Source of the DNA: Pseudonocardia sp. 73-21 | Lineage (GTDB): Bacteria > Actinomycetota > Actinomycetes > Mycobacteriales > Pseudonocardiaceae | Direction of reading: 5' to 3' | DNA: 64,000 nt | NCBI RefSeq assembly: GCF_001899645.1 | Contig: NZ_MKVV01000033.1 | Location: forward strand, 1-64,000 | Shown: one piece after another, positions 1 through 64,000 of the stretch | How the letters are laid out: every line of letters begins with the position of its first letter | Position numbering within the stretch: the first letter of the stretch is position 1 | Made by a program: the position numbers and the translations under genes | Notes under the pieces: model-generated | Seen by the model: the letters and a program-made list of their open reading frames with translations, nothing else | The model's database searches: none | Told to the model about the DNA's origin: nothing

Positions 1-43
1 GGCATCCGCCAGGTAACCGACACTCCGGGCTACCGGGGGAACC

Positions 44-385
44 TCACATCACGTGGATCTCCGCGGCATGGCGCAGCTGCAGGAACGCGAAGAAGACCCG
101 GACCGCCTGCGCCCGCGCCATCCGGGTCGCCTTCGACCCCGAGCGCAGCTCTTGGCCGAAGTAGCGGTCGGCGTCGGACGGGTCCATCTCCCACACCGGG
201 CGGCCGAACCAGCCGCGGACCTTGTCGAGCTGACCGACCTCACCACGGATCGTGCTGTCGGCCAGCCCAGCCGCCGAGCGTGCCATCACAAACTCGGCCA
301 CCACGTCGGTCTCGAACGCCGCGAGCTCCTCCGCATCGACCGGTGCCCGGACCGAACGCAGATCTCGTACGACGCCGAGCGTCAA
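44..385 (-). pseudogene. Tyrosine integrase, N-terminal fragment
   Basis: The 113-residue frame matches only the N-terminal SAM-like, core-binding region of phage-type tyrosine recombinases. It has an ADSTIRGEVGQL helix and ends in FFAFLQLRHAAEIH, where the linker to the catalytic domain should begin. A stop follows immediately, and none of the R, H-x-x-R or Y catalytic motifs are present. I read it as a truncated integrase left by an earlier mobile element. The rest of the gene may lie beyond the window edge in another frame. A complete, unrelated integrase lies 2.3 kb away on the other strand. Confidence 0.6.
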
Positions 386-664
386 CCCACGTCTCCCGTC
401 TTCAGTATTTCCGATCTCAACTCACCAAGTGGAGTCAAGCCTCATGAATCCTGAAGAGTACTCACAACACCTCAGGACAACGCGAAGCAGGTCGCAGACC
501 GAGGTCCAGGGCCTAAGCAACGTTCCGTCCCTCATCGCGCTGTCATGCAACTCGCGGGTTGTCGGACACGGCGGCGGCGCCCACCCCGCCACGGCCCGGT
601 CGCCGCAACCGTGACCCGCTTGCCCGCTCGCCGTCCCTCGCCCGCCGACCCGGGAGCTACCGTC

Positions 665-1696
665 ATGCCCGCCACCGCTCACCCCGAACCCGCGGCTGGC
701 CCGTCCGCCGCTGTTCCCGACATCGAGGACCTGCCGCTGTCGGTGTGGACCACCGCGCAGCGGCCCCCCGCCAGCCAGCGCCGCGAGCGGTACACCGCAG
801 AGTCGACCGCGCACCCGGCGAAGATGCTGCCCGCCGTCGCAGCCCACGCCATCGCCCACTACACCCGCCCCGGGGACCTCGTCCTGGACCCGATGTGTGG
901 CATCGGCACCACCCTCGTCGAGGCCGTCCACCTCCGTCGGCGCGCCGTCGGCGTCGAGTACGAGCCGCACTGGGTCGACGTCGCCCGCGCCAACCTCACC
1001 CTCGCCCGCCAGCACGGCATCGACCCGGCCGTGCTCGACGACTCCGGCGTGCTGCACGGTGACGCACGTCAACTCGCCACGCTGCTGCCCGCGCGCCACA
1101 CGGGCAACGTCGCACTCGTGGTCACCTCCCCGCCCTACGGTCCCTCCACCCACGGGCAGGTGTCGGTCATCCCTGGAGGCGGCGTGCAGAAGTACCACCA
1201 CCTCTACGGCAACCTGCTCGACCGGGGAAACCTCGCCAACATCGGTCACCATCGCCTTCTGGCCGGTTTCCAGCGGATCCTCACCGCCCTCGCCGAAGTC
1301 TTGCGTCCCGGCGCGCACGTGGCAATCACCGTCCGGCCGTGGCGGGAGCACGCCGAACTGATCGACCTGCCCTCCCAGATCCTCGCCTGCGGCACCCGCG
1401 CCGGACTGGTGCCCGTGGAGCGCTGCGTCGCCCTGCTCGGCCGCGTCGCCGACGACGGCCTCGTCGCCCGCGGCTCGTTCTTCCAGCGCGACTTCATCCG
1501 CAAACAGCGCGACGCCGGGCTGCCCCTGCACCTCATCGCGCACGAGGACGTCCTGCTGTTCCGCACGGACAGGCCCGGTGCGTTCGCGGCCGGTACCGGT
1601 GACAACCCGGCCGCGTTGGGAGCGCGCCGGGCGGATGCGGCGGCTCGGACCGGGCGAGCAGGGGCGAGCCCGTGCGACGCGAACCCGGCCGCGTGA
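665..1696 (+). CDS. DNA methyltransferase, N4-cytosine/N6-adenine type
   Basis: This 343-residue protein carries the SAM-binding motif DPMCGIGTT (about residue 76) and the catalytic TSPPYG motif (about residue 155). That order and the SPPY sequence are typical of the beta-class N4-cytosine or N6-adenine methylases (Pfam N6_N4_Mtase). The N-terminal AESTAHPAKM segment is also typical of that group. I chose the ATG at 665 because GGGAG lies 9 bases upstream; an upstream ATG at 545 would add 40 low-complexity residues. No restriction gene is adjacent, so it is likely an orphan methyltransferase carried by the integrative element. The target sequence cannot be read from the protein. Confidence 0.8.
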   Translation: MPATAHPEPAAGPSAAVPDIEDLPLSVWTTAQRPPASQRRERYTAESTAHPAKMLPAVAAHAIAHYTRPGDLVLDPMCGIGTTLVEAVHLRRRAVGVEYEPHWVDVARANLTLARQHGIDPAVLDDSGVLHGDARQLATLLPARHTGNVALVVTSPPYGPSTHGQVSVIPGGGVQKYHHLYGNLLDRGNLANIGHHRLLAGFQRILTALAEVLRPGAHVAITVRPWREHAELIDLPSQILACGTRAGLVPVERCVALLGRVADDGLVARGSFFQRDFIRKQRDAGLPLHLIAHEDVLLFRTDRPGAFAAGTGDNPAALGARRADAAARTGRAGASPCDANPAA

Positions 1697-1725
1697 GACG
1701 CCGCGGCTGGCGAATCGCCGGCGGC

Positions 1726-2049
1726 CTACCAGAACGGTGCGGAGCCGGGATCGTCGAGGATCTTCATCAGCGGATCAGGCGACACCGTCGGGGCGGCGTC
1801 GACGGGGTGCCAGCGGGTGCGGCGATCGGGCCACCACAGCCGCCACCGGCGCCCGTCGTAGCGCAGCTGCGCAATCGGCCGCCGGGTCCACGCCGCGTCG
1901 GTCCCGTCCCAGGGGGGGCGCGTTTCGATGATCGTCACCGTGGCGCCGCGGACTGTGTGCTCGACTCGAATCTGGTCGCGCGCCTGCGCGGGCACCCGGG
2001 TCGCGCAGTACGCCGCGATGCGCTGCACATGGATCTCCGGGACGGCCAC
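1726..2049 (-). CDS. DUF3024 domain protein
   Basis: The 107-residue product has the DUF3024 layout: an N-terminal PEIHVQRIAAYC helix, a basic RVPAQARDQIRVEHTVRG segment, TIIETRPPW, then AQLRYD and a Trp-rich RRWRLWWPDR strand. The family is small, actinobacterial and of unknown function; it often sits beside mobile elements. I chose the GTG at 2049 because the upstream 55 residues are basic and low in complexity and do not match the family start. It is convergent with the methyltransferase, with 29 bases between their stop codons. Confidence 0.7.
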   Translation of the reverse strand: MAVPEIHVQRIAAYCATRVPAQARDQIRVEHTVRGATVTIIETRPPWDGTDAAWTRRPIAQLRYDGRRWRLWWPDRRTRWHPVDAAPTVSPDPLMKILDDPGSAPFW

Positions 2050-2285
2050 GGAGCCGATCCTGACACACCCGCGGGCCGCGTAACCCCGACATCCGGCGGT
2101 TTCGAGGCGGGCGGTGCGCCGGCCGAGGAACGCTGGGTGGGTATCGGGTGCAGGCGATGACTGGACCCGATCGATCCCGCCCGGCCGTGAGCGCCGCGGC
2201 CGCGCCCGGCGCACGTCTGGGCACCGATGTGGCGGAGGCGGATCCGGGCTGCTCGGTGCGGCCCGCTGTGGGACCTAGCGTCCCC

Positions 2286-2510
2286 ATGGCGGGGGTTCTC
2301 CCGCTCTATACCCCGGGCCACGCAGCGGAGTTGCTGGCAGTGCGGGAGTCGTGGCTGCGTCGCCGCGTGACCGAGCGCCGGGTGCCGTGCACCTTCATGG
2401 GCAAGCATCTGCGGTTCTCCCGCGCTGATGTGGAAGCGATCGCCGCCGCGGGCGCGCGCCCGGCCGGACCAACGACGCCGCTGCGTCGCCGACCGATCCG
2501 CCGACGATGA
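2286..2510 (+). CDS. Excisionase-like helix-turn-helix protein
   Basis: This small protein of about 74 residues holds one MerR/excisionase-type winged helix (HTH_17). LYTPGHAAELLAVRES leads into the recognition segment WLRRRVTERRVP, then KHLRFSRADVEAI. Such proteins direct the integrase toward excision, or act as small regulators. It lies 134 bases upstream of the integrase on the same strand, the usual excisionase-integrase order in actinobacterial integrative elements. The start is uncertain: the frame is open from ATG 2157, but residues before 2286 are low in complexity. The C-terminal tail is Arg-rich. Confidence 0.65.
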   Translation: MAGVLPLYTPGHAAELLAVRESWLRRRVTERRVPCTFMGKHLRFSRADVEAIAAAGARPAGPTTPLRRRPIRRR

Positions 2511-2643
2511 CCGATCACCCGTCTGCTGGGCAGAGCAGGGGTTCCGCTCTGGCCGTATCGGAGCGTCCATGGACGTTGGCGTCTCGGGCTTGCGGGGTCG
2601 CCAAGACTGGTTTGCCGTGTGATGAGGGATGGGACACCACGAC

Positions 2644-3834
2644 ATGGCCTGGGTGGAGCAGAGCGGTAACCGCAGCTGGCGGGTCCGTTATCGCCGCGAG
2701 GACGGCACCATCGGCGCGGTCAACGGGTTCACCAGTAAGACCGCGGCCGGGCAGCACGCCAACACACTCGAGTCCGAGCAACGCCACGGCACGTGGATCG
2801 ACCCGGCCGCGGGGAAGACCACCTTGCGAGAGTGGAGCGTGGACTGGCTCGACGCCCTCGATGTCGCGATCCGCACCGAGGACTACTACCGCAGCATGCT
2901 GCGATGCCACATCCTTCCCCGCTGGGGCGATGAAGGGCTCGCCGACATTTCCGGTATCAAGGCCGCAGCGTGGACCAAGCAACTCCGGGCGAGCGGCTAC
3001 GCCCTGTCGACCGTGTCCGGGGTGACGAAACTGCTGTCGTTGATGTTGGCTGACGCGGTCGAGGAGCGGCTCATCGTGGCCAACCCGATCCGGTCGCGGC
3101 GCCGTGGCCGCCACCGCGCCACCCGACGGGTGGAACGGATCTGGGCCACCCCGCAAGAAGCGCTCGCTGTAGCCGACAACGCCGCCCGCCTACCCATCGG
3201 TGGCCCAGCCGCGGCCACACTGATCGTGACTGCGGCGTGGACCGGTGCCCGCTGGGGCGAGCTGGTCGGCCTGCGCCGCGCCAACACCCACCTCGACGAC
3301 GGACTGATCGTCATCGACCCTGACGTCGGGACGCTGCACGAGTCCAGCCGTGGCCTCGAGCTAGGCCCGCCCAAGACCGCCGAGTCCGCCCGCACCATCA
3401 CCCTGCCCAACTTCCTGGTCGAGCTGCTGCGCGCCCACCTCGAGGGCCACAACCACCCGCACGTGTTCGTCTCGCCGGAGGGGGAGTGGCACCGGCGCAG
3501 CAACTTCGGGCGCCGCGCGATGCGTCCCGCGGCCGACGGCAACCTGACCCAAACCCGTCCGCACGTACGGCTCTCGCCGGCAAAGACCGGGCTGACGTTT
3601 CACGGGCTGCGCCACAGCCACAAGACGTGGATGATCGCCGACAACGTGCCCGAGATCGCCCAAGCCCGCAGGCTCGGGCACATCCTCGACGACAAAATCC
3701 AGCAGACCTACTCCCACGTCGCCGCCGAAGTCGAAAGCCGACTCCTCGAGGGACTCGCCGAGCGCTGGTCCAAGGCCGTCGCCGACAGCCCCGAGGCCCC
3801 CGACTGGCGCGAACCCCGACCGAATCCATCATGA
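2644..3834 (+). CDS. int: Tyrosine site-specific integrase
   Basis: This is a complete 396-residue phage-type integrase. It has an N-terminal AP2-like arm-binding domain (residues 1-55), a SAM-like core-binding domain (about 60-140) and a catalytic domain. The catalytic residues are all visible: R203 in TGARWGEL, K244 in PPKTAES, H320 and R323 in HGLRHSH, H346 in RLGH and Y356 in TYSHV. I prefer the ATG at 2644, giving the common MAWVE start with GGGA upstream; ATG 2629 is also in frame. It should integrate and excise the surrounding element, but I could not identify an attachment site or tRNA nearby. It overlaps the tail of the reverse-strand PAP2 frame by 127 bases. Confidence 0.9.
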   Translation: MAWVEQSGNRSWRVRYRREDGTIGAVNGFTSKTAAGQHANTLESEQRHGTWIDPAAGKTTLREWSVDWLDALDVAIRTEDYYRSMLRCHILPRWGDEGLADISGIKAAAWTKQLRASGYALSTVSGVTKLLSLMLADAVEERLIVANPIRSRRRGRHRATRRVERIWATPQEALAVADNAARLPIGGPAAATLIVTAAWTGARWGELVGLRRANTHLDDGLIVIDPDVGTLHESSRGLELGPPKTAESARTITLPNFLVELLRAHLEGHNHPHVFVSPEGEWHRRSNFGRRAMRPAADGNLTQTRPHVRLSPAKTGLTFHGLRHSHKTWMIADNVPEIAQARRLGHILDDKIQQTYSHVAAEVESRLLEGLAERWSKAVADSPEAPDWREPRPNPS

Positions 3835-5198
3835 GCTGGGCGTGCGATGAGGCGTTCGCCTCGGGCACTTGCGGGTGACCGATCAGGACCGTCCCAGGCC
3901 GGGTCGGCGGCCCTGGACCACGGTGCGGTCCTGGTTCTGGGTAGGCGCCTGGAACAGGTTGGGGACGGCCGTCTCGGCGTCGCGGTCGGCGCGTTCGACG
4001 GCGAGCGCGACGACGGCGAGCGCGATGAGCAAGTAGAGCTCGTAGCGTCTGACCTGGGCGTAGATGAGCGTCGAGATGGTTGCCGGGTTGCCGGCGAGGT
4101 ACCCGACCGCGCTCCAGGTCCCGACCCAGATCGGCGCGCCGAGCGCGTTGAACACCAGGACCGCCACGGCATTCCGGCAAGCCCGGCGACGATACCGTTG
4201 GCCTGGCGCAGCCCTTCGACGAACCGGGCGATCGTGACGAGCTTCCCACCGTGGCGGGTGAAGAAGCCCTCGGCCTTGTTCAGCCGGTCCTCGGTGAGGA
4301 ACACGTAGCGGCCGAATCGCAGGTACCAGCGCTGACGCCGGAGTGCCCGATGGCGAACTCGACATTGTCCCCGATTGGTGCGGCGAGGAACCCACGGCAA
4401 GTCGCTGCCGTCCCCGGACGAATCCGCAACGAGCTGGGCCCCCTCGGTCCGGTCGGGTTCGGCCTCGAGGTTCTCCAGCGCGGTGGCGTGCGCGGTCAGC
4501 AGGGGCCGCAGCCTGGAGCGGGCCAGCCTGAACACCGCCGAGGTCAGCGGCGTGCGCCACAGCAGGTAGCCGAGAATCGTGACCGCGGCGCCGAAGACCA
4601 GCCCGACCAGCACATCCCCGGGCCAGTGCGCGCCGACATACACCCGGGCGGACGCCATCAGCAGCTCCGCCGCGGCGGCGAGGTACCCGAGGGGTCGGGA
4701 AGCCAGCCACACCCCGGCCGCGACGGCGCCGGCCATCACCGCATGGTCGGACGGGAAGGCGTAGTCGGCGCGGCGGGCGACGAGCACCTCCGCTGCGGGC
4801 AGCACGATGTAGGGCCGCAGCTCGTGCACCGAGGCCACCACGATCTGGTTGAGCCGGAGCGCGATCAGCATCCCCACCGGGGCCCACAGTGCCGTCGCAA
4901 TCTTCCGCGCCGGCCGACCGGCAGCCGACGAAGCGGACGGGACGGGGGACGGCGCAGATGAGGACGGAGCGGTCGAGGCCGGTGCGTTGGTCGCGCGGCG
5001 GGCCAGCCACCACCCGGCCAGCAGCAACGCCGCGAACCCGACGACGCCGTAGGTGGCGTAGCCCGCCATCACCGGGTGGAGCCAGCCGGTCCGGGTGGCG
5101 AAGGCGGTCACCGCGTCGAACCCGTCGCGGTTGGCCCAGTTCAGAAACGTCTGGGTGTCCTCGACCGCGCCGTCGAGGATGTCGCCGAGCCCTGGCAT
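3708..5198 (-). CDS. PAP2 phosphatase with aberrant C-terminal extension
   Basis: Residues 1-265 form a membrane PAP2 (undecaprenyl-pyrophosphatase/lipid phosphatase) domain. The phosphatase signature is present as RADYAFPSDHAVMAG and ARVYVGAHWPGDVLVG, among about six hydrophobic segments. After residue 265 the frame runs into a shifted remnant of a DedA gene and then nonsense, so the 496-residue length is probably artificial. The upstream DedA fragment ends one base before the ATG (TGAGATG), implying translational coupling. The phosphatase itself may still work; the tail overlapping the integrase gene is unlikely to be native. Confidence 0.6.
   Translation of the reverse strand: MPGLGDILDGAVEDTQTFLNWANRDGFDAVTAFATRTGWLHPVMAGYATYGVVGFAALLLAGWWLARRATNAPASTAPSSSAPSPVPSASSAAGRPARKIATALWAPVGMLIALRLNQIVVASVHELRPYIVLPAAEVLVARRADYAFPSDHAVMAGAVAAGVWLASRPLGYLAAAAELLMASARVYVGAHWPGDVLVGLVFGAAVTILGYLLWRTPLTSAVFRLARSRLRPLLTAHATALENLEAEPDRTEGAQLVADSSGDGSDLPWVPRRTNRGQCRVRHRALRRQRWYLRFGRYVFLTEDRLNKAEGFFTRHGGKLVTIARFVEGLRQANGIVAGLAGMPWRSWCSTRSARRSGSGPGARSGTSPATRQPSRRSSTPRSDATSSTCSSRSPSSRSPSNAPTATPRRPSPTCSRRLPRTRTAPWSRAADPAWDGPDRSPASARGERLIARPAHDGFGRGSRQSGASGLSATALDQRSASPSRSRLSTSAATWE
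3883..4390 (-). pseudogene. DedA family membrane protein remnant (middle and C-terminus)
   Basis: Three frame pieces together read as a DedA/SNARE-associated protein: GDNVEFAIGH, then RFGRYVFLTEDRLNKAEGFF with ARFVEGLRQANGIVAG, then FNALGAPIWVGTWSAVGYLA with QVRRYELYLLIALAVVALA. At least two frameshifts separate the pieces, and about the first 60 residues are absent. DedA proteins are polytopic and include undecaprenyl-phosphate flippases, so linkage to a PAP2 phosphatase is sensible. Here it is fused downstream of the PAP2 gene and broken. Confidence 0.6.
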
Positions 5199-5199
5199 C

Positions 5200-5423
5200 T
5201 CAGCGCGCCTGCCCGTCAGTCGAAGCCGCTGTGTGGCGTGGTGGGCGGCGCCGGGAGTGCAGCAGCTCGAGCCCGTGCGGGATCAGCGAGACGATCACGA
5301 CCGCGGCGATCACCGGCAGCAGGTAGCGGTCCACGTTTGGCACCACCGACCCGAGCCCGTACCCGGCCAGGGTCACTCCGACCGACCAGACCAGGCCGCC
5401 GATGACCGGCCACAGCGCGCGTG
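5200..5423 (-). pseudogene. DedA family C-terminal fragment
   Basis: The reading frame from about 5423 down to the stop at 5200 encodes ALWPVIGGLVWSVGVTLAGY, followed by GLGSVVPNVDRYLLPV and a final hydrophobic helix. This is the last third of a DedA protein. The N-terminal two thirds are missing; upstream DNA switches abruptly to a WhiB-like sequence. A second DedA remnant lies on the far side of the PAP2 gene, so the locus once held two DedA copies or was rearranged by duplication. Confidence 0.6.
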
Positions 5424-5534
5424 CAACGCCCAGGCCAGGTACTCCTCGGTCACCGGGCAGCGGCGGCACACCGCCTTGGCCGCGGCGATCTGCCGCTGCG
5501 CCGGCCCGGCGTCCCCGACCGGGAAGAACAGCTT
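5424..5534 (-). pseudogene. WhiB-like regulator fragment
   Basis: Reading the reverse strand from 5534 gives KLFFPVGDAGPAQRQIAAAK, then AVCRRCPVTEEYLAWAL. This is the central part of a WhiB family iron-sulfur regulator, including the C-x-x-C pair. An in-frame stop lies just before it, and the sequence leaves the family after AWAL, where it joins DedA sequence. Only about 35 residues remain, so it cannot be functional. It marks a recombination junction in this patchwork. Confidence 0.55.
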
Positions 5535-6135
5535 TCAGCGGACCGCCACAGGCGGCCCGAATAGTGCAGATCGTACGACAAGAGGGCTGTTCCTGCTATA
5601 TAAAGTGGCGTAGCGTTCCCCGCGGGTGCGGCGGCTGGCCACATCGGCGTGATCAGCGCCCGCCCTTTCGCGGCCAGGCACCGTGTGGCCGGTCGGCGTG
5701 GAGGTGGGGCCGGTGCGTAACACGTATCCCGGGATCGGTCGTGCTCTTGGGTGGGTGGTGGCCGAGATCGCCGGTAACGTCCTCCGCTACGGAGCATGGC
5801 TGGTGCTGGCCGGATGCGCCGACTACGGGGCCGCAATGTGCGGCCAGCCCGCCATTGCCGCCCAATCTGTCAAGGCGTGTCCGCCGACGTGGCGGCGCCA
5901 CAAGCTCGCTGAGTTCATCGTCATCAAGGAGACGACGCGTGGCATCGCCCAGACCGAAGCATTTCTCAGCGACGCGTGCGAGCTGCGACGGGACAGCGCC
6001 GCACCGCTCCGTCGGCGACGCGAGGATCGCCGCGGATGTCGGTGGGCGATCACCCGGCCCGAGACGCGAGCGGAGCCGACATCGCCATCGTAGCTAGACG
6101 TGTGGCTAGTGCATCTATCACGATATGTAGCAGTC
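5535..6135. other. 600-base stretch without a recognised gene
   Basis: Frames here are open only by virtue of high G+C. The longest forward one (5683-6093) has no motif I recognise and a composition typical of chance frames. The one notable signal is an AT-rich TGCTATATAAAG at 5594-5605, which resembles an extended -10 element in forward orientation but has no convincing -35. I see no RNA gene. Confidence 0.4.
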
Positions 6136-6659
6136 ATGCAATCGTCGCCGGGCGTGGATCCACTGGCTCGGATCGAGCGCGGGCTGACCGAGCTGGTCCG
6201 GCGGGCACAGCGGGTGCATGTACGTCTCGAGTGCCGGGGGACGGTTGCTGGAACGCTCGGCCTACTGCGTTCTCGGGTGCCTCTACGACGAGGGGCCGCT
6301 GCGGCCCACGGCGGTTGCGGACCGGATCCACCTGGATCCCTCCACGATCAGCCGCCAGATCGCAGCTCTGGAACACGCGAAGGTGCTGGCCGGGTGCCCG
6401 ATCCGCACGACGGCGGGCCTGCCGGCTACAACTGACCGTCCACGGACGCGATGCCCTGGAATCGACCCGCGAGCTGCGTCGCCGGCTGGTACGGGAACTG
6501 CCGACCTCATGCCCGGTTCGCGATCAGGTGTTGTTCGCCGATCTTCTCGAGCGCTTCCTCCCCGGTATCGAGCCCGTTGCCATGACCACGGGATCGGCCG
6601 CCCGCCCCCGCCAGCACGGCACCGCAGCTTCGGCCCGCCGACCACCCCGAACGGAGTGA
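6136..6659 (+). pseudogene. MarR family regulator, frameshifted
   Basis: A MarR protein can be read only by moving through all three frames. DPLARIERGLTELVRRAQRV (from ATG 6136) leads to RLLERSAYCVLGCLYDEGPL and HLDPSTISRQIAALEHAKVL, then LQLTVHGRDALESTRELRRR. The winged-helix recognition region (TISRQIAALE) is intact, but two single-base frame changes, each equivalent to +1, lie near 6210-6240 and 6410-6430. The remnant ends seven bases before the exporter gene, the classic MarR-exporter arrangement. Either the exporter has lost its repressor or these are sequencing errors. Confidence 0.65.
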
Positions 6660-6665
6660 CACCTG

Positions 6666-8567
6666 ATGAGTTCCTCACCGCCCACTGTAGCGACCCGCCC
6701 AGCCTCCGCCCGCCCGGCTGCGGCGCAGGGGATGCCGGTGTTGACCCACCGCCAGATCATGGTGGTGCTGGTCGGGCTGATGCTGGGCATGCTGGTCGCG
6801 GCGTTGTCGCAGACGATCGTCGCGACCGCGCTGCCCACGATCGTGGGAGAGCTGGGTGGGCAGGACCAGCTGGCCTGGGTGGTGTCGGCGACCTTGCTGG
6901 CATCGACCGCCTCGACCCCCATCTGGGGCAAGCTGTCCGACCTCTACGGCCGCAAGATCATGTTCCAGTCGGCGATCGGGATCTTCCTGGTCGCGTCGCT
7001 GGCCTGCGGATTTGCTCAGGACATGATCCAGCTCGTCGGGTTCCGGGCGGTGCAAGGGCTGGGCATTGGCGGGCTGATGGCGCTGGCTCAGGCGATCATC
7101 GGTGACGTGGTCAGCCCCCGGGAACGGGGCCGGTACCAAGGCTACATCGGTGCCGTGTTCGGCGTCGCCACCGTGGCCGGGCCGTTGTTGGGCGGGTTCC
7201 TGGTCGAGCACCTGTCGTGGCGCTGGACGTTCTGGGTCGGGATCCCGATCGGTCTTGTCGCGCTGCTGGTCACCGAGCGGGTGTTGAAGCTGCCCTTCCC
7301 GCGCCGCCTGCACGCGATCGACTGGCTGGGGGCGTTCTTCATCGTCGCCGCGGTGAGCAGCCTGCTGCTGGTGCTGAGCCTGGCCGGCAAGGAGTTCGAC
7401 TGGAACTCCGGCTGGACCTACGGGCTGTTCGCGGTCGCGGTGGTGATGCTGGGCGCCGCGGTGTGGCAGGAACGCCGCGCCCGGGAACCCATCATGCCCC
7501 CCCATCTGTTCGGCAACCACAGCTTCGTGATCACCAGCCTGGCCGGGTTCGTCGTCGGCATCGCCATGTTCGGCGCGATCATCTTCCTGCCCCAGTACCT
7601 GCAGATCGTCAAGGGCGAGACCCCGACCGCATCCGGGCTGCTGACCCTGCCGTTGGTCGTTGGGTTGCTCATCGCGTCGATCGGGTCCGGGCGGGCGATC
7701 ACCCGCACCGGCCGATACAAGATCTTCCCGGTGGTGGGGCTGCTCGTCGCGGCCGTCGGGCTGACCCTGATGAGCCGGCTGCAGGTCGACACCCCCCTGG
7801 CGATGGCCGGGCTGTTCATGTTCATCACCGGCGTGGGTATCGGCCTGGTGATGCAGGTCCTGGTGCTGGCCACCCAGAACGCGGTCGACCGGAAAGACCT
7901 CGGTGTGGCCACTTCGGGGGCGACGTTCTTCCGTTCCCTGGGCGGCGCGGTCGGGGTGGCCGTGTTCGGGGCGCTGCTGACCCACCGGCTGCGCGACACC
8001 ATCCCCAACCGGCTCGCCGAGGCCGGCGTGCCGACCGCCGGTCTCCCGGTCGGCGGTCCGTCGCTGGGTACCCCGGCGCAGATCATGAACCTCCCCGAGC
8101 CGATCCACACCGCGGTGATCACCGGCTTCGCCGACGCGTTGCAGACCGCGTTCCTGGCCGCGGTCCCGTTCGCGGTGTTCGGCTTCCTCGTGGTCCTGTT
8201 CCTGCGCGAGGTCCCGCTGCGCGGGCCCGGCGCGTCCGCGCTCCGCCCGGGCACCGACCCCGCGCCGACGCATACCCTGCTCGTCGCGGCGGTCGCGCTC
8301 GCATGGCTCGCCGATCACCTACAACGCACCGACGGGGCGAACCCTCACCTGACCGCCGCCGCCGCCCGACTCGCGCCGCCCAGCGGGGGCAGCGAGCACG
8401 AACGCGCACAAACCGCCGCCCGGCAAGTCCTGCGACCCGTGGCGCGCCGCGCGCTGGCCGCCGCGCTCGCCGGCGTCACCGGGTCCACCCCGACACCGGG
8501 CGCCACCGCGGAGCTCCCCGCCACCCACGATGATCGAGAGGACCAGCATGTCGGATCGGCTCGGTAA
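6666..8567 (+). CDS. MFS drug exporter, DHA2 (EmrB/QacA) family
   Basis: The 633-residue protein has the 14-helix DHA2 plan. Family motifs are clear: LVAALSQTIVATALPTIVGE in helix 1, WGKLSDLYGRK in the first cytoplasmic loop, and VAGPLLGGFLVEHLSWRWTF for motif C and the loop after it. A 130-residue polar, Ala/Pro-rich tail follows the last helix. It should expel hydrophobic drugs or metabolites using the proton gradient. It starts seven bases after a MarR remnant and overlaps the start of the next membrane gene by 20 bases, so the three small downstream genes may be co-transcribed. The substrate is not predictable. Confidence 0.88.
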   Translation: MSSSPPTVATRPASARPAAAQGMPVLTHRQIMVVLVGLMLGMLVAALSQTIVATALPTIVGELGGQDQLAWVVSATLLASTASTPIWGKLSDLYGRKIMFQSAIGIFLVASLACGFAQDMIQLVGFRAVQGLGIGGLMALAQAIIGDVVSPRERGRYQGYIGAVFGVATVAGPLLGGFLVEHLSWRWTFWVGIPIGLVALLVTERVLKLPFPRRLHAIDWLGAFFIVAAVSSLLLVLSLAGKEFDWNSGWTYGLFAVAVVMLGAAVWQERRAREPIMPPHLFGNHSFVITSLAGFVVGIAMFGAIIFLPQYLQIVKGETPTASGLLTLPLVVGLLIASIGSGRAITRTGRYKIFPVVGLLVAAVGLTLMSRLQVDTPLAMAGLFMFITGVGIGLVMQVLVLATQNAVDRKDLGVATSGATFFRSLGGAVGVAVFGALLTHRLRDTIPNRLAEAGVPTAGLPVGGPSLGTPAQIMNLPEPIHTAVITGFADALQTAFLAAVPFAVFGFLVVLFLREVPLRGPGASALRPGTDPAPTHTLLVAAVALAWLADHLQRTDGANPHLTAAAARLAPPSGGSEHERAQTAARQVLRPVARRALAAALAGVTGSTPTPGATAELPATHDDREDQHVGSAR

Positions 8568-9093
8568 TGATCTGTCGCCCGTGGGGCGAGCCGCACCGCA
8601 CCACACCGGCCACGCCCGGGCCACGCCTGGCGGTGACGCCGGGCGCGGGTCGCTCGGGGCCGCGACCGTCGGGCTGGCCGGTGGGATCGTCGCCTTGCTG
8701 GCCGGAGGCTGGTTGATGCTGGCCCCGTTCGCCCTGGGATACCAGCCCGAGGGCACGGGCTGGACCAACGCCACCACCACCGACTTCTTCACCGGCCTCG
8801 GCCTGGCCATCCTCGCCCTCCTGGCCAGCATCGCCCTGCTCGCCGACCTGACCAGCAGGCTCCGCGCCGCCGGGGGCCTCCCGCCGCGGCGCAGCCCCTA
8901 CCCCGACCCGGACTCCCTGCGCGGCACCGACTCGGCAACCCCCACGGGCGTGGCCGGCGGCCCGGCCGACGAGCTCGTCAACCTGCTCCGGCCGTTAGTC
9001 GACGCGCTCAACCGCGACAACCCCGAACACGACCGGGGTGGCCTGTCCACCAACCGGTCGGCCATCCCGACCCACACCACGGAGCAGTCATGA
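8548..9093 (+). CDS. Small membrane protein, SPW-like
   Basis: This 181-residue protein has two hydrophobic segments (about residues 45-70 and 88-110) around the signature LMLAPFALGYQPEGTGW and TTTDFFTGLG. The pattern WL-x-x-APF-x-x-GY with a following W and TxxD resembles SPW-repeat membrane proteins of unknown function. The C-terminal 70 residues are polar and probably disordered. I chose ATG 8548 because GAGAGGA lies just upstream; ATG 8530 is in frame. It overlaps the exporter gene and the next gene, which encodes a paralogue. Confidence 0.6.
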   Translation: MSDRLGNDLSPVGRAAPHHTGHARATPGGDAGRGSLGAATVGLAGGIVALLAGGWLMLAPFALGYQPEGTGWTNATTTDFFTGLGLAILALLASIALLADLTSRLRAAGGLPPRRSPYPDPDSLRGTDSATPTGVAGGPADELVNLLRPLVDALNRDNPEHDRGGLSTNRSAIPTHTTEQS

Positions 9094-9386
9094 TCCCGTT
9101 CGCCCCCCGGGTGCACGCCATCGTGTCCCTGCTGTTCGCCGCGGTCGGGATGTGGCTCGTCGTGGCGCCGTTCACCGTCGGCTACCAGCCACAGGGCCAG
9201 GACTGGGTGACCGGCACCCGCAACGATCTCATCGTCGGGGCCGTCCTGCTGGTGGTCAGCCTCGCCGTCCTCATCATCGAGCTGACTTTGGCGGTGCGCG
9301 CCCGGCTTCGCGCGGTCGCAGCGGCCGAACCTGAACGAGCTGCCCCCGTCGAGGCTCCAGCTATGACGGTCACACCGGGCTCCTGA
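9090..9386 (+). CDS. Small two-helix membrane protein, paralogue of preceding gene
   Basis: The 98-residue product has two hydrophobic helices. Its core WLVVAPFTVGYQPQGQDW followed by TRNDLIVGAV matches the neighbouring 181-residue protein (APF-x-x-GYQP-x-G-x-x-W, T-x-x-D, G). The ATG overlaps the previous stop as ATGA, so the two are translationally coupled. The pair likely arose by tandem duplication and may form a complex in the membrane beside the exporter. No enzymatic motif is visible. Confidence 0.6.
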   Translation: MIPFAPRVHAIVSLLFAAVGMWLVVAPFTVGYQPQGQDWVTGTRNDLIVGAVLLVVSLAVLIIELTLAVRARLRAVAAAEPERAAPVEAPAMTVTPGS

Positions 9387-9491
9387 TCATCGAGGCGTTG
9401 GAGGGCGCCGGTCAGCGTTATTGTTCAGCGGGGGCAGGTGGCCTGGCAGCGGCTCGCGCGTGGTCGCGCAACCGGACGGAAAGGAGCCGCG

Positions 9492-9995
9492 GTGCGAAAC
9501 GACGAGCACGCCAGCACTGTGCAGCTCAACGGGGTGGCCAGCGCCGCGCAGATGATGTCACCCGAGACCGCGGCCGAAGAGTTCGCCGACGCGGTACTGG
9601 TGTTCCTGGCCGCCGCCCGGCGCACCCGCGGCCGCCTGCAGCCGCTGTTCGACGACATCACCGTCCCACAGCTGGTACTCCTCGACGCCGTACGAGCACG
9701 CGGCAACGACGGAGTCGTCGCCGTCGCCGACCACACCGGGCTGACCCAACCGACCGTGACCCGCGGCGTCATCACCCTCGAACGCGACGGGCTCGTGCAG
9801 CGCACCGTCGGCACCCCCGACGGACGGGTGCGGGTGCTGGCGCTGACCGAACGCGGCGAGCAACTGCTCGCCGCGAAACGATCGGTCGTGGCGGGTCACC
9901 TGACCACCACCTGGAATCGGCTCGACGATGTCGAGCGTGCGGTCGCCGCGCCGCTGCTCCGCCACCTCGCGGATCTCGTCGAACACCTCCTCTGA
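9492..9995 (+). CDS. MarR family transcriptional regulator
   Basis: This 167-residue regulator has an intact winged helix: VPQLVLLDAVRARG, then VADHTGLTQPTVTRGVITLE as the helix-turn-helix, and a DGRVRVLALTERG wing. MarR proteins bind DNA as dimers and release it on binding phenolic or other small ligands. GTG 9492 is chosen for its strong AAGGAG site 8 bases upstream; the frame is open further upstream, but without a ribosome site. It may regulate the preceding membrane genes or the methyltransferase-like gene downstream. Confidence 0.8.
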   Translation: MRNDEHASTVQLNGVASAAQMMSPETAAEEFADAVLVFLAAARRTRGRLQPLFDDITVPQLVLLDAVRARGNDGVVAVADHTGLTQPTVTRGVITLERDGLVQRTVGTPDGRVRVLALTERGEQLLAAKRSVVAGHLTTTWNRLDDVERAVAAPLLRHLADLVEHLL

Positions 9996-10354
9996 GTTCA
10001 GTAGCTCCTCTCCGGGGCCTGCACCTTTTCCTGCTATGGATTGAGGAGTACCGTCCAAGCCCTGATGGCGGGCACCGTGGAGGTGACCCGGTGACGGACT
10101 ACCCGGGCCACGCGGCCTGATCGCTTTGCGGGCAGGCCGACTCATCTGGGGTGGCCCGCTGGGCGCGGTGACGCCCCTTCGTCACAGGCCCGGGAGCGAG
10201 CCGCAGTCCAGCGTCATCAGATCGAGGCCGCCAAGGCCATGTGGGCGGAGGCCACCCGGGGAGTCGTCGACCTCGAGCGCTTCCTCGGCACCAGCACACC
10301 GCACGACGAGCCTTGATGAAAGGGCACTCGACCTGCAGGGAAGGAACCGCAGCC
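9996..10354. other. Intergenic stretch with a short coding scrap
   Basis: No complete gene is seen. Reading forward to the stop at 10314-10316 gives HQIEAAKAMWAEATRGVVDL then ERFLGTSTPHDEP, an amphipathic sequence that looks like the C-terminus of a once-real protein. Its start and identity are lost. A forward TCCTGCTATGGAT at 10028-10040 could be a weak extended -10 element. The last 30 bases carry the GGGAAGGAA ribosome site of the next gene. Confidence 0.4.
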
Positions 10355-11881
10355 ATGTTGCGTAGCGACGAGCGGATACTGACCACCCACACCGGGAGCC
10401 TGCCCCGTCCCGAGCCGCTGCGGCAGGCACTAGCCGATCATGAACGCGGCGGGCCCGTCCCCGAACCGGAGCAGGTGCGCGACGCGGTCGCCGGCGTCAT
10501 CGGCGACCAGCTCGCGGCCCGCGTCGACGTCATCAACGACGGCGAGCTGGGGAAGATCGGCTACTCCACCTACGTCAAGGAACGGCTGACCGGCTTCGAC
10601 GGTCAGACCGAGGCCATCCCGATCCACGACTTCGACGAGTTCCCCGAACTCGCCGGTCGGATCCTGGGCGAGGCGATGGCGGACATGACGATGCCCTCCT
10701 GCACCGGCGACGTCACCTACCCGAGCACCGTCGCCGTCGAGCAGGACATCGCCAACATCACCGCGGCCACCGCGGGCGCCGCGGGCGCCGGCGCCCAGGA
10801 GGTGTTCCTGACCGCGGCCTCCCCCGGCGTCATCGCGGTGTTCCTGGCCAACCGGCACTACCCCACCCACGAGGCCTACCTTGCCGCGCTGGCCGAGGCG
10901 ATGAAGACCGAGTACGACGCCATCCACGCGGCCGGGCTGGTGCTGCAGGTCGACTGCCCCGACCTGGGCATGTCCCGTCAGATGTACGAGGGCGAGGACC
11001 CGGGCCTCGACGCCTTCCGCCGCCGCATCGCCCAGAACATCGAGGCGCTCAACCACGCCCTGCGCGACATCCCACCCGACCGGGTGCGGCTGCACCTGTG
11101 CTGGGGCAACTACGAAGGCCCCCACCACCTCGACGTGCCCCTGCGCGACATCCTCGACATCGTGCTCACTGCCCGCGCCTCGGCCATCTCCTTCGAAGGG
11201 GCCAACCCCCGCCACGAACACGAATGGCGCGTCTTCGAAGACATCCCCCTCCCCGACGACAAAATCATCCTGCCCGGGGTGATCGACTCGACCACCAACT
11301 ACATCGAGCACCCCGAACTGGTCGCCGAGCGGATCATCCGCTACGCCACGGTCGTCGGCCGGGAACGCGTCCTGGCCTCCAGCGACTGCGGATTCGCCAC
11401 CTTCGCCACCTACCTCAAGATCGACCCGAAGGTCACCTGGGCCAAACTGGCGAGCATGGCCCAGGGCGCCGAACTCGCCTCCCGGCAACTGTGGTGGACA
11501 CCAGATTCCGCGAACGAACCGGTGGCAGCTGCCGTGTCATCGGCCCGCGGCGCCCGGCGTTGCACAGATCGACAGCGTGAGCACACCACGCTCCGCCCGT
11601 CCCCGGGGCCGACGACCAGCCAGCGCGGCAGACACCCGCGCGGCGCTGGTCACCGCGGCCCGTCGGGTGTTCACCTGAACGCGACTATGACGGGGCCACG
11701 GTCCGCGCCATCGCCGAGCAGGCCGGCGTCGACGCCGCGATGGTCAACCACTGGTTGGGCGGCAAAGACGCGCTGTTCCTGGCCGCCCTGCGGATCCCGC
11801 TCGACCCCGACCAGATCCTCCCGCGGCTGCTGGACGGTGACGCCGACCAGCTCGCCGCCCGCCTCATCCACACCTTCCTGA
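10355..11881 (+). CDS. MetE C-terminal-like / epoxyalkane:CoM transferase-like enzyme, stop lost
   Basis: Residues 1-380 match the zinc methyl/alkyltransferase family of cobalamin-independent methionine synthase, which also includes epoxyalkane:coenzyme M transferase. LTTHTGSLPRP is at the N-terminus; zinc ligands H247 and C249 lie in RLHLCWG and C345 in SSDCGFAT. Homologues normally end near ASRQLW, about residue 380 (11494). Here the frame reads on for 128 Arg/Ser/Thr-rich residues across the start of a TetR gene, so the native stop has probably been lost by an indel. ATG 10355 has GGGAAGGAA upstream; ATG 10316 is in frame. Methionine synthesis and alkene-epoxide metabolism are both possible roles. 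Confidence 0.7.
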   Translation: MLRSDERILTTHTGSLPRPEPLRQALADHERGGPVPEPEQVRDAVAGVIGDQLAARVDVINDGELGKIGYSTYVKERLTGFDGQTEAIPIHDFDEFPELAGRILGEAMADMTMPSCTGDVTYPSTVAVEQDIANITAATAGAAGAGAQEVFLTAASPGVIAVFLANRHYPTHEAYLAALAEAMKTEYDAIHAAGLVLQVDCPDLGMSRQMYEGEDPGLDAFRRRIAQNIEALNHALRDIPPDRVRLHLCWGNYEGPHHLDVPLRDILDIVLTARASAISFEGANPRHEHEWRVFEDIPLPDDKIILPGVIDSTTNYIEHPELVAERIIRYATVVGRERVLASSDCGFATFATYLKIDPKVTWAKLASMAQGAELASRQLWWTPDSANEPVAAAVSSARGARRCTDRQREHTTLRPSPGPTTSQRGRHPRGAGHRGPSGVHLNATMTGPRSAPSPSRPASTPRWSTTGWAAKTRCSWPPCGSRSTPTRSSRGCWTVTPTSSPPASSTPS

Positions 11882-12193
11882 CCGTCTGGGACACCACCGG
11901 CGGCGGCGCGATGGTGGCGCTGATCCGCAGCATCGCCGGACACGAGACCGCCGCAGCGATGATGCGCGAATTCATCAGCCGGGTGATCCTGGGCCGCGTG
12001 GTCAGCTCGGTGGCCCCGACCAGCCCGAGCTCCGGCCGCGCTGGCCGACACCCAGGTCATCGGGCTGGGCATGGTGCGCTACGTGCTCCGCCTCGAACCG
12101 CTCGCCTCCGCCGACCACACCACCGTCGTCGCCGCCGTCGCGCCGAACCTGCAGCGCTACCTCACCGGACGGTTGGACCCGCCCGAGGCGTGA
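11577..12193 (+). pseudogene. TetR family regulator, frameshifted
   Basis: The gene opens at GTG 11577 as STPRSARPRGRRPASADTRA and ALVTAARRVFT, then meets a stop at 11676. One extra T there (TTCACC-T-GAACGC) explains the shift. Removing it restores YDGATVRAIAEQAGVDAAMV and NHWLGGKDALFLAAL, a normal TetR helix-turn-helix. Further indels near 12010-12035 are needed to reach TQVIGLGMVRYVLRLEP and the terminal LTGRLDPPEA before TGA 12191. As written it encodes no working repressor. It overlaps the run-on tail of the preceding enzyme gene. Confidence 0.7.
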
Positions 12194-12893
12194 CGATGCA
12201 CCCGTTCGCCGCCGATCAGTTCCGCTACCTCCAAGACGGAAACGAAGTCATGAGGCCGCTGGCGGCCGGGGAATTGCTGTTCCTGGAGATGTTCTCGCGG
12301 GCAGTCGAGGTCGGCTGTACCACGCATTTGCGCGATCTCCACGATGCGCGAGGCGACGACAATCCAAGGAGGTGTAGCGCCTGGACCTGACGCAAACTGA
12401 CTCGCGGCGACACGGTCTGGCCCGGTGCCTGTGACAGGCCCGGATGCGGGATTCAGACTGTCTCGTCGGTGCTGCGATGGTCCGCACCGTCGCCACCGCG
12501 CTCGAACTGCGGTCCCGGCTGGCCGAAACGTTGACGCGTATGCCGACGACACGGTCGAGCTCCTCCTCCGCTCCCTCATTGATCGATGTTGCGCTTGAGG
12601 GTCCCATCGCTCGGTGGGCGCGCTGTGACCTCTGTAGAGGTACTCGGCAGAAGGGTCCGGAAGCTGGCGTCGGGCGCCCCGACACGGTGCGACTCCGTCG
12701 ACGCCCGGATTTCCGGCGCCCAGGCAGCACGGCTGTCCGTGCGCTCCGAGTGCCTCCGAGAGTCTGTTCGAGGGTCGCTCTGCCTTGACAGTACGGGCCT
12801 CCGATGTTCGAATGATCCTCGACATCGTGAGTATCGTTGCAATAACTAGGGTGCTGCAGATGTAGGCCCGTTGTGTTCGATGGAGGTTCTCGG
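12194..12893. other. 700-base gene-poor stretch before the Rieske operon
   Basis: A short forward frame from ATG 12196 (64 residues, starting HPFAADQFRYLQDGNEV) has no recognisable family and is only weakly plausible. From 12400 to 12780 no frame on either strand looks coding. The final 110 bases carry a promoter-like pair (annotated separately), an AT-rich patch around 12828-12847 (TATCGTTGCAATAAC), and the GGAGG ribosome site at 12882. Confidence 0.4.
12785..12813 (+). promoter_or_regulatory. Putative sigma-70-type promoter for the Rieske-BVMO operon
   Basis: A perfect -35 TTGACA lies at 12785-12790. It is followed by 17 bases and TCGAAT (4 of 6 consensus) at 12808-12813, about 80 bases before the Rieske gene start. 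The region is visibly less G+C-rich than its surroundings. No operator palindrome is obvious, and the operon has no adjacent dedicated regulator. Confidence 0.4.
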
Positions 12894-13955
12894 GTGGTCA
12901 ACACTGCGTCACCGCCTATGCGGAGTGCGTCGAGCCGCGGCTTCCCGTACCGGAACCACCCCACGGGCTGGTTCCATGTGGGCTGGTCGGCGGAGTTCGA
13001 GGTCGGCAAGGTCGTCCCGCTGCGGTACTTCGGCCGTGATCTCGTCGCTTTCCGCGGAGAGTCAGGCGCGTTGTCGATCATGGATGCGTATTGCCCCCAC
13101 CTCGGGGCGCACATGGGCTACGGCGGCTCGGTGTGCGGCGACAACCTCGTCTGCCCGTTCCACGGCTGGCAGTGGAGCGCCGACGGGCGCAACGCCGAGA
13201 TCCCCTACAGCACCAAGCCCAACCGGGGCCAGCGCGTCACCGTGTGGCCGGTCCACGAGGTCAATGGTCTGGTCATGCTCTGGTACGACGCCGCAGGCGG
13301 CGAGCCGACGTGGGAGCTACCCACGATCCCCGGGTACGACGCCGACACGTTCTATCCCGTACACCCGCACTGCACCGGCGAGTGGCTCAACCGTCCCGTG
13401 GCGCCGCAGTTCCTCGGCGAGAACCTGGCCGATCCGGCGCACCAGAAGTACGTCCACGAGGCGACGGACGTGCCGGAGATCGTCGAGTTCTCCGGGGAGG
13501 GGCCGCTGTGGCACTCCCGGCAGCGGATGGTCTGGGGCCGGGGCAAGGGCGACACGTGGCTGACTCCCGCCGGGGGGAAGGTCGGACACCTCGACATCCA
13601 GGGATGGGGGATCGGCATCGCTCTGTTCCGCTTCGAGGGCATCGACGACACCGTCCAGATTCAGTCGGTCACGCCCATCGACGACACCCTCTCCGACCTG
13701 CGGATGACGAACTTCGTCCCCAGGCACGAGCCGAATGCCGAGGTGCCCACCGAACGGGCGGCCAAACGGATCGAGCACCTGCGTCGTCAGGTGGATCGGG
13801 ACCTCGTCGTGTGGGAGCACATGACCTACATCGCGCGACCCCCGCTGCCTCCCGAGGAGGCCAAGCCCTATCTGGCCTACCGGCGTTGGTCGGACCAGTT
13901 TTATCCCGAGGCAGCGACGACGCCCGCGGTCTCCGCCGTCACGGGGGAGGCATGA
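12894..13955 (+). CDS. KshA-like Rieske non-heme iron oxygenase
   Basis: This 353-residue protein is the terminal oxygenase of a Rieske system. The [2Fe-2S] ligands are C67/H69 (YCPHLGAHMG) and C87/H90 (CPFHGWQW). The mononuclear iron site is visible in ENLADPAHQKYVH (D-x-x-H-x(4)-H). The sequence around YFGRDLVAFRG and MDAYCPHLGAHMGYGG resembles the oxygenase of 3-ketosteroid 9-alpha-hydroxylase more than aromatic-ring dioxygenase alpha subunits. No reductase is nearby, so electrons must come from elsewhere. GTG 12894 is preferred because GGAGG lies 7 bases upstream. It leads an operon with a Baeyer-Villiger monooxygenase, suggesting a steroid, terpenoid or alicyclic substrate. Confidence 0.82.
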   Translation: MVNTASPPMRSASSRGFPYRNHPTGWFHVGWSAEFEVGKVVPLRYFGRDLVAFRGESGALSIMDAYCPHLGAHMGYGGSVCGDNLVCPFHGWQWSADGRNAEIPYSTKPNRGQRVTVWPVHEVNGLVMLWYDAAGGEPTWELPTIPGYDADTFYPVHPHCTGEWLNRPVAPQFLGENLADPAHQKYVHEATDVPEIVEFSGEGPLWHSRQRMVWGRGKGDTWLTPAGGKVGHLDIQGWGIGIALFRFEGIDDTVQIQSVTPIDDTLSDLRMTNFVPRHEPNAEVPTERAAKRIEHLRRQVDRDLVVWEHMTYIARPPLPPEEAKPYLAYRRWSDQFYPEAATTPAVSAVTGEA

Positions 13956-13966
13956 CCGCCACAGCG

Positions 13967-13992
13967 TCCGGATGTCATCACTGACATCCGGA
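13967..13992 (+). repeat. Perfect 11-bp inverted repeat over the next gene's start
   Basis: TCCGGATGTCA (13967-13977) and TGACATCCGGA (13982-13992) form a perfect stem with a TCAC loop. The right arm reaches the ATG of the following gene (13992), so the folded RNA would hide that start. A ten-codon frame, ATG 13952 to TGA 13984, overlaps the Rieske stop codon and runs through the stem. Ribosomes reading it would open the hairpin. Confidence 0.6.
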
Positions 13993-14720
13993 TGACAACA
14001 CACATCGCTCAGGTCTTCACCCGGGACCCGCTCATCGGGGCCGACGCGCTCGCCCGGCTGTTCTCGATACTTGCTCGGCACGTTCCCGGGGCGATTCCCG
14101 GGCTGCGGAGCCCGGGGGACGGGGGCGGCTCGGCCCGGGCAGTGCGCTCCGTGCACGGCAGCCCCGGCGGAGAGATCTTCTGGGAGTCCCGCGCTCCCGG
14201 GCGGGTCCGCGGAGGAGTGCATCCGATGTTCTATCCCACCGACACGCACGCCACGATCACGCTCGAGTGCGACGCCGCGGCAGCGGGCCCGGACGGTCTC
14301 GCCGGATTCGTACGGGAGGTGTCGTCCACCTTCGGGGCCGACTTCGGCTATGTCGACGTCCTGCCCGGCGCGGACGGCCCGGACGGTGAGCCACCGGGCT
14401 TCGTCTACCTGACACCGCAGAACCTGCGGGCGTGGCTCCCGGAGATGTGGTGGGGGACGGTGCTGGGGCCCGCGTACGTCGACCTGATCGGCGGAGACGT
14501 CGTGGCATCGGCGCCGGCGCACGAGGTGACCAGGCTCGGCCCGGCCACGTACTGGCTGCAGCTGACCGAGCACCTCGAGTCGCGCCCGACCGACGCCGAC
14601 CCGCTCGACCTGCCGCGTCGTGATGTGGCGGAGCACCTGGGCGAGACGTTGTTCTGGAAGGCGGGCCGCACGTCCTTCGTCGCACCCCGGTTCCCCGTCC
14701 TCGGCGCGGGGCAGCGGTGA
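13992..14720 (+). CDS. Conserved-looking protein of unknown function
   Basis: I do not recognise this 242-residue soluble protein. It has no signal peptide, membrane helix or metal-binding cysteine cluster. A distinctive aromatic block is YLTPQNLRAWLPEMWWGTVL, followed by GPAYVDLIGG, and it ends in FWKAGRTSFVAPRFPV. The start at 13992 lies at the foot of a hairpin and has no clear ribosome site, so translation may depend on the upstream ten-codon frame. The gene sits between the Rieske oxygenase and the Baeyer-Villiger monooxygenase and overlaps the latter by 4 bases. A role in the same pathway is inferred from position only. Confidence 0.65.
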   Translation: MTTHIAQVFTRDPLIGADALARLFSILARHVPGAIPGLRSPGDGGGSARAVRSVHGSPGGEIFWESRAPGRVRGGVHPMFYPTDTHATITLECDAAAAGPDGLAGFVREVSSTFGADFGYVDVLPGADGPDGEPPGFVYLTPQNLRAWLPEMWWGTVLGPAYVDLIGGDVVASAPAHEVTRLGPATYWLQLTEHLESRPTDADPLDLPRRDVAEHLGETLFWKAGRTSFVAPRFPVLGAGQR

Positions 14721-16372
14721 GCGCGGTGCGCGGGGCGGACGACGGCGTTGACGCGGTCGTCGTCGGGGCCGGCTTCGCGGGCCTCTACATGCTGTACAAG
14801 CTGCGCGAGCTCGGTCTCAGCGCACGCGGCTACGAGGCGGGGTCCGGGGTGGGCGGCACGTGGTACTGGAACCGCTACCCGGGCGCCCGCTGCGACTCCG
14901 AGAGCGTCTACTACTCCTACTCCTTCTCCGAGGAGCTGCAGCAGGAATGGGAGTGGAGCGAGCGCTACGCGTCGCAACCGGAGATCCTGCACTACCTCGA
15001 GCACGTCGCTGACCGGTTCGACCTGCGGCGTGACATCCGGTTCGACACCCGCGTGGTGGCGGCAACGTTCGACGAGGGAGGGTCCTGCTGGTCGGTGCGC
15101 ACCGACACCGGCGTGCAGGTCCGCGCCCGGTTCCTGATCTCCGCGGTCGGCTGCCTGTCCACACCGAACGTTCCGGCACTGCCCGGCGTCGAAAACTTCC
15201 GCGGGCCGGTGCTGCACACCGGACGATGGCCGCACGAGCCGGTCGAGGTCACCAGCTGCCGTGTCGGGGTACTCGGCACCGGCTCGTCGGGAGTGCAGTC
15301 GATCCCGCTGCTCGCCGAGCAGGCCGAGCACCTGACCGTCTTTCAGCGCACCCCCAACTACAGCGTCCCTGCGCGCAATGCGCCGTCCGACCCTGTGCAG
15401 AGCGCCGACGTGAAGGCGAACTACGACGCGATCCGCGAGCGCTGCCGCCGCTCGCTGGGCGGTTTCCCGTTCGACGTCGACCCGCGCTCGGCCCTGTCGG
15501 TGTCGCCGGAGGAGAGGGAGGCGCTGTACCGCGGCCTCTGGGACGAGGGCGGGATGCGATTCGTCTTCGGCGGGTTCGCCGACGTGCTGACCGACCGCAC
15601 CGCCAACGACGTGGCTGCGGACTTCGTGCGTGCCCGTATCGGTGAGGTGGTCCGCGAGGGAGCCACGGCGGAGGTGCTCACGCCACGCGACCATCCCTTC
15701 GGCACCCGCCGCCCGGCCCTGGACACCCGCTATTACGAGACGTACAACCGCGACGACGTGACACTGGTCGACCTGCATCGCACCCCGGTCGAGGAGGTGA
15801 CCGCCGGCGGCCTGCGCACGAGCGACACCGAGTACCCGCTCGACGTCCTCGTGCTGGCCACCGGATTCGACGCCATGACCGGATCGCTGCTGGCGATGAA
15901 CATCGTCGGGAGGGACGGTGTCGAGCTCCGGAAGAAGTGGTCCGACGGACCCCGGAACCACCTGGGGCTGATGTCCGCCGGGTTCCCGAACCTGTTCACG
16001 ATCACCGGTCCGCTCAGCCCCTCGGTGTTCTCCAACATGCCCACCTGCATCGAGCAGCACGTCGACTGGATCGGCGACTGCCTGGAGCACCTGCGTCGCA
16101 ACGGTCACGACCTCATCGAGCCCACGGTCGAAGCCGAGGACGGGTGGGTCGAGCACGCCGCGCGTGTCGCGGCGCGCACCCTGCTGGGCGCGGTGGACTC
16201 CTGGTGGACGGGTGCCAACGTGCCCGGCAAACCCCGCGTCGTCTACCCCTACGTCGCGGGCGTCGGGACGTACCGCAAGGCGTGCGACGCCGCTGCGGCG
16301 CGCGGTTACGACGGCTTCGTGCTCAACCCCAGCGCGCCGGTGCGGCGCCGACCGCAAGGAGCCCCGGCATGA
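14717..16372 (+). CDS. Baeyer-Villiger monooxygenase (class B flavoprotein)
   Basis: The 551-residue enzyme has the type I BVMO fingerprint FRGPVLHTGRWP at residues 161-172 (F-x-G-x-x-x-H-T-x-x-W-P). Two Rossmann motifs flank it: GAGFAG (17-22) for FAD and GTGSSG (187-192) for NADPH. These enzymes insert an oxygen next to a ketone, making an ester or lactone. Size and motifs resemble the cyclohexanone/steroid monooxygenase group. GTG 14717 overlaps the previous stop and the stop overlaps the next ATG, so the operon is tightly coupled. Downstream ligase and LLM genes would process the opened product. Confidence 0.9.
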   Translation: MSAVRGADDGVDAVVVGAGFAGLYMLYKLRELGLSARGYEAGSGVGGTWYWNRYPGARCDSESVYYSYSFSEELQQEWEWSERYASQPEILHYLEHVADRFDLRRDIRFDTRVVAATFDEGGSCWSVRTDTGVQVRARFLISAVGCLSTPNVPALPGVENFRGPVLHTGRWPHEPVEVTSCRVGVLGTGSSGVQSIPLLAEQAEHLTVFQRTPNYSVPARNAPSDPVQSADVKANYDAIRERCRRSLGGFPFDVDPRSALSVSPEEREALYRGLWDEGGMRFVFGGFADVLTDRTANDVAADFVRARIGEVVREGATAEVLTPRDHPFGTRRPALDTRYYETYNRDDVTLVDLHRTPVEEVTAGGLRTSDTEYPLDVLVLATGFDAMTGSLLAMNIVGRDGVELRKKWSDGPRNHLGLMSAGFPNLFTITGPLSPSVFSNMPTCIEQHVDWIGDCLEHLRRNGHDLIEPTVEAEDGWVEHAARVAARTLLGAVDSWWTGANVPGKPRVVYPYVAGVGTYRKACDAAAARGYDGFVLNPSAPVRRRPQGAPA

Positions 16373-17919
16373 CGATGAACCTCGGGCGTTTCATCACCTC
16401 GCACGCGCAGGAGTTCCCGACCAAGAAGGCGATCACGGTCGGCGAGTGCTCGCTCACCTATGCCGAGCTGGAGCACCGGACCAGAGGGCTGGCCGGCGGC
16501 TTCGCCGGGCTGGGTCTCGGCAGGGGCGACACCGTCGCCGCGGTGCTGGAGAACTGCGTCGAGATGCCGGAGCTGTTCTTCGCGTGTGCGAAGGCGGGCA
16601 CGGTCCTGGCGCCGATGGTCACCCGCCGCCTCGACGACGAGATCGACGCGCTGGTCGCCAAGTGCGGTGCCCGGGTGCTGGTTGTCGGGCCGGACCATCG
16701 TGATCGCGTGTCGGCGATGCGTGCGGCCGGGTTACTGGCCGGGATCGCGACGGTCGTGGAGATCGGGCCCCGGCCGGCGGCGGACGGCGTTCTGGCTTAC
16801 GAGGATATGGTGGCGTCGGGCGCGGGGGTGCCGCTCCCGGCGGGGGTCGGCGACGACGACCCGGTGATCCTGTTCTCCACCGGCGGCACGACCGGCCTGC
16901 CCAAGCTCGGGGTGCATACCCATTCGACTGTGCTGCAGAACCACTACGCGTTCCAGTGGAACATCGGCTTCCGGCCGCAGGACGTCTGCCTGCACCCCAT
17001 GCCGCCGTATCACGCGTCCATCCTGGTCACGACGCTGACACACATGATCGTGGGCGCGTCCACGATCGTCACCCCGAAGTTCGACCCCACCGAGTTCCTC
17101 TCGATCATCGACCGGGAGAAGGTCAGCTACGTCTTCCTGATGCCGCCGGTGCTGTTCAACTGGCTCGTCGACGCCGGCATCGACGACTACGACCTGTCGA
17201 GCATCACGAAGCTGTTCGTCCCCGGCGGCAACTTCTTCAACCGTGACGTGGTGGCGAAGTACCTGCCGGACACCGAGCTGTTCTACCTGTACTCCCAGAC
17301 CGAGAACACCACGACCTGCCTGCTGCGCGGCAAGGACGTCTTTGAACGCCGGCAGTCGGTCGGGCGGCTGGATGCCCGGCTCGAGTGGCGCCTGGTTGAC
17401 GAGGAGGATCGTGATGTCGCACCCGATACCCCTGGTGAGCTGCTGCTGCGCGGCGCATCGGTGATTCCCGAGTACTACGCCGACCCCGAGGAGACCGCGC
17501 GTGCCTGGCGCGGGGGATGGTTCCACACCGGCGACATGCTGCGCCGCGACCCGGACGGGTACTTCTACTTCGAGGGCCGCGGCAAGGAAGTGATCAAGAC
17601 CGGAGGCGAGAACGTCTACGCCGTACGGGTCGAGAGCGTGCTGGTCGAGCATCCGGCGGTCCGCGAGGTGGCCGTCGTCGGTGCCCACGACGAAAAGTGG
17701 GGCGAGCGGGTGTGCGCGTGTGTCGTGCCGGCGCAGGGCGCTACCATCGACGCGGTGGAGCTCATCGCGTTCTGCCGCGGCCGGCTCGCGGGATTCGAGA
17801 TCCCCAAGACCTATCACCTGATCGACGCGCTGCCGGTCAACCCGGTCGGAAAGATCCTCAAGCGGGAGCTCACCAAGCGGATCAACGACGGCGAGCTGGG
17901 CCAGGTCGCAACCGCGTGA
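16369..17919 (+). CDS. Acyl-CoA synthetase (AMP-forming)
   Basis: This 516-residue adenylate-forming ligase has the P-loop FSTGGTTGLPK, the A5-type motif LYSQTENTTT, the WFHTGDMLRRDPDG hinge region and the C-terminal GKILKRELTK lysine segment. It converts a carboxylic acid to its CoA thioester through an acyl-AMP. The acid is probably produced by the Baeyer-Villiger step upstream and later hydrolysis, but the pocket does not reveal its identity. ATG 16369 overlaps the BVMO stop (ATGA). Confidence 0.85.
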   Translation: MTMNLGRFITSHAQEFPTKKAITVGECSLTYAELEHRTRGLAGGFAGLGLGRGDTVAAVLENCVEMPELFFACAKAGTVLAPMVTRRLDDEIDALVAKCGARVLVVGPDHRDRVSAMRAAGLLAGIATVVEIGPRPAADGVLAYEDMVASGAGVPLPAGVGDDDPVILFSTGGTTGLPKLGVHTHSTVLQNHYAFQWNIGFRPQDVCLHPMPPYHASILVTTLTHMIVGASTIVTPKFDPTEFLSIIDREKVSYVFLMPPVLFNWLVDAGIDDYDLSSITKLFVPGGNFFNRDVVAKYLPDTELFYLYSQTENTTTCLLRGKDVFERRQSVGRLDARLEWRLVDEEDRDVAPDTPGELLLRGASVIPEYYADPEETARAWRGGWFHTGDMLRRDPDGYFYFEGRGKEVIKTGGENVYAVRVESVLVEHPAVREVAVVGAHDEKWGERVCACVVPAQGATIDAVELIAFCRGRLAGFEIPKTYHLIDALPVNPVGKILKRELTKRINDGELGQVATA

Positions 17920-18854
17920 GCGCGCCCCTGACAGTGCGGGAGTCCGGTTTCGGCGTGATGCTGCCGAACTTCGACCCGCTGCGGCTGGGCACACCACCGC
18001 TGCTGGCGGCCGCGCGGCTGGCGGAGGACCTCGGGTTCGACTCGGGCTGGGTCGGTGACCACTTGACTTTCCACCCGCCGGTCCTGGAGCCGTGCGGGGC
18101 GCTGGCCGCCGTCGCCGCGGTGACCCAGCGGCTGGTGCTGGGCACTGGCGTGCTGCTGCTGCCGATGCGCAACCCGGTGTGGACGGCCAAGCAGCTCGGG
18201 ACGGTCGCGGCGCTCGCTCCCGACCGCCTGATCGTCGGCGTCGGTGTCGGCGGGGAGAACCCGGCCGAGTTCGAGGCTGCCGGCTACCCCGTGGCACAGC
18301 GGGGCCGCCGGCTCGACGAGGCCATCGGCGTCGTCGACGCCTTGCTGCGCGGCGAGGCCGTGGACCATCCGGGCCCGCTGCTCCCGGTGCGCTCGCCGAA
18401 GCTGGAACCCGTGCCGTCCTCGCGGCCTCCGCTGGTGGTCGGCGGTCGTTCGGCCCATGCGGTGCGGCGCGCGGCTCGGCTCGCCGAGGGCTGGTTCGCG
18501 GTGTGGCTGGAACCCGAGCGGGTGCGCCGGGCGGTCGAGGATCTGCGGGCCCACGCCCAGGAGTTCCACCGCCCGGTGTGCACCACCGTCATGCTGGTGT
18601 TCGTGCACGTCACCGACAATGCCGAGACGGGTCGCGGGGAGCTGGAGCGGTTCGTCGCCGGCCAGTACGGCCTGCCCGTCGAGGCCATCGAGCGGTGGTG
18701 CGTGATCGGCAGCGAGGACCGCGTGGCCGACGCGCTGGCCCGGTATCGCGACGCCGGGGCCGAGGCGTTCGTGATGATGCCGACCGCGGTCGACGTCCTG
18801 GGCCAGTACGAGCGGCTCGCCGGCGTGCGGGCCCGGCTCGCCGCAACGGTGTGA
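17916..18854 (+). CDS. LLM-class (F420- or FMN-dependent) oxidoreductase
   Basis: The 312-residue protein is a luciferase-like TIM-barrel flavoenzyme. LGFDSGWVGDHLTF, VLGTGVLLLPMRNPVWTAKQ and VGVGVGGENPAEF are characteristic, as is the C-terminal VIGSEDRVADAL segment. Most actinobacterial members of this subfamily use F420, but cofactor choice cannot be read with certainty. Possible roles are a dehydrogenation or a flavin-dependent monooxygenation in the same operon. GTG 17916 overlaps the ligase stop. It is the last gene before the IS110 element. Confidence 0.8.
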   Translation: MSAPLTVRESGFGVMLPNFDPLRLGTPPLLAAARLAEDLGFDSGWVGDHLTFHPPVLEPCGALAAVAAVTQRLVLGTGVLLLPMRNPVWTAKQLGTVAALAPDRLIVGVGVGGENPAEFEAAGYPVAQRGRRLDEAIGVVDALLRGEAVDHPGPLLPVRSPKLEPVPSSRPPLVVGGRSAHAVRRAARLAEGWFAVWLEPERVRRAVEDLRAHAQEFHRPVCTTVMLVFVHVTDNAETGRGELERFVAGQYGLPVEAIERWCVIGSEDRVADALARYRDAGAEAFVMMPTAVDVLGQYERLAGVRARLAATV

Positions 18855-19013
18855 CCGGGCGGATGCTCCTATGGTTGTCAAGCGGTGGTTTGAAGATCGT
18901 TCCGGTTGAGCGGTGTCGTGGCTGCCTTCCTCCCGGTAGATCGTCTTCCGCCGCTGGTCGGTGTCAACGTCGTTCGTCCTCGCTGCGCTGCGGGCGCTCC
19001 ACGTGGACTCCTC

Positions 19014-20114
19014 CTACGCGGCGGAAGGGATGGCCGGGGTGGAGGAAGGGCGGGGACTGAGCAGGGCGGTGTAGACCTCGCGGGCGACGTAGCGTTTGAG
19101 GCAGCGGATGATCTCTTTCTTGCTCATACCCTCGGCGGTGCGTTTCTCGGCGTAGGCGCGGGTGCGGGGGTCCCAGCGCAGCCGGCACAGCACGATCCGG
19201 TGCAGCGCGCAGTTGGCGTGGCGGTCACCGCCGCGGTTGAGCCGGTGTCGGTGGGTGCGTCCCGAGGACGCCGGTAGCGGGGCTGCGCCGCAGAGCATCG
19301 CGAACGCGGCCTCGGAGCGCAGCCGGTCGGGGTTCTGCCCGGCGGTGACCAGCAGCTGTCCGGCGACGTCGGGGCCGACCCCGAACAGTCCGCACAGGGT
19401 GGGGTTGACCGCTTCGGTGAGCGGGGCGATCAGCGCGTCGAGCTCGTCGATCTCGATCGAGAGCTGCTGGTGGCGGCGGGCGAGGGCCCGCAACGCGATC
19501 ACCGCGGCGACGGTCGGGTCACCGGCGGCGGCCCGGTCGGGTCGCCGCGTGGCGCACAGATCGATGAGGCGGCGGTCGCTCAGCTCGCGCAGCACGCTGC
19601 GCAGGGTGTCCGGGGCGGTCACGACCAGGGCTTTCATCCGGCGTTGGGCATCCGCACGACCAGCCACGGCGCTGCGGCGGGCCACCCGCAGCAGCCGCAG
19701 CGCTTCCACGGTGCCGTCGCGGTGCTTGGGGACACCGGTACGGTGCCCGGCAAGCGCGGTCCGGGCGGCGGCCTCGGCGTCGACCGGGTCGGACCTGCCC
19801 TGCCAGCGCCGTGTCTTGCGGTCCGGGCGGTCGATCTCCACCAACGCCACCCCGGCGACCCGCAGACACAGGGCGAGCCCGGCACCGTAGACCCCGGTGC
19901 CCTCGATCCCGACCAGCATCAGGGTGCCGAAGCCGCGCAGCCAGCTCAGCAGCGCGGCGTAGCCGGCCGGGGTGGTCGGGAACTGCGCGGTCCCCAACGT
20001 TCGTCCGGCGGCATCGAGCGCGGCGGCGGTGTGGGTGTCCTTGTGCGTATCCACCCCGCCGGTCACCTCGACGGTCGACTGTGGGACGGGATCGGGCTGT
20101 GTCATCGTGGGCAT
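19014..20114 (-). CDS. IS110 family transposase
   Basis: The 366-residue protein has both IS110 domains. The N-terminal RuvC-like DEDD domain shows GVDTHKDTHTAA, GIEGTGVYGAGLA and RSDPVDAEAAART. The C-terminal Transposase_20 domain contains LCGLFGVGPDVAGQLLVTAG, SEAAFAMLCGAAPLPASSG and RLNRGGDRHANCALHRI, including the catalytic serine region (PASSGRT). No frameshift is seen, so it is probably active. ATG 20114 gives the usual N-terminus; the frame is open for 54 further residues but these do not resemble the family. Confidence 0.88.
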   Translation of the reverse strand: MPTMTQPDPVPQSTVEVTGGVDTHKDTHTAAALDAAGRTLGTAQFPTTPAGYAALLSWLRGFGTLMLVGIEGTGVYGAGLALCLRVAGVALVEIDRPDRKTRRWQGRSDPVDAEAAARTALAGHRTGVPKHRDGTVEALRLLRVARRSAVAGRADAQRRMKALVVTAPDTLRSVLRELSDRRLIDLCATRRPDRAAAGDPTVAAVIALRALARRHQQLSIEIDELDALIAPLTEAVNPTLCGLFGVGPDVAGQLLVTAGQNPDRLRSEAAFAMLCGAAPLPASSGRTHRHRLNRGGDRHANCALHRIVLCRLRWDPRTRAYAEKRTAEGMSKKEIIRCLKRYVAREVYTALLSPRPSSTPAIPSAA

Positions 20115-20335
20115 GGCTGACCTGTTCTCTCGACCGGGCAGGGCAGCACGCACCAGCCGGGCGAGTGGACAAGACAGTGATGGGTGCCTGGTGGCACCTA
20201 TGAGGTCACACCGCGAGTCTGGCGAGTGCACAACGAGCCCCGCAGCGGACCGACCGACAGATCCCGTTGAAGGCACGCAGCCAGTCAGTGCTTGGGTCAG
20301 GACGACCGCTGCGGGGCTCCCCTACATCCTCACTG
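20115..20335 (-). ncRNA. Candidate IS110 bridge RNA region
   Basis: This is the non-coding end upstream of the transposase start, where IS110-group elements make their bridge RNA. It holds a hairpin GGTGCC-TGGT-GGCACC (20183-20198) and a 14-bp perfect inverted repeat GAGCCCCGCAGCGG / CCGCTGCGGGGCTC (20235-20248 and 20306-20319). The assignment rests on position and folding potential only. RNA ends and guide loops are not identified. Confidence 0.3.
20235..20319. repeat. 14-bp inverted repeat with 57-base loop
   Basis: GAGCCCCGCAGCGG at 20235-20248 is the exact reverse complement of 20306-20319. It lies between the DUF35 stop (20336) and the IS110 transposase. It could be a structural stem of the element's RNA or a terminator-like stem for the DUF35 operon; no T-run follows on either side, so a classical intrinsic terminator is unlikely. 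Confidence 0.5.
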
Positions 20336-20767
20336 TCAGACCTCGTACAGCTCGCTGACCGGAAGCGACACCCCGGGCCCGACCTCGTCGAAGGCGATCC
20401 GCGCCCGCAGGTCGACCCGGGGCTCGACGTCCTCGCGCACGTTCGTGACCAGGGTGACGCCCGGCACGTGCAGGAACTTGACCAACACGATGTGCCGAGC
20501 CTGCTGGCCGTCCGCACCGGGGACGAAGCTGCGCCGCAGCGTGGTGTGGCTGAACACGTAGCCGTCGGGCGCGACCTCGTCCCAGGCGAACGCCATTGCG
20601 CGGCACGCCGGACACATCGCCTGGGGGTACCACTGGTACCGGCCGCACGCCGTGCAGCGCGGGAACACCAGGTGACCCGTGCGTGCGGCGGCCCAGAACT
20701 CCTGCAGGACCGGCCACGTCGTGTCGGGGACCCACGGGCCGGCGGCGCTGTCATCGGGCGCGCTCAT
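20336..20767 (-). CDS. DUF35 OB-fold zinc-ribbon protein (thiolase partner)
   Basis: The 143-residue protein has the rubredoxin-like zinc ribbon CTACGRYQWYPQAMCPAC (about residues 38-55), followed by a DUF35 OB-fold. Such proteins pair with SCP-x/Ltp2-type thiolases; in steroid degradation the DUF35 domain of ChsH2 activates the Ltp2 aldolase. Its ATG overlaps the stop of the thiolase gene by 4 bases, so a complex is very likely. It is the last gene of a reverse operon and abuts the IS110 element. Confidence 0.85.
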   Translation of the reverse strand: MSAPDDSAAGPWVPDTTWPVLQEFWAAARTGHLVFPRCTACGRYQWYPQAMCPACRAMAFAWDEVAPDGYVFSHTTLRRSFVPGADGQQARHIVLVKFLHVPGVTLVTNVREDVEPRVDLRARIAFDEVGPGVSLPVSELYEV

Positions 20768-21927
20768 GCGGTCAGCACCAGGCTCGCGTGTTCCCAGCCC
20801 GCGTATCCCGACACGAGCCCGACCTCCGCGCCGGGCACCTGCCGGTCGCCACACCCGCCGCGCAGTTGCGCCACCGCCTCGACGACGTGGTTGATCCCCA
20901 GCACGTAGGAGTGAGAGAGCAGGCCGCCGTGGGTGTTGATCGGCAGCGATCCGCCCGGGGCGGCCTGCCCGTCGGCGAACAGCGCGGCACCAGCGCCCTT
21001 CGGCGCGAAGCCCAGGTCCTCGGCCTGCAGCAGACAGCTGATGGTGAAGCAGTCGTAGATCTCGGCGAAGTCGACGTCCTCGGGGCGGATTCCGGCCATC
21101 CCGAGCGCCCGCGGTCCCGTCACCTGAGCCGGTGTGGCGAGGTAGTCCTCGTGCTGGGCCAGGTAGGAGTGCCCGGACATGGCCGCACCACTGAACGACA
21201 CGCCGGCCACGGAGACCGGGCGGTGTCGGCAGTCGCGTGCCCGCGCGGTCGAGGTCATCACGAACGCCGCGGCGCCGTCGGTGAGTAGGCAACAGTCCAG
21301 CACCCGCAGCGGGTCCGCGATCATGGGTGAGCCCAGGTAGTCCGCGCGGGTGAGTGGTGTGCGTTTCATCGCCCCCGGGTGCAGCGCCGCCCAGGCGCGG
21401 GTGGAGATCGCGACGTCGGCGAGGTCCTCGGGGGTGAGGCCGTAGCGGTGCATGTAGCGGCGAGCGACGGCGGCGAAGTAGACCGGCTGCCCGTAGAAGC
21501 CGAAGGGCATCTCGAGGCTCGCCTTGTACGGGTCGGTGCCGTGGAACCGGTACGGGCCGCCTGGTGCCGAGCCCCAGTCGACGCCGAAGTAGCACACCAC
21601 GGTCTTCGCCGCACCGGTCGCGATGGCCTGGGCCGCCAGCAGGGGCGCCCCGACGCTGCCCGCGCCGCCCACCGACATCTGCGCGGTGAAGACCCGGTCG
21701 CTCAGGCCGAGGTTGGCGGCGAGCTCGTCGGCAGGCAGCAGGTGGGGGGCGACCGCGGCGTCGGAGACGATCCCGTCGACCTCGTCGACGTCAATGCCGG
21801 CGTCCGCGATGGCGTCGCGCACCGCCTCGACCATCAAGGTCGGCACCGGCACCGCGGACCGGCGGGAGTAGGCGGACTCCCCGACGCCGACGATGGCGAT
21901 CGCATCCCGCAGCGGGCTGTCGCTCAT
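20764..21927 (-). CDS. Ltp2-type thiolase-like protein
   Basis: This 387-residue protein has the thiolase fold of the lipid-transfer/SCP-x branch: GVGESAYSRRS at the start, FAEIYDCFTISCLLQAED, INTHGGLLSHSYVLG, and GDRQVPGAEV near the end. The position of the classical thiolase nucleophile cysteine reads QMSVGGAGSVG, so it lacks that Cys. By analogy with Ltp2 it more likely catalyses a retro-aldol or related C-C cleavage of a beta-hydroxyacyl-CoA with its DUF35 partner. ATG 21927 is used; GTG 21930 adds one residue. It follows the ligase gene with 4 bases between. Confidence 0.82.
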   Translation of the reverse strand: MSDSPLRDAIAIVGVGESAYSRRSAVPVPTLMVEAVRDAIADAGIDVDEVDGIVSDAAVAPHLLPADELAANLGLSDRVFTAQMSVGGAGSVGAPLLAAQAIATGAAKTVVCYFGVDWGSAPGGPYRFHGTDPYKASLEMPFGFYGQPVYFAAVARRYMHRYGLTPEDLADVAISTRAWAALHPGAMKRTPLTRADYLGSPMIADPLRVLDCCLLTDGAAAFVMTSTARARDCRHRPVSVAGVSFSGAAMSGHSYLAQHEDYLATPAQVTGPRALGMAGIRPEDVDFAEIYDCFTISCLLQAEDLGFAPKGAGAALFADGQAAPGGSLPINTHGGLLSHSYVLGINHVVEAVAQLRGGCGDRQVPGAEVGLVSGYAGWEHASLVLTA

Positions 21928-21931
21928 CACG

Positions 21932-23593
<1,662 letters not shown>

Positions 23594-23663
23594 CGTCGTC
23601 TCCCGTGTGTCGATCCTTCGGAAGGGTCGGCCCGATCCGGCCCGTTGCGGTTGCGGGGTGGCG

Positions 23664-24476
23664 TCAGATCGGGTGCGAGCCGTTGCGGTACCGCGGCGGT
23701 CGCTTCTCGGCGAAGGCGCGCAGGCCCTCGATGCCGTCGGGGGTGCCGGTGCCCTCCCGGAAGTCGCCCATCTTCCCGGCCGGGGCGATGTCGTTGATGG
23801 TCTGCTTGTAGGACCGCCGCACAGCGGGCGAGGTGCCACGGACCTCGGCGATGATCTCGTCGACGCGGCGGTCGAGCGCGGCGGCGTCGGGCACGACCTC
23901 GGTGATCAGACCCCAGCGCTCGGCCTTGTCGGCCGGGATCGCGGTGCCGGTCAGGGCGAGGTAGCGCATCTTCGACAGGCTCACCCGGCCGAACATGACG
24001 GCCGGCATCCAGCCCTCGGCCACGCCGACCTTGCCCTCCGGAGCGGCGAAGACGGCGTCGGCCACCGCGACGGAGATGTCGCACGACATGGTCGTGATGA
24101 GGCCCCCGGCCATGCAGATCCCGTTGACCGCCGCGATCGTGACCTTCGGGCACTGCCGTACGGTCTCGAAGGGCAGGTTGTCCTCGAAGCGGTAGATGTC
24201 GAGCGGATCGGCACCGGGTTCGAGGTACGCCAAGACCTCCTTGAGGTCGCCGCCGGTGGCGAAGGCACGGCCGGTGCCGGTGATGACGACGATGTCGACC
24301 CCGTCGTCGATGGTGGCCAACCGGACCGCGTCGCGGAGTTCGCGGTACAGGTTGGTGCTGAAGGAGTTGAGCTCGGCGGGACGGTTCAGCGCGATCCGGG
24401 CGACGCCGTCGATCACGGCATAGGTCAGCTCGGTGAAGCGCGACTCGGCCTGCGGAACCTCTCGGACTTCGGTCAT
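23664..24476 (-). CDS. Enoyl-CoA hydratase/isomerase (crotonase) family
   Basis: The 270-residue crotonase keeps the CoA-binding and oxyanion elements: TGTGRAFATGGDLKEV and NGICMAGG. At the first catalytic Glu position (GGxE) it has GGLIT, while the second Glu is retained in APEGKVGVAEG. It may therefore be an isomerase, hydrolase or C-C lyase and not a standard hydratase. ATG 24476 has AAGGGG upstream and gives the natural N-terminus. It lies 38 bases after the TetR gene in a reverse operon with ligase, thiolase and DUF35. Confidence 0.82.
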   Translation of the reverse strand: MTEVREVPQAESRFTELTYAVIDGVARIALNRPAELNSFSTNLYRELRDAVRLATIDDGVDIVVITGTGRAFATGGDLKEVLAYLEPGADPLDIYRFEDNLPFETVRQCPKVTIAAVNGICMAGGLITTMSCDISVAVADAVFAAPEGKVGVAEGWMPAVMFGRVSLSKMRYLALTGTAIPADKAERWGLITEVVPDAAALDRRVDEIIAEVRGTSPAVRRSYKQTINDIAPAGKMGDFREGTGTPDGIEGLRAFAEKRPPRYRNGSHPI

Positions 24477-24514
24477 TCCCACCCCTTCGTGGATCGATCC
24501 GGTCGGTTGCCCGT

Positions 24515-25162
24515 TCATCGGGAGCCCGGTGGAGACGCACCGACCCCGATGCCGCTGATCAGGTGGTCGACGAGCTGGTCACCGATCTTGTCGGTGGCGG
24601 CGGCGGTGGCCTGCGGGCCTGCCCATCGGGGGACCCCGTTGAGAGCGCCCAGGACGAACCGAGCGGTGGTCCGCGGATCGGGAGCGCGGAACGCCTGCGC
24701 GGCCGCTCCATCCGCGAGGATGGATTCCAGTCGCCGCTCGTGGCGGCGGCGCGCGTCCCGGATGACGTCGCTGTAGGTCTCGCTGACCACGATGTCCTGG
24801 TGGTTGCTCAGCACCCGTCCGGCCGGTGTCGTCACCGCGACCCGCAGGTGCGCGCGGACGAAGGCGCGCAACAGCACTTCGGGGTCGGTGGAGCCGGCGG
24901 CCAGCACGTCGGTCTCGCGGCCGATCTCCGCGATCGTGTCGGTCATCAGCTGGGCGAGGATGTCCTCCTTGCCGCCGACGTAATGGTAGAGCCCGGTCGC
25001 CGACAGCCCGACCTGCTCACCGATCTGCTCCAGCGTCACCCGCTCGTACCCGTGCTCGGCCATCGACGTGGCGGCGGCGGTGAGGATCATGTGGCGACGG
25101 GTGGCCACGCGCCGGTCACGCCGATCGGCGCCCGGCACGCCTGCTGCACCGGTCCTGACCAC
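24515..25162 (-). CDS. TetR family regulator
   Basis: This 215-residue regulator has a clear helix-turn-helix: ILTAAATSMAEHGYERVTLE, then QIGEQVGLSATGLYHYVGGK. The C-terminal domain resembles those of fatty-acid or steroid-CoA-responsive TetR proteins (TTPAGRVLSNHQDIVVSE). GTG 25162 is chosen because CAGGGAG lies 6 bases upstream. As first gene of the reverse operon it probably represses its own promoter; two TCGATAT copies about 40 bases apart lie upstream, at about 25180 and 25215, but no proper palindrome was found. Confidence 0.82.
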   Translation of the reverse strand: MVRTGAAGVPGADRRDRRVATRRHMILTAAATSMAEHGYERVTLEQIGEQVGLSATGLYHYVGGKEDILAQLMTDTIAEIGRETDVLAAGSTDPEVLLRAFVRAHLRVAVTTPAGRVLSNHQDIVVSETYSDVIRDARRRHERRLESILADGAAAQAFRAPDPRTTARFVLGALNGVPRWAGPQATAAATDKIGDQLVDHLISGIGVGASPPGSR

Positions 25163-25244
25163 AGGAACTCCCTGGATATCGAGTACTGACGGACTCGTCG
25201 ACGCTAGCACACAATATCGAAGCACATTCTACATGTCGGACAGA

Positions 25245-26167
25245 CTATGTGGTCTTCTCGCGGTCCCAGGTCGTCTCTGTCACGCCGCGATCGCGCAGCT
25301 CGGTCGTCAGTACCCGTCCCATCGGGTTCTTCGGGAGCTCTGCCACGTAGTCCAGGCACCGGGGTACTGCGAACGACGGCATGGTGGCGACGCAGGGATC
25401 CACCAGCTCGGCCGGGGTCAACGTGGCGCCCGGCGCGGGGACCACGCAGGCCATCACCTCGTCCTCGGCGATCTCGTTGGGCACACCGAACGCCGAACAA
25501 CGCAGGCCGCCAGGACCGCACGACCGGGTCGAACCCGACTGGCGATATCGATCAGTGTGCGGGGTGGAGTGGCCGCGGAACCGGGCCCGCACCTGCTCTG
25601 GGGCGGTGATCACCAGCGCTCGGAGTTGCCGCTGCGCGGTGCTGGCGGCGTCCACGGCGCTGCGTCGCCCGGCCAGCAACACCGCCAACGCCGTCCGGTG
25701 TGGTTCCGTCTTCGGTGCCGCCAGCTTCGTGCGGGCCCGCGCGTCGCGGGCGGGGCGTTCGGCGTCGATCACGTCGGACTTCGCCCCGGCGCGGCGTGCC
25801 GGTCGCAGCGGGCGGTCGAGCTCGACGACCTTTTTCCCCACCCTCGGCGAGGTGGCGGGTCAGGCCGGCGCCGTAGCCGCCTGCGCCCCCGATCGCCCAG
25901 GCCCTGAGACGTACAGGCCGCCCGTCATGGCGACGCCGAACCAGGAGTCCAGCATCTCCGGCCGGTTCTCCATCAGAACGGCAACCGCGTCGCCGGACCG
26001 CACGCCCCACCCGAGCAGGGTGTTGGCGACGGCGGTCGAGCGTGGTCCAGCTCGCCGAACGAGATCCCGCCCGAGTCGAAGTGGACGGCGACCTTGTCCG
26101 GACATGCCTGTGTGTTGGCCGCGATGACGTCGCCGATCGTGTCCTTTCCGGATGCTTTCCAGCTCAC
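25245..26167 (-). pseudogene. Acyl-CoA ligase gene interrupted by an IS110 fragment
   Basis: The N-terminus reads WKASGKDTIGDVIAANTQAC and DKVAVHFDSGGISFGELDHA. It then shifts frame to STAVANTLLGWGVRSGDAVA and VLMENRPEMLDSWFGVAMTG. Transposase sequence replaces the central ligase domain between about 25905 and 25553. The C-terminus then appears as AFGVPNEIAEDEVMACVVPA and ELPKNPMGRVLTTELRDRGV with the terminal lysine-region motif altered to GRVLTTE. The whole P-loop core is missing, so it is dead. It lies upstream of, and in the same direction as, the TetR operon. Confidence 0.7.
25553..25905 (-). mobile_element. IS110 transposase fragment inside a ligase pseudogene
   Basis: Two frames together read GGAGGYGAGLTRHLAEGG, VVELDRPLRPARRAGAKSDV, then VLLAGRRSAVDAASTAQRQL and RALVITAPEQVRARFRG. 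This is the middle of an IS110 transposase, different in sequence from the intact copy at 19-20 kb. Both ends and the C-terminal domain are absent and one frameshift is present. It is a decayed fragment. Confidence 0.65.
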
Positions 26168-26348
26168 CGCTCACGCTCCTCGGCCGAGACCGACGGCACG
26201 GGCGCCGGTTGTCCACCCGGCCCGAGAGACCGCATGAGTTCGGGTTGGCGGTCGCCGGCGGATTCTCAAAGACCGTTCGTCGTGTCAGGACGTGTCGAGG
26301 CCGCTACATCGCTGGGTAGACGTTCAGGGAACAACCGTAGGGACTCCG
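26168..26348. other. Spacer between two pseudogenes
   Basis: This 180-base stretch separates the ligase pseudogene start from the hydrolase pseudogene stop. It holds no convincing open frame, promoter pair or repeat. Confidence 0.35.
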
Positions 26349-27304
26349 TCAGCCGGGCGTCGCGGACCGGTCCACCGCGCCCGTCACGTCGAGGATCAGC
26401 CGGGCGACGGCGTCGGGATCGTCGAACATCGGGACGTGGCCGATGCCGGCCACGCGGACGAGCTCGGCTCCCGGGACCCGCTCCATCAGCGGTCGACCGA
26501 AGTGCTCGAACGGGATGACGCGGTCGCGCTCGGCCCACTCGACCTGGACCGGTTCCCGGGGGGCAGCGGAGCGAGCTGGCGGCGCGTGAGCACCTGGAGC
26601 AGCCGAGGGATCGACGGTGACTCGGCAGCCGAGCGGATTGCGCCGGCGAGGAAGGCAGCGGGAATCGTTGTCGGGGTGCTCGACCTTCATCCCCAGGAGC
26701 GCGGAGCGGAGGCGGGGCTGCGCGGCGATGGCATCCGCGTGACGGAGAGCCGGGCGAAGACCAGCAGCGTCCAGCGGATCGTCGTCGTGACGGCGGTGTT
26801 CCGCGCGGTGGACCCCACGCGCCGCCCGGGCCGAACAGCACGACCGAGCGTATCCGCCCCCGGCAGGCCAGCTCGAGCGCGACCCAGCCGCCCAGCGAGT
26901 TCCCGACCAGGTGCACCGTCGTGAGACCGGCCCGGTCGAGGTCCGCCTCGACCCGTCGACGATCACGTCGAGCGACACCTCGGCACCGGGCGGGAACGGC
27001 TCGCCGCCGCGGCCGCGCAGCGTTGCCGCGATAACGTCGTGATGCGGCTCCAACAGCGGGAGCACGGGTTCCCCCCAAAAACAGCGGCAGCACGGGTTCC
27101 CCCCAAACCTGCCACGTGCCGCCGACGCCGTGCAGTAGCACCAGGGGGTCCCGTGCCCGCCGCGGTGCGGGGGAGGGGGTGCCGGCACCGCACGCGGCGC
27201 CGGCCTGGCGCGGCCGCGCCGCCCAGCACGGCCCCGCCCACCGCGAGGGCCGCCTGCAGGGCCCCGCGGCCGGTCGGCCGACGTCGAGATGGATCGGTGG
27301 TCAT
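26349..27304 (-). pseudogene. Alpha/beta hydrolase, multiply frameshifted
   Basis: Pieces in two frames reconstruct a hydrolase: LLHGVGGTWQVWGEPVLPL, PHHDVIAATLRGRGGEPFPP, DLDRAGLTTVHLVGNSLGGW (nucleophile elbow G-N-S-L-G) and GIGHVPMFDDPDAVARLILD with the catalytic His. A 28-base tandem duplication at 27053-27108 causes the first shift, a missing base near 26957 the second, and others follow near 26840-26530. The original ATG at 27304 overlaps the DUF35 stop codon (ATGA), so this was once a coupled operon member. As written it cannot fold. Confidence 0.72.
27053..27108. repeat. 28-bp tandem duplication
   Basis: The unit at 27053-27080 is repeated at 27081-27108 with 26 of 28 bases identical; the common core is AGCACGGGTTCCCCCCAAA. 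Because 28 is not a multiple of three, the duplication shifts the hydrolase frame. Deleting one copy restores a continuous protein across the site. Confidence 0.85.
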
Positions 27305-27741
27305 CGGGGTGCCGTCCGGCCGTGGGCAGAGGGTCGCGCGAGGCCGAAGCGCAGCTCGGTCCAGCCGTCGTGGTCGAGGTAGCTCGGCGTCACCCGGTCG
27401 CCGATGTCGAGCCGTCCGTCTGCGGCACGGCCGAGCATCCGGCCACCGCCGTCGAGGTCGACGGTGACGACCGTGTAGGGGGTCTCGCCGTCGAAGGCCG
27501 CGTCGAGGGTGCGGTGGACGGTGACCGCGGAGTAGACGGTCCCCGTGCCGGCGACCGTCTCCCACCGCGAGCGCGGATCGGCGCAGAACGGGCATCGCGG
27601 CGTCGGCGGGAACCTCCTGCGCTCGCACGCCTCACACTCCTGCAGCGCCAGCCGGTGCTGACGCAGGGTGCGCCAGTGCGCCGCGCTGTCCACGTCGGCG
27701 GCCGGCGCTGCGGGGGACGCGGGTACGGCCTGGTCGGGCAT
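27301..27741 (-). CDS. DUF35 OB-fold zinc-ribbon protein
   Basis: The 146-residue protein has the ribbon CEACERRRFPPTPRCPFC and a DUF35 OB-fold with GTGTVYSAVTVHRTLD. It is divergent from a thiolase gene 135 bases away, while the other DUF35 genes in the window overlap their thiolase genes. It most likely still partners that thiolase. Downstream, its stop overlaps the start of a dead hydrolase gene. Three copies of a 16-bp repeat lie in the divergent promoter region. Confidence 0.82.
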   Translation of the reverse strand: MPDQAVPASPAAPAADVDSAAHWRTLRQHRLALQECEACERRRFPPTPRCPFCADPRSRWETVAGTGTVYSAVTVHRTLDAAFDGETPYTVVTVDLDGGGRMLGRAADGRLDIGDRVTPSYLDHDGWTELRFGLARPSAHGRTAPR

Positions 27742-27760
27742 GGGGCGAACCTAACAGGGC

Positions 27761-27808
27761 ACAGCTGTTCGACGGCACAGCTGTTCGACGGCACAGCTGT
27801 TCGACGGC
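27761..27808. repeat. Three perfect 16-bp tandem repeats in a divergent promoter region
   Basis: ACAGCTGTTCGACGGC occurs three times without a mismatch at 27761, 27777 and 27793. Each copy contains the palindrome ACAGCTGT. The array lies 20 bases upstream of the DUF35 start and 69 bases upstream of the thiolase start. It could be an operator array or a slippage product. Confidence 0.85.
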
Positions 27809-27876
27809 ACAGACGAATCTCGAACGCTCGGTTGACGACCGCCGGGGGCATACGTACGGTCGCCGCAGGAGGCGAC

Positions 27877-29028
27877 ATGCGTGCGACAGCGGTGTCCGGC
27901 GTCGGCTACACCCCCTTCAGCAGGGAGTCCGGCCGATCGGTTCTCGACCTCGCCTCCTCGGCAGCCGCAGCGGCGGCCGAGGACGCGGGCATCCCGCCCA
28001 GCGACATCGACGGGGTCGTCACCTTCAGCCTCTCCAACGACTCCGTGTCCGGCGAGGCGGTCGCCACCACGCTCGCCCTGCCGGAGCTGCGCTTCGTGAT
28101 GGACTTCAACCAGGGCGGCCAGTCCCCGTGCTTCATGGTGCAGCAGGCCGCGATGGCCGTCGCGCAGGGCTATGCCGAAAACGTCCTGGTGTTCCGCGCG
28201 CTCAACGGGCGCTCCGGATCGAGGGTCGGCAGCACGCCGTTGCCCGGTCCCGCCGCCCAGTACCGGTACCCGATCGGCTACTCGGCGTACCTCATGTACA
28301 TCGCGATGTGGGCGCAGCGCTTCCTGCACGAGACCGGCGGCTCGGACCGTGACCTCGCGGCCGTCGCGATGGCACAGCGGCGCTACGCGCAGGCCAACGA
28401 GCGGGCGATCCTGCGTGGCCCGCTGGATCTCGATGCCTACCTGGCATCGCCCATGATCGCCGAGCCGTTCCGCGTCGCGGACTGCACGAGTGAGGTCGAC
28501 GGTGCCTGCGCCGTCCTGGTCACCACGCTCGAGCGTGCCCGGGACCTCCGGCACCCGCCGGCGGTCGTGGCATCGGCCGTGTACCGGGCCGGTCCGCGGC
28601 CGGGGCTCGACGTCGGCGACCAGATCATGCACGACGACTACAGCCGCAACTTCACCTATCGGCTGCGCGACGAGCTGTACGGCCGCGCCGGCATCACCCC
28701 GGCGGACGTCGACTTCGCCGAGATCTACGACTGTTTCACCAGCGTCGTGCTGATGGGCCTGGAAGGGCTGGGGTTCTGCGGGCGCGGCGAGGCGGGCGCG
28801 TTCGTCCGTGCAGGCAACACGTCGCTGGAAGGGCCGCTGCCGGTCAACACCCACGGCGGCCTGCTCGCCGAGGGGTACCTGCACGGCATGAACACCGTGG
28901 CCGAGGCGGTCCTGCAGATCCAGGGTCGTGGTGGGGACCGGCAGGTGCCGCGTCACGAGGTCGGCGTCGTCACCTCCGGGGCGCTCACCGACGGCTCCGC
29001 CCTCGTCCTGACGGCCGACCGCCGATGA
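27877..29028 (+). CDS. Ltp2-type thiolase-like protein
   Basis: The 383-residue protein shows the same branch motifs as the other thiolase-like genes here: VSGVGYTPFSRESG, FAEIYDCFTSVVLMGLEG, NTHGGLLAEGYLHG and GDRQVPRHEV. At the classical nucleophile position it has NQGGQSPCF, with no Cys in the usual place. It should act with the divergent DUF35 protein in C-C bond cleavage of an acyl-CoA. ATG 27877 has a CAGGAGG site. Its stop overlaps the ligase start. Confidence 0.82.
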   Translation: MRATAVSGVGYTPFSRESGRSVLDLASSAAAAAAEDAGIPPSDIDGVVTFSLSNDSVSGEAVATTLALPELRFVMDFNQGGQSPCFMVQQAAMAVAQGYAENVLVFRALNGRSGSRVGSTPLPGPAAQYRYPIGYSAYLMYIAMWAQRFLHETGGSDRDLAAVAMAQRRYAQANERAILRGPLDLDAYLASPMIAEPFRVADCTSEVDGACAVLVTTLERARDLRHPPAVVASAVYRAGPRPGLDVGDQIMHDDYSRNFTYRLRDELYGRAGITPADVDFAEIYDCFTSVVLMGLEGLGFCGRGEAGAFVRAGNTSLEGPLPVNTHGGLLAEGYLHGMNTVAEAVLQIQGRGGDRQVPRHEVGVVTSGALTDGSALVLTADRR

Positions 29029-30575
29029 GCGGGGCCGGGCCCGGCGTGCCGTCCGCGTGCTTCGCCGTGACGGTGGCCGACCTGGTCGCCGAGCAGGCGT
29101 GGGCAGCGCCGGACGCGGTCGCGATCGAGGAGGGCGCGCGGAGCTGGACCTATCGGGAGCTCGACGACCGGGTCGCGCGGCTGGCCGGGGTACTGGTGGC
29201 GTGGGGGGTGCGCCGTGGCGACCGGGTCGCGGTGCTGGCCGAGAACCGCCACGAGTACCTCGAGCTGGAGCTCGCGGCCGGGCGTCTGGGCGCCATCACC
29301 GCCTGCCTGAACTGGCGGCTGGTGACCGACGAGCTGGCTCACTGCATCGGGCTCGTCGAGCCGGTGCTGATACTGGTCTCGGCCCGGTTCGGTGCTCTGC
29401 TGGCATCGGTCGACCACGGGGTCGGCCCGGTGGTGGTGCTGGGCGAGGACCTCGAGGCGCGGATCGCCGTTGCCGAGCCCGTGGGCATCGGCGCCACCGG
29501 ACCTGTCGACCCCGAGGCCGGCCTGACGATCCTCTACACCAGCGGTACGACCGGTCTGCCCAAGGGGGCGCTGATCAGCCACCGGGCGATGATCGCCCGC
29601 GCCGGGTTGTTCGCCACGATTACCGGTGCCACTGCCGACGACGCGTTCGTGGCGTGGGCGCCGATGTTCCACATGGCCTCCACCGACCAGAGCCTGATCA
29701 CGCTGATGCTCGGTGGGCGCGTCGTGGTCTGTGACGGCCTGGACCTCGATACGATCGTCGGCGCGCTGGCGCGGCACCGGTTGAGCTGGCTGGTGGCGAT
29801 GCCGGGCATGATCGACCCGTTGCTGGCCGCATTGGCCGACGGGTCCGCGGTGCGCGGGATCAAGCTCGTCGGCGCGATGGCGGACCTTGTGCCGCGATGG
29901 CAGATCGCCGAGTTGACCAGGCTGCTGGACTGTCCCTACGCCAATACGTTCGGCTCGACGGAGAGCGGGATGGCACCGGCCTCGGGGAACCGGCTGCCGG
30001 TGGGGGAGGCACCGGTGTCGTTGACGAAACGGCAGAATCCGCTGTGCCTGGTGCGACTGGTCGACCCGGACGACCAGGACGTGCCCGACGGGTCGCCCGG
30101 CGAGCTGGCCTTCCGGGGCCCGACGCTGTTCAGCGGCTACTGGGCGGCACCCGAGGCGAACGCCGAGGACTTCCGCGGTGGCTGGTTCCACACCGGCGAC
30201 AGCTTCCGCCGCAACCCCGACGGGACCCTCGACTTCGTCGACCGCGTCAAGTACATGATCAAATCGGGTGGGGAGAACGTCTACCCGGCGGAGATCGAAC
30301 GGTTCCTGCTGGCCGATCCCCGGGTCGCGGACGCGGTCGTCGTCCGCCGGCCCGACGAGCGGTGGGGAGAAGTGCCGGTGGCGGTCGTCGCACGCGTCGA
30401 GGGGGCGGAGCTGAGCGCCGAGGACCTGCTGTGCGTACTGCGCGGGCAACTGGCCGGATACAAGGTACCCAAGGACGTCCGGTTCGTCGCCGAGACCGAC
30501 CTGCCCCGCAGCACCACCGGCAAGATCCAGCGGCACGAGGTCGAGCGCTGGGTGGTCGTCCGCGGTCCGGCCTGA
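29025..30575 (+). CDS. Acyl-CoA synthetase (AMP-forming)
   Basis: This 516-residue ligase has YTSGTTGLPKGALISHRA as P-loop, the TFGSTESGMA motif, WFHTGDSFRRNPDG, and STTGKIQRHEVE with the C-terminal lysine. It activates an unknown carboxylic acid, coupled to the upstream thiolase by an ATGA overlap. The overall pattern is that of FadD-type ligases with a full C-terminal lid. No truncation is seen. Confidence 0.85.
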   Translation: MSGAGPGVPSACFAVTVADLVAEQAWAAPDAVAIEEGARSWTYRELDDRVARLAGVLVAWGVRRGDRVAVLAENRHEYLELELAAGRLGAITACLNWRLVTDELAHCIGLVEPVLILVSARFGALLASVDHGVGPVVVLGEDLEARIAVAEPVGIGATGPVDPEAGLTILYTSGTTGLPKGALISHRAMIARAGLFATITGATADDAFVAWAPMFHMASTDQSLITLMLGGRVVVCDGLDLDTIVGALARHRLSWLVAMPGMIDPLLAALADGSAVRGIKLVGAMADLVPRWQIAELTRLLDCPYANTFGSTESGMAPASGNRLPVGEAPVSLTKRQNPLCLVRLVDPDDQDVPDGSPGELAFRGPTLFSGYWAAPEANAEDFRGGWFHTGDSFRRNPDGTLDFVDRVKYMIKSGGENVYPAEIERFLLADPRVADAVVVRRPDERWGEVPVAVVARVEGAELSAEDLLCVLRGQLAGYKVPKDVRFVAETDLPRSTTGKIQRHEVERWVVVRGPA

Positions 30576-30633
30576 CCCGCAGGCCCCGGCTGGTCGTCGC
30601 AGTCACTACAGTGGCGGCATAGGGGGTGACCGA

Positions 30634-31374
30634 GTGGCCTCACCAGCGGGTCGGGACGACACAGCGGCTGTTCCGCGACGTCGGCCCGGGCGTCCACGGC
30701 TCACCGAACCGTCGCCCGAGTACCGCAGGCGGCTCGAGGAGATCATCGACACCGCCACCAGGGTGTTCCACGAGCGGGGCTACGACGCCGGGTCGCTCGA
30801 CGATGTCGCCACCGTCCTGGGGCTGCGTAAGGCCAGCCTCTACCACTACGTGCGCAGCAAGGCTCAACTGCTGTACCTGATCTTCGACCGGGCCATCACG
30901 CTCTCCCTGCAGCGGCTCGACCAGCTCTCCGAGATCTCCGACCCGAGGGTCCGGGTGGCCGCGCTGATCGAACACCAGGTTCGGATCATGGCCGAGGAGC
31001 CGAGCCTGTTCTCGGTGTTCTTCGACCAGAGGCCGCGTCTGGACGGCTCGTTCGACGTCGCCATCCGGCAGAAGGAGCGCGCCTACGTGCGGCGGATCGC
31101 GGAGATCGTCGACGCCGCCGTCGCGGAGGGCGGGCTTCCCGACGTCGACGCCCGGCATGCCGCCCACGCCCTGCTGGGCATGACGAGCTGGGTCTACAAG
31201 TGGTTCGATCCGGGTCGCGATGACATCGACGACGTGGCCCGCACGATGGTCAGGCTCGTGCTCGGTGCACAGGTCGACTTTGGGTCTGGCCCTCCGGTGG
31301 GTCCGGATGACGCCGACAGCGGCAAATCCTGCGGGTGGCCCGTTCAGGTCGCCGACAGCACCTCCATCAGGTAG
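30634..31374 (+). CDS. TetR family regulator
   Basis: The 246-residue protein has an HTH within EIIDTATRVFHERGYDAGSL and DVATVLGLRKASLYHYVRSK, and a C-terminal domain like that of KstR2/FadR-type TetR repressors (EEPSLFSVFFDQRPRL). GTG 30634 has GGGGGTGA upstream. It is the last gene of the thiolase-ligase unit and likely regulates it in response to an acyl-CoA. The final 20-25 residues extend past the usual end and overlap the convergent TetR gene by 31 bases, so the native C-terminus may have changed. Confidence 0.82.
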   Translation: MASPAGRDDTAAVPRRRPGRPRLTEPSPEYRRRLEEIIDTATRVFHERGYDAGSLDDVATVLGLRKASLYHYVRSKAQLLYLIFDRAITLSLQRLDQLSEISDPRVRVAALIEHQVRIMAEEPSLFSVFFDQRPRLDGSFDVAIRQKERAYVRRIAEIVDAAVAEGGLPDVDARHAAHALLGMTSWVYKWFDPGRDDIDDVARTMVRLVLGAQVDFGSGPPVGPDDADSGKSCGWPVQVADSTSIR

Positions 31375-31946
31375 GGTCCGATGACGTCGGCCACGTCGTC
31401 GGCGGCGTCGTCGATCTCGCGGTCGGGGAGGACGACGTGGCTGATCACGAGCCGAGTGAACGCGTCCGCGGCCACCGCAACGCGGCGCGCGTCGGTGCCC
31501 GGGCGCACCTCGGTCACGTAGTCGGTGAGCGCCCGGGTGGTGCCGTCGATGATCGGCGCGGAGCCGGTGGTGACGAGGGCGAGTAGATCACCGTCAGGCC
31601 CGGAAACCAGGCACTTGACCAGCGGGTCGGCCCGCGCCGCGTCCAGCAGGAACCGCACGGCGGCGCGAATAGCGCCGTGCACGTCGCTGTCGGCCGCGGC
31701 GAGCACTCCGGTCAGGGACGCCGTCAGCCGATTCGCTCGATCGAGGACGACGGCTCGGACGAGTGCTGGTTTGGAGCCGAACTCGGTGTAGAGCGTCTGC
31801 CGGCTGATCCCCACGGCTGTCGCCACATCGGCCATCCGCAGGGCGTCCCACCCGGCCTGGCCTCCGAGCGTCTCGGTGGCATCGAGTATCGCTTCGTGCA
31901 GCAGTCGACGGGCAACGCCGGGGAACCGTTGCCGACGCTGTGTCAT
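31344..31946 (-). CDS. TetR family regulator
   Basis: The 200-residue regulator has the HTH ALRMADVATAVGISRQTLYT followed by EFGSKPALVRAVVLDR. It is divergent from the thioesterase-BtrH pair, with a start-to-start gap of 66 bases containing short palindromes, so it probably represses itself and that pair. Its 3' end overlaps the convergent TetR gene. Confidence 0.82.
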   Translation of the reverse strand: MTQRRQRFPGVARRLLHEAILDATETLGGQAGWDALRMADVATAVGISRQTLYTEFGSKPALVRAVVLDRANRLTASLTGVLAAADSDVHGAIRAAVRFLLDAARADPLVKCLVSGPDGDLLALVTTGSAPIIDGTTRALTDYVTEVRPGTDARRVAVAADAFTRLVISHVVLPDREIDDAADDVADVIGPYLMEVLSAT

Positions 31947-31949
31947 GAT

Positions 31950-31979
31950 GTCAGCCTGACAGGTCCGTCACAGCTGTCA
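31950..31979. promoter_or_regulatory. Candidate TetR operator
   Basis: Between the divergent TetR and thioesterase genes lie GTCAG-C-CTGAC (31950-31960, perfect) and TGACA(13)TGTCA (31957-31961 and 31975-31979), plus the palindrome ACAGCTGT (31970-31977). The positions suit repression of both genes. The ACAGCTGT core recurs in the 27.76-kb triple repeat. Confidence 0.45.
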
Positions 31980-32012
31980 AGAAGTCTGACGCGAAGGATG
32001 CAGGAGTCCACC

Positions 32013-32534
32013 ATGCCCGACTTGCCACCGCGCCCCGCGGACGCCGTCCTGCTGGAGCCTCACGGGGCCCGCTGCTTCGGATGCGGACCGGACAACCCCG
32101 CCGGCCTGGCGATGGAGGTGTTCCGGGTCGGTGACGAGGTGATGGCCGACATCCGCTTCGAGCGGAAGCACGCCGGCGCGCACGGCGTCGTCCACGGCGG
32201 CGTGCTGGCCTCGGCCTGCGACGATCTCGTGGCGTTTCTGCTCTACGTTCTGAACGAGCCGGCGGTGACGAGAAGCCTGACGGTCGACTACATGGCGCCG
32301 GTACCGGTCGGCGAATTGCACCGTCTGGTGGGCCGGGTGGCTGCCCGCGACGGGCGCAGGGTCATGATGTCGGCTCGGGGAACGGCGGCGGACGGCTCGG
32401 TGCGGTTCTCGGCCGAAGCGGTGTTCGTCACGGTGGACCTGTCGCATTTCGAGCGGTTCGGCTCCGGTGGTGGCGAGGACGCGATCGCCCGCTTCCGCGC
32501 GGCGGTGCCCCAGACGATGGCGGAGGGGGCCTGA
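32013..32534 (+). CDS. PaaI-type hotdog thioesterase
   Basis: The 173-residue protein has the hotdog signature GAHGVVHGGVLASACDD, with H-G-G and the following acidic residues as in PaaI-type acyl-CoA thioesterases. The N-terminal GARCFGCGPDNPAGLAM resembles the CxxC-bearing subgroup of that family. It should hydrolyse an acyl-CoA, possibly to relieve CoA trapping. ATG 32013 has CAGGAG upstream. It shares a TGATG overlap with the BtrH-like gene. Confidence 0.82.
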   Translation: MPDLPPRPADAVLLEPHGARCFGCGPDNPAGLAMEVFRVGDEVMADIRFERKHAGAHGVVHGGVLASACDDLVAFLLYVLNEPAVTRSLTVDYMAPVPVGELHRLVGRVAARDGRRVMMSARGTAADGSVRFSAEAVFVTVDLSHFERFGSGGGEDAIARFRAAVPQTMAEGA

Positions 32535-33580
32535 TGGGCGGATCACTGGTGGCGGGGTACCCGCACCGGCTCGGGGGGCACTGTGGCTCCGGGGCGCTGC
32601 GCGACCTGCTGGAGTGGGCCGGGCTCAGCTACGGCAGCGATCCGCTCGGTGAGGGTTTCGTGTTCGGCGTGGGCGGCGCCCTGAGCTTCAGCTACCTGCG
32701 CGGGCCGGGCCTCGGAACGCCGTTCTACCTGGTCGGTCGGGGCTCGTCGCTCACCGAGCAGCTCTGCGGGCGGCTCGGCATCGAGCACGAGTTGCGGGCG
32801 ACCGATGATCCCGACGAGGGGTGGGCCTGGGTGCGCAATGAGCTCGACGCCGGCCGCCCGGCCCTGTGCTGGGCCGAGATGGCCGAGCTGCCCTACCTGC
32901 GGGTGAAGATGCGGATGAGCCGCCACGACATCGTCGTGATCGGCTACGACGACGACGCGGGGACCGTCATGGTGGTGGACAACGACCGGCCCGAGCCGCA
33001 GACGATCAGCCGCGCCAACCTGGCGAGGGCCCGCTCGGCCCGCGGGTTCCCCATGCCGACCCGGCACACCTGCTTCCGGCTGGGCTTCCCCAAGAGCCTG
33101 CCGGACCTGCGGGCCGTGGCCGGTTCGGCCTGCGCCGACGCGGTCCGCGGAATGACGGCGCCGGCCCCTGCGCTGGGTGACGGTGTGGTGTCGGCCGCCG
33201 GCGTCGACGGGGTGACGGCGTTCGTGGCCGACCTGGACCGCTGGTTCGCGGAGTTCGACGGGCCGGAGCTGGAGAAGGCGCTGTTCACCCTGCGGGTGTT
33301 CGTGGAGAAGGCCGGCACTGGCGGCGGGCTGTTCCGCCGCCTTCAGGGAGAGTTCCTCGCCGATCTCGCCGGGCAGATCCCCGATCCGGTGGTCCGCGCT
33401 GCGCGCGACGTCTACCAGCAGATCGCGGCGACCTGGTCGGCGGTGGCCGCGGCCGGGCTGGGGGACTCCCCTGCCCCGGACCGCCTCGCGGCGGTGCGCC
33501 ACATCGCAGCCGCACTACCTGCCCTGGAACGCGAAGGGGTCGAGAAGTTGGCAGAGGCGGCGGAGGGGCTGGCGCCCTGA
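32534..33580 (+). CDS. BtrH N-terminal / DUF4872 family protein
   Basis: This 348-residue protein resembles the BtrH/DUF4872 family. The N-terminal GGHCGSGALRDLLEW places a Cys (C17) where papain-like C39/BtrH proteins have their nucleophile. SRHDIVVIGYDDD (H131) and VMVVDNDR (D149) supply the His and Asp. In butirosin synthesis BtrH moves an acyl group from a carrier protein to an amine. Here no carrier or aminoglycoside gene is nearby, and the partner is a thioesterase, so an acyltransferase or amide/thioester hydrolase role is inferred. The C-terminal half is helical and unassigned. Confidence 0.7.
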   Translation: MGGSLVAGYPHRLGGHCGSGALRDLLEWAGLSYGSDPLGEGFVFGVGGALSFSYLRGPGLGTPFYLVGRGSSLTEQLCGRLGIEHELRATDDPDEGWAWVRNELDAGRPALCWAEMAELPYLRVKMRMSRHDIVVIGYDDDAGTVMVVDNDRPEPQTISRANLARARSARGFPMPTRHTCFRLGFPKSLPDLRAVAGSACADAVRGMTAPAPALGDGVVSAAGVDGVTAFVADLDRWFAEFDGPELEKALFTLRVFVEKAGTGGGLFRRLQGEFLADLAGQIPDPVVRAARDVYQQIAATWSAVAAAGLGDSPAPDRLAAVRHIAAALPALEREGVEKLAEAAEGLAP

Positions 33581-33584
33581 CCGC

Positions 33585-35124
33585 TCACCCCTTCCGCTGG
33601 GTCTTCTTGTCCAGGAACCGGTCGGCGTAGAAGAAGCTGCCCCGGGACGCAGCGCTCGCGGCTGCTCCTCGACCGCGTCGACCATCGCCGGCGGGCCGCA
33701 GACGTAGGCGTCGCACGACGCGAGCAGCTCGGCGAGCAGCCCGGCGATGACGTCGGTGACCATGCCGCGGGCCCCGGTCCAGACCGAGTCGGCCGATTCC
33801 TCCGAGAGCACGGGGACGAACGTGTAGTCGGCGTCCCAGGACCCGGCCAGCGTCTCGGACTCCTCTAGGCAATACAGGTCGCGTGTGCTGCGGGCCCCGA
33901 AGATGAACAGGAGCCTCGCGCTGGACGCCGTCGTCGCGGGTGGCCTCCAGGATCGACTTGATGGGGGCCCAGCCCACTGCCCCCGGCGACGCACAGCACG
34001 GGCACGGCCGACGGGCGCAGCCCCAGGTTCCCGAACGGTCCGACCACTCCGAGTCTCGTGCCCGTCCGGTCGTCGGCGAAGAGCCACTCGGTGAACTCGC
34101 CACCGGGGGTCCGGCGGACGAAGAAGGCGAACTCGTCCTCGGGGCGGTCGGCCGCGCCCGTGGCGAAGGAGTAGCTGCGCGGGCCGGACAGCCCCGGGAC
34201 GCTCTGCTCGACGTACTGGCCCGCCGAGTAGGCAACGGCTCGTTGACCCGGACGGTGACCTCCAGGATGTCGTGCGTGAGTTCGCGCCGCGCCACCATCT
34301 CGACGTCGGTGTGCACCAGCGGATGGCCGGGCATGTCGGCGAGGTCGGCGACGTCGAGCTCGACGGGCCCGCGCGCCAGCGACTGGCAGGGGAGGATGAA
34401 GCGGTCCTTGAGTTCCTGAGACGACAGCGCGATCGGGGAGTCGGTGATCTCCCGGACCTTGCCGCTGACCAGCCGGGACTTGCAGGTGCCGCAGGTACCC
34501 ACGGTGCAGCTGTGCGGGAACGGGATCTCGCCACTCGGGCCAGCCGATCCTCCGGTTCTCGTCCATCGCCATGCGCTGCTCGTCGGGGGAGGCAAACCCC
34601 GTATCCCAGTCCTGCAGCCACGGCTTGGCGATGTAGCTCGTCCACAGCGGGGGCACCAGCGCACAGACGAAGCAGAGGAAGGCGCTCGGCATCTGCGCAC
34701 TGTTGGTGCGCCGGGCGCCCGGACCCTGCCGTAGTGCTCGAGGTAGTTGAAGCCCTCCACCAGTAGCTTGGAGAAGACCATCGTCGCGACGCCGACGAGC
34801 AGCCCGGTCCAGCCGGCGAAGTACAGCACGGTCGCGCACAGGACGGCCAGCAGCAGGATCTCGGCGTACACGTCAGCGCGCGGGCGGAAGATCGTGAGGT
34901 CGCGCTTGCGCAGGGAGCGGACGCTCGTGACCAGGCCGTCCTTGCCGCCCTTCCAGACACCGTACGAGGCCTGCAGAATGAAGGCGTAGATGGTCTGGCC
35001 GAGCTTGTGCCCCACGTCGCGATTCGGGTCGAGGTACACCGTGTTGAAGATCGATCTTCGACACCGCGGCCGGGAACCAGTGCCGCCGGTGCATCAGCTC
35101 GCGGGAGATGGGCAGGTTGGTCAC
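33585..35124 (-). pseudogene. AlkB-like hydroxylase fused to ferredoxin and reductase, broken
   Basis: Pieces in three frames give, in order: SRELMHRRHWFPAAVSKI; DPNRDVGHKLGQTIYAF; hydrophobic helices ending EGFNYLEHYG (AlkB HYG motif); ALVPPLWTSYIAKPW; a plant-type [2Fe-2S] ferredoxin SCTVGTCGTCKSRL with LPCQS; and a reductase with GPRSYSFATGA, VAGGSGL and a VCGPPAMVDAVEE-type end. A GATC duplication near 35055 and several other indels break it. The third histidine box (expected after EHYG) is deleted and the N-terminus is missing. The ancestor was either one self-sufficient AlkB-ferredoxin-reductase or two genes. It lies downstream of the PaaA-like operon. Confidence 0.65.
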
Positions 35125-35228
35125 CGCCCCGATTCACCCGACCGCAGCGTCGTGCCGGCGACCTGCTATCCGCTCATCGCGCCGGGTGCACCGGAGCTCT
35201 GTGCCGTCGTGCCGGTCGGGCTCGTCGC

Positions 35229-35510
35229 TCAGGTCTGGACGGGTGCGTCGCCCGTCGTCTCGCGGACACTGTCCATCACGTGCGCGATCAGCCGGTAGGC
35301 CGTGGTCGGGTCGCGCAGCGGCGCGTCGGCCAGCCCGTCGAGGTCGGGCATGGCCCGGGCGGCGTAGGCGTCCGCGTGCAGGATCGGGACCAGCTCGGCC
35401 TCGGTTAGCAGCAGGTCCACCGTGGGGAAGTCGCCGCTGATCTCCCCGTCGGTCCATGTGATGTGCACAAGGCTCCCGTTGCGTGAGCCCTTGACGGTGA
35501 AGCTGGTCAT
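35229..35510 (-). CDS. Small protein of unknown function, PaaA-like operon
   Basis: The 93-residue product matches no family I know. It has a beta-rich start (SFTVKGSRNGSLVHITW) followed by acidic helices (LLLTEAELVPILHADAYAAR). It has no signal peptide, membrane helix or cysteine. It is the third gene of a reverse operon after the di-iron oxygenase and another small protein, only 10 bases from the latter. A subunit or assembly role is inferred from position. Confidence 0.65.
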   Translation of the reverse strand: MTSFTVKGSRNGSLVHITWTDGEISGDFPTVDLLLTEAELVPILHADAYAARAMPDLDGLADAPLRDPTTAYRLIAHVMDSVRETTGDAPVQT

Positions 35511-35520
35511 CGCCGCACCG

Positions 35521-35811
35521 TCATCGCTGCACCCCGACGGCCTGCCACACCTGCAGCAGGGCCTCCTCGTCGGACAGACCGCTGTCCCAGCCGTAGGGCT
35601 TGGCGAAGATGAACGTCTGCGGCTCGGGGTAGGTCGCGTCGCTGGTGTCGTACATGGTGACCGAGACCGATCGTTCTCCGACGGCCACGAAGAAGAACTC
35701 CCTGTAGTCGGATAGCGCCACCTCGAACAGCGACACCTTCGGGTCCGGCCGGGTCACCTGGACCCGCCACCCGCTGCGCGCGCGGGTCAGCAGCGGGTCC
35801 GCGGTACTCAT
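35521..35811 (-). CDS. Small protein of unknown function, PaaA-like operon
   Basis: The 96-residue protein contains GWRVQVTRPDPKVSLFEVAL and FFFVAVGERSVSVTMYDTSD, a likely single beta-sheet domain with a helical end. Its length is close to PaaB, the small bridging subunit of phenylacetyl-CoA epoxidase, but the sequence is not recognisably PaaB. Its ATG overlaps the stop of the di-iron oxygenase gene (TGATG), so it is translated with it and may be its partner. Confidence 0.68.
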   Translation of the reverse strand: MSTADPLLTRARSGWRVQVTRPDPKVSLFEVALSDYREFFFVAVGERSVSVTMYDTSDATYPEPQTFIFAKPYGWDSGLSDEEALLQVWQAVGVQR

Positions 35812-36533
35812 CAGAGGAACCGCCGGTTCGCGGTGTCGGCGGGCACCTCGATGCCCATCGCCTCCACAATCGGGCGGGTGTCGGCGATGTACTCATGGCG
35901 CAGGTCCTCGTTGTTCTTGGTGCGCAGGCCCCAGCGGACGTAGGCGTCGGAGAAGTCCGAATCCGAGCGGCCGAACATGTCGAGCGCCGCCGGCCACCAG
36001 ATCTTGATCTTCTCGTTCGCCTCATCGAGGCCTTCGGGCGTCGAGCAGATGCGCTTGAGGTTGCTCATGCCGAACGTGGCGTGGAAGACCTCGTCCTTGT
36101 GCAGTCGCTCGGCGACGGACAGCAGCGGCTCGTAGGGCACGCCCTCCCAGGTCTCGCCGATGTAGCAGCCCACCCGGTCGCCCAGGCCGTTGAAGTAGGC
36201 CAAGTCGCAGAACGTGTCGATGGGCAGGTGGAACAGGTACTGCTTGATCGGTGCGTCGATCGGACCGACGCCCAGGCCCTCCAGGATCCGGGCGGTGATC
36301 ACGCCGTGTTCCACCTCCTGGGCCATGAGCTTCGCGAAGGTGGTCTTGAGCCGCTCAGTTGGGCACAGCGTCATGCAGCTGTTCCAGAGCTTGCCGAGCA
36401 GTTCGGTGTAGTGGGGGTTGGTGGAGTTCTCCAGGTGATGGCTCAGCATCCGCACCAGGAGCTGGTGGAACTCCTCCGGCATGTCGGGATCGCCTTCGCG
36501 GTAGACCCGCTGCGGCGCCTCGGTGACCGTCAC
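35811..36533 (-). CDS. PaaA-like ferritin-fold di-iron oxygenase
   Basis: The 240-residue helical protein belongs to the PaaA/PaaC-type (phenylacetic acid catabolic, ferritin-like) group. Two E-x-x-H iron motifs are visible: E73-H76 in LMAQEVEHGV and E148-H151 in HKDEVFHATFG. It is shorter than E. coli-type PaaA (about 310). Typical members epoxidise an aromatic ring as a CoA thioester, with small subunits and a reductase. GTG 36533 is preferred because GGAAGGAG lies 5 bases upstream; the frame is open to GTG 36572. It is divergent from a hydratase-ligase operon. Confidence 0.8.
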   Translation of the reverse strand: MTVTEAPQRVYREGDPDMPEEFHQLLVRMLSHHLENSTNPHYTELLGKLWNSCMTLCPTERLKTTFAKLMAQEVEHGVITARILEGLGVGPIDAPIKQYLFHLPIDTFCDLAYFNGLGDRVGCYIGETWEGVPYEPLLSVAERLHKDEVFHATFGMSNLKRICSTPEGLDEANEKIKIWWPAALDMFGRSDSDFSDAYVRWGLRTKNNEDLRHEYIADTRPIVEAMGIEVPADTANRRFL

Positions 36534-36561
36534 CGGCACTCCTTCCATCGTAGTGACGTGG

Positions 36562-36591
36562 ACCATATCCACGACCCTGGCGTTTCGTCAA
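36562..36591 (-). promoter_or_regulatory. Putative promoter of the PaaA-like operon
   Basis: On the reverse strand, TTGACG (36591-36586) is followed after 18 bases by TATGGT (36567-36562), about 29 bases before the chosen GTG at 36533. This fits a sigma-70-type promoter and supports the internal start, because the upstream GTG 36572 would precede the transcription start. Confidence 0.45.
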
Positions 36592-36626
36592 CCGACGGGT
36601 CGGGCGAATTAAATGGTGGTCACCTC

Positions 36627-36656
36627 TTGACGTGCCTGCGCCCACCCAGACATTCT
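36627..36656 (+). promoter_or_regulatory. Putative promoter of the MaoC-crotonase-PaaK operon
   Basis: TTGACG at 36627-36632 is followed after 18 bases by CATTCT (36651-36656), about 50 bases upstream of the MaoC gene start. The -10 is weak (3 of 6). It lies back to back with the reverse promoter, each with the same -35 hexamer. Confidence 0.3.
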
Positions 36657-36708
36657 CCCGACCAAGGGGTTGGGCAAAACGTGGCCCCCCAGCGACACGG
36701 AGGTCGAC

Positions 36709-37101
36709 GTGGACGAAGGCGCAAAGGGGCGCACCCTGGCGGAGGCGGATCTGGCGGTCACACCGGAGCTGCTGGTCCGCCTGACCGGTGCGCTCGGAAC
36801 CGACAGCGGGGCACGAACCGCCACCCTGGTCCCCTCGTTCGCCGCGACGGTCGGAGGCGAGACCACGGTCGTGGACGGCTTGGGAATGGACCTGTCGCGG
36901 GCGCTGCTGGGCGGGCTCGGCTACGAGTGGGAGCGACCTTTCGTCGCGGGCGAGACCGTGCACGTCCGGGTCACTGTCGATGACGTGTTCACCAAGGGCT
37001 CCAACCAGTTTGGGGTGGTCGTCGCCGAGTACACGGGCAGCGACGGCGCCCTGGTGCAGCGCCAGTCGATCACCTTCGTCGAGAGGGTGGCCCAGGCGTG
37101 A
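36709..37101 (+). CDS. MaoC-like dehydratase, N-terminal-type subunit
   Basis: This 130-residue hotdog protein resembles the FAS1_DH/HadA-type subunit, which lacks the catalytic Asp-His pair and binds CoA in a heterodimer. YEWERPFVAGETVHVRVTVD and NQFGVVVAEYTGSDG are typical. It overlaps the next gene, which carries the catalytic motif, so the two form one hydratase. GTG 36709 has GGAGG 5 bases upstream; TTG 36670 is in frame but poor. Confidence 0.78.
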   Translation: MDEGAKGRTLAEADLAVTPELLVRLTGALGTDSGARTATLVPSFAATVGGETTVVDGLGMDLSRALLGGLGYEWERPFVAGETVHVRVTVDDVFTKGSNQFGVVVAEYTGSDGALVQRQSITFVERVAQA

Positions 37102-37454
37102 ATATCGAGGAGTGCACCCGAGGGCCGGTGAATCGGGTGCAGATCGCCCGGTACGCGGGCGCTGTCGACGACTACAACCCGGTGCACGTCGACGAGGAGT
37201 TCGCGAAGGCCGCCGGCCTGCCCTCTGTGATCGCGCACGGCCCGCTGACCATTGCCCTCGCTCTCGACGCCGTCGTCGCGCAGCTCGGCCCGGCTGCGTT
37301 GCGTTCGGCGACTGCCCGGCTATCAGCCCCGGTGTTTCCCGGCGATGTCTTGCTTGTCGTCCCCACGGACGCCGGCGTTGAGGTCAGGAAGGCCAGTGGA
37401 ACGGTCGTCGCTACGGTGGCGCTCACGCTCGCCCCGGCCGCGGACGGTGCCTGA
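37098..37454 (+). CDS. MaoC-like (R)-hydratase catalytic subunit
   Basis: The 118-residue protein has the hydratase-2 motif YAGAVDDYNPVHVDEEFAKA followed by GLPSVIAHG, with Asp and His of the catalytic dyad in DYNPVH. It should add or remove water at a trans-2-enoyl-CoA (or dienoyl/oxepin-derived CoA). It overlaps the upstream non-catalytic subunit (GTGA) and the downstream crotonase (TGATG). Confidence 0.82.
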   Translation: MNIEECTRGPVNRVQIARYAGAVDDYNPVHVDEEFAKAAGLPSVIAHGPLTIALALDAVVAQLGPAALRSATARLSAPVFPGDVLLVVPTDAGVEVRKASGTVVATVALTLAPAADGA

Positions 37455-38245
37455 TGGGCTACGAGCACCTCATGGTCGAGGAGCGCGCGGGCGGGGTCCG
37501 CGTGCTGACGTTGAACCGCCCGGACCGGCTCAACGCGTGGAACTCCCGGATGCGCTCGGAGATGCGTGATGCCGTCGAGGACGCCGCCGGTGACCCGCAG
37601 GTCCGGGTGCTGGTGCTGACCGGGGCCGGTCGCGGGTTCTCCGCGGGCGAGGACGTCAGCGAGATGGGCGACCTCACCGCGATGGGCACGCGCGGGTTCC
37701 GCGCACTGGCCCGTGGCATCCACGACGTGTTCGACACGGTCGAGGCCATGGAGGTGCCGGTCATCGCGGCGGTGGAGGGGGTCGCCGCGGGCGGCGGGTT
37801 CGAGCTCGCCCTGTCCTGCGACTTCCGGGTGGCCGGGGAGAGTGCCCGGTTCGTCATGCCCGAGGCCAAGGTCGGCCTGATCCCCGGCTCGGGCGGCTGC
37901 TCGAGGCTCGTTCGCCACGTCGGGCTGGGACGGGCGAAGGAGCTCGTGATGCTCGGCGGCACGCTGCGCGCGCCGCGAGCCCTGGAGCTGGGGCTGGCCA
38001 CCGAGGTGGTCGCCGACGGCGGCGCGCTGGAGGCCGCCGTCGCCATGGCCGGCCGGCTCGCCACGATGGCGCCACTGGCGCTGGGCATGGCCAAGCTCGT
38101 GCTCAACACCTGTACCGATGTCGACGCCGAGACCGGGCGCCAGCTGGAGCGGCTGGGGCAGAGCGTGCTCAAGACCACCGAGGACCACCGTGAGGGCGCG
38201 CTGGCATTCCTCGAGAAGCGCCCGCCGCAGTGGCAGGGCCGGTAG
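37454..38245 (+). CDS. Enoyl-CoA hydratase (crotonase)
   Basis: The 263-residue crotonase keeps both catalytic glutamates: the first in AAGGGFELALSCDF and the second in MPEAKVGLIPGSGG. GAGRGFSAGEDVSEM provides the oxyanion loop. It is therefore the crotonase here most likely to be a true hydratase, although PaaG/PaaF-type ring chemistry is possible given the PaaK and PaaA-like neighbours. It is coupled to the MaoC genes and lies 8 bases before the ligase start. Confidence 0.85.
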   Translation: MGYEHLMVEERAGGVRVLTLNRPDRLNAWNSRMRSEMRDAVEDAAGDPQVRVLVLTGAGRGFSAGEDVSEMGDLTAMGTRGFRALARGIHDVFDTVEAMEVPVIAAVEGVAAGGGFELALSCDFRVAGESARFVMPEAKVGLIPGSGGCSRLVRHVGLGRAKELVMLGGTLRAPRALELGLATEVVADGGALEAAVAMAGRLATMAPLALGMAKLVLNTCTDVDAETGRQLERLGQSVLKTTEDHREGALAFLEKRPPQWQGR

Positions 38246-38253
38246 GGGACACC

Positions 38254-39627
38254 ATGACCGCACCGGAGAAGGCCCGGTTCTGGAACGCGCCGACCCAGAC
38301 CGCCCCGCGCGAGACGCTCGACGCGCTGCACCTCGAACGCATCCGCCACCTCGTCGGCTGGGCCTACGAGAACTCGCCGCTGCACCGTCGCATCTACGAC
38401 GCGGCCGGGGTCAAGCCCGCTGACATCCGCACCTGGGACGACTACCACCACAAGCTGCCCTTCACCGACAAGCCACACTACGTGGCCGACCAGGAAGCCA
38501 GCGCCGACGGGTTTGGCGGCATCGCCCGCGGGCCGGAGACGTGGCAGCAGTACTTCCACACCACCGGCACCACCGGCCGGTTCCTCAACGAGGCCTTCAC
38601 CCACTACGAGCTGCACAAGGCGGGGTCGCAGTACTGCTACGGCATGTGGGACCACGGGATCCGGCCGTCGGACTCGATGTACTTCTGCTTCGACTTCGGT
38701 ATGTGGATCGGGCTCTGGAGCTTCTACTGGGGCGCCCGCAACCTCGGGCTGACGATCGTCTCCGGCGGCGGGGCGACCGGTGTGCAGCGCGTCCGGCAGA
38801 TCCTGGAGCGGCGGCCCACCGTCGTCTGCGGCACGCCTACCTACCTGCTGCACCTCGCCGAGGTGGCCAAGCGCGAGGGCCTCGACGTCCGCGACGCCGG
38901 GGTGCGCATGCTCGCCGGTGGCGGCGAGGCCGGCTTCTCCATCCCCGCCACCCGCGACCAGCTGAAGCGGGCGTGGGGGGCCGAGCAGGTCTATGACGCC
39001 TACGGCGTGGGCGAGGCACTGTTCATCGGCCAGTCCTGCAACGAGTGGGGCGGCGGGGTGCACGTGATCGAGGACGTCTGCCACTCCTACTCCGTCGACC
39101 CGGCGTCCGGCGAGCCTGTCACGTCGTCGGACGCGGTGGGCGAGCACGTGCTGACCAGCTACACGCATTTCGCGCAGCCGTTCATCAAGTACCGCACCCA
39201 CGACCTGGTGCGCATCGACGATGCCCCCGACCACGGCTGCGGCTGGACGTGGAAGCACATGCCCGGCACCGTGCTCGGCCGCGCCGACTTCATGGTCACC
39301 ATCCGTGGCGTCAACGTCTACCCGACGGCTGTGGAGAACCTGGTCGGCGAGGTGGCGGGCCTGTCCAACCACTACGAGCTGCACATCAGCCGTGTCGACG
39401 GGATGGACCGCATGCTCGTGAAGGTGGAGGCCGCGACCCCGGGAGCCGAGGCGGCGGACCTGGGCCGCGCGCTCGGTGGGCACCTCCGCGAGAGCCTCGG
39501 CGTCCGGCTCGAGACCGAGGTCCTCCCGAGTGGGGCGCTGCCGCGCTACGAGCTGAAGACCAAGCGGATCTTCGACAGCCGGTCGGTCGACGAGCGGCCC
39601 ACCGTGACGTTGGGAGGGAACCTGTGA
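38254..39627 (+). CDS. PaaK-like phenylacetate-CoA ligase family protein
   Basis: The 457-residue protein has the PaaK plan. It lacks the N-terminal extension of FadD ligases, and shows YENSPLHRRIYDAAGVKPAD, the P-loop QYFHTTGTTGRF, YGVGEALFIG, YRTHDLVRID and VTIRGVNVYPTAVENLV. PaaK enzymes activate aryl-acetic or aromatic acids to CoA esters. It probably supplies the substrate for the divergent PaaA-like oxygenase. ATG 38254 has GGGGA upstream. It overlaps the following small gene by 4 bases. Confidence 0.85.
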   Translation: MTAPEKARFWNAPTQTAPRETLDALHLERIRHLVGWAYENSPLHRRIYDAAGVKPADIRTWDDYHHKLPFTDKPHYVADQEASADGFGGIARGPETWQQYFHTTGTTGRFLNEAFTHYELHKAGSQYCYGMWDHGIRPSDSMYFCFDFGMWIGLWSFYWGARNLGLTIVSGGGATGVQRVRQILERRPTVVCGTPTYLLHLAEVAKREGLDVRDAGVRMLAGGGEAGFSIPATRDQLKRAWGAEQVYDAYGVGEALFIGQSCNEWGGGVHVIEDVCHSYSVDPASGEPVTSSDAVGEHVLTSYTHFAQPFIKYRTHDLVRIDDAPDHGCGWTWKHMPGTVLGRADFMVTIRGVNVYPTAVENLVGEVAGLSNHYELHISRVDGMDRMLVKVEAATPGAEAADLGRALGGHLRESLGVRLETEVLPSGALPRYELKTKRIFDSRSVDERPTVTLGGNL

Positions 39628-39869
39628 CGACCGTGCAGACGCCGGCGCAGGCGGCCCCGCCGGTGCTCGGGTTCCTGCCCGACCTCCAGCGCGAACGGCT
39701 CGTCGCCCTGCGGGCGGGCCTGCTGTCCGAGCAGGCCGCCGCGGTCAGCCCGGCCGTTGGGAGGGCGCTGGAGATGGCCGACGCGTACCTGTTCCTCGCC
39801 CTGGGCTACCTGGGCCACACCGACGAGCTGTTCCCGGGGGAGTCGGGTCCGGAGGCGTCGCCGCCGTGA
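39624..39869 (+). CDS. Small protein of unknown function, PaaK operon
   Basis: The 81-residue protein is mostly helical (DLQRERLVALRAGLLSEQAA, RALEMADAYLFLALGYLGHT). It has no recognised domain and one mildly hydrophobic helix that is too polar for a membrane span. GTG 39624 overlaps the ligase stop, so it is co-translated. It may be a chaperone or subunit for the operon enzymes. Confidence 0.55.
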   Translation: MTTVQTPAQAAPPVLGFLPDLQRERLVALRAGLLSEQAAAVSPAVGRALEMADAYLFLALGYLGHTDELFPGESGPEASPP

Positions 39870-39909
39870 CATCAGCCCGCGCCGAGATGGACCGCTCAGG
39901 TCCCGGGAG

Positions 39910-40510
39910 CGGATGAGTGGGCGGGGTCGTCTCGCGCACGAGGTCGTGGCGGTGCAGTCGCAGAGCCTCGTCGAGTGCCTCGCCGTCGCGGTGACGTACC
40001 GCGGACACGATCCCCCGGTGTACATCGATGTTGTGCCGCAGGAGGTCATCGGTGCCGCCGACAAGGACCGCCCGCACGAGGCCGGCGTCGATCAACGTCA
40101 CGAAGGTCTCGTGCACGTCGGCGAGTACGGCGAGTCGCGACGCCCGGGCCAGCGCCCGGTGCAGGCGCAGGTTGGCCGCGAGGTAGCCCCGCCGCGTCGG
40201 TGGCGCGATGCATCTCGTCGAGCGCCCCAGTCCATGTCGCGCATGTCCTCGGGCCCGGCGCGGTCGAGGGCCATCCTGGTGAGCAGGTCCTCGAGATGGG
40301 AGCGGGCCTCGAACAGCTCCGACGGATCGCGGCCGGTGTCGGAGAACCACAGGTCGAGCCTGCCCAGCCGGGCGTGTGGGGCAGGGAGGCGACGAACTCC
40401 CGCCGCCCGGTACGGACCTCGACCAGCCCACGGTCGCGCAGGATCCGCAGTCCCAGCGTCGTGCCCACCGCCAAGGCCATGCCCGCCAGGACGATCGAGT
40501 GCACACCCAC
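39910..40510 (-). pseudogene. GntR/FadR-type (FCD) regulator, broken
   Basis: One frame gives GLRILRDRGLVEVRTGRREF, the end of a GntR winged helix. A second gives YLAANLRLHRALARASRLAV and NIDVHRGIVSAVRHRDGEAL with LRLHRHDLV, the FCD effector domain. Between them the frame changes at least twice, and the first helices of the DNA-binding domain are unrecognisable. It cannot encode a working regulator. It faces the PaaK operon and was probably the regulator of the degraded cluster to its right. Confidence 0.62.
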
Positions 40511-40674
40511 GCGATCGCGCTCACCCTCCCCGTCCTGTCCGGCCACCCCGGCCGGTGGCCCCTGGACGGAGCGGATCGACGAGACTAGCGCCCGCATCCT
40601 GCTCGCCGGGCGCCCGTACGGGGAGATCGACAACCGGTGCTGGTCGGCGGAGCGCCGTCTGGCCGCTTGGCCGA

Positions 40675-41321
40675 GTGGACGTCGAGGGCATGGCGGCGCA
40701 GCTCGTATCGCCGATCCCTGTGACGCTGTGTCACGGCGAGCCCGCCGACGGGACCGTCGTGCTGGCCGCCGCCCAGAACGAGTTCTTCGCGGAGCTGGTC
40801 GGGCCGGGCGGCGGCCAGCTGTTCGGCCTGGGTGCCGTCACAGCGGCCTGGGGATCGGGTTCGACGTGGGGATGCCGGGCGAGGCCGCTGCCGCGTCGGC
40901 AGCCCTGCTCATCAGCCGGGAGCGGCGGCCCGGGATGCGGCTGTGCCTCGCCCACGCCGGCGGGGCACTGCCGGCGGTGCTGCCCCGCCTCGACCGCGGG
41001 GAGCTGCTCGTAGGCCGCGCGGGCGAGCGCCTACCCACGGTGCGTGCCCGGGACCTGTGGTGCGACTCGCTGGCCTACGACGCCGACAGCCTGAGGCGTG
41101 CGGTCGCCCGGTTCGGTCCCGGTCACGTCGTGCTGGGCACCGGCTACCCGTTCGCCGCGCTGGAGACCCCTGCGTGGCCGGCCTCGACGGCCTCGACGAC
41201 GACCTGCGCAGATCCCATCGGTCGTGACAACGCACTGGACATGATCGCCGCCATCTACCGGGATAGCGCGGTCCACGACACGGGAGGCCCCTCGTGGGCG
41301 AGATCCTCGGCCTCGGCCTGA
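40675..41321 (+). pseudogene. Amidohydrolase (ACMSD-like decarboxylase) remnant
   Basis: Frame pieces read VDVEGMAAQLVSPIPVTLCH, AAAQNEFFAELVGPGG, LCLAHAGGALPAVLPRLDRG and LWCDSLAYDADSLRRAVARF with GPGHVVLGTGYPFA. These are the middle and C-terminal parts of an ACMSD-like amidohydrolase of aromatic catabolism. The N-terminal metal-binding H-x-H region is missing, and two or three frameshifts lie near 40845, 41170 and 41215. Confidence 0.62.
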
Positions 41322-42190
41322 CGCACTGCCCGCCGCTCGCGGTCACCGACGAGCACATGGCCGACATCCTGCGGCACGCTCTCGGATCCGGACATCCCTG
41401 CCGAGCAGAAGGACCCGGCGAACTGGCCGGAGCGGATGCGCACTGACTGGGGCGACGACGGCGGCACTGCGGCCGCGACACGGCACCGCGCCGAGCTGGC
41501 CGCCGGATGGCGAGGTGCCGCGAGGCCCTCGACGCGTTCGCGCCCGACGTCGTCCTGGTATCGGGCGACGACCAGTACGAGACCTTCCGCGAGGAGGTCG
41601 TGCCGTCGTTCTGCCTGATGGCCTACGAGGATATGGAGATCCGGCGGCCGGAACCGGCCGGCTCGCGCGGGGTGCCCAACCCGTGGGGCCGCCCGTTCGA
41701 CATGCCGATGCTGATGCGCCGCGCTCCCGATATCGGCCGGGAGGTCGCGTGTCGCCTGCTCGACGCCGGGTTCGACATCGCCTACTCCTACCGCAAGCCC
41801 GAGGGCGTGCCGTTCCCGCACGCGATGGCCAACACTCAGCTCGACCACGACAACGCCGGCACCGAGTTCCCCTACCCCGTGCTGCGGATGGCGGTGAACT
41901 GCTAGGGCTGGCGCGTGACCGCCGGCAAGGGCGCCATCGCGAAGTTCGCCGACATCGCGACCGAGCGGCTGGACCCGCCTGGCCCCACACCGGCGCGCTG
42001 CTACGCGCTCGGCGCGGCAGTGCATCGGCGTTGGGCGACGGGCCGCACCGGGTGGCGCTGGTCGCGTCGTCGAGCTGGTGGCACGCGTTCCTCGTCGACC
42101 GGAACTGGCACCTGCGCCCCGACACCGCCGCTGACCGCGCCCTCTACGAGTCCCTGGCCGCGGGTGATGTTCGAGGGGAGCAAGTCATGA
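41294..42190 (+). pseudogene. LigB-type extradiol dioxygenase, broken
   Basis: Pieces read GEILGLGLTHCPPLAVTDEH from GTG 41294, then CREALDAFAPDVVLVSGDDQ, EVVPSFCLMAYEDMEIRRPE and PFPHAMANTQLDHDNAGTEF, a stop at 41903, and finally VALVASSSWWHAFLVDRNWH. This is a class III (LigB/DODA-type) ring-cleavage dioxygenase. At least three shifts and one internal stop interrupt it. It overlaps the amidohydrolase remnant and the hydrolase remnant, so the cluster was once an operon. Confidence 0.68.
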
Positions 42191-42480
42191 ACACCACCGT
42201 GGTGGCCACCGAGCTGGCCGGGAAGTTCGTCGACGTCGGCGGGATCCGCACCGTTACCTGGAGGCCGGGGCCAGCGCGCGGACCGTCGTGCTGCTGCACG
42301 GGTCGGGCCCGGGGTGAGCGCGTGGCCGGACGGGGCGGCTCACCATGCCGGTGCTGGCCCGGGACTACCGGGTGCTGGCCCCGGAGATGGTGGGCTACGG
42401 CGCCAGCCGCGGCCCGCCGACATCCGTTTCGGTGTGGCCACCTGGCCCCGCAAGACCCTCGGATGGGACAGCCCGGCCCA
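42187..42480 (+). pseudogene. Meta-cleavage-product hydrolase, truncated
   Basis: From ATG 42187 the sequence reads VVATELAGKFVDVGGIRTVT, then in other frames VLLHGSGPG and MPVLARDYRVLAPEMVGYGA. This matches the N-terminal third of BphD/HsaD-type C-C hydrolases, including the HGSGPG oxyanion motif. The catalytic Ser-Asp-His regions are absent and two frameshifts occur. An inverted repeat follows at 42523. Confidence 0.6.
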
Positions 42481-42522
42481 GCGCCTCGCCATGCTCCTCC
42501 GCACCAGGGCCAGGACACCAGT

Positions 42523-42577
42523 GTTGCGATGATCCCCAGAATCCGCCCACACACTCAACTGCCACGATCGTCGCAAC
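42523..42577. repeat. 12-bp inverted repeat after the truncated hydrolase
   Basis: GTTGCGATGATC (42523-42534) and GATCGTCGCAAC (42566-42577) pair at 11 of 12 positions with a 31-base loop. It lies where the hydrolase remnant stops and before the convergent GntR stop. It may be a leftover insertion-sequence end that deleted the hydrolase, or a bidirectional terminator-like stem. Confidence 0.4.
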
Positions 42578-42604
42578 GCGGTCAGGCCGCCCTCGCCGCG
42601 GCGT

Positions 42605-43312
42605 TCACCGAGCGGTCGTGTCGCTGACCGGTGCGGGCATTCGGGTCAGCGTCCGCAGCGAAGCCGAGCCGCCACCGAGCCAGCCGGCCAGCGATCGCCC
42701 GGCGTCGACCACGTGGCGCTCGGCGACGGTCCGCGACCGGGCCGCATCGCCCTCGGCGAGGGCGGTGATGAGGTCGTCGTGGTCGGCCAGCGAGTGGTCC
42801 TCCTGGGCGGGCATGAGCTCGAAGAAATTGGACGGGACGACGCGCACGGCCTGCCGGATCTGGGCCTCCAGTCGGGGTGATCCGGCGGCCAGGTGGATGC
42901 GGCGGTGCAGCCGCCAGTTGGCGTCGACGATCGCGGCGCTGCCGGCGCTCGTCGCCACCTCGCAGGCCAGCGACCGGAGCTCGGCAACCCCCGCGGGGTC
43001 GATGCGCTCGGCCGCCCACTCGGCGGCCTTGCCGGCCAGCGCGCCGAGGATCGCGAAGCTGTCGAGCACGTCCTGCGGACCGATGCCGACGACCGTGACC
43101 CCGCTGCGCGGCGCGACGCGAACGAGTCCCTCGAACGACAGTTCCAGCAGCGCCTCCCGGACGGGGGTGCGGCTGGTGGCGAACTCCTCGGTGATCGCGT
43201 CGATGTCCACCCGGCTGCCCGCGGGCAGGACCCCGGTGAGGATCCGGTCCCGCAGTTCGCGGGCGGCCCGTTCCCGGACGGTCCCGGAGATGCCGAAGTC
43301 ACGTCGCGTCAC
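42605..43312 (-). CDS. GntR family regulator (FadR/FCD subfamily)
   Basis: The 235-residue regulator has a complete winged helix (RERAARELRDRILTGVLPAG, EEFATSRTPVREALLELSFE, GLVRVAPRSGVTVV) and an FCD domain with the metal-binding histidine pattern (NWRLHRRIHLAAGS, DHDDLITALAEGD, ERHVVDAGRSL). It is divergent from the monooxygenase-lyase operon, and a 10-bp inverted repeat sits between them. It should repress that operon until an acid ligand binds. Confidence 0.85.
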   Translation of the reverse strand: MTRRDFGISGTVRERAARELRDRILTGVLPAGSRVDIDAITEEFATSRTPVREALLELSFEGLVRVAPRSGVTVVGIGPQDVLDSFAILGALAGKAAEWAAERIDPAGVAELRSLACEVATSAGSAAIVDANWRLHRRIHLAAGSPRLEAQIRQAVRVVPSNFFELMPAQEDHSLADHDDLITALAEGDAARSRTVAERHVVDAGRSLAGWLGGGSASLRTLTRMPAPVSDTTAR

Positions 43313-43323
43313 GCGGTCACACT

Positions 43324-43357
43324 ACATCTGATACTTGAAATCTGGCATATCAGATGT
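43324..43357. promoter_or_regulatory. GntR operator: 10-bp inverted repeat
   Basis: ACATCTGATA (43324-43333) and TATCAGATGT (43348-43357) are exact reverse complements separated by 14 bases. They lie 12 bases upstream of both the GntR start and the monooxygenase start, in an AT-rich island. FCD-type GntR proteins bind palindromes of this kind, so this is very probably the site of autoregulation and operon control. Confidence 0.7.
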
Positions 43358-43369
43358 GAGAGTGCAGGG

Positions 43370-44719
43370 ATGGCTCCACGCACCGACAAGATGTCGCTCG
43401 TCGCGTTCATGCAGGCCGGCAGTACCTCGGTGTACGCAGGGTCGTGGCGACACCCCGCCACCGAGCACGGCTACCTCGACGCCTCGTACTACGCCAAGAT
43501 CGGGCGCCAGCTCGAGGAGGGCTGCTTCGACCTGATGTTCTTCGACGACCGGCTCGCGATGCCGGGCATCTACGGCGGGTCGGTGGCCGAGGCCGTGCGG
43601 CACGGAGCCAGGCCGGTCAAGCTGGACCTCTCGGTCGTGCTGGGGGTGCTGGCGCAGGCGACGTCGAGGATCGGGCTGGGTGCCACCTACTCCACCACCT
43701 ACTACCCGCCGTTCCACGTGGCGCGCACGTTCGCCACGCTGGACCACCTCTCCGGTGGTCGGGCCGCGTGGAACGTCGTGACCTCGGTCAACGACAGCGA
43801 AGCGCAGAACTTCGGCGTCCACGCCCACCTCGGTCACGACGCCCGCTACGACCGCGCCGACGAGTTCCTCGACGCCGTGGCCGGACTGTGGGACACCTGG
43901 GAGGACGGCGCGGTCGTCCACGACCGGGAGGGCGGGGTCTACGCCGACCCGTCGAAGGTCCACGAGCTCAACCACCACGGCGAGTACTTCGACGTCCGCG
44001 GGCCGCTGACGGTGCCACGCACGCCCCAGGGACGCCCGGTGATCATCCAAGCCGGGTCGTCGGGCCGCGGCCGGGAGTTCGCGTCGCGCTGGGCCGACCT
44101 GATCTTCACCGGCGACCCGGGCGTCGAGGTCGCGCGCAGCCACTACGCCGACCAGAAGGAGCGCATCGCAGCGGCCGGGCGCGATCCGGGCTCGGTGAAG
44201 CTGTGCCCGATGGCCTACGCGGTGGTGGGGGAGTCCGAGGCGCATGCCAAGGAGCGCGAGCAGGTGTTCCTGAACGACCTGGTGCACCCCATGGCGTCGC
44301 TGACCCTGCTCTCCGAGCTGATGAACTACGACTTCTCGGTGCACGACCTCGACGACCCGGTCACCGACGAGCTGATCGGGTCCGTCTCGGGCATCCGCGG
44401 CCTGGTGCAGAACCTGCGCACGCACATCGGCGGCGATACCGTCACCGTCCGGGACCTCGCCGGGCACCGTGCCACGCTGCTGCAGGGCCCGCGGTTCGTG
44501 GGCACCGGCCCGCAGGTGGCCGACCAGATGGCGGAGTGGTTCCACGGCGGCGCGTGCGACGGGTTCGTGCTCGCGGCGACGCACCTGCCCGGGGCGTTCG
44601 AGGACGTGACGCGCATGGTGGTGCCGCACCTGCAGCGCCGCGGCCTCTTCCGCACCGCCTACGGCGGCCCGACGCTGCGCCACCACCTCGGTCTCGAACG
44701 CCCCACCGCCGTCGTCTGA
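43370..44719 (+). CDS. NtaA/SnaA/DszA-type flavin-dependent monooxygenase
   Basis: The 449-residue luciferase-family enzyme has AGSWRHPATEHGYLDASYYA, LEEGCFDLMFFDDRLAMP, ATYSTTYYPPFHVARTFATL and GGRAAWNVVTSVND, all characteristic of the two-component FMNH2-dependent NtaA/SnaA/DszA group. It needs a separate flavin reductase, not found in this window. It leads an operon of citrate-lyase-like and CoA-transferase genes and probably oxygenates the starting substrate. ATG 43370 has GCAGGGA directly before it. Confidence 0.85.
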   Translation: MAPRTDKMSLVAFMQAGSTSVYAGSWRHPATEHGYLDASYYAKIGRQLEEGCFDLMFFDDRLAMPGIYGGSVAEAVRHGARPVKLDLSVVLGVLAQATSRIGLGATYSTTYYPPFHVARTFATLDHLSGGRAAWNVVTSVNDSEAQNFGVHAHLGHDARYDRADEFLDAVAGLWDTWEDGAVVHDREGGVYADPSKVHELNHHGEYFDVRGPLTVPRTPQGRPVIIQAGSSGRGREFASRWADLIFTGDPGVEVARSHYADQKERIAAAGRDPGSVKLCPMAYAVVGESEAHAKEREQVFLNDLVHPMASLTLLSELMNYDFSVHDLDDPVTDELIGSVSGIRGLVQNLRTHIGGDTVTVRDLAGHRATLLQGPRFVGTGPQVADQMAEWFHGGACDGFVLAATHLPGAFEDVTRMVVPHLQRRGLFRTAYGGPTLRHHLGLERPTAVV

Positions 44720-44745
44720 CCGTGCTCGCCCGAGAGGAACCCCGC

Positions 44746-45528
44746 ATGTCCCGCACGCCGCGGCCGATCCGGTCCGACATCGCCTGGAGCACCTCCGACC
44801 GGATCGTCGTCCGCGGTCGTGACCTCCCCGGCGAGATCCTCGGCCACATGAACCTGGCCGACTTCTCGTTCCTGCAGCTGACCGGGCGGGAGGCGACGCC
44901 CGAGCAGTCGCGGGTCTACAACGCGCTGCTCATCACGCTGGTCGAACACGGGCTGACCCCGAGCGTGATCGCCGCCCGGATGACCTACGCCGGCGCACCG
45001 GAGTCGTTGCAGGCGGCCGTGGCGGCCGGGCTGTGCGGGCTGGGCTCGGTGTTCGTCGGGACCACCGAGGGTGCGGCGTCGATGCTGCACGCGGCGCTGG
45101 CCGACGGCAGCACCGATCTCCCCGCGGTCGCCGCGGAGATCGTGGCCGGCGTCCGGGAGCGCAGGGCGATCATCCCGGGGCTGGGCCACCCGCTGCACAA
45201 GCCGATCGACCCCCGCACCCCGCGGCTGTTCGCGATCGCCGAGGAGAACGGGCTGTCGGGCCGGTACGTTGCGCTGATGAGGCTGGTCGGCGCCGAGGCC
45301 GAGCACGTGTACGACCGGGCGCTGCCGATCAACGCCACCGGCGCGATCGGGGCGCTGACCAACGAGCTGGGCCTGCCGCCCAAGGTGGTGCGCGGGCTCG
45401 GCGTGATGGCCCGGGCGATCGGTCTCGTCGGGCACATCTTGGAGGAGAGCGAGCAGCCCATGGCCGTGGAGCTGTGGCAGCGCGCCGACGAGGAGGCGTC
45501 GGCGCACCTGCGGTCGGCCACTTCGTGA
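44746..45528 (+). CDS. Citryl-CoA lyase-like, citrate synthase-fold protein
   Basis: The 260-residue protein is a short citrate-synthase-fold protein. The substrate His loop is present as IIPGLGHPLHKPIDPRTPRL, but the segment carrying the catalytic Asp of citrate synthase reads LPINATGAIGALTNELGLP. This combination is found in citryl-CoA lyase-type proteins, which cleave a CoA-activated tertiary alcohol. ATG 44746 has GAGAGGAA upstream. It overlaps the CoA-transferase gene by 4 bases and may cleave the CoA ester that enzyme makes. Confidence 0.8.
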   Translation: MSRTPRPIRSDIAWSTSDRIVVRGRDLPGEILGHMNLADFSFLQLTGREATPEQSRVYNALLITLVEHGLTPSVIAARMTYAGAPESLQAAVAAGLCGLGSVFVGTTEGAASMLHAALADGSTDLPAVAAEIVAGVRERRAIIPGLGHPLHKPIDPRTPRLFAIAEENGLSGRYVALMRLVGAEAEHVYDRALPINATGAIGALTNELGLPPKVVRGLGVMARAIGLVGHILEESEQPMAVELWQRADEEASAHLRSATS

Positions 45529-46715
45529 ACATGCTCGACGGCGTGCGGGTCCTCGACCTCGCCACGCTCGCGGCCGCCCCGCTGGCCGCGACCTACCTCG
45601 GCGAGTTCGGCGCCGACGTCATCAAGGTCGAGCAGCCAACGGGCGGCGACCCGATCCGCTCGTGGGGCCACCAGCGCGACGGCGTCGGCCTGATGTGGAA
45701 GTCGGTGTCACGCAACAAGCGGGCCGTCACACTCGACCTGCGGGTGGCGGAGGGCCAGGGCCTGCTGCGCAGGCTCGTCGAGCACGCCGACGTGGTGGTG
45801 GCCAACACCCGCCCGCAGACCCTCGCCGGGTGGGGGCTGGACTACGGCAGCCTCCGCGCCGTGAACGACCGGATCGTGATGCTGCACGTCACGGGCTACG
45901 GGCTGACCGGGCCGAAGGCCGAGCGCCCCGGCTTCGGCACGCTCGGGGAGGCGATGAGCGGGTTCGCCGACATCACCGGCGAGGCCGACGGGCCGCCCAC
46001 GCTGCCGCCGTTCATGCTGGCCGACGGCGTCGCGTCGCTGAACGCCGCGTACGCCGTGCTGATGGCGCTCTACCACCGCGACGTGCACGGCGTGCCGGGA
46101 CAGCTGATCGACGTCAACCTCATCGACCCGCTCACCCGGCTGCTGGAGCAGACCCTGCTGGGCTACGACCAGCTGGGACTGGTTCCCACGCGCGCGGGAA
46201 ACCGGTGGGACATCTCGGCGCCCCGCAACACCTACCGCACCTCTGACGGGCGGTGGCTGGCGATGTCGGGCAGCTCGCCCACCGTGGCGCTTCGCGTCTT
46301 CCGCTCGATCGGCCGCGCCGACCTCGCCGACGACATCGACTTCGCCGACCCCCAGGGTCGCCTGGCGCGGGCCGGGGAGGTGGACCGGGTCGTCGCCGAC
46401 TGGGTGGCCGCCCGGACGCTCGACGAGGCGATGGCGGTCTTCGAGGCGGCGCAGGTGGCCGCCGCGCCCGTCTACGACATCACCCAGCTGGTGGCCGACG
46501 AGCAGTTGGTGCACCGCCGGGTGTTCGTCGAGGTCGGTGACGGCGAACTCGGCGCGATGACGGTGCAGGCGCCCGTGCCCCGCTTCTCCGGCGCCGACGG
46601 CCGCATCGAGCACCTTGGGCCGCGGCTGGGTGAGCACAACCACGAGGTCTACGGCGAGCTGCTGGGCCTGTCCACCGACGAGATCGACGACCTGCGCGCC
46701 CGCGGCGTGCTCTGA
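45525..46715 (+). CDS. CaiB/BaiF family CoA-transferase
   Basis: The 396-residue type III CoA-transferase has LDGVRVLDLATLAAAPLAAT, YLGEFGADVIKVEQPTGGDP, VSRNKRAVTLDLR and GYGLTGPKAERPGFG. Its catalytic Asp is probably that of EAMSGFADITGEADGPP or the adjacent region. It would move CoA from a donor to the acid made upstream. GTG 45525 overlaps the previous stop; ATG 45531 is an alternative. It is 8 bases before the CitE-like gene. Confidence 0.85.
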   Translation: MNMLDGVRVLDLATLAAAPLAATYLGEFGADVIKVEQPTGGDPIRSWGHQRDGVGLMWKSVSRNKRAVTLDLRVAEGQGLLRRLVEHADVVVANTRPQTLAGWGLDYGSLRAVNDRIVMLHVTGYGLTGPKAERPGFGTLGEAMSGFADITGEADGPPTLPPFMLADGVASLNAAYAVLMALYHRDVHGVPGQLIDVNLIDPLTRLLEQTLLGYDQLGLVPTRAGNRWDISAPRNTYRTSDGRWLAMSGSSPTVALRVFRSIGRADLADDIDFADPQGRLARAGEVDRVVADWVAARTLDEAMAVFEAAQVAAAPVYDITQLVADEQLVHRRVFVEVGDGELGAMTVQAPVPRFSGADGRIEHLGPRLGEHNHEVYGELLGLSTDEIDDLRARGVL

Positions 46716-46723
46716 GGAGTCCG

Positions 46724-47632
46724 ATGTCCGGGATTCTGCGCCGTTCCGAGCTGGCGACACCCGCGAGCAACGAGCGCATGTTCGCCAAGGCCGCCGCCGC
46801 CGGCGCCGACCTGGTCTTCCTGGACCTGGAGGACGCCGTCGCCCCCGCGCAGAAGGAGGCGTCCCGACCCAAGGCCGTCACCGCGCTCAGGGAGCTGGAG
46901 TGGGGCCGCACCGCACGGGCCGTGCGCGTCAACGGCCTGGACACGACCTGGTGCCACGACGACATCATCGAGGTGGTCACCGGCGCCCGTGAACACCTCG
47001 ACACGATCATCGTGCCCAAGGCGCGCACCGCCCGGGACGTGTGGTGGGTGGACGTCCTGCTCACCCAGCTCGAGGCCAAGCTCGGGATGACGAAACGGAT
47101 CCGCCTCGAGGTGCTGATCGAGGAGGTCGAGGGTCTCGCCAACGCCGAGGCGATTGCCGCCGCCAGCCCCCGGCTGGACGCGCTGATCTTCGGCGCGGGC
47201 GACTTCTCGGTCTCCCAGGGAGCGCGGGTGGACACCAACTTCGTGCCCGTCGGGGAGTACCCGGGTGACTTCTGGCACTACGCCCGCGCCAAGGTTCTCG
47301 TGGCTGCCCGGATCGCCGGCATCGACGCGGTCGACGCCCCGTACCCCGACTACCGCGACACCGCGGGCTACGAGCGCGACGCCCGCCGCGCCGCGATGCT
47401 CGGCTACACCGGCAAGTGGGCCATCCACCCGAGTCAGGTCGCGATCGCCAACGACGTCTACGCACCCACCCCCGACGAGATCGCCCGGGCCGAACGCAAC
47501 GTCGCGGCCTACCGCCACGGCGAGGCCCGGGGCCTCGGCGCCGTGGGTGTCGATGGGGTCCTCGTCGACGCCGCACACGTCAAGCTCGCCGAGGCCACGC
47601 TGGCCCGGGCCGCCCGCATCCCGTCCTACTAG
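46724..47632 (+). CDS. HpcH/HpaI (CitE-like) CoA-ester lyase
   Basis: The 302-residue TIM-barrel lyase has ADLVFLDLEDAVAPAQKEAS (metal-binding Glu-Asp), TIIVPKARTARDVWWVD, EVLIEEVEGLANAEAIAAAS and GKWAIHPSQVAIAN. It resembles malyl-CoA/citramalyl-CoA/beta-methylmalyl-CoA lyases. It would perform a retro-Claisen-type cleavage releasing acetyl-CoA or another short CoA ester. Together with the CoA-transferase and citryl-CoA-lyase-like protein it forms an itaconate/citramalate-like degradation set. Confidence 0.85.
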   Translation: MSGILRRSELATPASNERMFAKAAAAGADLVFLDLEDAVAPAQKEASRPKAVTALRELEWGRTARAVRVNGLDTTWCHDDIIEVVTGAREHLDTIIVPKARTARDVWWVDVLLTQLEAKLGMTKRIRLEVLIEEVEGLANAEAIAAASPRLDALIFGAGDFSVSQGARVDTNFVPVGEYPGDFWHYARAKVLVAARIAGIDAVDAPYPDYRDTAGYERDARRAAMLGYTGKWAIHPSQVAIANDVYAPTPDEIARAERNVAAYRHGEARGLGAVGVDGVLVDAAHVKLAEATLARAARIPSY

Positions 47633-47662
47633 GGGCGCCGACCTGAGCCCGCTGCCCACCGA

Positions 47663-48079
47663 TCAGCTGCGGCCGACCGGGCGGAACTGGGGTATCTGCA
47701 TCTCGGGGCCCCGCTTCTCGTAGGTGAGCTCCACCCGCTGCCCGACCGTGACGGCACCGAGGTCGGGCACGTCCACGAGGTTGGTCATCAGCTGGGGCCC
47801 GCCGTCGAGCGCGACGATCGCCACCACGTAGGGCTGGTCGTCGCGGTAGGCCTCGTAGGCGGCCTGGTGCACCACCGAGAACGTCACGACCTGACCGGTG
47901 CTGGCCGGCGCGCGCCAGCCCATCTCGGAACCGCCGCAGCGCGGGCAGCGCGGTCGTGGCGGGAACACCCAGTCCGCGCACGGCTCGCACCACGGTGCGG
48001 AAAGCTCCCCGCGGGCCGCCGCCGCCCAATAGGGCGCCGACAGCGCGGTGGGTTCGGGAGCGGGCTTCACGGGGGCCAT
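47663..48079 (-). CDS. DUF35 OB-fold zinc-ribbon protein
   Basis: The 138-residue protein has the ribbon CEPCADWVFPPRPRCPRC and the OB-fold segment GQVVTFSVVHQAAYEAYRDD. Its ATG overlaps the stop of the thiolase-like gene, so the two make a complex. It is convergent with the CitE-like gene, with 30 bases between stops. Confidence 0.84.
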   Translation of the reverse strand: MAPVKPAPEPTALSAPYWAAAARGELSAPWCEPCADWVFPPRPRCPRCGGSEMGWRAPASTGQVVTFSVVHQAAYEAYRDDQPYVVAIVALDGGPQLMTNLVDVPDLGAVTVGQRVELTYEKRGPEMQIPQFRPVGRS

Positions 48080-49257
48080 CAGGACTCCGCCCGGTCGCCG
48101 AGGATCAGCGTGGCGTGCTCGGAGAGCATCCCGCCGTGGGTGTGCACCAGCGCCGTGGACGTCCCCGGAACCTGCCGCTCCCCGGCGCGACCCATCACCT
48201 GCAGCGCGCCCTCGACGACCATGCTCATCCCGGACGCGTCTCCGGTGTGCCCGAACGACATCAACCCTCCGTAGGTGTTGACCGGCAGCGACCCGCCGGG
48301 CGCGGTGGCGCCGCTGTGGTAGAGCTCGGGAGCCTTGCCCCGCCCGGCGAGGCCGCACTCCTCCAGGTACATCAGCGGGTTTGCGGAGAAGGAGTCGTAG
48401 AGCTGGGCGACGTCGATCTCCGAGGGCGCCAGCCCGGACATCGCGAAGGCCTGCCGGGCCGCCTCCGTCGCGCCGCCGGTGTCGAAGGTCGACCGCATGC
48501 TGACCGCACCCTCCATGTGCACCTCCCCGTAGCCCAGCAGGTAGGCGGGGCGCCGGTTGACCGCCCGCGCCCGCTCCCCGCTGGTGACCAGCAGTGCGGC
48601 ACCTCCCTCCAGCGGCACCGAGCAGTCGTAGAGGTGGAACGGGCTCGCGATCATCCGCGAGCCCAGCACGTCTGCGACGGTCAACGGGCCCTTGTCCCGC
48701 ATGAACGCGTCCGGGTGCAGCAGCGCCCACTGTCGCTGGGCCACCGCCACCGCGGCCAGGTCCTCGCCGGTGGCGCCGGTCTCGGCCATCCAGCGCTGCG
48801 CGAACAGCGCGTAGAGCACCGGGATGTAGGTCCCGTAGGGGTACTCGAACTCGGGGTGGCTGACGAACTTGGCGATCTTCTCGCCGCTGGCCGCACCCAC
48901 CTTGGGGAACTTGCCGGCGGAGATGCACAGCACGGCGTCGGCGCGGCCGGCGGCGATGGCCTCCGCGGCCCGCGCGACCATCAGCGCGTAACCCGCGCCG
49001 CCGGCGTACATCGTCTGGGAGAACCGCGGCCGGATGCCCAGCTCGTCGGCGACCTTCTCGTGCACCGCGACGTCCGCACCGCCGTCGGTGAGCACACCGG
49101 TCGGTGCGGCCAGCACCCCGTCGATGTCGCCGGGGCGAACCTCCCACTGGTCGAGGAACGCCGAGATCACCGCGGAGTTCAGCGCGAGCTCGTCGAGCTC
49201 GGGATAGCGGCCGGGCCTGATCTCGGTGACGGCCGCCAGGGCCGGGTCGTTGCGCAC
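48079..49257 (-). CDS. Ltp2-type thiolase-like protein, divergent active site
   Basis: This 392-residue member of the lipid-transfer thiolase branch has VAQLYDSFSANPLMYLEECG and GERQVPGTSTALVH. At the nucleophile position it reads TMYAGGAGYA (no Cys), and the usual N-x-H-G-G is N-T-Y-G-G (NTYGGLMSFGHTGD), so the conserved His is Tyr. This makes a classical thiolase reaction very unlikely. The GTG at 49257 is used, but the N-terminus lacks the usual G-x-G-x-T/S opening and may be shortened or misplaced. Confidence 0.78.
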   Translation of the reverse strand: MRNDPALAAVTEIRPGRYPELDELALNSAVISAFLDQWEVRPGDIDGVLAAPTGVLTDGGADVAVHEKVADELGIRPRFSQTMYAGGAGYALMVARAAEAIAAGRADAVLCISAGKFPKVGAASGEKIAKFVSHPEFEYPYGTYIPVLYALFAQRWMAETGATGEDLAAVAVAQRQWALLHPDAFMRDKGPLTVADVLGSRMIASPFHLYDCSVPLEGGAALLVTSGERARAVNRRPAYLLGYGEVHMEGAVSMRSTFDTGGATEAARQAFAMSGLAPSEIDVAQLYDSFSANPLMYLEECGLAGRGKAPELYHSGATAPGGSLPVNTYGGLMSFGHTGDASGMSMVVEGALQVMGRAGERQVPGTSTALVHTHGGMLSEHATLILGDRAES

Positions 49258-49292
49258 GTGCGCCCTCTCGGGTCGGGGGTGTGGCTGCTCGC

Positions 49293-49572
49293 TCAGAGCA
49301 GGAAGGCCATCGACGGGACGGCTCCGGTGCGGTCCACGAGCAGCACCTTCTTGCGGGTCATCCGCAGCCCGCCGTCACCGGCGGGGCTCACCAGGTCGAA
49401 CTCGAGCCGTCCGGCCCAGACGTGGGTGCGGTCCATCCGGAACTCGTGCATAGCGAAGGTCGCGTACACGGTGACGGCGCCCGGTCCGACCTGCTCGCGC
49501 TCGACACCGGAGACGATGCGCACCGTCCGGGAGAACGGCAACCCCGTCGGGCTGGACCTCGATGTCGGCCAC
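49293..49572 (-). pseudogene. Ring-hydroxylating dioxygenase beta subunit fragment
   Basis: The frame from 49541 reads FSRTVRIVSGVEREQVGPGA, TVYATFAMHEFRMDRTHVWA, GRLEFDLVSPAGDGGLRMTR and KKVLLVDRTGAVPSMAFLL. This is the C-terminal half of an NTF2-like beta subunit. A short preceding piece (ADIEVQPDGVAVLP from 49572) is one frame off. The N-terminal half and the alpha subunit are absent, so it is a remnant. Confidence 0.6.
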
Positions 49573-49588
49573 GTCCGCCCCCTGATCC

Positions 49589-49604
49589 GTCGAATTAGTT
49601 CGAC
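49589..49604. promoter_or_regulatory. Inverted repeat, possible operator
   Basis: GTCGAA-TTAG-TTCGAC is a perfect 6-bp inverted repeat with a 4-base spacer in an AT-rich island (49589-49632) just upstream of the dioxygenase-beta remnant. Its form suits a MarR or TetR operator. No regulator gene is adjacent, so it may be a relic. Confidence 0.4.
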
Positions 49605-49696
49605 CTATTGGTCAGGAGAATTACACTCGATGCGAGGCCGGTCAAGAGTCAGGCGGAGTTGGTCCTGTCCGCGGGAGCACCGGCGGGAGCCGGCGC

Positions 49697-50470
49697 TCAG
49701 CGACTGGGGAACCGGGGGGCCCGCTTCTCCTGGAACGCGTTGATCCCCTCGTGGTGGTCGTCGGACCCCATCGCCAGGGTCTGGTGCGCGAGCTCCAGCT
49801 CGAGGTAGGTCTCCAGGTCGCCGCTGACCGAACGGTGGGCCAGCGCCTTTCCGAGACCGAACGCCCGGGTCGGGCCCTCGGCGAAGCGGTGCGCCATGGC
49901 CATCGCCGCCGGCAGCAGCTCGCCGGCCGGGTGGATCTCCCGGACCAGGCCGAGTCGCTGCGCCTGCTTCGCCTCGAGCGTCTCGGCGAACAGGAACATC
50001 TCCTTGGCGCGGTGCAGGCCGACCATCCTCGACAGCAGCCACAGGCCGCCGCCGTCGGGCACCAGCCCGACGTTGGCGAAGCTGGCGATCATGCGGGCGC
50101 CCTCGGCGGCGAGCCGCACGTCACCGGTGAGGGTGATCGAGAAGCCGACTCCCGCTGCCACGCCGTTGACCGCGACGATCAGCGGTTTCTCGATGGCCAG
50201 CAGCGCGAGGGTGGAGGCGTTCGCGCTGCGCATCCAGGTGCGGGCCTGGACCGCGTCGGGACGCGCGCTCATCGCCGCGATGTCACCGCCCGCACAGAAG
50301 GCGCGCCCGGCGCCGGTGAGCACCACCGCCCGCACCGCGGTCTCCGCCTGCACCTCCGCGGCCCGTTCCGCGAGCTCGCTGCGCATCGCGTGGTCGAGCG
50401 CGTTGAGCTTGTCGGGCCTGTTCAGCGTCAGGACGGCGACCGCGCCGTCGCGGTCGACGGTGACGCTCAC
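49697..50470 (-). CDS. Enoyl-CoA isomerase, PaaG-like crotonase
   Basis: The 257-residue crotonase has GAGRAFCAGGDIAAMS but GVGFSITLTGD at the first Glu position and ASFANVGLVPDGGGLWLLSR at the second. The Asp of LVPD is the single acid used by PaaG-type delta3,delta2-enoyl-CoA isomerases. It is therefore more likely an isomerase than a hydratase. It ends the reverse operon after a 55-base gap from the double acyl-CoA dehydrogenase gene. Confidence 0.8.
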   Translation of the reverse strand: MSVTVDRDGAVAVLTLNRPDKLNALDHAMRSELAERAAEVQAETAVRAVVLTGAGRAFCAGGDIAAMSARPDAVQARTWMRSANASTLALLAIEKPLIVAVNGVAAGVGFSITLTGDVRLAAEGARMIASFANVGLVPDGGGLWLLSRMVGLHRAKEMFLFAETLEAKQAQRLGLVREIHPAGELLPAAMAMAHRFAEGPTRAFGLGKALAHRSVSGDLETYLELELAHQTLAMGSDDHHEGINAFQEKRAPRFPSR

Positions 50471-50525
50471 AGCGGCCGTGCCGGTCGGGACGGCGGGACG
50501 AGGTCGGGGTGCATGGTGTCTCCGT

Positions 50526-52880
50526 TCAGCTGCGAGGGTGCGCGGTCAGGGCACGGTTATGGCTGTGCGGGTGACCGGAGGTGTCGAGCACGTCGAGACC
50601 CAGGGTGCTCGGCGGCCCGGCCCGGTAGCGCCGCGCGAGGAGCGCCAGGTGCTCGGACGCCGTACCGGCCGACAGCGCGACGGCGGTCGCGCGGCGTGAG
50701 TACAGGTACAGGTCGGACTCCGTCACGTAGCCGATGGCGCCGTGCAGCTGGTGGGCGAGCCTGCTGATCGCGGTCGCGGCGCGCCCGGCGCGGGCCTTGG
50801 CCGCCGCGACCGACCGCCGCGCCGGGCGCCCGGCGCCGAGGTCGGCGAGGGCGACGCCGACCAGCAGCCGCGCGCACTCCAGCGCCGAGCCCATGTCGGC
50901 GACATGGTGGGCCACCGCCTGGAAGCTGCCGATCGGGCGGCCGAACTGCTCGCGCCCGCTGACGTGGGCGACCGTCCGCTCCAGCAGCTCCTCGCCGAGG
51001 CCGACCAGCTCGACCGCGGCCAGCAGCGCGCACACGTCGGCGACGTCGTCGGCGCGGCCGGGCGCGAGCGGCGCCGAGACGTCCGCTGCCCCGAGCGCCA
51101 CCCCCGTGCACCCGACGGTGCCGAGCGATTCGTCCGAGATCGACCGCAGCGGCGCCACGGTGACACCGACTGCTCCGGTGTCGACGGTGACCAGCCGGTG
51201 ACCGCCGGCGTCGTCGGCCGCGACGGCCACCAGGACGGCGGCCGGCCCGGCGTCGTCCAGCCGGGGCAGGTGGCCGTCGAGCCGGTACCCCGGCCCGTCC
51301 GCGCGCAGTCCCGGCAGGCCGGACGGTGTGCCAACGGCGGCGGCGGCGCCTGCGGCCAGCCGGGGGAGCCACTGCCGCTGCTGCTCGGGCGAGCCGGCCC
51401 GCGCCAGTGCCAGTGCCGCCGCGGCCGTGGAGCGCAGGGTGCTGGGCAGCGCGGCCCGCGCGGCCTCGGCGAGCACGACGGCCAGGTCGGCAGGCGCCGC
51501 CCCGGCCCCACCGTGGCACTCGGGGACGGCCAGCGCGGGCCAGCCCTGCTCGCCCACGGCCGCCCACAGCGCGTCGCGGTGGCCCGCATCGCCGTCGGCC
51601 AGTCGCCGCCGGTCGACGTGGTCACCGAGGAAGGCCGCCGCCGACTCGCGCAGCGCGCGGTGCTCAGGGCTCTCCCCCGTCCGGCGCGACACCCGCTCGA
51701 CGGCGGCGGGCGCGGACCGCGCCGACGTGGGCAGGCCGTAGCGGCGCTGCGCCACCATCGTGCGCTGCACCTCGTTCGTGCCCCCACCGAAGCGCAGGTA
51801 CGGCGACCGGCGGTAGGCCAGCTCGGCGAGCCCGCCCAGCGGTGCCCCCGGCTCGTCGTGGGCCAGCCGGGAGCGTTCCCCGCAGGTCTCCAGGGCCGCG
51901 TCCGACAGCTCCGCCATCAGCTCGGTGGCCGTGACCTTGAGCATCGCCGCGTCGGCGTCCGACAGCCGGCCGGCGTCGATCTCGCGCAGCGTGCGCAGCG
52001 CGAGCAGGCGCACCGCGCGCACCCGGGTCTCCAGCTCCGCGAGCCGGACCGCGGTGGCCCCGTCCGGTCCGGAGCCGGTGCACAGCTCGGCGGTGAGCCC
52101 GTCGAACAGGCGGCGCAGCGTGCCGACGCCGGCGATGCCGACCCGCTCGAGGGCGAGCGCGGTGGTGACGTGGGCCCAGCCCTGCCCGGCCTCGCCGATC
52201 AGGTGGTCGGCAGGCACCCGGACCCCGGTGAAGGTCACCTCGTTGGTGCGCAGCCCGCCCCAGGTGGGCAGCGCCCGGACCGCGATGCCCGGCCTGTCGA
52301 GCGGGACGGCGATGATGCTGATCCCGCGGTGCCGCGGTGCGTCGGGGTCGGTGCGGCAGGCCAGCCACTCGTGGCTGGCGTGGTGGGCGCCGGTGTTCCA
52401 CAGCTTGTGGCCGTCGATCACCCAGTCGTCGCCCTCGCGCACCGCGCGGCAGCGCAGGTTCGCGAGGTCGGTGCCCGCCGTGTCCTCGGAGTAGCCCAGC
52501 GCGAACTCGACCTCACCCGAGACGATGCCCGGCAGCCAGCGGCGGCGCTGCGCGGCGGTGCCGACGCGGGCGATCGTCGGGCCGATCGACACGGTGGTCA
52601 TCAGGTCCGGGTGCGGGGCGCCGAGGTAGTCGCACGCCTCGAAGAACAGGAACTGGTCGACCGCGGAGCGGCCCTGGCCGCCGTACTCGGCCGGCACCCC
52701 GATGCCGAACCAGCCCCGCGCGACCATCGCCGCCAGGAGTCCGCGGACGGCCGGGTGGCGGTCGGCGGCGGCGGTCTCGCGCCAGCCGGGCAGCGCCGCA
52801 CGCAGCTCGGGGGTCAGATGCTCCAGCAGCACGTCGCGCACCTCGCGCTGCCAGGCGTCCTCGGCGGGGGTCAGGTCCAT
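50526..52880 (-). CDS. Double-domain acyl-CoA dehydrogenase (natural fusion)
   Basis: The 784-residue protein holds two acyl-CoA dehydrogenase units in tandem. Residues 1-390 are complete, with YGGQGRSAVDQFLFFEACDY, FALGYSEDTAGTDLANLRCR, KLWNTGAHHASHEWLAC and LRFGGGTNEVQRTMVAQRRY. Residues 405-770 form a degenerate second unit with GREQFGRPIGSFQAVAHHVA and HQLHGAIGYVTESDLYLYSR. Steroid side-chain dehydrogenases such as ChsE1-ChsE2 are heterotetramers of separate active and structural subunits; here they appear fused. It would desaturate a bulky acyl-CoA for the MaoC pair encoded upstream, whose last gene overlaps it by 10 bases. Confidence 0.86.
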   Translation of the reverse strand: MDLTPAEDAWQREVRDVLLEHLTPELRAALPGWRETAAADRHPAVRGLLAAMVARGWFGIGVPAEYGGQGRSAVDQFLFFEACDYLGAPHPDLMTTVSIGPTIARVGTAAQRRRWLPGIVSGEVEFALGYSEDTAGTDLANLRCRAVREGDDWVIDGHKLWNTGAHHASHEWLACRTDPDAPRHRGISIIAVPLDRPGIAVRALPTWGGLRTNEVTFTGVRVPADHLIGEAGQGWAHVTTALALERVGIAGVGTLRRLFDGLTAELCTGSGPDGATAVRLAELETRVRAVRLLALRTLREIDAGRLSDADAAMLKVTATELMAELSDAALETCGERSRLAHDEPGAPLGGLAELAYRRSPYLRFGGGTNEVQRTMVAQRRYGLPTSARSAPAAVERVSRRTGESPEHRALRESAAAFLGDHVDRRRLADGDAGHRDALWAAVGEQGWPALAVPECHGGAGAAPADLAVVLAEAARAALPSTLRSTAAAALALARAGSPEQQRQWLPRLAAGAAAAVGTPSGLPGLRADGPGYRLDGHLPRLDDAGPAAVLVAVAADDAGGHRLVTVDTGAVGVTVAPLRSISDESLGTVGCTGVALGAADVSAPLAPGRADDVADVCALLAAVELVGLGEELLERTVAHVSGREQFGRPIGSFQAVAHHVADMGSALECARLLVGVALADLGAGRPARRSVAAAKARAGRAATAISRLAHQLHGAIGYVTESDLYLYSRRATAVALSAGTASEHLALLARRYRAGPPSTLGLDVLDTSGHPHSHNRALTAHPRS

Positions 52881-53278
52881 CGCAGCTCGACCGTCGCATC
52901 GCCGGTGGTGGTGGTGCGGCCCTGCGCGGTGGCGAGCCAGACCTCGCAGCGGACGGTCCGGCCGTCGGCACCGACCTCCAGCACCCGCCCGCGGGCGAGC
53001 AGCTCATCGCCGAGGTAGGCCGGCGCCCGGTTGCGGTAGCGCAGCTCGACCAGCCGGCCCGGCCGGGCCCAGCCGGTGAGCAGCTGCTCGAGATAGGTGC
53101 CCTGCAGCGGTCCCGGCACCACGACCCCGGGATGGCCGGCGACGTCGCGGGTGTAGTCGGCGTCGTAGTGGATGCGGTGGGAGTTCCACAGCACGGCCGA
53201 GTACTGGAACAGCTCGACTGCGCCGGGCCGGTGGCCGACCGGCCCGAGCGGGTCGCCGATCCGGGGGAGCCCGCTCAT
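52871..53278 (-). CDS. MaoC-like hotdog protein
   Basis: The 135-residue protein has FQYSAVLWNSHRIHYDADYT and GVVVPGPLQGTYLEQLLTGW, the pattern of the HTD2/mesaconyl-hydratase-like MaoC branch, with the N-x-H-x-I-H-Y-D active-site segment. It should be the catalytic half of a heteromeric enoyl-CoA hydratase with the overlapping upstream gene. Its stop lies inside the start of the double dehydrogenase gene. Confidence 0.82.
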   Translation of the reverse strand: MSGLPRIGDPLGPVGHRPGAVELFQYSAVLWNSHRIHYDADYTRDVAGHPGVVVPGPLQGTYLEQLLTGWARPGRLVELRYRNRAPAYLGDELLARGRVLEVGADGRTVRCEVWLATAQGRTTTTGDATVELRWT

Positions 53279-53769
53279 CGCAGGATCCGGGAGTAGTCCT
53301 CCACCACGACCTCCTCGCCGAGCTGGTTGGTGAGCCGGTGCCGCAGCCCCATCAGCACGAACGGGCCCGACGAGCCGGACTTCTCGGTCAGCCCGGTGAT
53401 CGTCTTCTCCAGGGTGATCCGGTCGCCGGCGTGGATCCGGCCGGGGAATCGCGCACGGGTCTCCCCGGCCATCACCTGCGTCACGGCGACCGGGGGGAGG
53501 TCGGCGTCGGGGGTGCCGTCCTCGGCGAGCTCGGTGCGGGGCCGGATCAGCGCCGCGCCGATTCGCACGGCCACGTAGAACCCCGGCGGGGCCACGATCG
53601 CGCGGTACCCGGCGGCGAGCGCGGCGGCCTCGTCGAAGTGCTCGGGCGCGGTCTCGCCGACCGCGTGGCAGTACTTCGCGATGTCGGTGGCGCTCACGTG
53701 GACGGTCACCGGCGGGTCGCTGCGCCCGATCCAGGCCCGCGCCTCGTCCGTGACCAGCCCGCCGCTCAC
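53275..53769 (-). CDS. MaoC-like N-terminal-type dehydratase subunit
   Basis: The 164-residue protein has VHVSATDIAKYCHAVGETAP and EHFDEAAALAAGYRAIVAPP, the FAS1_DH/ChsH-type non-catalytic hotdog, and ends in LRHRLTNQLGEEVVVEDYSR. GTG 53769 overlaps the DUF35 stop and the stop overlaps the next MaoC start. In steroid degraders the equivalent proteins (ChsH1 and the MaoC part of ChsH2) hydrate a side-chain enoyl-CoA. Confidence 0.82.
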   Translation of the reverse strand: MSGGLVTDEARAWIGRSDPPVTVHVSATDIAKYCHAVGETAPEHFDEAAALAAGYRAIVAPPGFYVAVRIGAALIRPRTELAEDGTPDADLPPVAVTQVMAGETRARFPGRIHAGDRITLEKTITGLTEKSGSSGPFVLMGLRHRLTNQLGEEVVVEDYSRILR

Positions 53770-54203
53770 CGGGGACCGCCCCCGGCGGGCTGCCAGACGG
53801 GCAGCGCGATGCCCGGGGCGACCGGCTCGAACGCCACCTCCACCGGCATGTCCATCTCCAGCTTCTCCGGCGGCACGCCGCGCAGCCGGCCCAGCATCCG
53901 GGCCGGCGCGTCGTCGAGCTCGACCACACCGACCGCGAACGGCAGCGCGCCGGCGTAGGCCGCGACCGTGGTGTGGTGCACCACCGTCCAGGTGAACAGC
54001 GTGCCGGTGCCCGCGACGGGCAGCCAGCGCAGCTCTGCCGGGCCGCACCGCCCGCAGCTGTCGCGGGGTGGCCACTGCACCTGCTCGCACGCTGCGCACC
54101 GCTGCACGACCAGCTCTCCGCGGGCGACCGCGGCCCAGTACCCGCCCAGCACAGGGTCGTCCGGGTCGGGCAACGGCGGCGTGGGCGCGTTCCGCCCGGT
54201 CAT
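53766..54203 (-). CDS. DUF35 OB-fold zinc-ribbon protein
   Basis: The 145-residue protein has the ribbon CAACEQVQWPPRDSCGRC and an OB-fold (GTGTLFTWTVVHHTTVAAYA). In mycobacterial ChsH2 a DUF35 domain is fused to a MaoC domain; here it is a separate gene lying between thiolase and MaoC genes, with 4-base overlaps on both sides. It should bind the thiolase-like protein and pass it the hydrated substrate. Confidence 0.85.
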   Translation of the reverse strand: MTGRNAPTPPLPDPDDPVLGGYWAAVARGELVVQRCAACEQVQWPPRDSCGRCGPAELRWLPVAGTGTLFTWTVVHHTTVAAYAGALPFAVGVVELDDAPARMLGRLRGVPPEKLEMDMPVEVAFEPVAPGIALPVWQPAGGGPR

Positions 54204-55342
54204 CGCGTCATCACCGCGATGGCGCCGTCGCCCATGTCGCCCCAGCCGGTCACCGCGACCACCTCCGCCCCGGGGACCTGGCGCTCCCCGCCGTCGCCGC
54301 GCAGCTGCACGACCGCCTCCACCACGTGGTTCATCCCGGCGATGTGCCCGTCCGAGAGCAGCCCGCCGTGCGGGTTGACCGGTAGCCGCCCGCCGAGCGC
54401 GATGCCGCCGCCGGCCACGAACGGGCCGCCCTCGCCGCGTGCGCAGAACCCGGCCTCCTCCAGCTGCTGGATCACCTCGAAGGTGAAGCAGTCGTAGATC
54501 ATCGCCGCGTCCACGTCCGACGGCGTCACCCCGGCCATCGCGAACGCGCGCGGTGCCGCCCTGGTCAGCCCGACGGTGAAGAAGTCGCGGCGGTTCACCA
54601 GGTCGTCGGGCGAGTCCGGGTGGCCCTCGGCCAGCCCGGCCAGGCGCACCGGGCGGTGGCGCAGGTCGCGCGCCCGGTCCGCGGCCACCACCAGCACCGC
54701 GCCGGCGCCGTCCGTCTCCTGGCAGCAGTCGAGCAGCAGGTAGGGCTCGGCGATCGGCCGGCTGGCGCGGTACTGCTCCATCGTCATCGGCCGCCCGTGC
54801 ATCTGCGCGTGCGGGTTGAGCTGGGCGTGTGCGCGCATGGCGAGCGCGACCTCGCCCAGGTGCTCGCGGGTGGTGCCGAACTCGTGCATGTGCCGCCGGG
54901 CGATCATCGAGTACCACTGCGCGGGCGTGGTGAACCCGTGCGGATGCTCCAGCTGGCGGCGGTAGCGCTGGCCGGGCAGCAGCACCCCGATCCGCTGCTC
55001 GACCCGCGACCCGGAGCGACCGTTGCGCGCGACGAACACCAGCACACAGGTGGCTGCACCGCTCGCCACCGCCAGCGCGGCGAGCCGCAGCCCGGCGACC
55101 GTGCTGGCCCCGCCCAGGTGCGGGACCCCGGTGAACGTCACGTCGGGCAGCCCCAGGCCCGCGATCAGGTCCTCGGCCGAGGGCCCGAACGGGAACGGCA
55201 CGATGCCGTCCACGGCCGAGGTGGGCAGGCCGGCGTCGGCGCACGCCGCGGCGGCGGCCTCGACGGCCAGCCGCTCGGCGCTGCGGCCGCTGGCCCGGGA
55301 GAACTCCGTCATCCCGATCCCGGCCACACAGGTCCCGCTCAC
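54200..55342 (-). CDS. Ltp2-type thiolase-like protein
   Basis: This 380-residue protein has VAGIGMTEFSRASGRSAERL, IYDCFTFEVIQQLEEAGFCA, NPHGGLLSDGHIAGMNHVVE and GERQVPGAEVVAVTG. The nucleophile position reads VPHLGGASTVA, lacking the thiolase Cys. Its neighbours (DUF35, MaoC pair, dehydrogenases) are those of the Ltp2 retro-aldolase in steroid side-chain removal, so an aldolase releasing a short acyl-CoA is the best inference. Confidence 0.84.
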   Translation of the reverse strand: MSGTCVAGIGMTEFSRASGRSAERLAVEAAAAACADAGLPTSAVDGIVPFPFGPSAEDLIAGLGLPDVTFTGVPHLGGASTVAGLRLAALAVASGAATCVLVFVARNGRSGSRVEQRIGVLLPGQRYRRQLEHPHGFTTPAQWYSMIARRHMHEFGTTREHLGEVALAMRAHAQLNPHAQMHGRPMTMEQYRASRPIAEPYLLLDCCQETDGAGAVLVVAADRARDLRHRPVRLAGLAEGHPDSPDDLVNRRDFFTVGLTRAAPRAFAMAGVTPSDVDAAMIYDCFTFEVIQQLEEAGFCARGEGGPFVAGGGIALGGRLPVNPHGGLLSDGHIAGMNHVVEAVVQLRGDGGERQVPGAEVVAVTGWGDMGDGAIAVMTR

Positions 55343-56355
55343 GCGCCGACCCTCGACCCGAGCCGGGCGGCCAGGTCGGCGACGGCCCGCTCGGCCCCTC
55401 CGACCAGGTCGGTCAGCACCGTCGCGGCGTCCTCGACGCTGTCGACGAGCGCGGTGGACTGGCCCAGCGGGATCGGGGAGCCCACGACGTCGCCGTCGCG
55501 CAGGCCCTTGAGCACCAGGCCCTGCCGGTTGATCTCCACGGCCTGCTGCGGGAAGGGCCGGGGCTCGTGGGTGGCCCAGTAGGCGGTGAAGTCGTTGGTG
55601 GCCAGCCGGCAGGTCTTGCCCGACAGCGCCCGCGAGATCACCGTCTGGTCCTCGGTGCGGGCGACCACCTCCTTGCGGACGTCGTCGTGCACGGAGGACT
55701 CGCGGGTGGCCAGGAAGCGGGTGCCGACCCAGACGCCGTCGGCGCCGAGCGCCAGCGCCGCGGCGACCCCGGCACCGGTCGCGATGCCGCCCGCCGCGAC
55801 CACCGGGATGCCCACCTCGCGCGCGACGGCGGGCACCAGCACCGACAGCGCCACCGCGCCGGTGTGCCCGCCCGCCTCGGTGCCGGTGGCGATGACCGCG
55901 TCCGCGCCGAGCTGCTGGGCGCGCACGGCGTGCCGGGCGGTGCCCACCAGCGTCATGACCGTGATGCCGTGCTCGTGGGCCTCACCAGCGGCCCCCGCCG
56001 GGAGCTTCATCGCGTAGACGATCAGCGGCACCCGCCGCCGGTAGGTGACCTCGAGCATCTCCGCGCGCAGTTTCGGGTCCACCGCGTGCGACGCGCCCTC
56101 CTGTGGGCTCGCGGTCCGCTCACCCAGGTCCGGGAACAGGAAGTCCACCCCGAACGGCGCCGAGGTGGCCGCCTGCACGAAGGCGATCTCCCGGTCCAGC
56201 TCCTCGGGAGTCATCCGGGACGCGCCGATGCACCCGACACCGCCCGCGTTCGACACCGCGGCGGCGAGCCGGCCCCCGGCCGCCACGCCCATGCCGGCCT
56301 GCATGATCGGGTAGCGCACTCCGAGCAGTTCGGTGATGCCGGTTCTCCACGTCAT
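55339..56355 (-). CDS. Nitronate monooxygenase-like flavoprotein (NPD family)
   Basis: The 338-residue TIM-barrel protein has YPIMQAGMGVAAGGRLAAAV, the flavin-binding GTEAGGHTGAVALSVLVPAV and AAGGIATGAGVAAALALGAD. NPD proteins bind FMN; some oxidise nitronates, but many in actinobacterial acyl-CoA operons have unknown roles, perhaps as enoyl-CoA reductases. Its context suggests the latter. It overlaps genes on both sides by 4 bases. Confidence 0.8.
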   Translation of the reverse strand: MTWRTGITELLGVRYPIMQAGMGVAAGGRLAAAVSNAGGVGCIGASRMTPEELDREIAFVQAATSAPFGVDFLFPDLGERTASPQEGASHAVDPKLRAEMLEVTYRRRVPLIVYAMKLPAGAAGEAHEHGITVMTLVGTARHAVRAQQLGADAVIATGTEAGGHTGAVALSVLVPAVAREVGIPVVAAGGIATGAGVAAALALGADGVWVGTRFLATRESSVHDDVRKEVVARTEDQTVISRALSGKTCRLATNDFTAYWATHEPRPFPQQAVEINRQGLVLKGLRDGDVVGSPIPLGQSTALVDSVEDAATVLTDLVGGAERAVADLAARLGSRVGA

Positions 56356-58517
56356 CGGGGCGGTTCCTCTCGGGTTGCGGGCCGGTCGTCGCGGTCGAGT
56401 CCGGCCAGGCAGTCGACGACGGAGACGCCGTGGCCGACCGCGTGCACCAGGACCGGGTTGAGGTCGAGCTCGCGGACGCCGGGCAGCCCCGTCCGCCCGT
56501 CCGCGCCGACGAGCCGCGCCAGCCGAGCGACGAGCGCGCACAGGGCGTCGACGTCGGCATCCGCATCGGCCAGCAGCCGGGCCAGCCGGGTGCCCGCCAG
56601 CCGGGCCCGTACCTCGTCGGGGCCTGCAGGCGGCAGCACGATGGTGACGTCGTCGACGAGCTCGGCGAGCACGCCACCCGGCCCGACGGCGAGGACCCTG
56701 CCGTACACCGGGTCGGTGGCCACCCCGACGATCACCTCGACGCCGGCCGGGGCCATCTGCTCCACCAGCACGCCACGCACCCGACCGGCGCCGACCGCAG
56801 CCACGCCGGCGGCGTGCACCCGGGTGACCGCGGCGGCGAGCGCGGCGGTGTCGGGCACCCCGAGCACCACGCCGCCCGCCGCGCTCTTGTGCGCGATGTC
56901 GCGGGCCAGCACCTTGACCGCCAGCGGGAAGGCGAGCCCCGGGTCGGCGCCCGTGGCGATCTGCTCGGCCGCCAACACGCGGCGCGGCGGCAGGCCGGGG
57001 ACTCCGGCCAGCTCCAGCAGGGTCTTGGACTCGTCCTCGTCGAGCACGGCGCCCTGCCGGGCGTCGAGGAACCGGGCGAGCGCCGGCGGGGTGGGGCCGG
57101 GCACGGACTCCGGGGCGACGTCCCGGCCGCCGTCACCGGCCCGGGCGAGCGGGGCCATCGGACGGATGCACTCCTCGACGCCGACGAACACGGGGACCCC
57201 GCCCGCGTGCAGGATGCCCATCACCTCCGCCGAGGCGCCCAGCCAGATCACCGAGCACCGCTTCCCGATCGTGGGCAGCTCGGCGACGATCCGCCGGGCC
57301 AGTCCCGGACCGAACGAGCCGCCGGCCCCCATGAACACGACCAGCTCGTCGAGCCCCTCGTCCGCGGCCAGCACGCGCAGGCACCGGTCCAGGCTGGAGT
57401 GCGGGTCGATCAGGACCGTGGCCGTGACGTCGACCGGGTTGGTGACGCTCGCCCAGCCCGGGAGCAGCTCGCGCAGCCGGTCGCGGGTGCCGGATTCGAG
57501 CGCCGGTACCTCGAGCCCCCACCGGGAGCAGGCGTCGCTGACCAGCACCCCGCCCCCGCCGGAACCGGTCAGCACCCCGACCCGGCGCCCGCCCCACGCG
57601 GGCTCGGCGACCACCGCCTGGCAGGCCACAACCAGGTCCTCGGGCGTGGAGACGCCGACCACCCCGTAGCGGTGCAGCACGGCGTCGCTGACCCGGGCCG
57701 ACCCGGCGAGCGCGCCGGTGTGCGAGCGGGCGGCGGTCCGCCCGCGCTCGGAGTCGCCCGCGCGCAGCAGCACGACCGGCACCTTCCGCCGGCGCGCGAG
57801 GGCGAAGAAGTCGGTCAGGTGGCGGCCGCTGCGCACGCCCTCCAGGTAGAGCGCGACGGCTCGCACGCCGGGCTCGTCCAGGGCGGCCGAGGCGATCTGG
57901 GCCGCGTCGAGCACGGCCTCGTTGCCGGTGCTGACCATGTGCGAGAGGCCGAGTCCGCGGGCGTGGGCCATCGCGCAGACGTAGCTGCCGATGGCGCCGC
58001 TCTGGGTGACCAGCGCGACCGGTCCGGCGGCCAGGTCCGCGCCGTCGACCAGCGAGCCGAAGGTGCCGTAGAAGCGGGCGCCGAAGTCGACGACCCCCAG
58101 CGAGTTGGGACCGACGACGGCGAGCCCCCGCTCGTGTGCCAGCTCCCGCAGCGCCCGCTCCCGTGCCGCACCGGCCTCGTCGAGCTCGGCGAACCCGGAG
58201 CTGAACACGAGGAACGTCCGGGTGCCGCGGTCCGCCGCGGCCGCGACCGTGTCGAGCACCGCCTCGGCGCGCACCGCGACGATCGCGAGGTCCGGTGCCT
58301 CGGGCAGAGCGGCGGCGTCGGGCACGCAGGCGACACCCTCGACGAAGCCGTGGCGCGGGTTGACGGGGTAGAGCCGCGGCGGGTGGTCGCCGCGCAGCAG
58401 GCTGCGCAGTGTCCGGGTGGCCGGACGCGTGGGGTCGGGCGAGGCGCCGAACAGCACGACCGAGGCCGGGCGGAACAGGCAGCGCATCAGCTCGGACCCG
58501 ATCGGAGCTGCCACCAT
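56352..58517 (-). CDS. ADP-forming acyl-CoA synthetase family protein
   Basis: The 721-residue protein has the three parts of NDP-forming acetyl-CoA synthetases: a CoA-binding domain (SVVLFGASPDPTRP), a succinyl-CoA-synthetase-like domain (VVGPNSLGVVDFG, ALVTQSGAIGSYVCAMAHAR, ARSHTGALAGSARVSD), and an ATP-grasp domain (LAVKVLARDIAHKSAAGGVV, ELDLNPVLVH). It would make or hydrolyse a CoA ester through an ADP-forming route. ATG 58517 has GAGGGGAC upstream. It is the first gene of the reverse operon. Some relatives are protein acetyltransferases, but no GNAT domain is present. Confidence 0.84.
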   Translation of the reverse strand: MVAAPIGSELMRCLFRPASVVLFGASPDPTRPATRTLRSLLRGDHPPRLYPVNPRHGFVEGVACVPDAAALPEAPDLAIVAVRAEAVLDTVAAAADRGTRTFLVFSSGFAELDEAGAARERALRELAHERGLAVVGPNSLGVVDFGARFYGTFGSLVDGADLAAGPVALVTQSGAIGSYVCAMAHARGLGLSHMVSTGNEAVLDAAQIASAALDEPGVRAVALYLEGVRSGRHLTDFFALARRRKVPVVLLRAGDSERGRTAARSHTGALAGSARVSDAVLHRYGVVGVSTPEDLVVACQAVVAEPAWGGRRVGVLTGSGGGGVLVSDACSRWGLEVPALESGTRDRLRELLPGWASVTNPVDVTATVLIDPHSSLDRCLRVLAADEGLDELVVFMGAGGSFGPGLARRIVAELPTIGKRCSVIWLGASAEVMGILHAGGVPVFVGVEECIRPMAPLARAGDGGRDVAPESVPGPTPPALARFLDARQGAVLDEDESKTLLELAGVPGLPPRRVLAAEQIATGADPGLAFPLAVKVLARDIAHKSAAGGVVLGVPDTAALAAAVTRVHAAGVAAVGAGRVRGVLVEQMAPAGVEVIVGVATDPVYGRVLAVGPGGVLAELVDDVTIVLPPAGPDEVRARLAGTRLARLLADADADVDALCALVARLARLVGADGRTGLPGVRELDLNPVLVHAVGHGVSVVDCLAGLDRDDRPATREEPPR

Positions 58518-58591
58518 CGACTGTCCCCTCACCCCGGATACTCCAGCACGGCCGTGCGCGAGGCGGATGTCTCGCTTCGCGACACTCCGGC

Positions 58592-58962
58592 TCAGCCGCC
58601 GTAGAGCTCGGCGAGTTGGGCGCGCAGCTTGTACGTGAGGACCTTCCCGCCGACGGTCTCGGGCAGGCCGTCGGCGAACACGACGCGCTTGGGCCGCTCG
58701 AACCCGGCCAGGCGGTCCCGACAGAATCCGAGTACGTCCTTCTCGTCGGCGACCGCCCCCGGGCGGGACACCACGACAGCCGTCACGGCCTCGCCCCAGC
58801 GCTGGTGCGGGAGCCCGATCACGGCGGCACGCAGCACGCCGGGATGAGCGTGCAACACCGCCTCGACCCGCATGCTGGACACGTTCTTCCCGCCGGACTT
58901 CACGATGTCCTTGTAGCGGTCGACCATGATCCGCAGGCCGTCGTCGTCGACCAGCCCCAGCG
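58592..58962 (-). pseudogene. Acyl-CoA ligase C-terminal fragment
   Basis: The frame encodes only the lid domain of an AMP-forming ligase: LGLVDDDGLRIMVDRYKDIV, KSGGKNVSSMRVEAVLHAHP, WGEAVTAVVVSRPGA, and PETVGGKVLTYKLRAQ. The N-terminal 350-400 residues are missing and upstream sequence is unrelated. It is a remnant between the synthetase operon and the TetR gene. Confidence 0.65.
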
Positions 58963-59061
58963 GTGCACTGCGCGGCGTCCGCGCAATGTGGTGACGTCCA
59001 GCTCCATTGCCGGTTCCTCTCTCGGGACCTGCGGTGAGCATGTCGAACGGCGCGCGACGAA

Positions 59062-59697
59062 TCAAGGTTTAGTCAGTTCGAGTTCACTTCGCCGACCGGT
59101 GGCCGGGCTGACGCCGAGACAGGCGTGCGCGGTGATGTCGAGCAGTTCGGTCAGGCGGTCGGCGGCCAGGCCACTGCGGTAGAACAGTGTCGCCTGCACA
59201 GCCCCGATCGCGGCGTGCACGAGCAGTCGGAGCTCGCCGTCAGCCAGTTCCGGCCGCAGCGGCCCGAGCACGGCCACCCACTCCTCGATGTAGTGCCGCT
59301 GCTCGCGCCGCAGCCGTCGACGGTCGGCGTCGGGCAGGCTGTAGGCCTCGCGGTGGTAGACGGTGAGCACGTCGCGATCGTGCATCGCGACCGCGATGTG
59401 GGCGCGGACCAGCAAGGACAGTGCCGTACGGTCGTCAGGCGCGGCAGCCAGGATATCCGAGGCCTCGGACTGCAGCCTCGCCATGGCCTGGTCCAGCAGG
59501 GCGACGAGGATGTCCTGCTTGCTGTTGAAGTGCCGGTACACACCGGAGCCCACGATGCCGGCCTCCGACCCGATCTCGTCCATCGCGACCGCGTGGAAAC
59601 CGCGCCGGGCGGCGAGCGCGGCAGCTGCGGTGAGGATCCGGGCACGCCGGTCGGGATCGCGCCGCCGGGGTGTGGCGGGTTCGCTCGGGTGCGCCAT
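59062..59697 (-). CDS. TetR family regulator
   Basis: This 211-residue regulator has the HTH FHAVAMDEIGSEAGIVGSGV followed by YRHFNSKQDILVALLDQAMA and a typical KstR-like ligand domain. ATG 59697 is preferred; earlier codons are in the divergent promoter region. It is divergent from the ECH-TIGR03084-AtuA-SDR operon with an 88-base gap, so it likely regulates that operon. I found no clear palindrome in the gap. Confidence 0.83.
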   Translation of the reverse strand: MAHPSEPATPRRRDPDRRARILTAAAALAARRGFHAVAMDEIGSEAGIVGSGVYRHFNSKQDILVALLDQAMARLQSEASDILAAAPDDRTALSLLVRAHIAVAMHDRDVLTVYHREAYSLPDADRRRLRREQRHYIEEWVAVLGPLRPELADGELRLLVHAAIGAVQATLFYRSGLAADRLTELLDITAHACLGVSPATGRRSELELTKP

Positions 59698-59785
59698 CTG
59701 GCCATCATGACACCCCGCTGGGTAAGGTGCTGCGAGTGAACGTGCCCTCACATCGGAGGGCCGGCGCCGATCAGGACGGGGACCG

Positions 59786-60553
59786 GTGAGCGAGGAAGCG
59801 ATCATCTATGAGGTCGTCGACGGGGTCGCCTGGTTGACGATCAACCGGCCGGAGGCACGGAACGCTCTCAACGCCGCGGTCCGGCACGGGTTGTTCGACA
59901 CGGTGCGCCGCTTCAACGACGACGACTCGGCCAAGGTCCTGGTGCTGACCGGGGCCGGCGACAAGGCGTTCTGTGCCGGCGGGGACCTGAAGGAGATGTC
60001 GGAGACGGCGCTCACGGTCCCGCCGCCCGACTTCGCGCCGCAGTTCGGGCGCAACATCGAGGTCGTCAAGCCGACCATCGCCGCGGTGAACGGCGTCGCC
60101 TTCGCCGGCGGGTTCCTGCTGGCCCAGCAGTGCGACCTCGTCGTCGCCGCCGAGCACGCCACCTTCGCGGTCAGCGAGGTCAAGGTAGGTCGCGGCTCGC
60201 CGTGGGCGGCGCCGCTGTCGTGGCTGCTGCCGCCGCGGCTCGCGCTGCAGATCCTGATGACCGGCGACCCGATCACGGCCGAGCGCGCCCGCGAGGTGGG
60301 CATGGTGAACGAGGTCGTGCCCGCGGCGGAGCTGCGGGCACGAACCCAGGAGCTCGCCCTCCGGATCGCCTCCAACGCGCCGCTGTCCGTGCTCGCGGCG
60401 AAGAGGACGGTGTACCTCTCCGCGCACCACCACCTGGCCGAGGCCTACGACCTCGCCGACGAGATCTGGGAGCCGGTGTACCTCAGCGCCGACGCGCAGG
60501 AGGGTCCCACCGCCTTCCGCGAGAAGCGCACACCGGTCTGGAAGGGGCGCTAG
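59786..60553 (+). CDS. Enoyl-CoA hydratase/isomerase family protein
   Basis: The 255-residue crotonase has TGAGDKAFCAGGDLKEM and NGVAFAGGFLLAQQCDLVVA, where the first catalytic Glu is replaced by Leu. The second is kept in AVSEVKVGRGSPWAAPLSWL. This suggests an isomerase or lyase-like role. GTG 59786 is the first codon of the forward operon and has GACGGGGA upstream. It is two bases from the TIGR03084 gene. Confidence 0.82.
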   Translation: MSEEAIIYEVVDGVAWLTINRPEARNALNAAVRHGLFDTVRRFNDDDSAKVLVLTGAGDKAFCAGGDLKEMSETALTVPPPDFAPQFGRNIEVVKPTIAAVNGVAFAGGFLLAQQCDLVVAAEHATFAVSEVKVGRGSPWAAPLSWLLPPRLALQILMTGDPITAERAREVGMVNEVVPAAELRARTQELALRIASNAPLSVLAAKRTVYLSAHHHLAEAYDLADEIWEPVYLSADAQEGPTAFREKRTPVWKGR

Positions 60554-60555
60554 CC

Positions 60556-61368
60556 GTGGCCGTGACGATGGAGTCCGTGATCACCGACATCGAGGCGGAG
60601 ACGGCCGACCTGAGGTCGCTGATCGCCGAGCTGCCCGACGGGCCGGCCGGGTGGGACGCCTCGACTCCCGCCGCAGGCTGGGCCGTCCGCGACCAGATCA
60701 GCCATCTGGCGTTCTTCGACGACGTCGCGGTGCGCTCGGCCACCGACCCCGAGGGGTTCACGGCCGAGGTGCTGCCCATGCTCGCCGACGGCCGGATCTC
60801 CCCGGACACCATCGCCGAGCGCTACCGGCCGATGCCGGGAGCGGAGCTGCTGTCCTGGTTCGACGGCGCACGCATCGCCCTCGTCGCTGCCTTCGCCGCG
60901 ATCGACCCCTCGGTGCGGGTGCCGTGGTTCGGCCTCCCCATGAGCGCGGCCTCCTCGCTGACCGCGCGGATCATGGAGACCTGGGCACACGGTCAGGACG
61001 TCGCCGACGCGCTCGGGGTGACCCGTGTGCCCTCGGCCCGGTTGCGCCACGTCGCCCACATCGGCGTGGGAGCGCGGGCGTTCAGCTACATGGCCAACGG
61101 CCTCGAGGTGCCCACGGAGCCCGTCCGCGTCGAGCTCACCGCGCCGGAGGGCACCGTCTGGACCTGGGGCCCCGATGGTGCGCCCGACCGGGTCACCGGC
61201 CCGGCGCTCGACTTCTGCCTGCTCGTCACCCAGCGAAGGCATCGCGACGACACCGCGCTGGAGGCCACCGGGCCGCTGGCCGGCCGGTGGCTCTCCATCG
61301 CGCAGGCCTTCGCCGGACCTCCCGGCGGCGGGCGCACGGCAGGCCAGTTCGACGGAGGTGCGGCGTGA
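60556..61368 (+). CDS. TIGR03084 family (DinB/maleylpyruvate-isomerase-like) protein
   Basis: The 270-residue protein matches the TIGR03084 family, a four-helix DinB-like fold with a probable metal site: AAGWAVRDQISHLAFFDDVA, METWAHGQDVADALG and LRHVAHIGVGARAFSYMANG contribute the histidines. Its biochemical role is unknown; relatives include mycothiol-dependent maleylpyruvate isomerases. It is tightly linked to AtuA, which suggests a shared acyl-CoA pathway. GTG 60556 and ATG 60568 are both possible starts. Confidence 0.78.
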   Translation: MAVTMESVITDIEAETADLRSLIAELPDGPAGWDASTPAAGWAVRDQISHLAFFDDVAVRSATDPEGFTAEVLPMLADGRISPDTIAERYRPMPGAELLSWFDGARIALVAAFAAIDPSVRVPWFGLPMSAASSLTARIMETWAHGQDVADALGVTRVPSARLRHVAHIGVGARAFSYMANGLEVPTEPVRVELTAPEGTVWTWGPDGAPDRVTGPALDFCLLVTQRRHRDDTALEATGPLAGRWLSIAQAFAGPPGGGRTAGQFDGGAA

Positions 61369-63101
61369 GGGACCCGGTACGGATCGGCAACTGCTCGGGC
61401 TTCTACGGCGACCGGCTCTCCGCGGCGCGGGAGATGGTCGAGGGCGGGGCGGGCGCGGAGGGCATCGACGTGCTCTGCGGCGACTACCTCGCCGAGCTGA
61501 CGATGCTCATCCTGGCGAAGGCCCAGGCGAAGGACCCCGCGGGCGGCTACGCCCGCACGTTCCTGACGCAGATGGAGCAGGTGTTGGGCACCTGCTCCGA
61601 TCGCGGTATCAAGATCGTGGCCAACGCCGGCGGGCTCAACCCCGCCGGGCTGGCCACCGCGCTGCGCGAGCTCGCGGACCGGCTCGGTGTCACCGTCCGC
61701 GTCGCCCACGTCGAGGGTGACGACCTGCGCGGGGACCTCGCCGCGATCACCCCTGCGGTCGGTGGGCTCAAGCCGGTCTCGGCGAACGCCTACCTCGGCG
61801 GCTGGGGTATCGCCGAAGCGCTGGGTGCCGGCGCCGACGTCGTCGTCACCGGCCGCGTGACCGATGCCTCGCTCGTCGTCGGCCCGGCCGCCTGGTGGCA
61901 CGGGTGGGAGCGCACCGACTGGGACCGGCTCGCCGGTGCCGTCGTGGCCGGCCACGTCATCGAGTGCGGTCCGCAGGCCACGGGCGGCAACTACGCCTTC
62001 CTCGACGAGATCACCGACCGCCGCTACCCGGGCTTCCCGATCGCGGAGGTCGCGGCCGACGGCTCATCGGTGATCACCAAGCACGCCGGCACCGGCGGGC
62101 TGGTCTCGGTCGGCACGGTCACCGCCCAGCTGCTCTACGAGATCGCCGAGCCCGCGTACCTGGGGCCGGACGTGGTGACGCACTTCGACACCGTCGCTCT
62201 GACCCAGCAGGCCGAGCACCGGGTGGCGATCACGGGGTCCACCGGCAGCCCGCCACCGGAGACGCTGAAGGTGGCGCTCAACGACGTCGGGGGCTACCGG
62301 AACACGATGACGATGGTGCTCACCGGCCTGGACGTGGAGGCGAAGGCCGCGTTCGCGCAGCAGCAGCTGTTCGACATCCTCGGCGGCCGGGACTCCTTCG
62401 CCGAGGTCGACGTCCGGTTGCTGCGCTTCGACACACCGGACGCCCCGACCAACGACCAGGCCTGCGCGCACCTGCGGATCACGGTCAAGGACCCCGACCC
62501 GCGCAAGGTCGGCCGGGCGTTCTCGAGCGGGATCATGGAGGTCGCCCTGGCCGGGTACGCGGGCTTCCACACCACCACGCCACCCACGTCGGAGTCGGCG
62601 TTCGGCGTGTACCGCCCCGCGGCCGTCCCCCGGTCGGCCGTGACGCAGGTGGTGGTGCTGCCCGACGGCGAGCGCCGCAGGATCGCCGACCCGCCGACCG
62701 GCGCCGTGCCGGCGGCGGAGGTCGCCGACGTCGCGGCCACCTCGCCGCCGACGGGACCGACGCGCCGCGCACCGCTGGGCGCGGTGCTGGGCGCCCGGTC
62801 CGGGGACAAGGGCGGCAACGCCAACATCGGTCTCTGGGCCCGCGACGGCGCCGGCTACGCCTGGGCGCGCGAGCACCTGACCGTCGAGCGGCTGCGCGGG
62901 CTGCTCGGCCCGGAGGCGGCGCAGCTGCGCATCGAGCGGTTCGAGCTGCCCAACCTGCGTGCGCTCAACGTCGTGGTGCACGGGCTGCTGGGGGAGGGCG
63001 TGGCGTCCTCGACCCGACCCGACGCCCAGGCGAAGGGCCTGGGGGAGTACGTGCGCTCCCGCATCGTCGACATCCCGCAATCCCTGCTCAGCGCGACCTG
63101 A
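61365..63101 (+). CDS. atuA: AtuA family acyclic terpene utilization protein
   Basis: The 578-residue protein begins RIGNCSGFYGDRLSAAREMV and IDVLCGDYLAELTMLILAKA, the DUF1446/AtuA signature, and has VTGRVTDASLVVGPAAWWHG and LGARSGDKGGNANIGLWARD (the C-terminal AtuA-like domain). AtuA is required for citronellol/geranyl catabolism in pseudomonads; its reaction is not firmly known, though it is linked to the removal of an acetate-type branch from a hydroxy-acyl-CoA. Here it lies with a crotonase, an SDR and a TIGR03084 gene but without geranyl-CoA carboxylase genes, so the substrate differs or other genes lie outside. Confidence 0.84.
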   Translation: MRDPVRIGNCSGFYGDRLSAAREMVEGGAGAEGIDVLCGDYLAELTMLILAKAQAKDPAGGYARTFLTQMEQVLGTCSDRGIKIVANAGGLNPAGLATALRELADRLGVTVRVAHVEGDDLRGDLAAITPAVGGLKPVSANAYLGGWGIAEALGAGADVVVTGRVTDASLVVGPAAWWHGWERTDWDRLAGAVVAGHVIECGPQATGGNYAFLDEITDRRYPGFPIAEVAADGSSVITKHAGTGGLVSVGTVTAQLLYEIAEPAYLGPDVVTHFDTVALTQQAEHRVAITGSTGSPPPETLKVALNDVGGYRNTMTMVLTGLDVEAKAAFAQQQLFDILGGRDSFAEVDVRLLRFDTPDAPTNDQACAHLRITVKDPDPRKVGRAFSSGIMEVALAGYAGFHTTTPPTSESAFGVYRPAAVPRSAVTQVVVLPDGERRRIADPPTGAVPAAEVADVAATSPPTGPTRRAPLGAVLGARSGDKGGNANIGLWARDGAGYAWAREHLTVERLRGLLGPEAAQLRIERFELPNLRALNVVVHGLLGEGVASSTRPDAQAKGLGEYVRSRIVDIPQSLLSAT

Positions 63102-63156
63102 ACAGGCCCGAACCCGGTGCGGCGCGGCCGTGCCCGAACCAGAAGGTGGAACGAAC

Positions 63157-63987
63157 ATGGGCAAGCTGGACGGCAAGGTCGCGCTGGTGTCGGGCTCCGG
63201 CCGCGGGATCGGGCGCGCCATCGCCGAGAAGCTCGCCGGTGACGGCGCCAAGGTCGTGGTGAACGACCTCGACGCCGACCCGGCGAAGGAGACCGTGGCC
63301 GCGATCGAGGCGGCCGGAGGCGCGGCGGTCGCGTGTGCCGGTAGCGTCACCGAGGACGGCTTCGCCGAGCGGTTCGTCGGCACCGCGGTCGACGCGTTCG
63401 GCGGGCTGGACATCATCGTCAACAACGCCGGCTACACCTGGGACTCGGTCGTCCAGAAGATGAGCGACGACCAGTGGGACGCCATCCTCGACGTGCACCT
63501 CAAGGCGCCGTTCCGGATCCTGCGCGCGGCGCAGCCGGTGATCAGCGCCGCGACGAAGAAGGAGAAGGCGGCAGGCCTCGACGTGCCGTGCCGCAAGGTC
63601 GTCAACATCTCCTCGATCGCGGGCACCGGTGGCAACGCGGGCCAGGCCAACTACTCCTCCGGCAAGGCCGGGATCATCGGCCTGACCAAGGCGATGTCCA
63701 AGGAGTGGGGCCGTTACAACGTCACCGTCAACGCGGTGGCGTTCGGCCTGATCCGCACCCGGTTGACCGAGGTCCCCGCCGGCGGCGACGGCAAGATCGA
63801 CATCCAGGGCCGGCAGCTGGCTGTCGGGGTCAACCCGGAGCTGCTGGAGTCGATGGAGCGCGGCATCCCGCTGGGGCGGGCGGGCACCCCGGCCGATGCC
63901 GCCGGGGCGGTCTACCTCCTCTGCATCCCCGAGTCGGACTACGTCAGCGGTCAGGTCGTGATCTGCGGCGGCGGGTTCACCGCCTGA
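63157..63987 (+). CDS. Short-chain dehydrogenase/reductase
   Basis: The 276-residue SDR has the cofactor motif SGSGRGIGRAIAEKL, NNAG at about residue 89, the active site with VVNISSIAGTGG and NYSSGKAGIIGL (Tyr-x3-Lys), and a terminal SGQVVICGGGFTA. It most resembles FabG-like 3-hydroxyacyl-CoA dehydrogenases. It should oxidise a hydroxyacyl intermediate of the AtuA operon. ATG 63157 has AGAAGGTGG upstream. It lies 55 bases after AtuA; 13 bases of the window remain. Confidence 0.86.
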   Translation: MGKLDGKVALVSGSGRGIGRAIAEKLAGDGAKVVVNDLDADPAKETVAAIEAAGGAAVACAGSVTEDGFAERFVGTAVDAFGGLDIIVNNAGYTWDSVVQKMSDDQWDAILDVHLKAPFRILRAAQPVISAATKKEKAAGLDVPCRKVVNISSIAGTGGNAGQANYSSGKAGIIGLTKAMSKEWGRYNVTVNAVAFGLIRTRLTEVPAGGDGKIDIQGRQLAVGVNPELLESMERGIPLGRAGTPADAAGAVYLLCIPESDYVSGQVVICGGGFTA

Positions 63988-64000
63988 GCCCCGCGCGGCG

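Follow-up and report, generated by a model that had tools for sequence, protein, structure and literature searches.

A conserved actinobacterial gene cluster that appears to encode an undescribed oxygenase of CoA-bound acids

The gene arrangement described here raises the question of what a short PaaA-like protein does when it is encoded with two small orphan proteins, opposite an operon for a CoA ligase and hydratases. It lies in Pseudonocardia sp. 73-21, in a stretch of 64,000 nucleotides (contig NZ_MKVV01000033.1, positions 1 to 64,000) that was analysed as a whole and is called the window below. Our answer is that this conserved actinobacterial cluster appears to encode an undescribed oxygenase, adding an oxygen atom to a CoA-bound acid, and we lean towards a catabolic regulon comprising a CoA ligase, an OxyA oxygenase with s96 and s93 as subunits, a reductase, hydratases and TetR control. 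A bolder proposal, made tentatively and with considerable doubt, is that acyl-CoA oxygenases with di-iron (or Mn/Fe) sites would gain a new class: its PaaA-like catalytic subunit, with a rebuilt metal site, would need neither PaaB nor PaaC and would assemble instead with proteins of two families whose folds have not been seen before, in an actinobacterial pathway, so far undescribed, that acts on a branched or cyclic acid.

A divergent cluster and its distribution

On the reverse strand of the window, oxyA (35811-36566) encodes OxyA, a PaaA-family di-iron protein of 251 residues and the presumed catalytic subunit; it is followed by s96 (35521-35811) and s93 (35229-35510), which encode orphan proteins of 96 and 93 residues. 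The overlap of oxyA with s96 and the adjoining position of s93 are as originally predicted, amounting to one shared base and a 10-base gap respectively. Divergent from these, on the forward strand, are the HadA-like half of a MaoC/hot-dog hydratase pair (36670-37101, with a TTG start and an alternative GTG at 36709), the MaoC (HadB-like) half (37098-37454), a crotonase of the enoyl-CoA hydratase family (37454-38245), a PaaK-like acyl-CoA ligase with AMP-binding and AMP-binding_C_2 domains (38254-39627) and s81 (39624-39869), encoding an 81-residue protein. Spurious genes are ruled out because dN was lower than dS in all 11 pairs tested (two for oxyA, with dN/dS of 0.08-0.11; three each for s96, s93 and s81, with 0.26-0.48) and because s96 and s93 are kept across genera.

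All or part of the gene set is present again in 17 other loci, from Pseudonocardia, Frankia, Mycobacterium and Acidimicrobiia, and the oxyA-s96-s93 trio is also found on two Rhodococcus plasmids, with a copy on pRHL1 of the laboratory strain Rhodococcus jostii RHA1. All three genes occur in the same eight of 62 Pseudonocardia genomes, counting oxyA at E 1e-30 or better and s96 and s93 at E 0.001, among at most 80 (s96) or 83 (s93) loose candidates scored per genome, so that weak relatives may escape; the same applies to the phylum, where at most 6 (oxyA) or 13 (s93) candidates were scored, and to the family, with at most 16 (s96). As for the divergent genes, 14 of 17 loci have the HadAB pair in the vicinity of oxyA, and 13 have a close crotonase there. 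Two loci (L016 and L017) have other ligases instead of the close homologue, the 20.7 kb of another (L013) contain no close ligase, and the 30.7-kb stretches examined on the Rhodococcus plasmids showed neither a MaoC pair nor a close crotonase nor a PaaK-like ligase. The original prediction would have failed had the small proteins or their neighbours been peculiar to this genome; both are conserved across genera, the trio together with the divergent operon. No relatives of oxyA or s96 were found in viral collections, and no description of the trio was found in the literature, a weak absence since the papers covered were those under open licence.

The small proteins

Neither s96, s93 nor s81 has a match in Pfam or NCBIfam at E 1 or better, and the probability that s96 or s93 matches the PaaB and PaaD profiles is below 1%, which agrees with the expectation that the small partners would be unlike PaaB or PaaD. 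The predicted structure of s96 has five strands followed by a helix (pLDDT 81.6), and that of s93 is mixed alpha/beta (pLDDT 91.6). When compared with the PDB using Foldseek, neither model had a match at E <= 0.001, the best being 2vt8_B for s96 (E 0.43, probability 0.85) and a match at E 0.84 for s93, and the s93 model had no match in a viral library; by this PDB comparison, neither protein resembles a solved oxygenase subunit. A subunit role for s81 was also considered and rejected because its gene follows that of the ligase, as it does in all nine loci of the first locus set that have a close ligase homologue.

Gene order and copy number point to s96 and s93 as partners of OxyA. In the first locus set, s96 comes directly after oxyA in each of the 12 loci that have it; in Pseudonocardia, s93 directly follows s96 in every one of the nine copies seen, which come from eight genomes, and one genome (G027) has two copies of each gene, the three being duplicated together. 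These observations weigh against the principal alternative, in which OxyA does oxygenate a CoA ester but has no subunits in s96 and s93, these being small pathway proteins that serve in product binding, in an isomerase or hydratase step, or in metal-site maturation as proposed for PaaD. We regard this as rather unlikely, but it does account for four loci (L009, L011, L013 and L015) in which s93 is approximately 5-6 kb from oxyA and yet among pathway genes, near those for kinase-like proteins, thiolase or CoA-transferase. It would also fit the lack of a significant PDB match for either model, and the absence of s96 from five and of s93 from two of the 20 oxyA-bearing genomes or records (present in 15 and 18 respectively), which means that the family as a whole does not strictly require either. 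The idea of a simplified system with new subunits is upheld in part: s96 and s93 are conserved orphans beside a distinct OxyA clade, but they are not indispensable family-wide.

OxyA, its metal site and its relatives

OxyA matches PF05138, the PaaA_PaaC superfamily, with 59.2 bits against a gathering cut-off of 28.5. In a tree with 17 oxyA rows (leaving out L010, L011, L012, L020, L058 and L060) it forms a clade of its own with support of 100/99, placed beside PaaA, outside the PaaA clade and apart from PaaC. The two E-x-x-H motifs noticed in the original prediction are E84-H87 and E159-H162. The iron ligands of PaaA are E42, E72, H75, D126, E155 and H158, with K68 as a lysine bridge; OxyA residues E84, H87, D130, E159 and H162 align with the last five ligands, as these are named in PMC4498308, and are invariant in all 20 OxyA rows, several of which are close relatives. 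As a control, the non-catalytic PaaC of E. coli retains two of the six. Within the family OxyA stands with PaaA, and it keeps five of the six ligands.

The sixth ligand, E42, aligns with S48 of OxyA (Ser in 16, Thr in two and Asp in two of the 20 rows), and K68 aligns with L80, which is Leu in every row; for this reason the metal site may differ from that of PaaA. A possible stand-in for E42, judging by the alignment, is the invariant E46, two residues from S48. Since one first-shell carboxylate is replaced, OxyA could belong to the ferritin-like metal proteins and have a different chemistry (an oxidase, desaturase or Mn/Fe enzyme), whether or not E46 rebuilds the site. The loss of the lysine bridge would be consistent with this, as would the sister group of OxyA in the tree, whose members are encoded next to radical SAM genes, retain the glutamate and have Glu in place of Asp126. 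However, the invariance of the five remaining ligands and an oxygenase-type reductase beside the trio in three loci (L014, L020 and L021) make this reading improbable. It is more improbable still, to the point of rejection, that the system is an ordinary phenylacetate (Paa) pathway paralogue, as the PaaA-family match and the PaaK-, crotonase- and hydratase-like neighbours might suggest, given that OxyA scores 69.1 bits against the PaaA equivalog TIGR02156, far under the NCBI cut-off of 280, that it has its own clade, that PaaB, PaaC and PaaD are all missing from the cluster, and that the only two other genes of this genome above the PF05138 cut-off are those for PaaA and PaaC, on a separate contig (C40).

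The preferred reading, a CoA-ester oxygenase with its own small subunits, has partial likenesses in several known systems. With phenylacetyl-CoA epoxidase it has in common the PF05138 family, most of the iron ligands, CoA ligase and crotonase/hydratase genes alongside and, in some OxyA relatives, a reductase of the PDR class; it differs in having two unrelated small proteins in place of PaaB, PaaC and PaaD, in having, by alignment, no counterpart of Glu42 or Lys68, and in the want of PaaA's C-terminal extension of approximately 60 residues. BoxB is not known to have small partners. The benzoyl-CoA epoxidase BoxB/BoxA is, by its description, similar in general plan, with a CoA ester, a di-iron protein and no PaaC-type partner, and BoxA is described as unlike PaaE-type reductases (PMC4498308). 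The sister group (99/95) consists of PaaA-like proteins from Alteromonas and Burkholderia plasmids with a similarly short C-terminus; unlike OxyA, their neighbours are a radical SAM protein and a MaoC or PaaI-like protein, and neither s96 nor s93 was found near them in stretches of 12.7 kb. Soluble di-iron monooxygenases (SDIMO, e.g., MMO) are like the proposed system by analogy, in that small accessory proteins and a reductase accompany the catalytic subunit, but OxyA, s96 and s93 have no SDIMO match at E 1 or better in Pfam or NCBIfam. PMC4498308 describes two ring epoxidases that act on CoA esters, Paa and Box. Should OxyA represent another lineage, one that has small subunits of its own, aerobic CoA-dependent degradation would have a wider chemistry, PaaB and PaaC would be seen to be replaceable, and there would be a test case for the role of small subunits in di-iron enzymes; the pRHL1 copy makes the system directly testable.

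Pathway, electron supply and regulation

In the pathway that we propose, the PaaK-like ligase, with s81, would convert an acid to its CoA thioester; OxyA would bind this and insert one oxygen atom, by epoxidation or hydroxylation, with s96 and s93 as small accessory subunits in the places of PaaB and PaaC; and the MaoC pair and crotonase would hydrate or rearrange the product, leading to thiolytic cleavage. The aryl or alicyclic substrate first suggested is not borne out, for the ligase scores 202 bits against TIGR02155 (PaaK), far under the cut-off of 646, and its best sequence match in the PDB is 2-hydroxyisobutyryl-CoA synthetase; with this as the nearest solved relative, an aromatic substrate is not established.

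Electrons would come to OxyA from an NAD(P)H/[2Fe-2S] reductase of the phthalate dioxygenase type. The original prediction had looked to the broken ferredoxin-reductase gene next door (33585-35137, reverse strand), which is what decay has left of two genes, those for a membrane hydroxylase of the FA_desaturase family and its Fer2/FNR reductase, and which probably lies outside the system. This pair is intact beside s93 in two loci (L004 and L058), not beside s93 in another (L003), and decayed in the window while oxyA is under purifying selection; as part of a separate pair in variable position it is an unlikely partner and was rejected. A different, intact reductase is encoded in cis beside the trio in Mycobacterium and Rhodococcus. 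For the L014 enzyme, phthalate dioxygenase reductase (2pia) is a match at E 4.8e-61, ranking after two P450-fused reductases, and PMC4498308 names 2pia as the homologue of PaaE. Reductases of this type are near oxyA in few loci (L014, L020 and L021); those farther off are a partial match at the locus edge, 9.7 kb from oxyA, in L007, and a protein with 50% identity approximately 7 kb away in L059. No intact reductase is found beside oxyA in the Pseudonocardia window, where the proposed partner would act in trans.

Matching -35 hexamers had been noted between the two operons, and TTGACG is indeed present on both strands, at 36591-36586 for oxyA and at 36627-36632 ahead of the hadAB-ech-ligase operon. 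Among the nine Pseudonocardia copies, TTGAC is kept in nine on the oxyA side and in eight on the opposite side. In the promoter scan the hexamer on the oxyA side was the only one to pass, with 9 of 12 matches, a spacer of 18 bases and a promoter-like site that extends to 36562 on the reverse strand; no -10 passed for the other. Abutting the oxyA -35 box, in the window and in many other loci, is a palindrome of TetR type, CCGAC-NN-GTCGG (36592-36603), at which a TetR repressor would close the oxyA promoter, probably to be released by acyl-CoA.

The palindrome was scored in 22 loci, leaving out L060, which is from the same genome as L015; these are not independent because L020 and L021 are near copies of each other and the same is true of the four Frankia loci. 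It has no or one mismatch in 13 and two or three mismatches in nine. In ten of the 13, between 0 and 3 of 300 shuffles did as well (4, 9 and 12 in the other three), the shuffles preserving base counts only and not dinucleotides. The 11-base half-operator matches once in the window, where chance alone would give 2.9 matches, so that the half-site by itself is meaningless and it is the full palindrome, at its conserved place, that carries the argument. A TetR-family regulator (30634-31374, forward strand), conserved near oxyA, is a candidate for this repressor and shares 61% identity, across the part that matched, with the L014 TetR_C_24 protein.

Organisation and distribution of the oxyA cluster

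Our overall reading is that oxyA, encoding a 251-residue PaaA-family protein, and two small downstream genes form a real and conserved variant of the CoA-ester di-iron oxygenases in which both partner families are orphans; we infer its mechanism, and it has apparently not been described before. In the window, oxyA starts at 36566 and runs leftward on the minus strand, followed by genes for proteins of 96 and 93 residues (s96 and s93). A HadA-like protein, a MaoC protein, a crotonase, a PaaK-like ligase and an 81-residue protein (s81) are encoded in that order rightward from 36670 on the plus strand, and neighbouring cluster genes almost abut or overlap. In codon comparisons with loci L003 and L004 (and, for the small genes only, L006), all 11 pairs gave a dN lower than dS.

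OxyA clearly exceeds the PF05138 cut-off and is far from reaching the PaaA equivalog cut-off, while s96, s93 and s81 match no Pfam or NCBIfam family at E 1 or better. The original observation that the small partners are unlike PaaB and PaaD was borne out, profile comparison giving s96 and s93 probabilities below 1% against either; nor was any relation found between s96 and s93. Structural models comprise five strands and a C-terminal helix for s96 (13 sequences; mean pLDDT 81.6) and strands and helices for s93 (14 sequences; 91.6), and Foldseek found no PDB fold match to them at E 0.001 or better. Within the reach of the libraries used, s96 and s93 are orphan families.

A genome-collection scan yielded 17 loci at 61-93% identity, several on short contigs, among which s96 is present in 12, s93 in 13, the HadA/HadB pair in 14 and the crotonase (at least 65% identity) in 13. 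A close ligase homologue occurs in nine and s81 in those same nine; s81 goes with the ligase rather than with the oxygenase. Whole-genome profile searches of 20 oxyA-bearing genomes or records (small genes at E 0.001) recovered s96 in 15 and s93 in 18; s96 was not found in the genomes of L013, L015, L016, L017 and L018, nor s93 in those of L017 and L018. With oxyA counted at E 1e-30 or better, the same eight of 62 Pseudonocardia genomes contain all three genes, and among 396 phylum-wide genomes only the window's own matched oxyA or s93; s96 occurs in four of 297 family genomes, all Pseudonocardia with oxyA. The system is thus rare, and for the most part it moves as a block. The trio is also carried by one plasmid of R. 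jostii RHA1 and one of R. pseudokoreensis, and the MaoC pair, close crotonase and ligase were not seen near it on either. One Pseudonocardia genome (G027) has two copies of each trio gene, in clusters (L058 and L059) about 300 kb apart; one copy comes with genes for an ABC transporter, an LLM oxidoreductase and an APH protein, a set also present in L005 and in part in Frankia.

Ancestry and metal site of OxyA

In a 38-row tree, midpoint-rooted and with some long branches, the 17 OxyA rows form a single clade (100/99) that the split between PaaA and PaaC leaves on the side of PaaA, neighbouring two short PaaA-like proteins that adjoin radical SAM genes (99/95). On Alteromonas and Burkholderia plasmids (L022, 5932-8287; L023, 6004-8401), genes of a separate group of short PaaA-like proteins adjoin one for a radical SAM protein and one for a protein of MaoC or PaaI-like type, and no PaaB or PaaC annotation was seen beside these genes.

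The iron ligands and lysine bridge of E. coli PaaA are taken as named in PMC4498308 and PMC7497051. On alignment, PaaA E72, H75, D126, E155 and H158 correspond to OxyA E84, H87, D130, E159 and H162, invariant in 20 of 20 sequences. E. coli PaaC, described as non-catalytic, retains only two of the six ligands, and the comparison is therefore discriminating. At the E42 position OxyA has S48 (Ser in 16, Thr in two, Asp in two of 20), and the K68 bridge position is Leu in all 20. Since E46 of OxyA is invariant and lies two residues from the E42 position, it may complete the metal site. An invariant F112 lies near the place of PaaA F108; the automatic alignment is gapped there, so that the match is suggestive only.

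Electron supply and the decayed neighbour

A phthalate-dioxygenase-type reductase, of a kind homologous to PaaE according to PMC4498308, directly follows s93 in Mycobacterium SM1 and is the second gene after s93 on both Rhodococcus plasmids; the window genome has five homologues elsewhere (48-56% identity). The broken ferredoxin-reductase gene at 33585-35137, originally suggested as a possible partner of OxyA, is unlikely to be that partner. In L004 (11445-13718) and L058 (6423-8738) its place behind s93 is taken by two open genes on the oxyA strand, encoding an FA_desaturase-family membrane hydroxylase and a Fer2/FNR reductase, and the window retains a decayed remnant of this pair. Because oxyA stays constrained while the pair decays, we judge the pair a neighbour of the system; in relatives where it is retained, it may carry out an upstream step. 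In L003 a different gene lies directly beyond s93. A protein at 32534-33580, with relatives in L003 and L004, also adjoins the cluster; by eye only, we take it to resemble a BtrH_N-type protein.

Regulation, pathway context and substrate

Nine of the 17 loci have a TetR-family gene near oxyA, as do the window and both plasmids. The oxyA/hadA intergenic region contains the palindrome CCGAC-NN-GTCGG, abutting the oxyA -35 box TTGAC, and we infer that TetR binds there. Upstream of oxyA, 13 of 22 loci, Mycobacterium and Rhodococcus included, carry the palindrome with at most one mismatch, and nine (L008-L013, L015, L016, L018) with two or three; for L005 and L059 the best-matching site is 170 bases upstream, on the side of the other promoter.

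The neighbourhood looks like a catabolic regulon. In Frankia and Acidimicrobiia the neighbours, varying by locus, include a thiolase, a CoA-transferase III, an F420-type LLM oxidoreductase, an APH-family kinase-like protein, SDRs, an acyl-CoA dehydrogenase and an amidohydrolase-family protein, and branched-chain-type ABC transporter genes occur in L005, L008, L009, L011, L015 and L059. Among PDB sequences the ligase best matches 2-hydroxyisobutyryl-CoA synthetase (204 bits; PaaK, 182), and the acid substrate may for this reason be aliphatic or branched; an aromatic or alicyclic one, as originally predicted, is possible at most.

The amidohydrolase-family protein is found near oxyA in L009 (13597-14829) and also in L010, L011, L013 and L015/L060 (one genome). 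Its closest PDB relatives are PtmU3 and DitZ, the former belonging, according to PMC10811679, to the amidohydrolase-related dinuclear oxygenases, and because of this relationship the Frankia and Acidimicrobiia clusters may encode two dinuclear oxygenases that are unrelated to each other.

A further Paa variant is found on a Rhodococcus ruber plasmid (L075, 3947-6190), where PaaA-like and PaaC-like genes diverge around a hypothetical gene, with an iron-sulfur assembly protein gene behind and a CoA ligase nearby.
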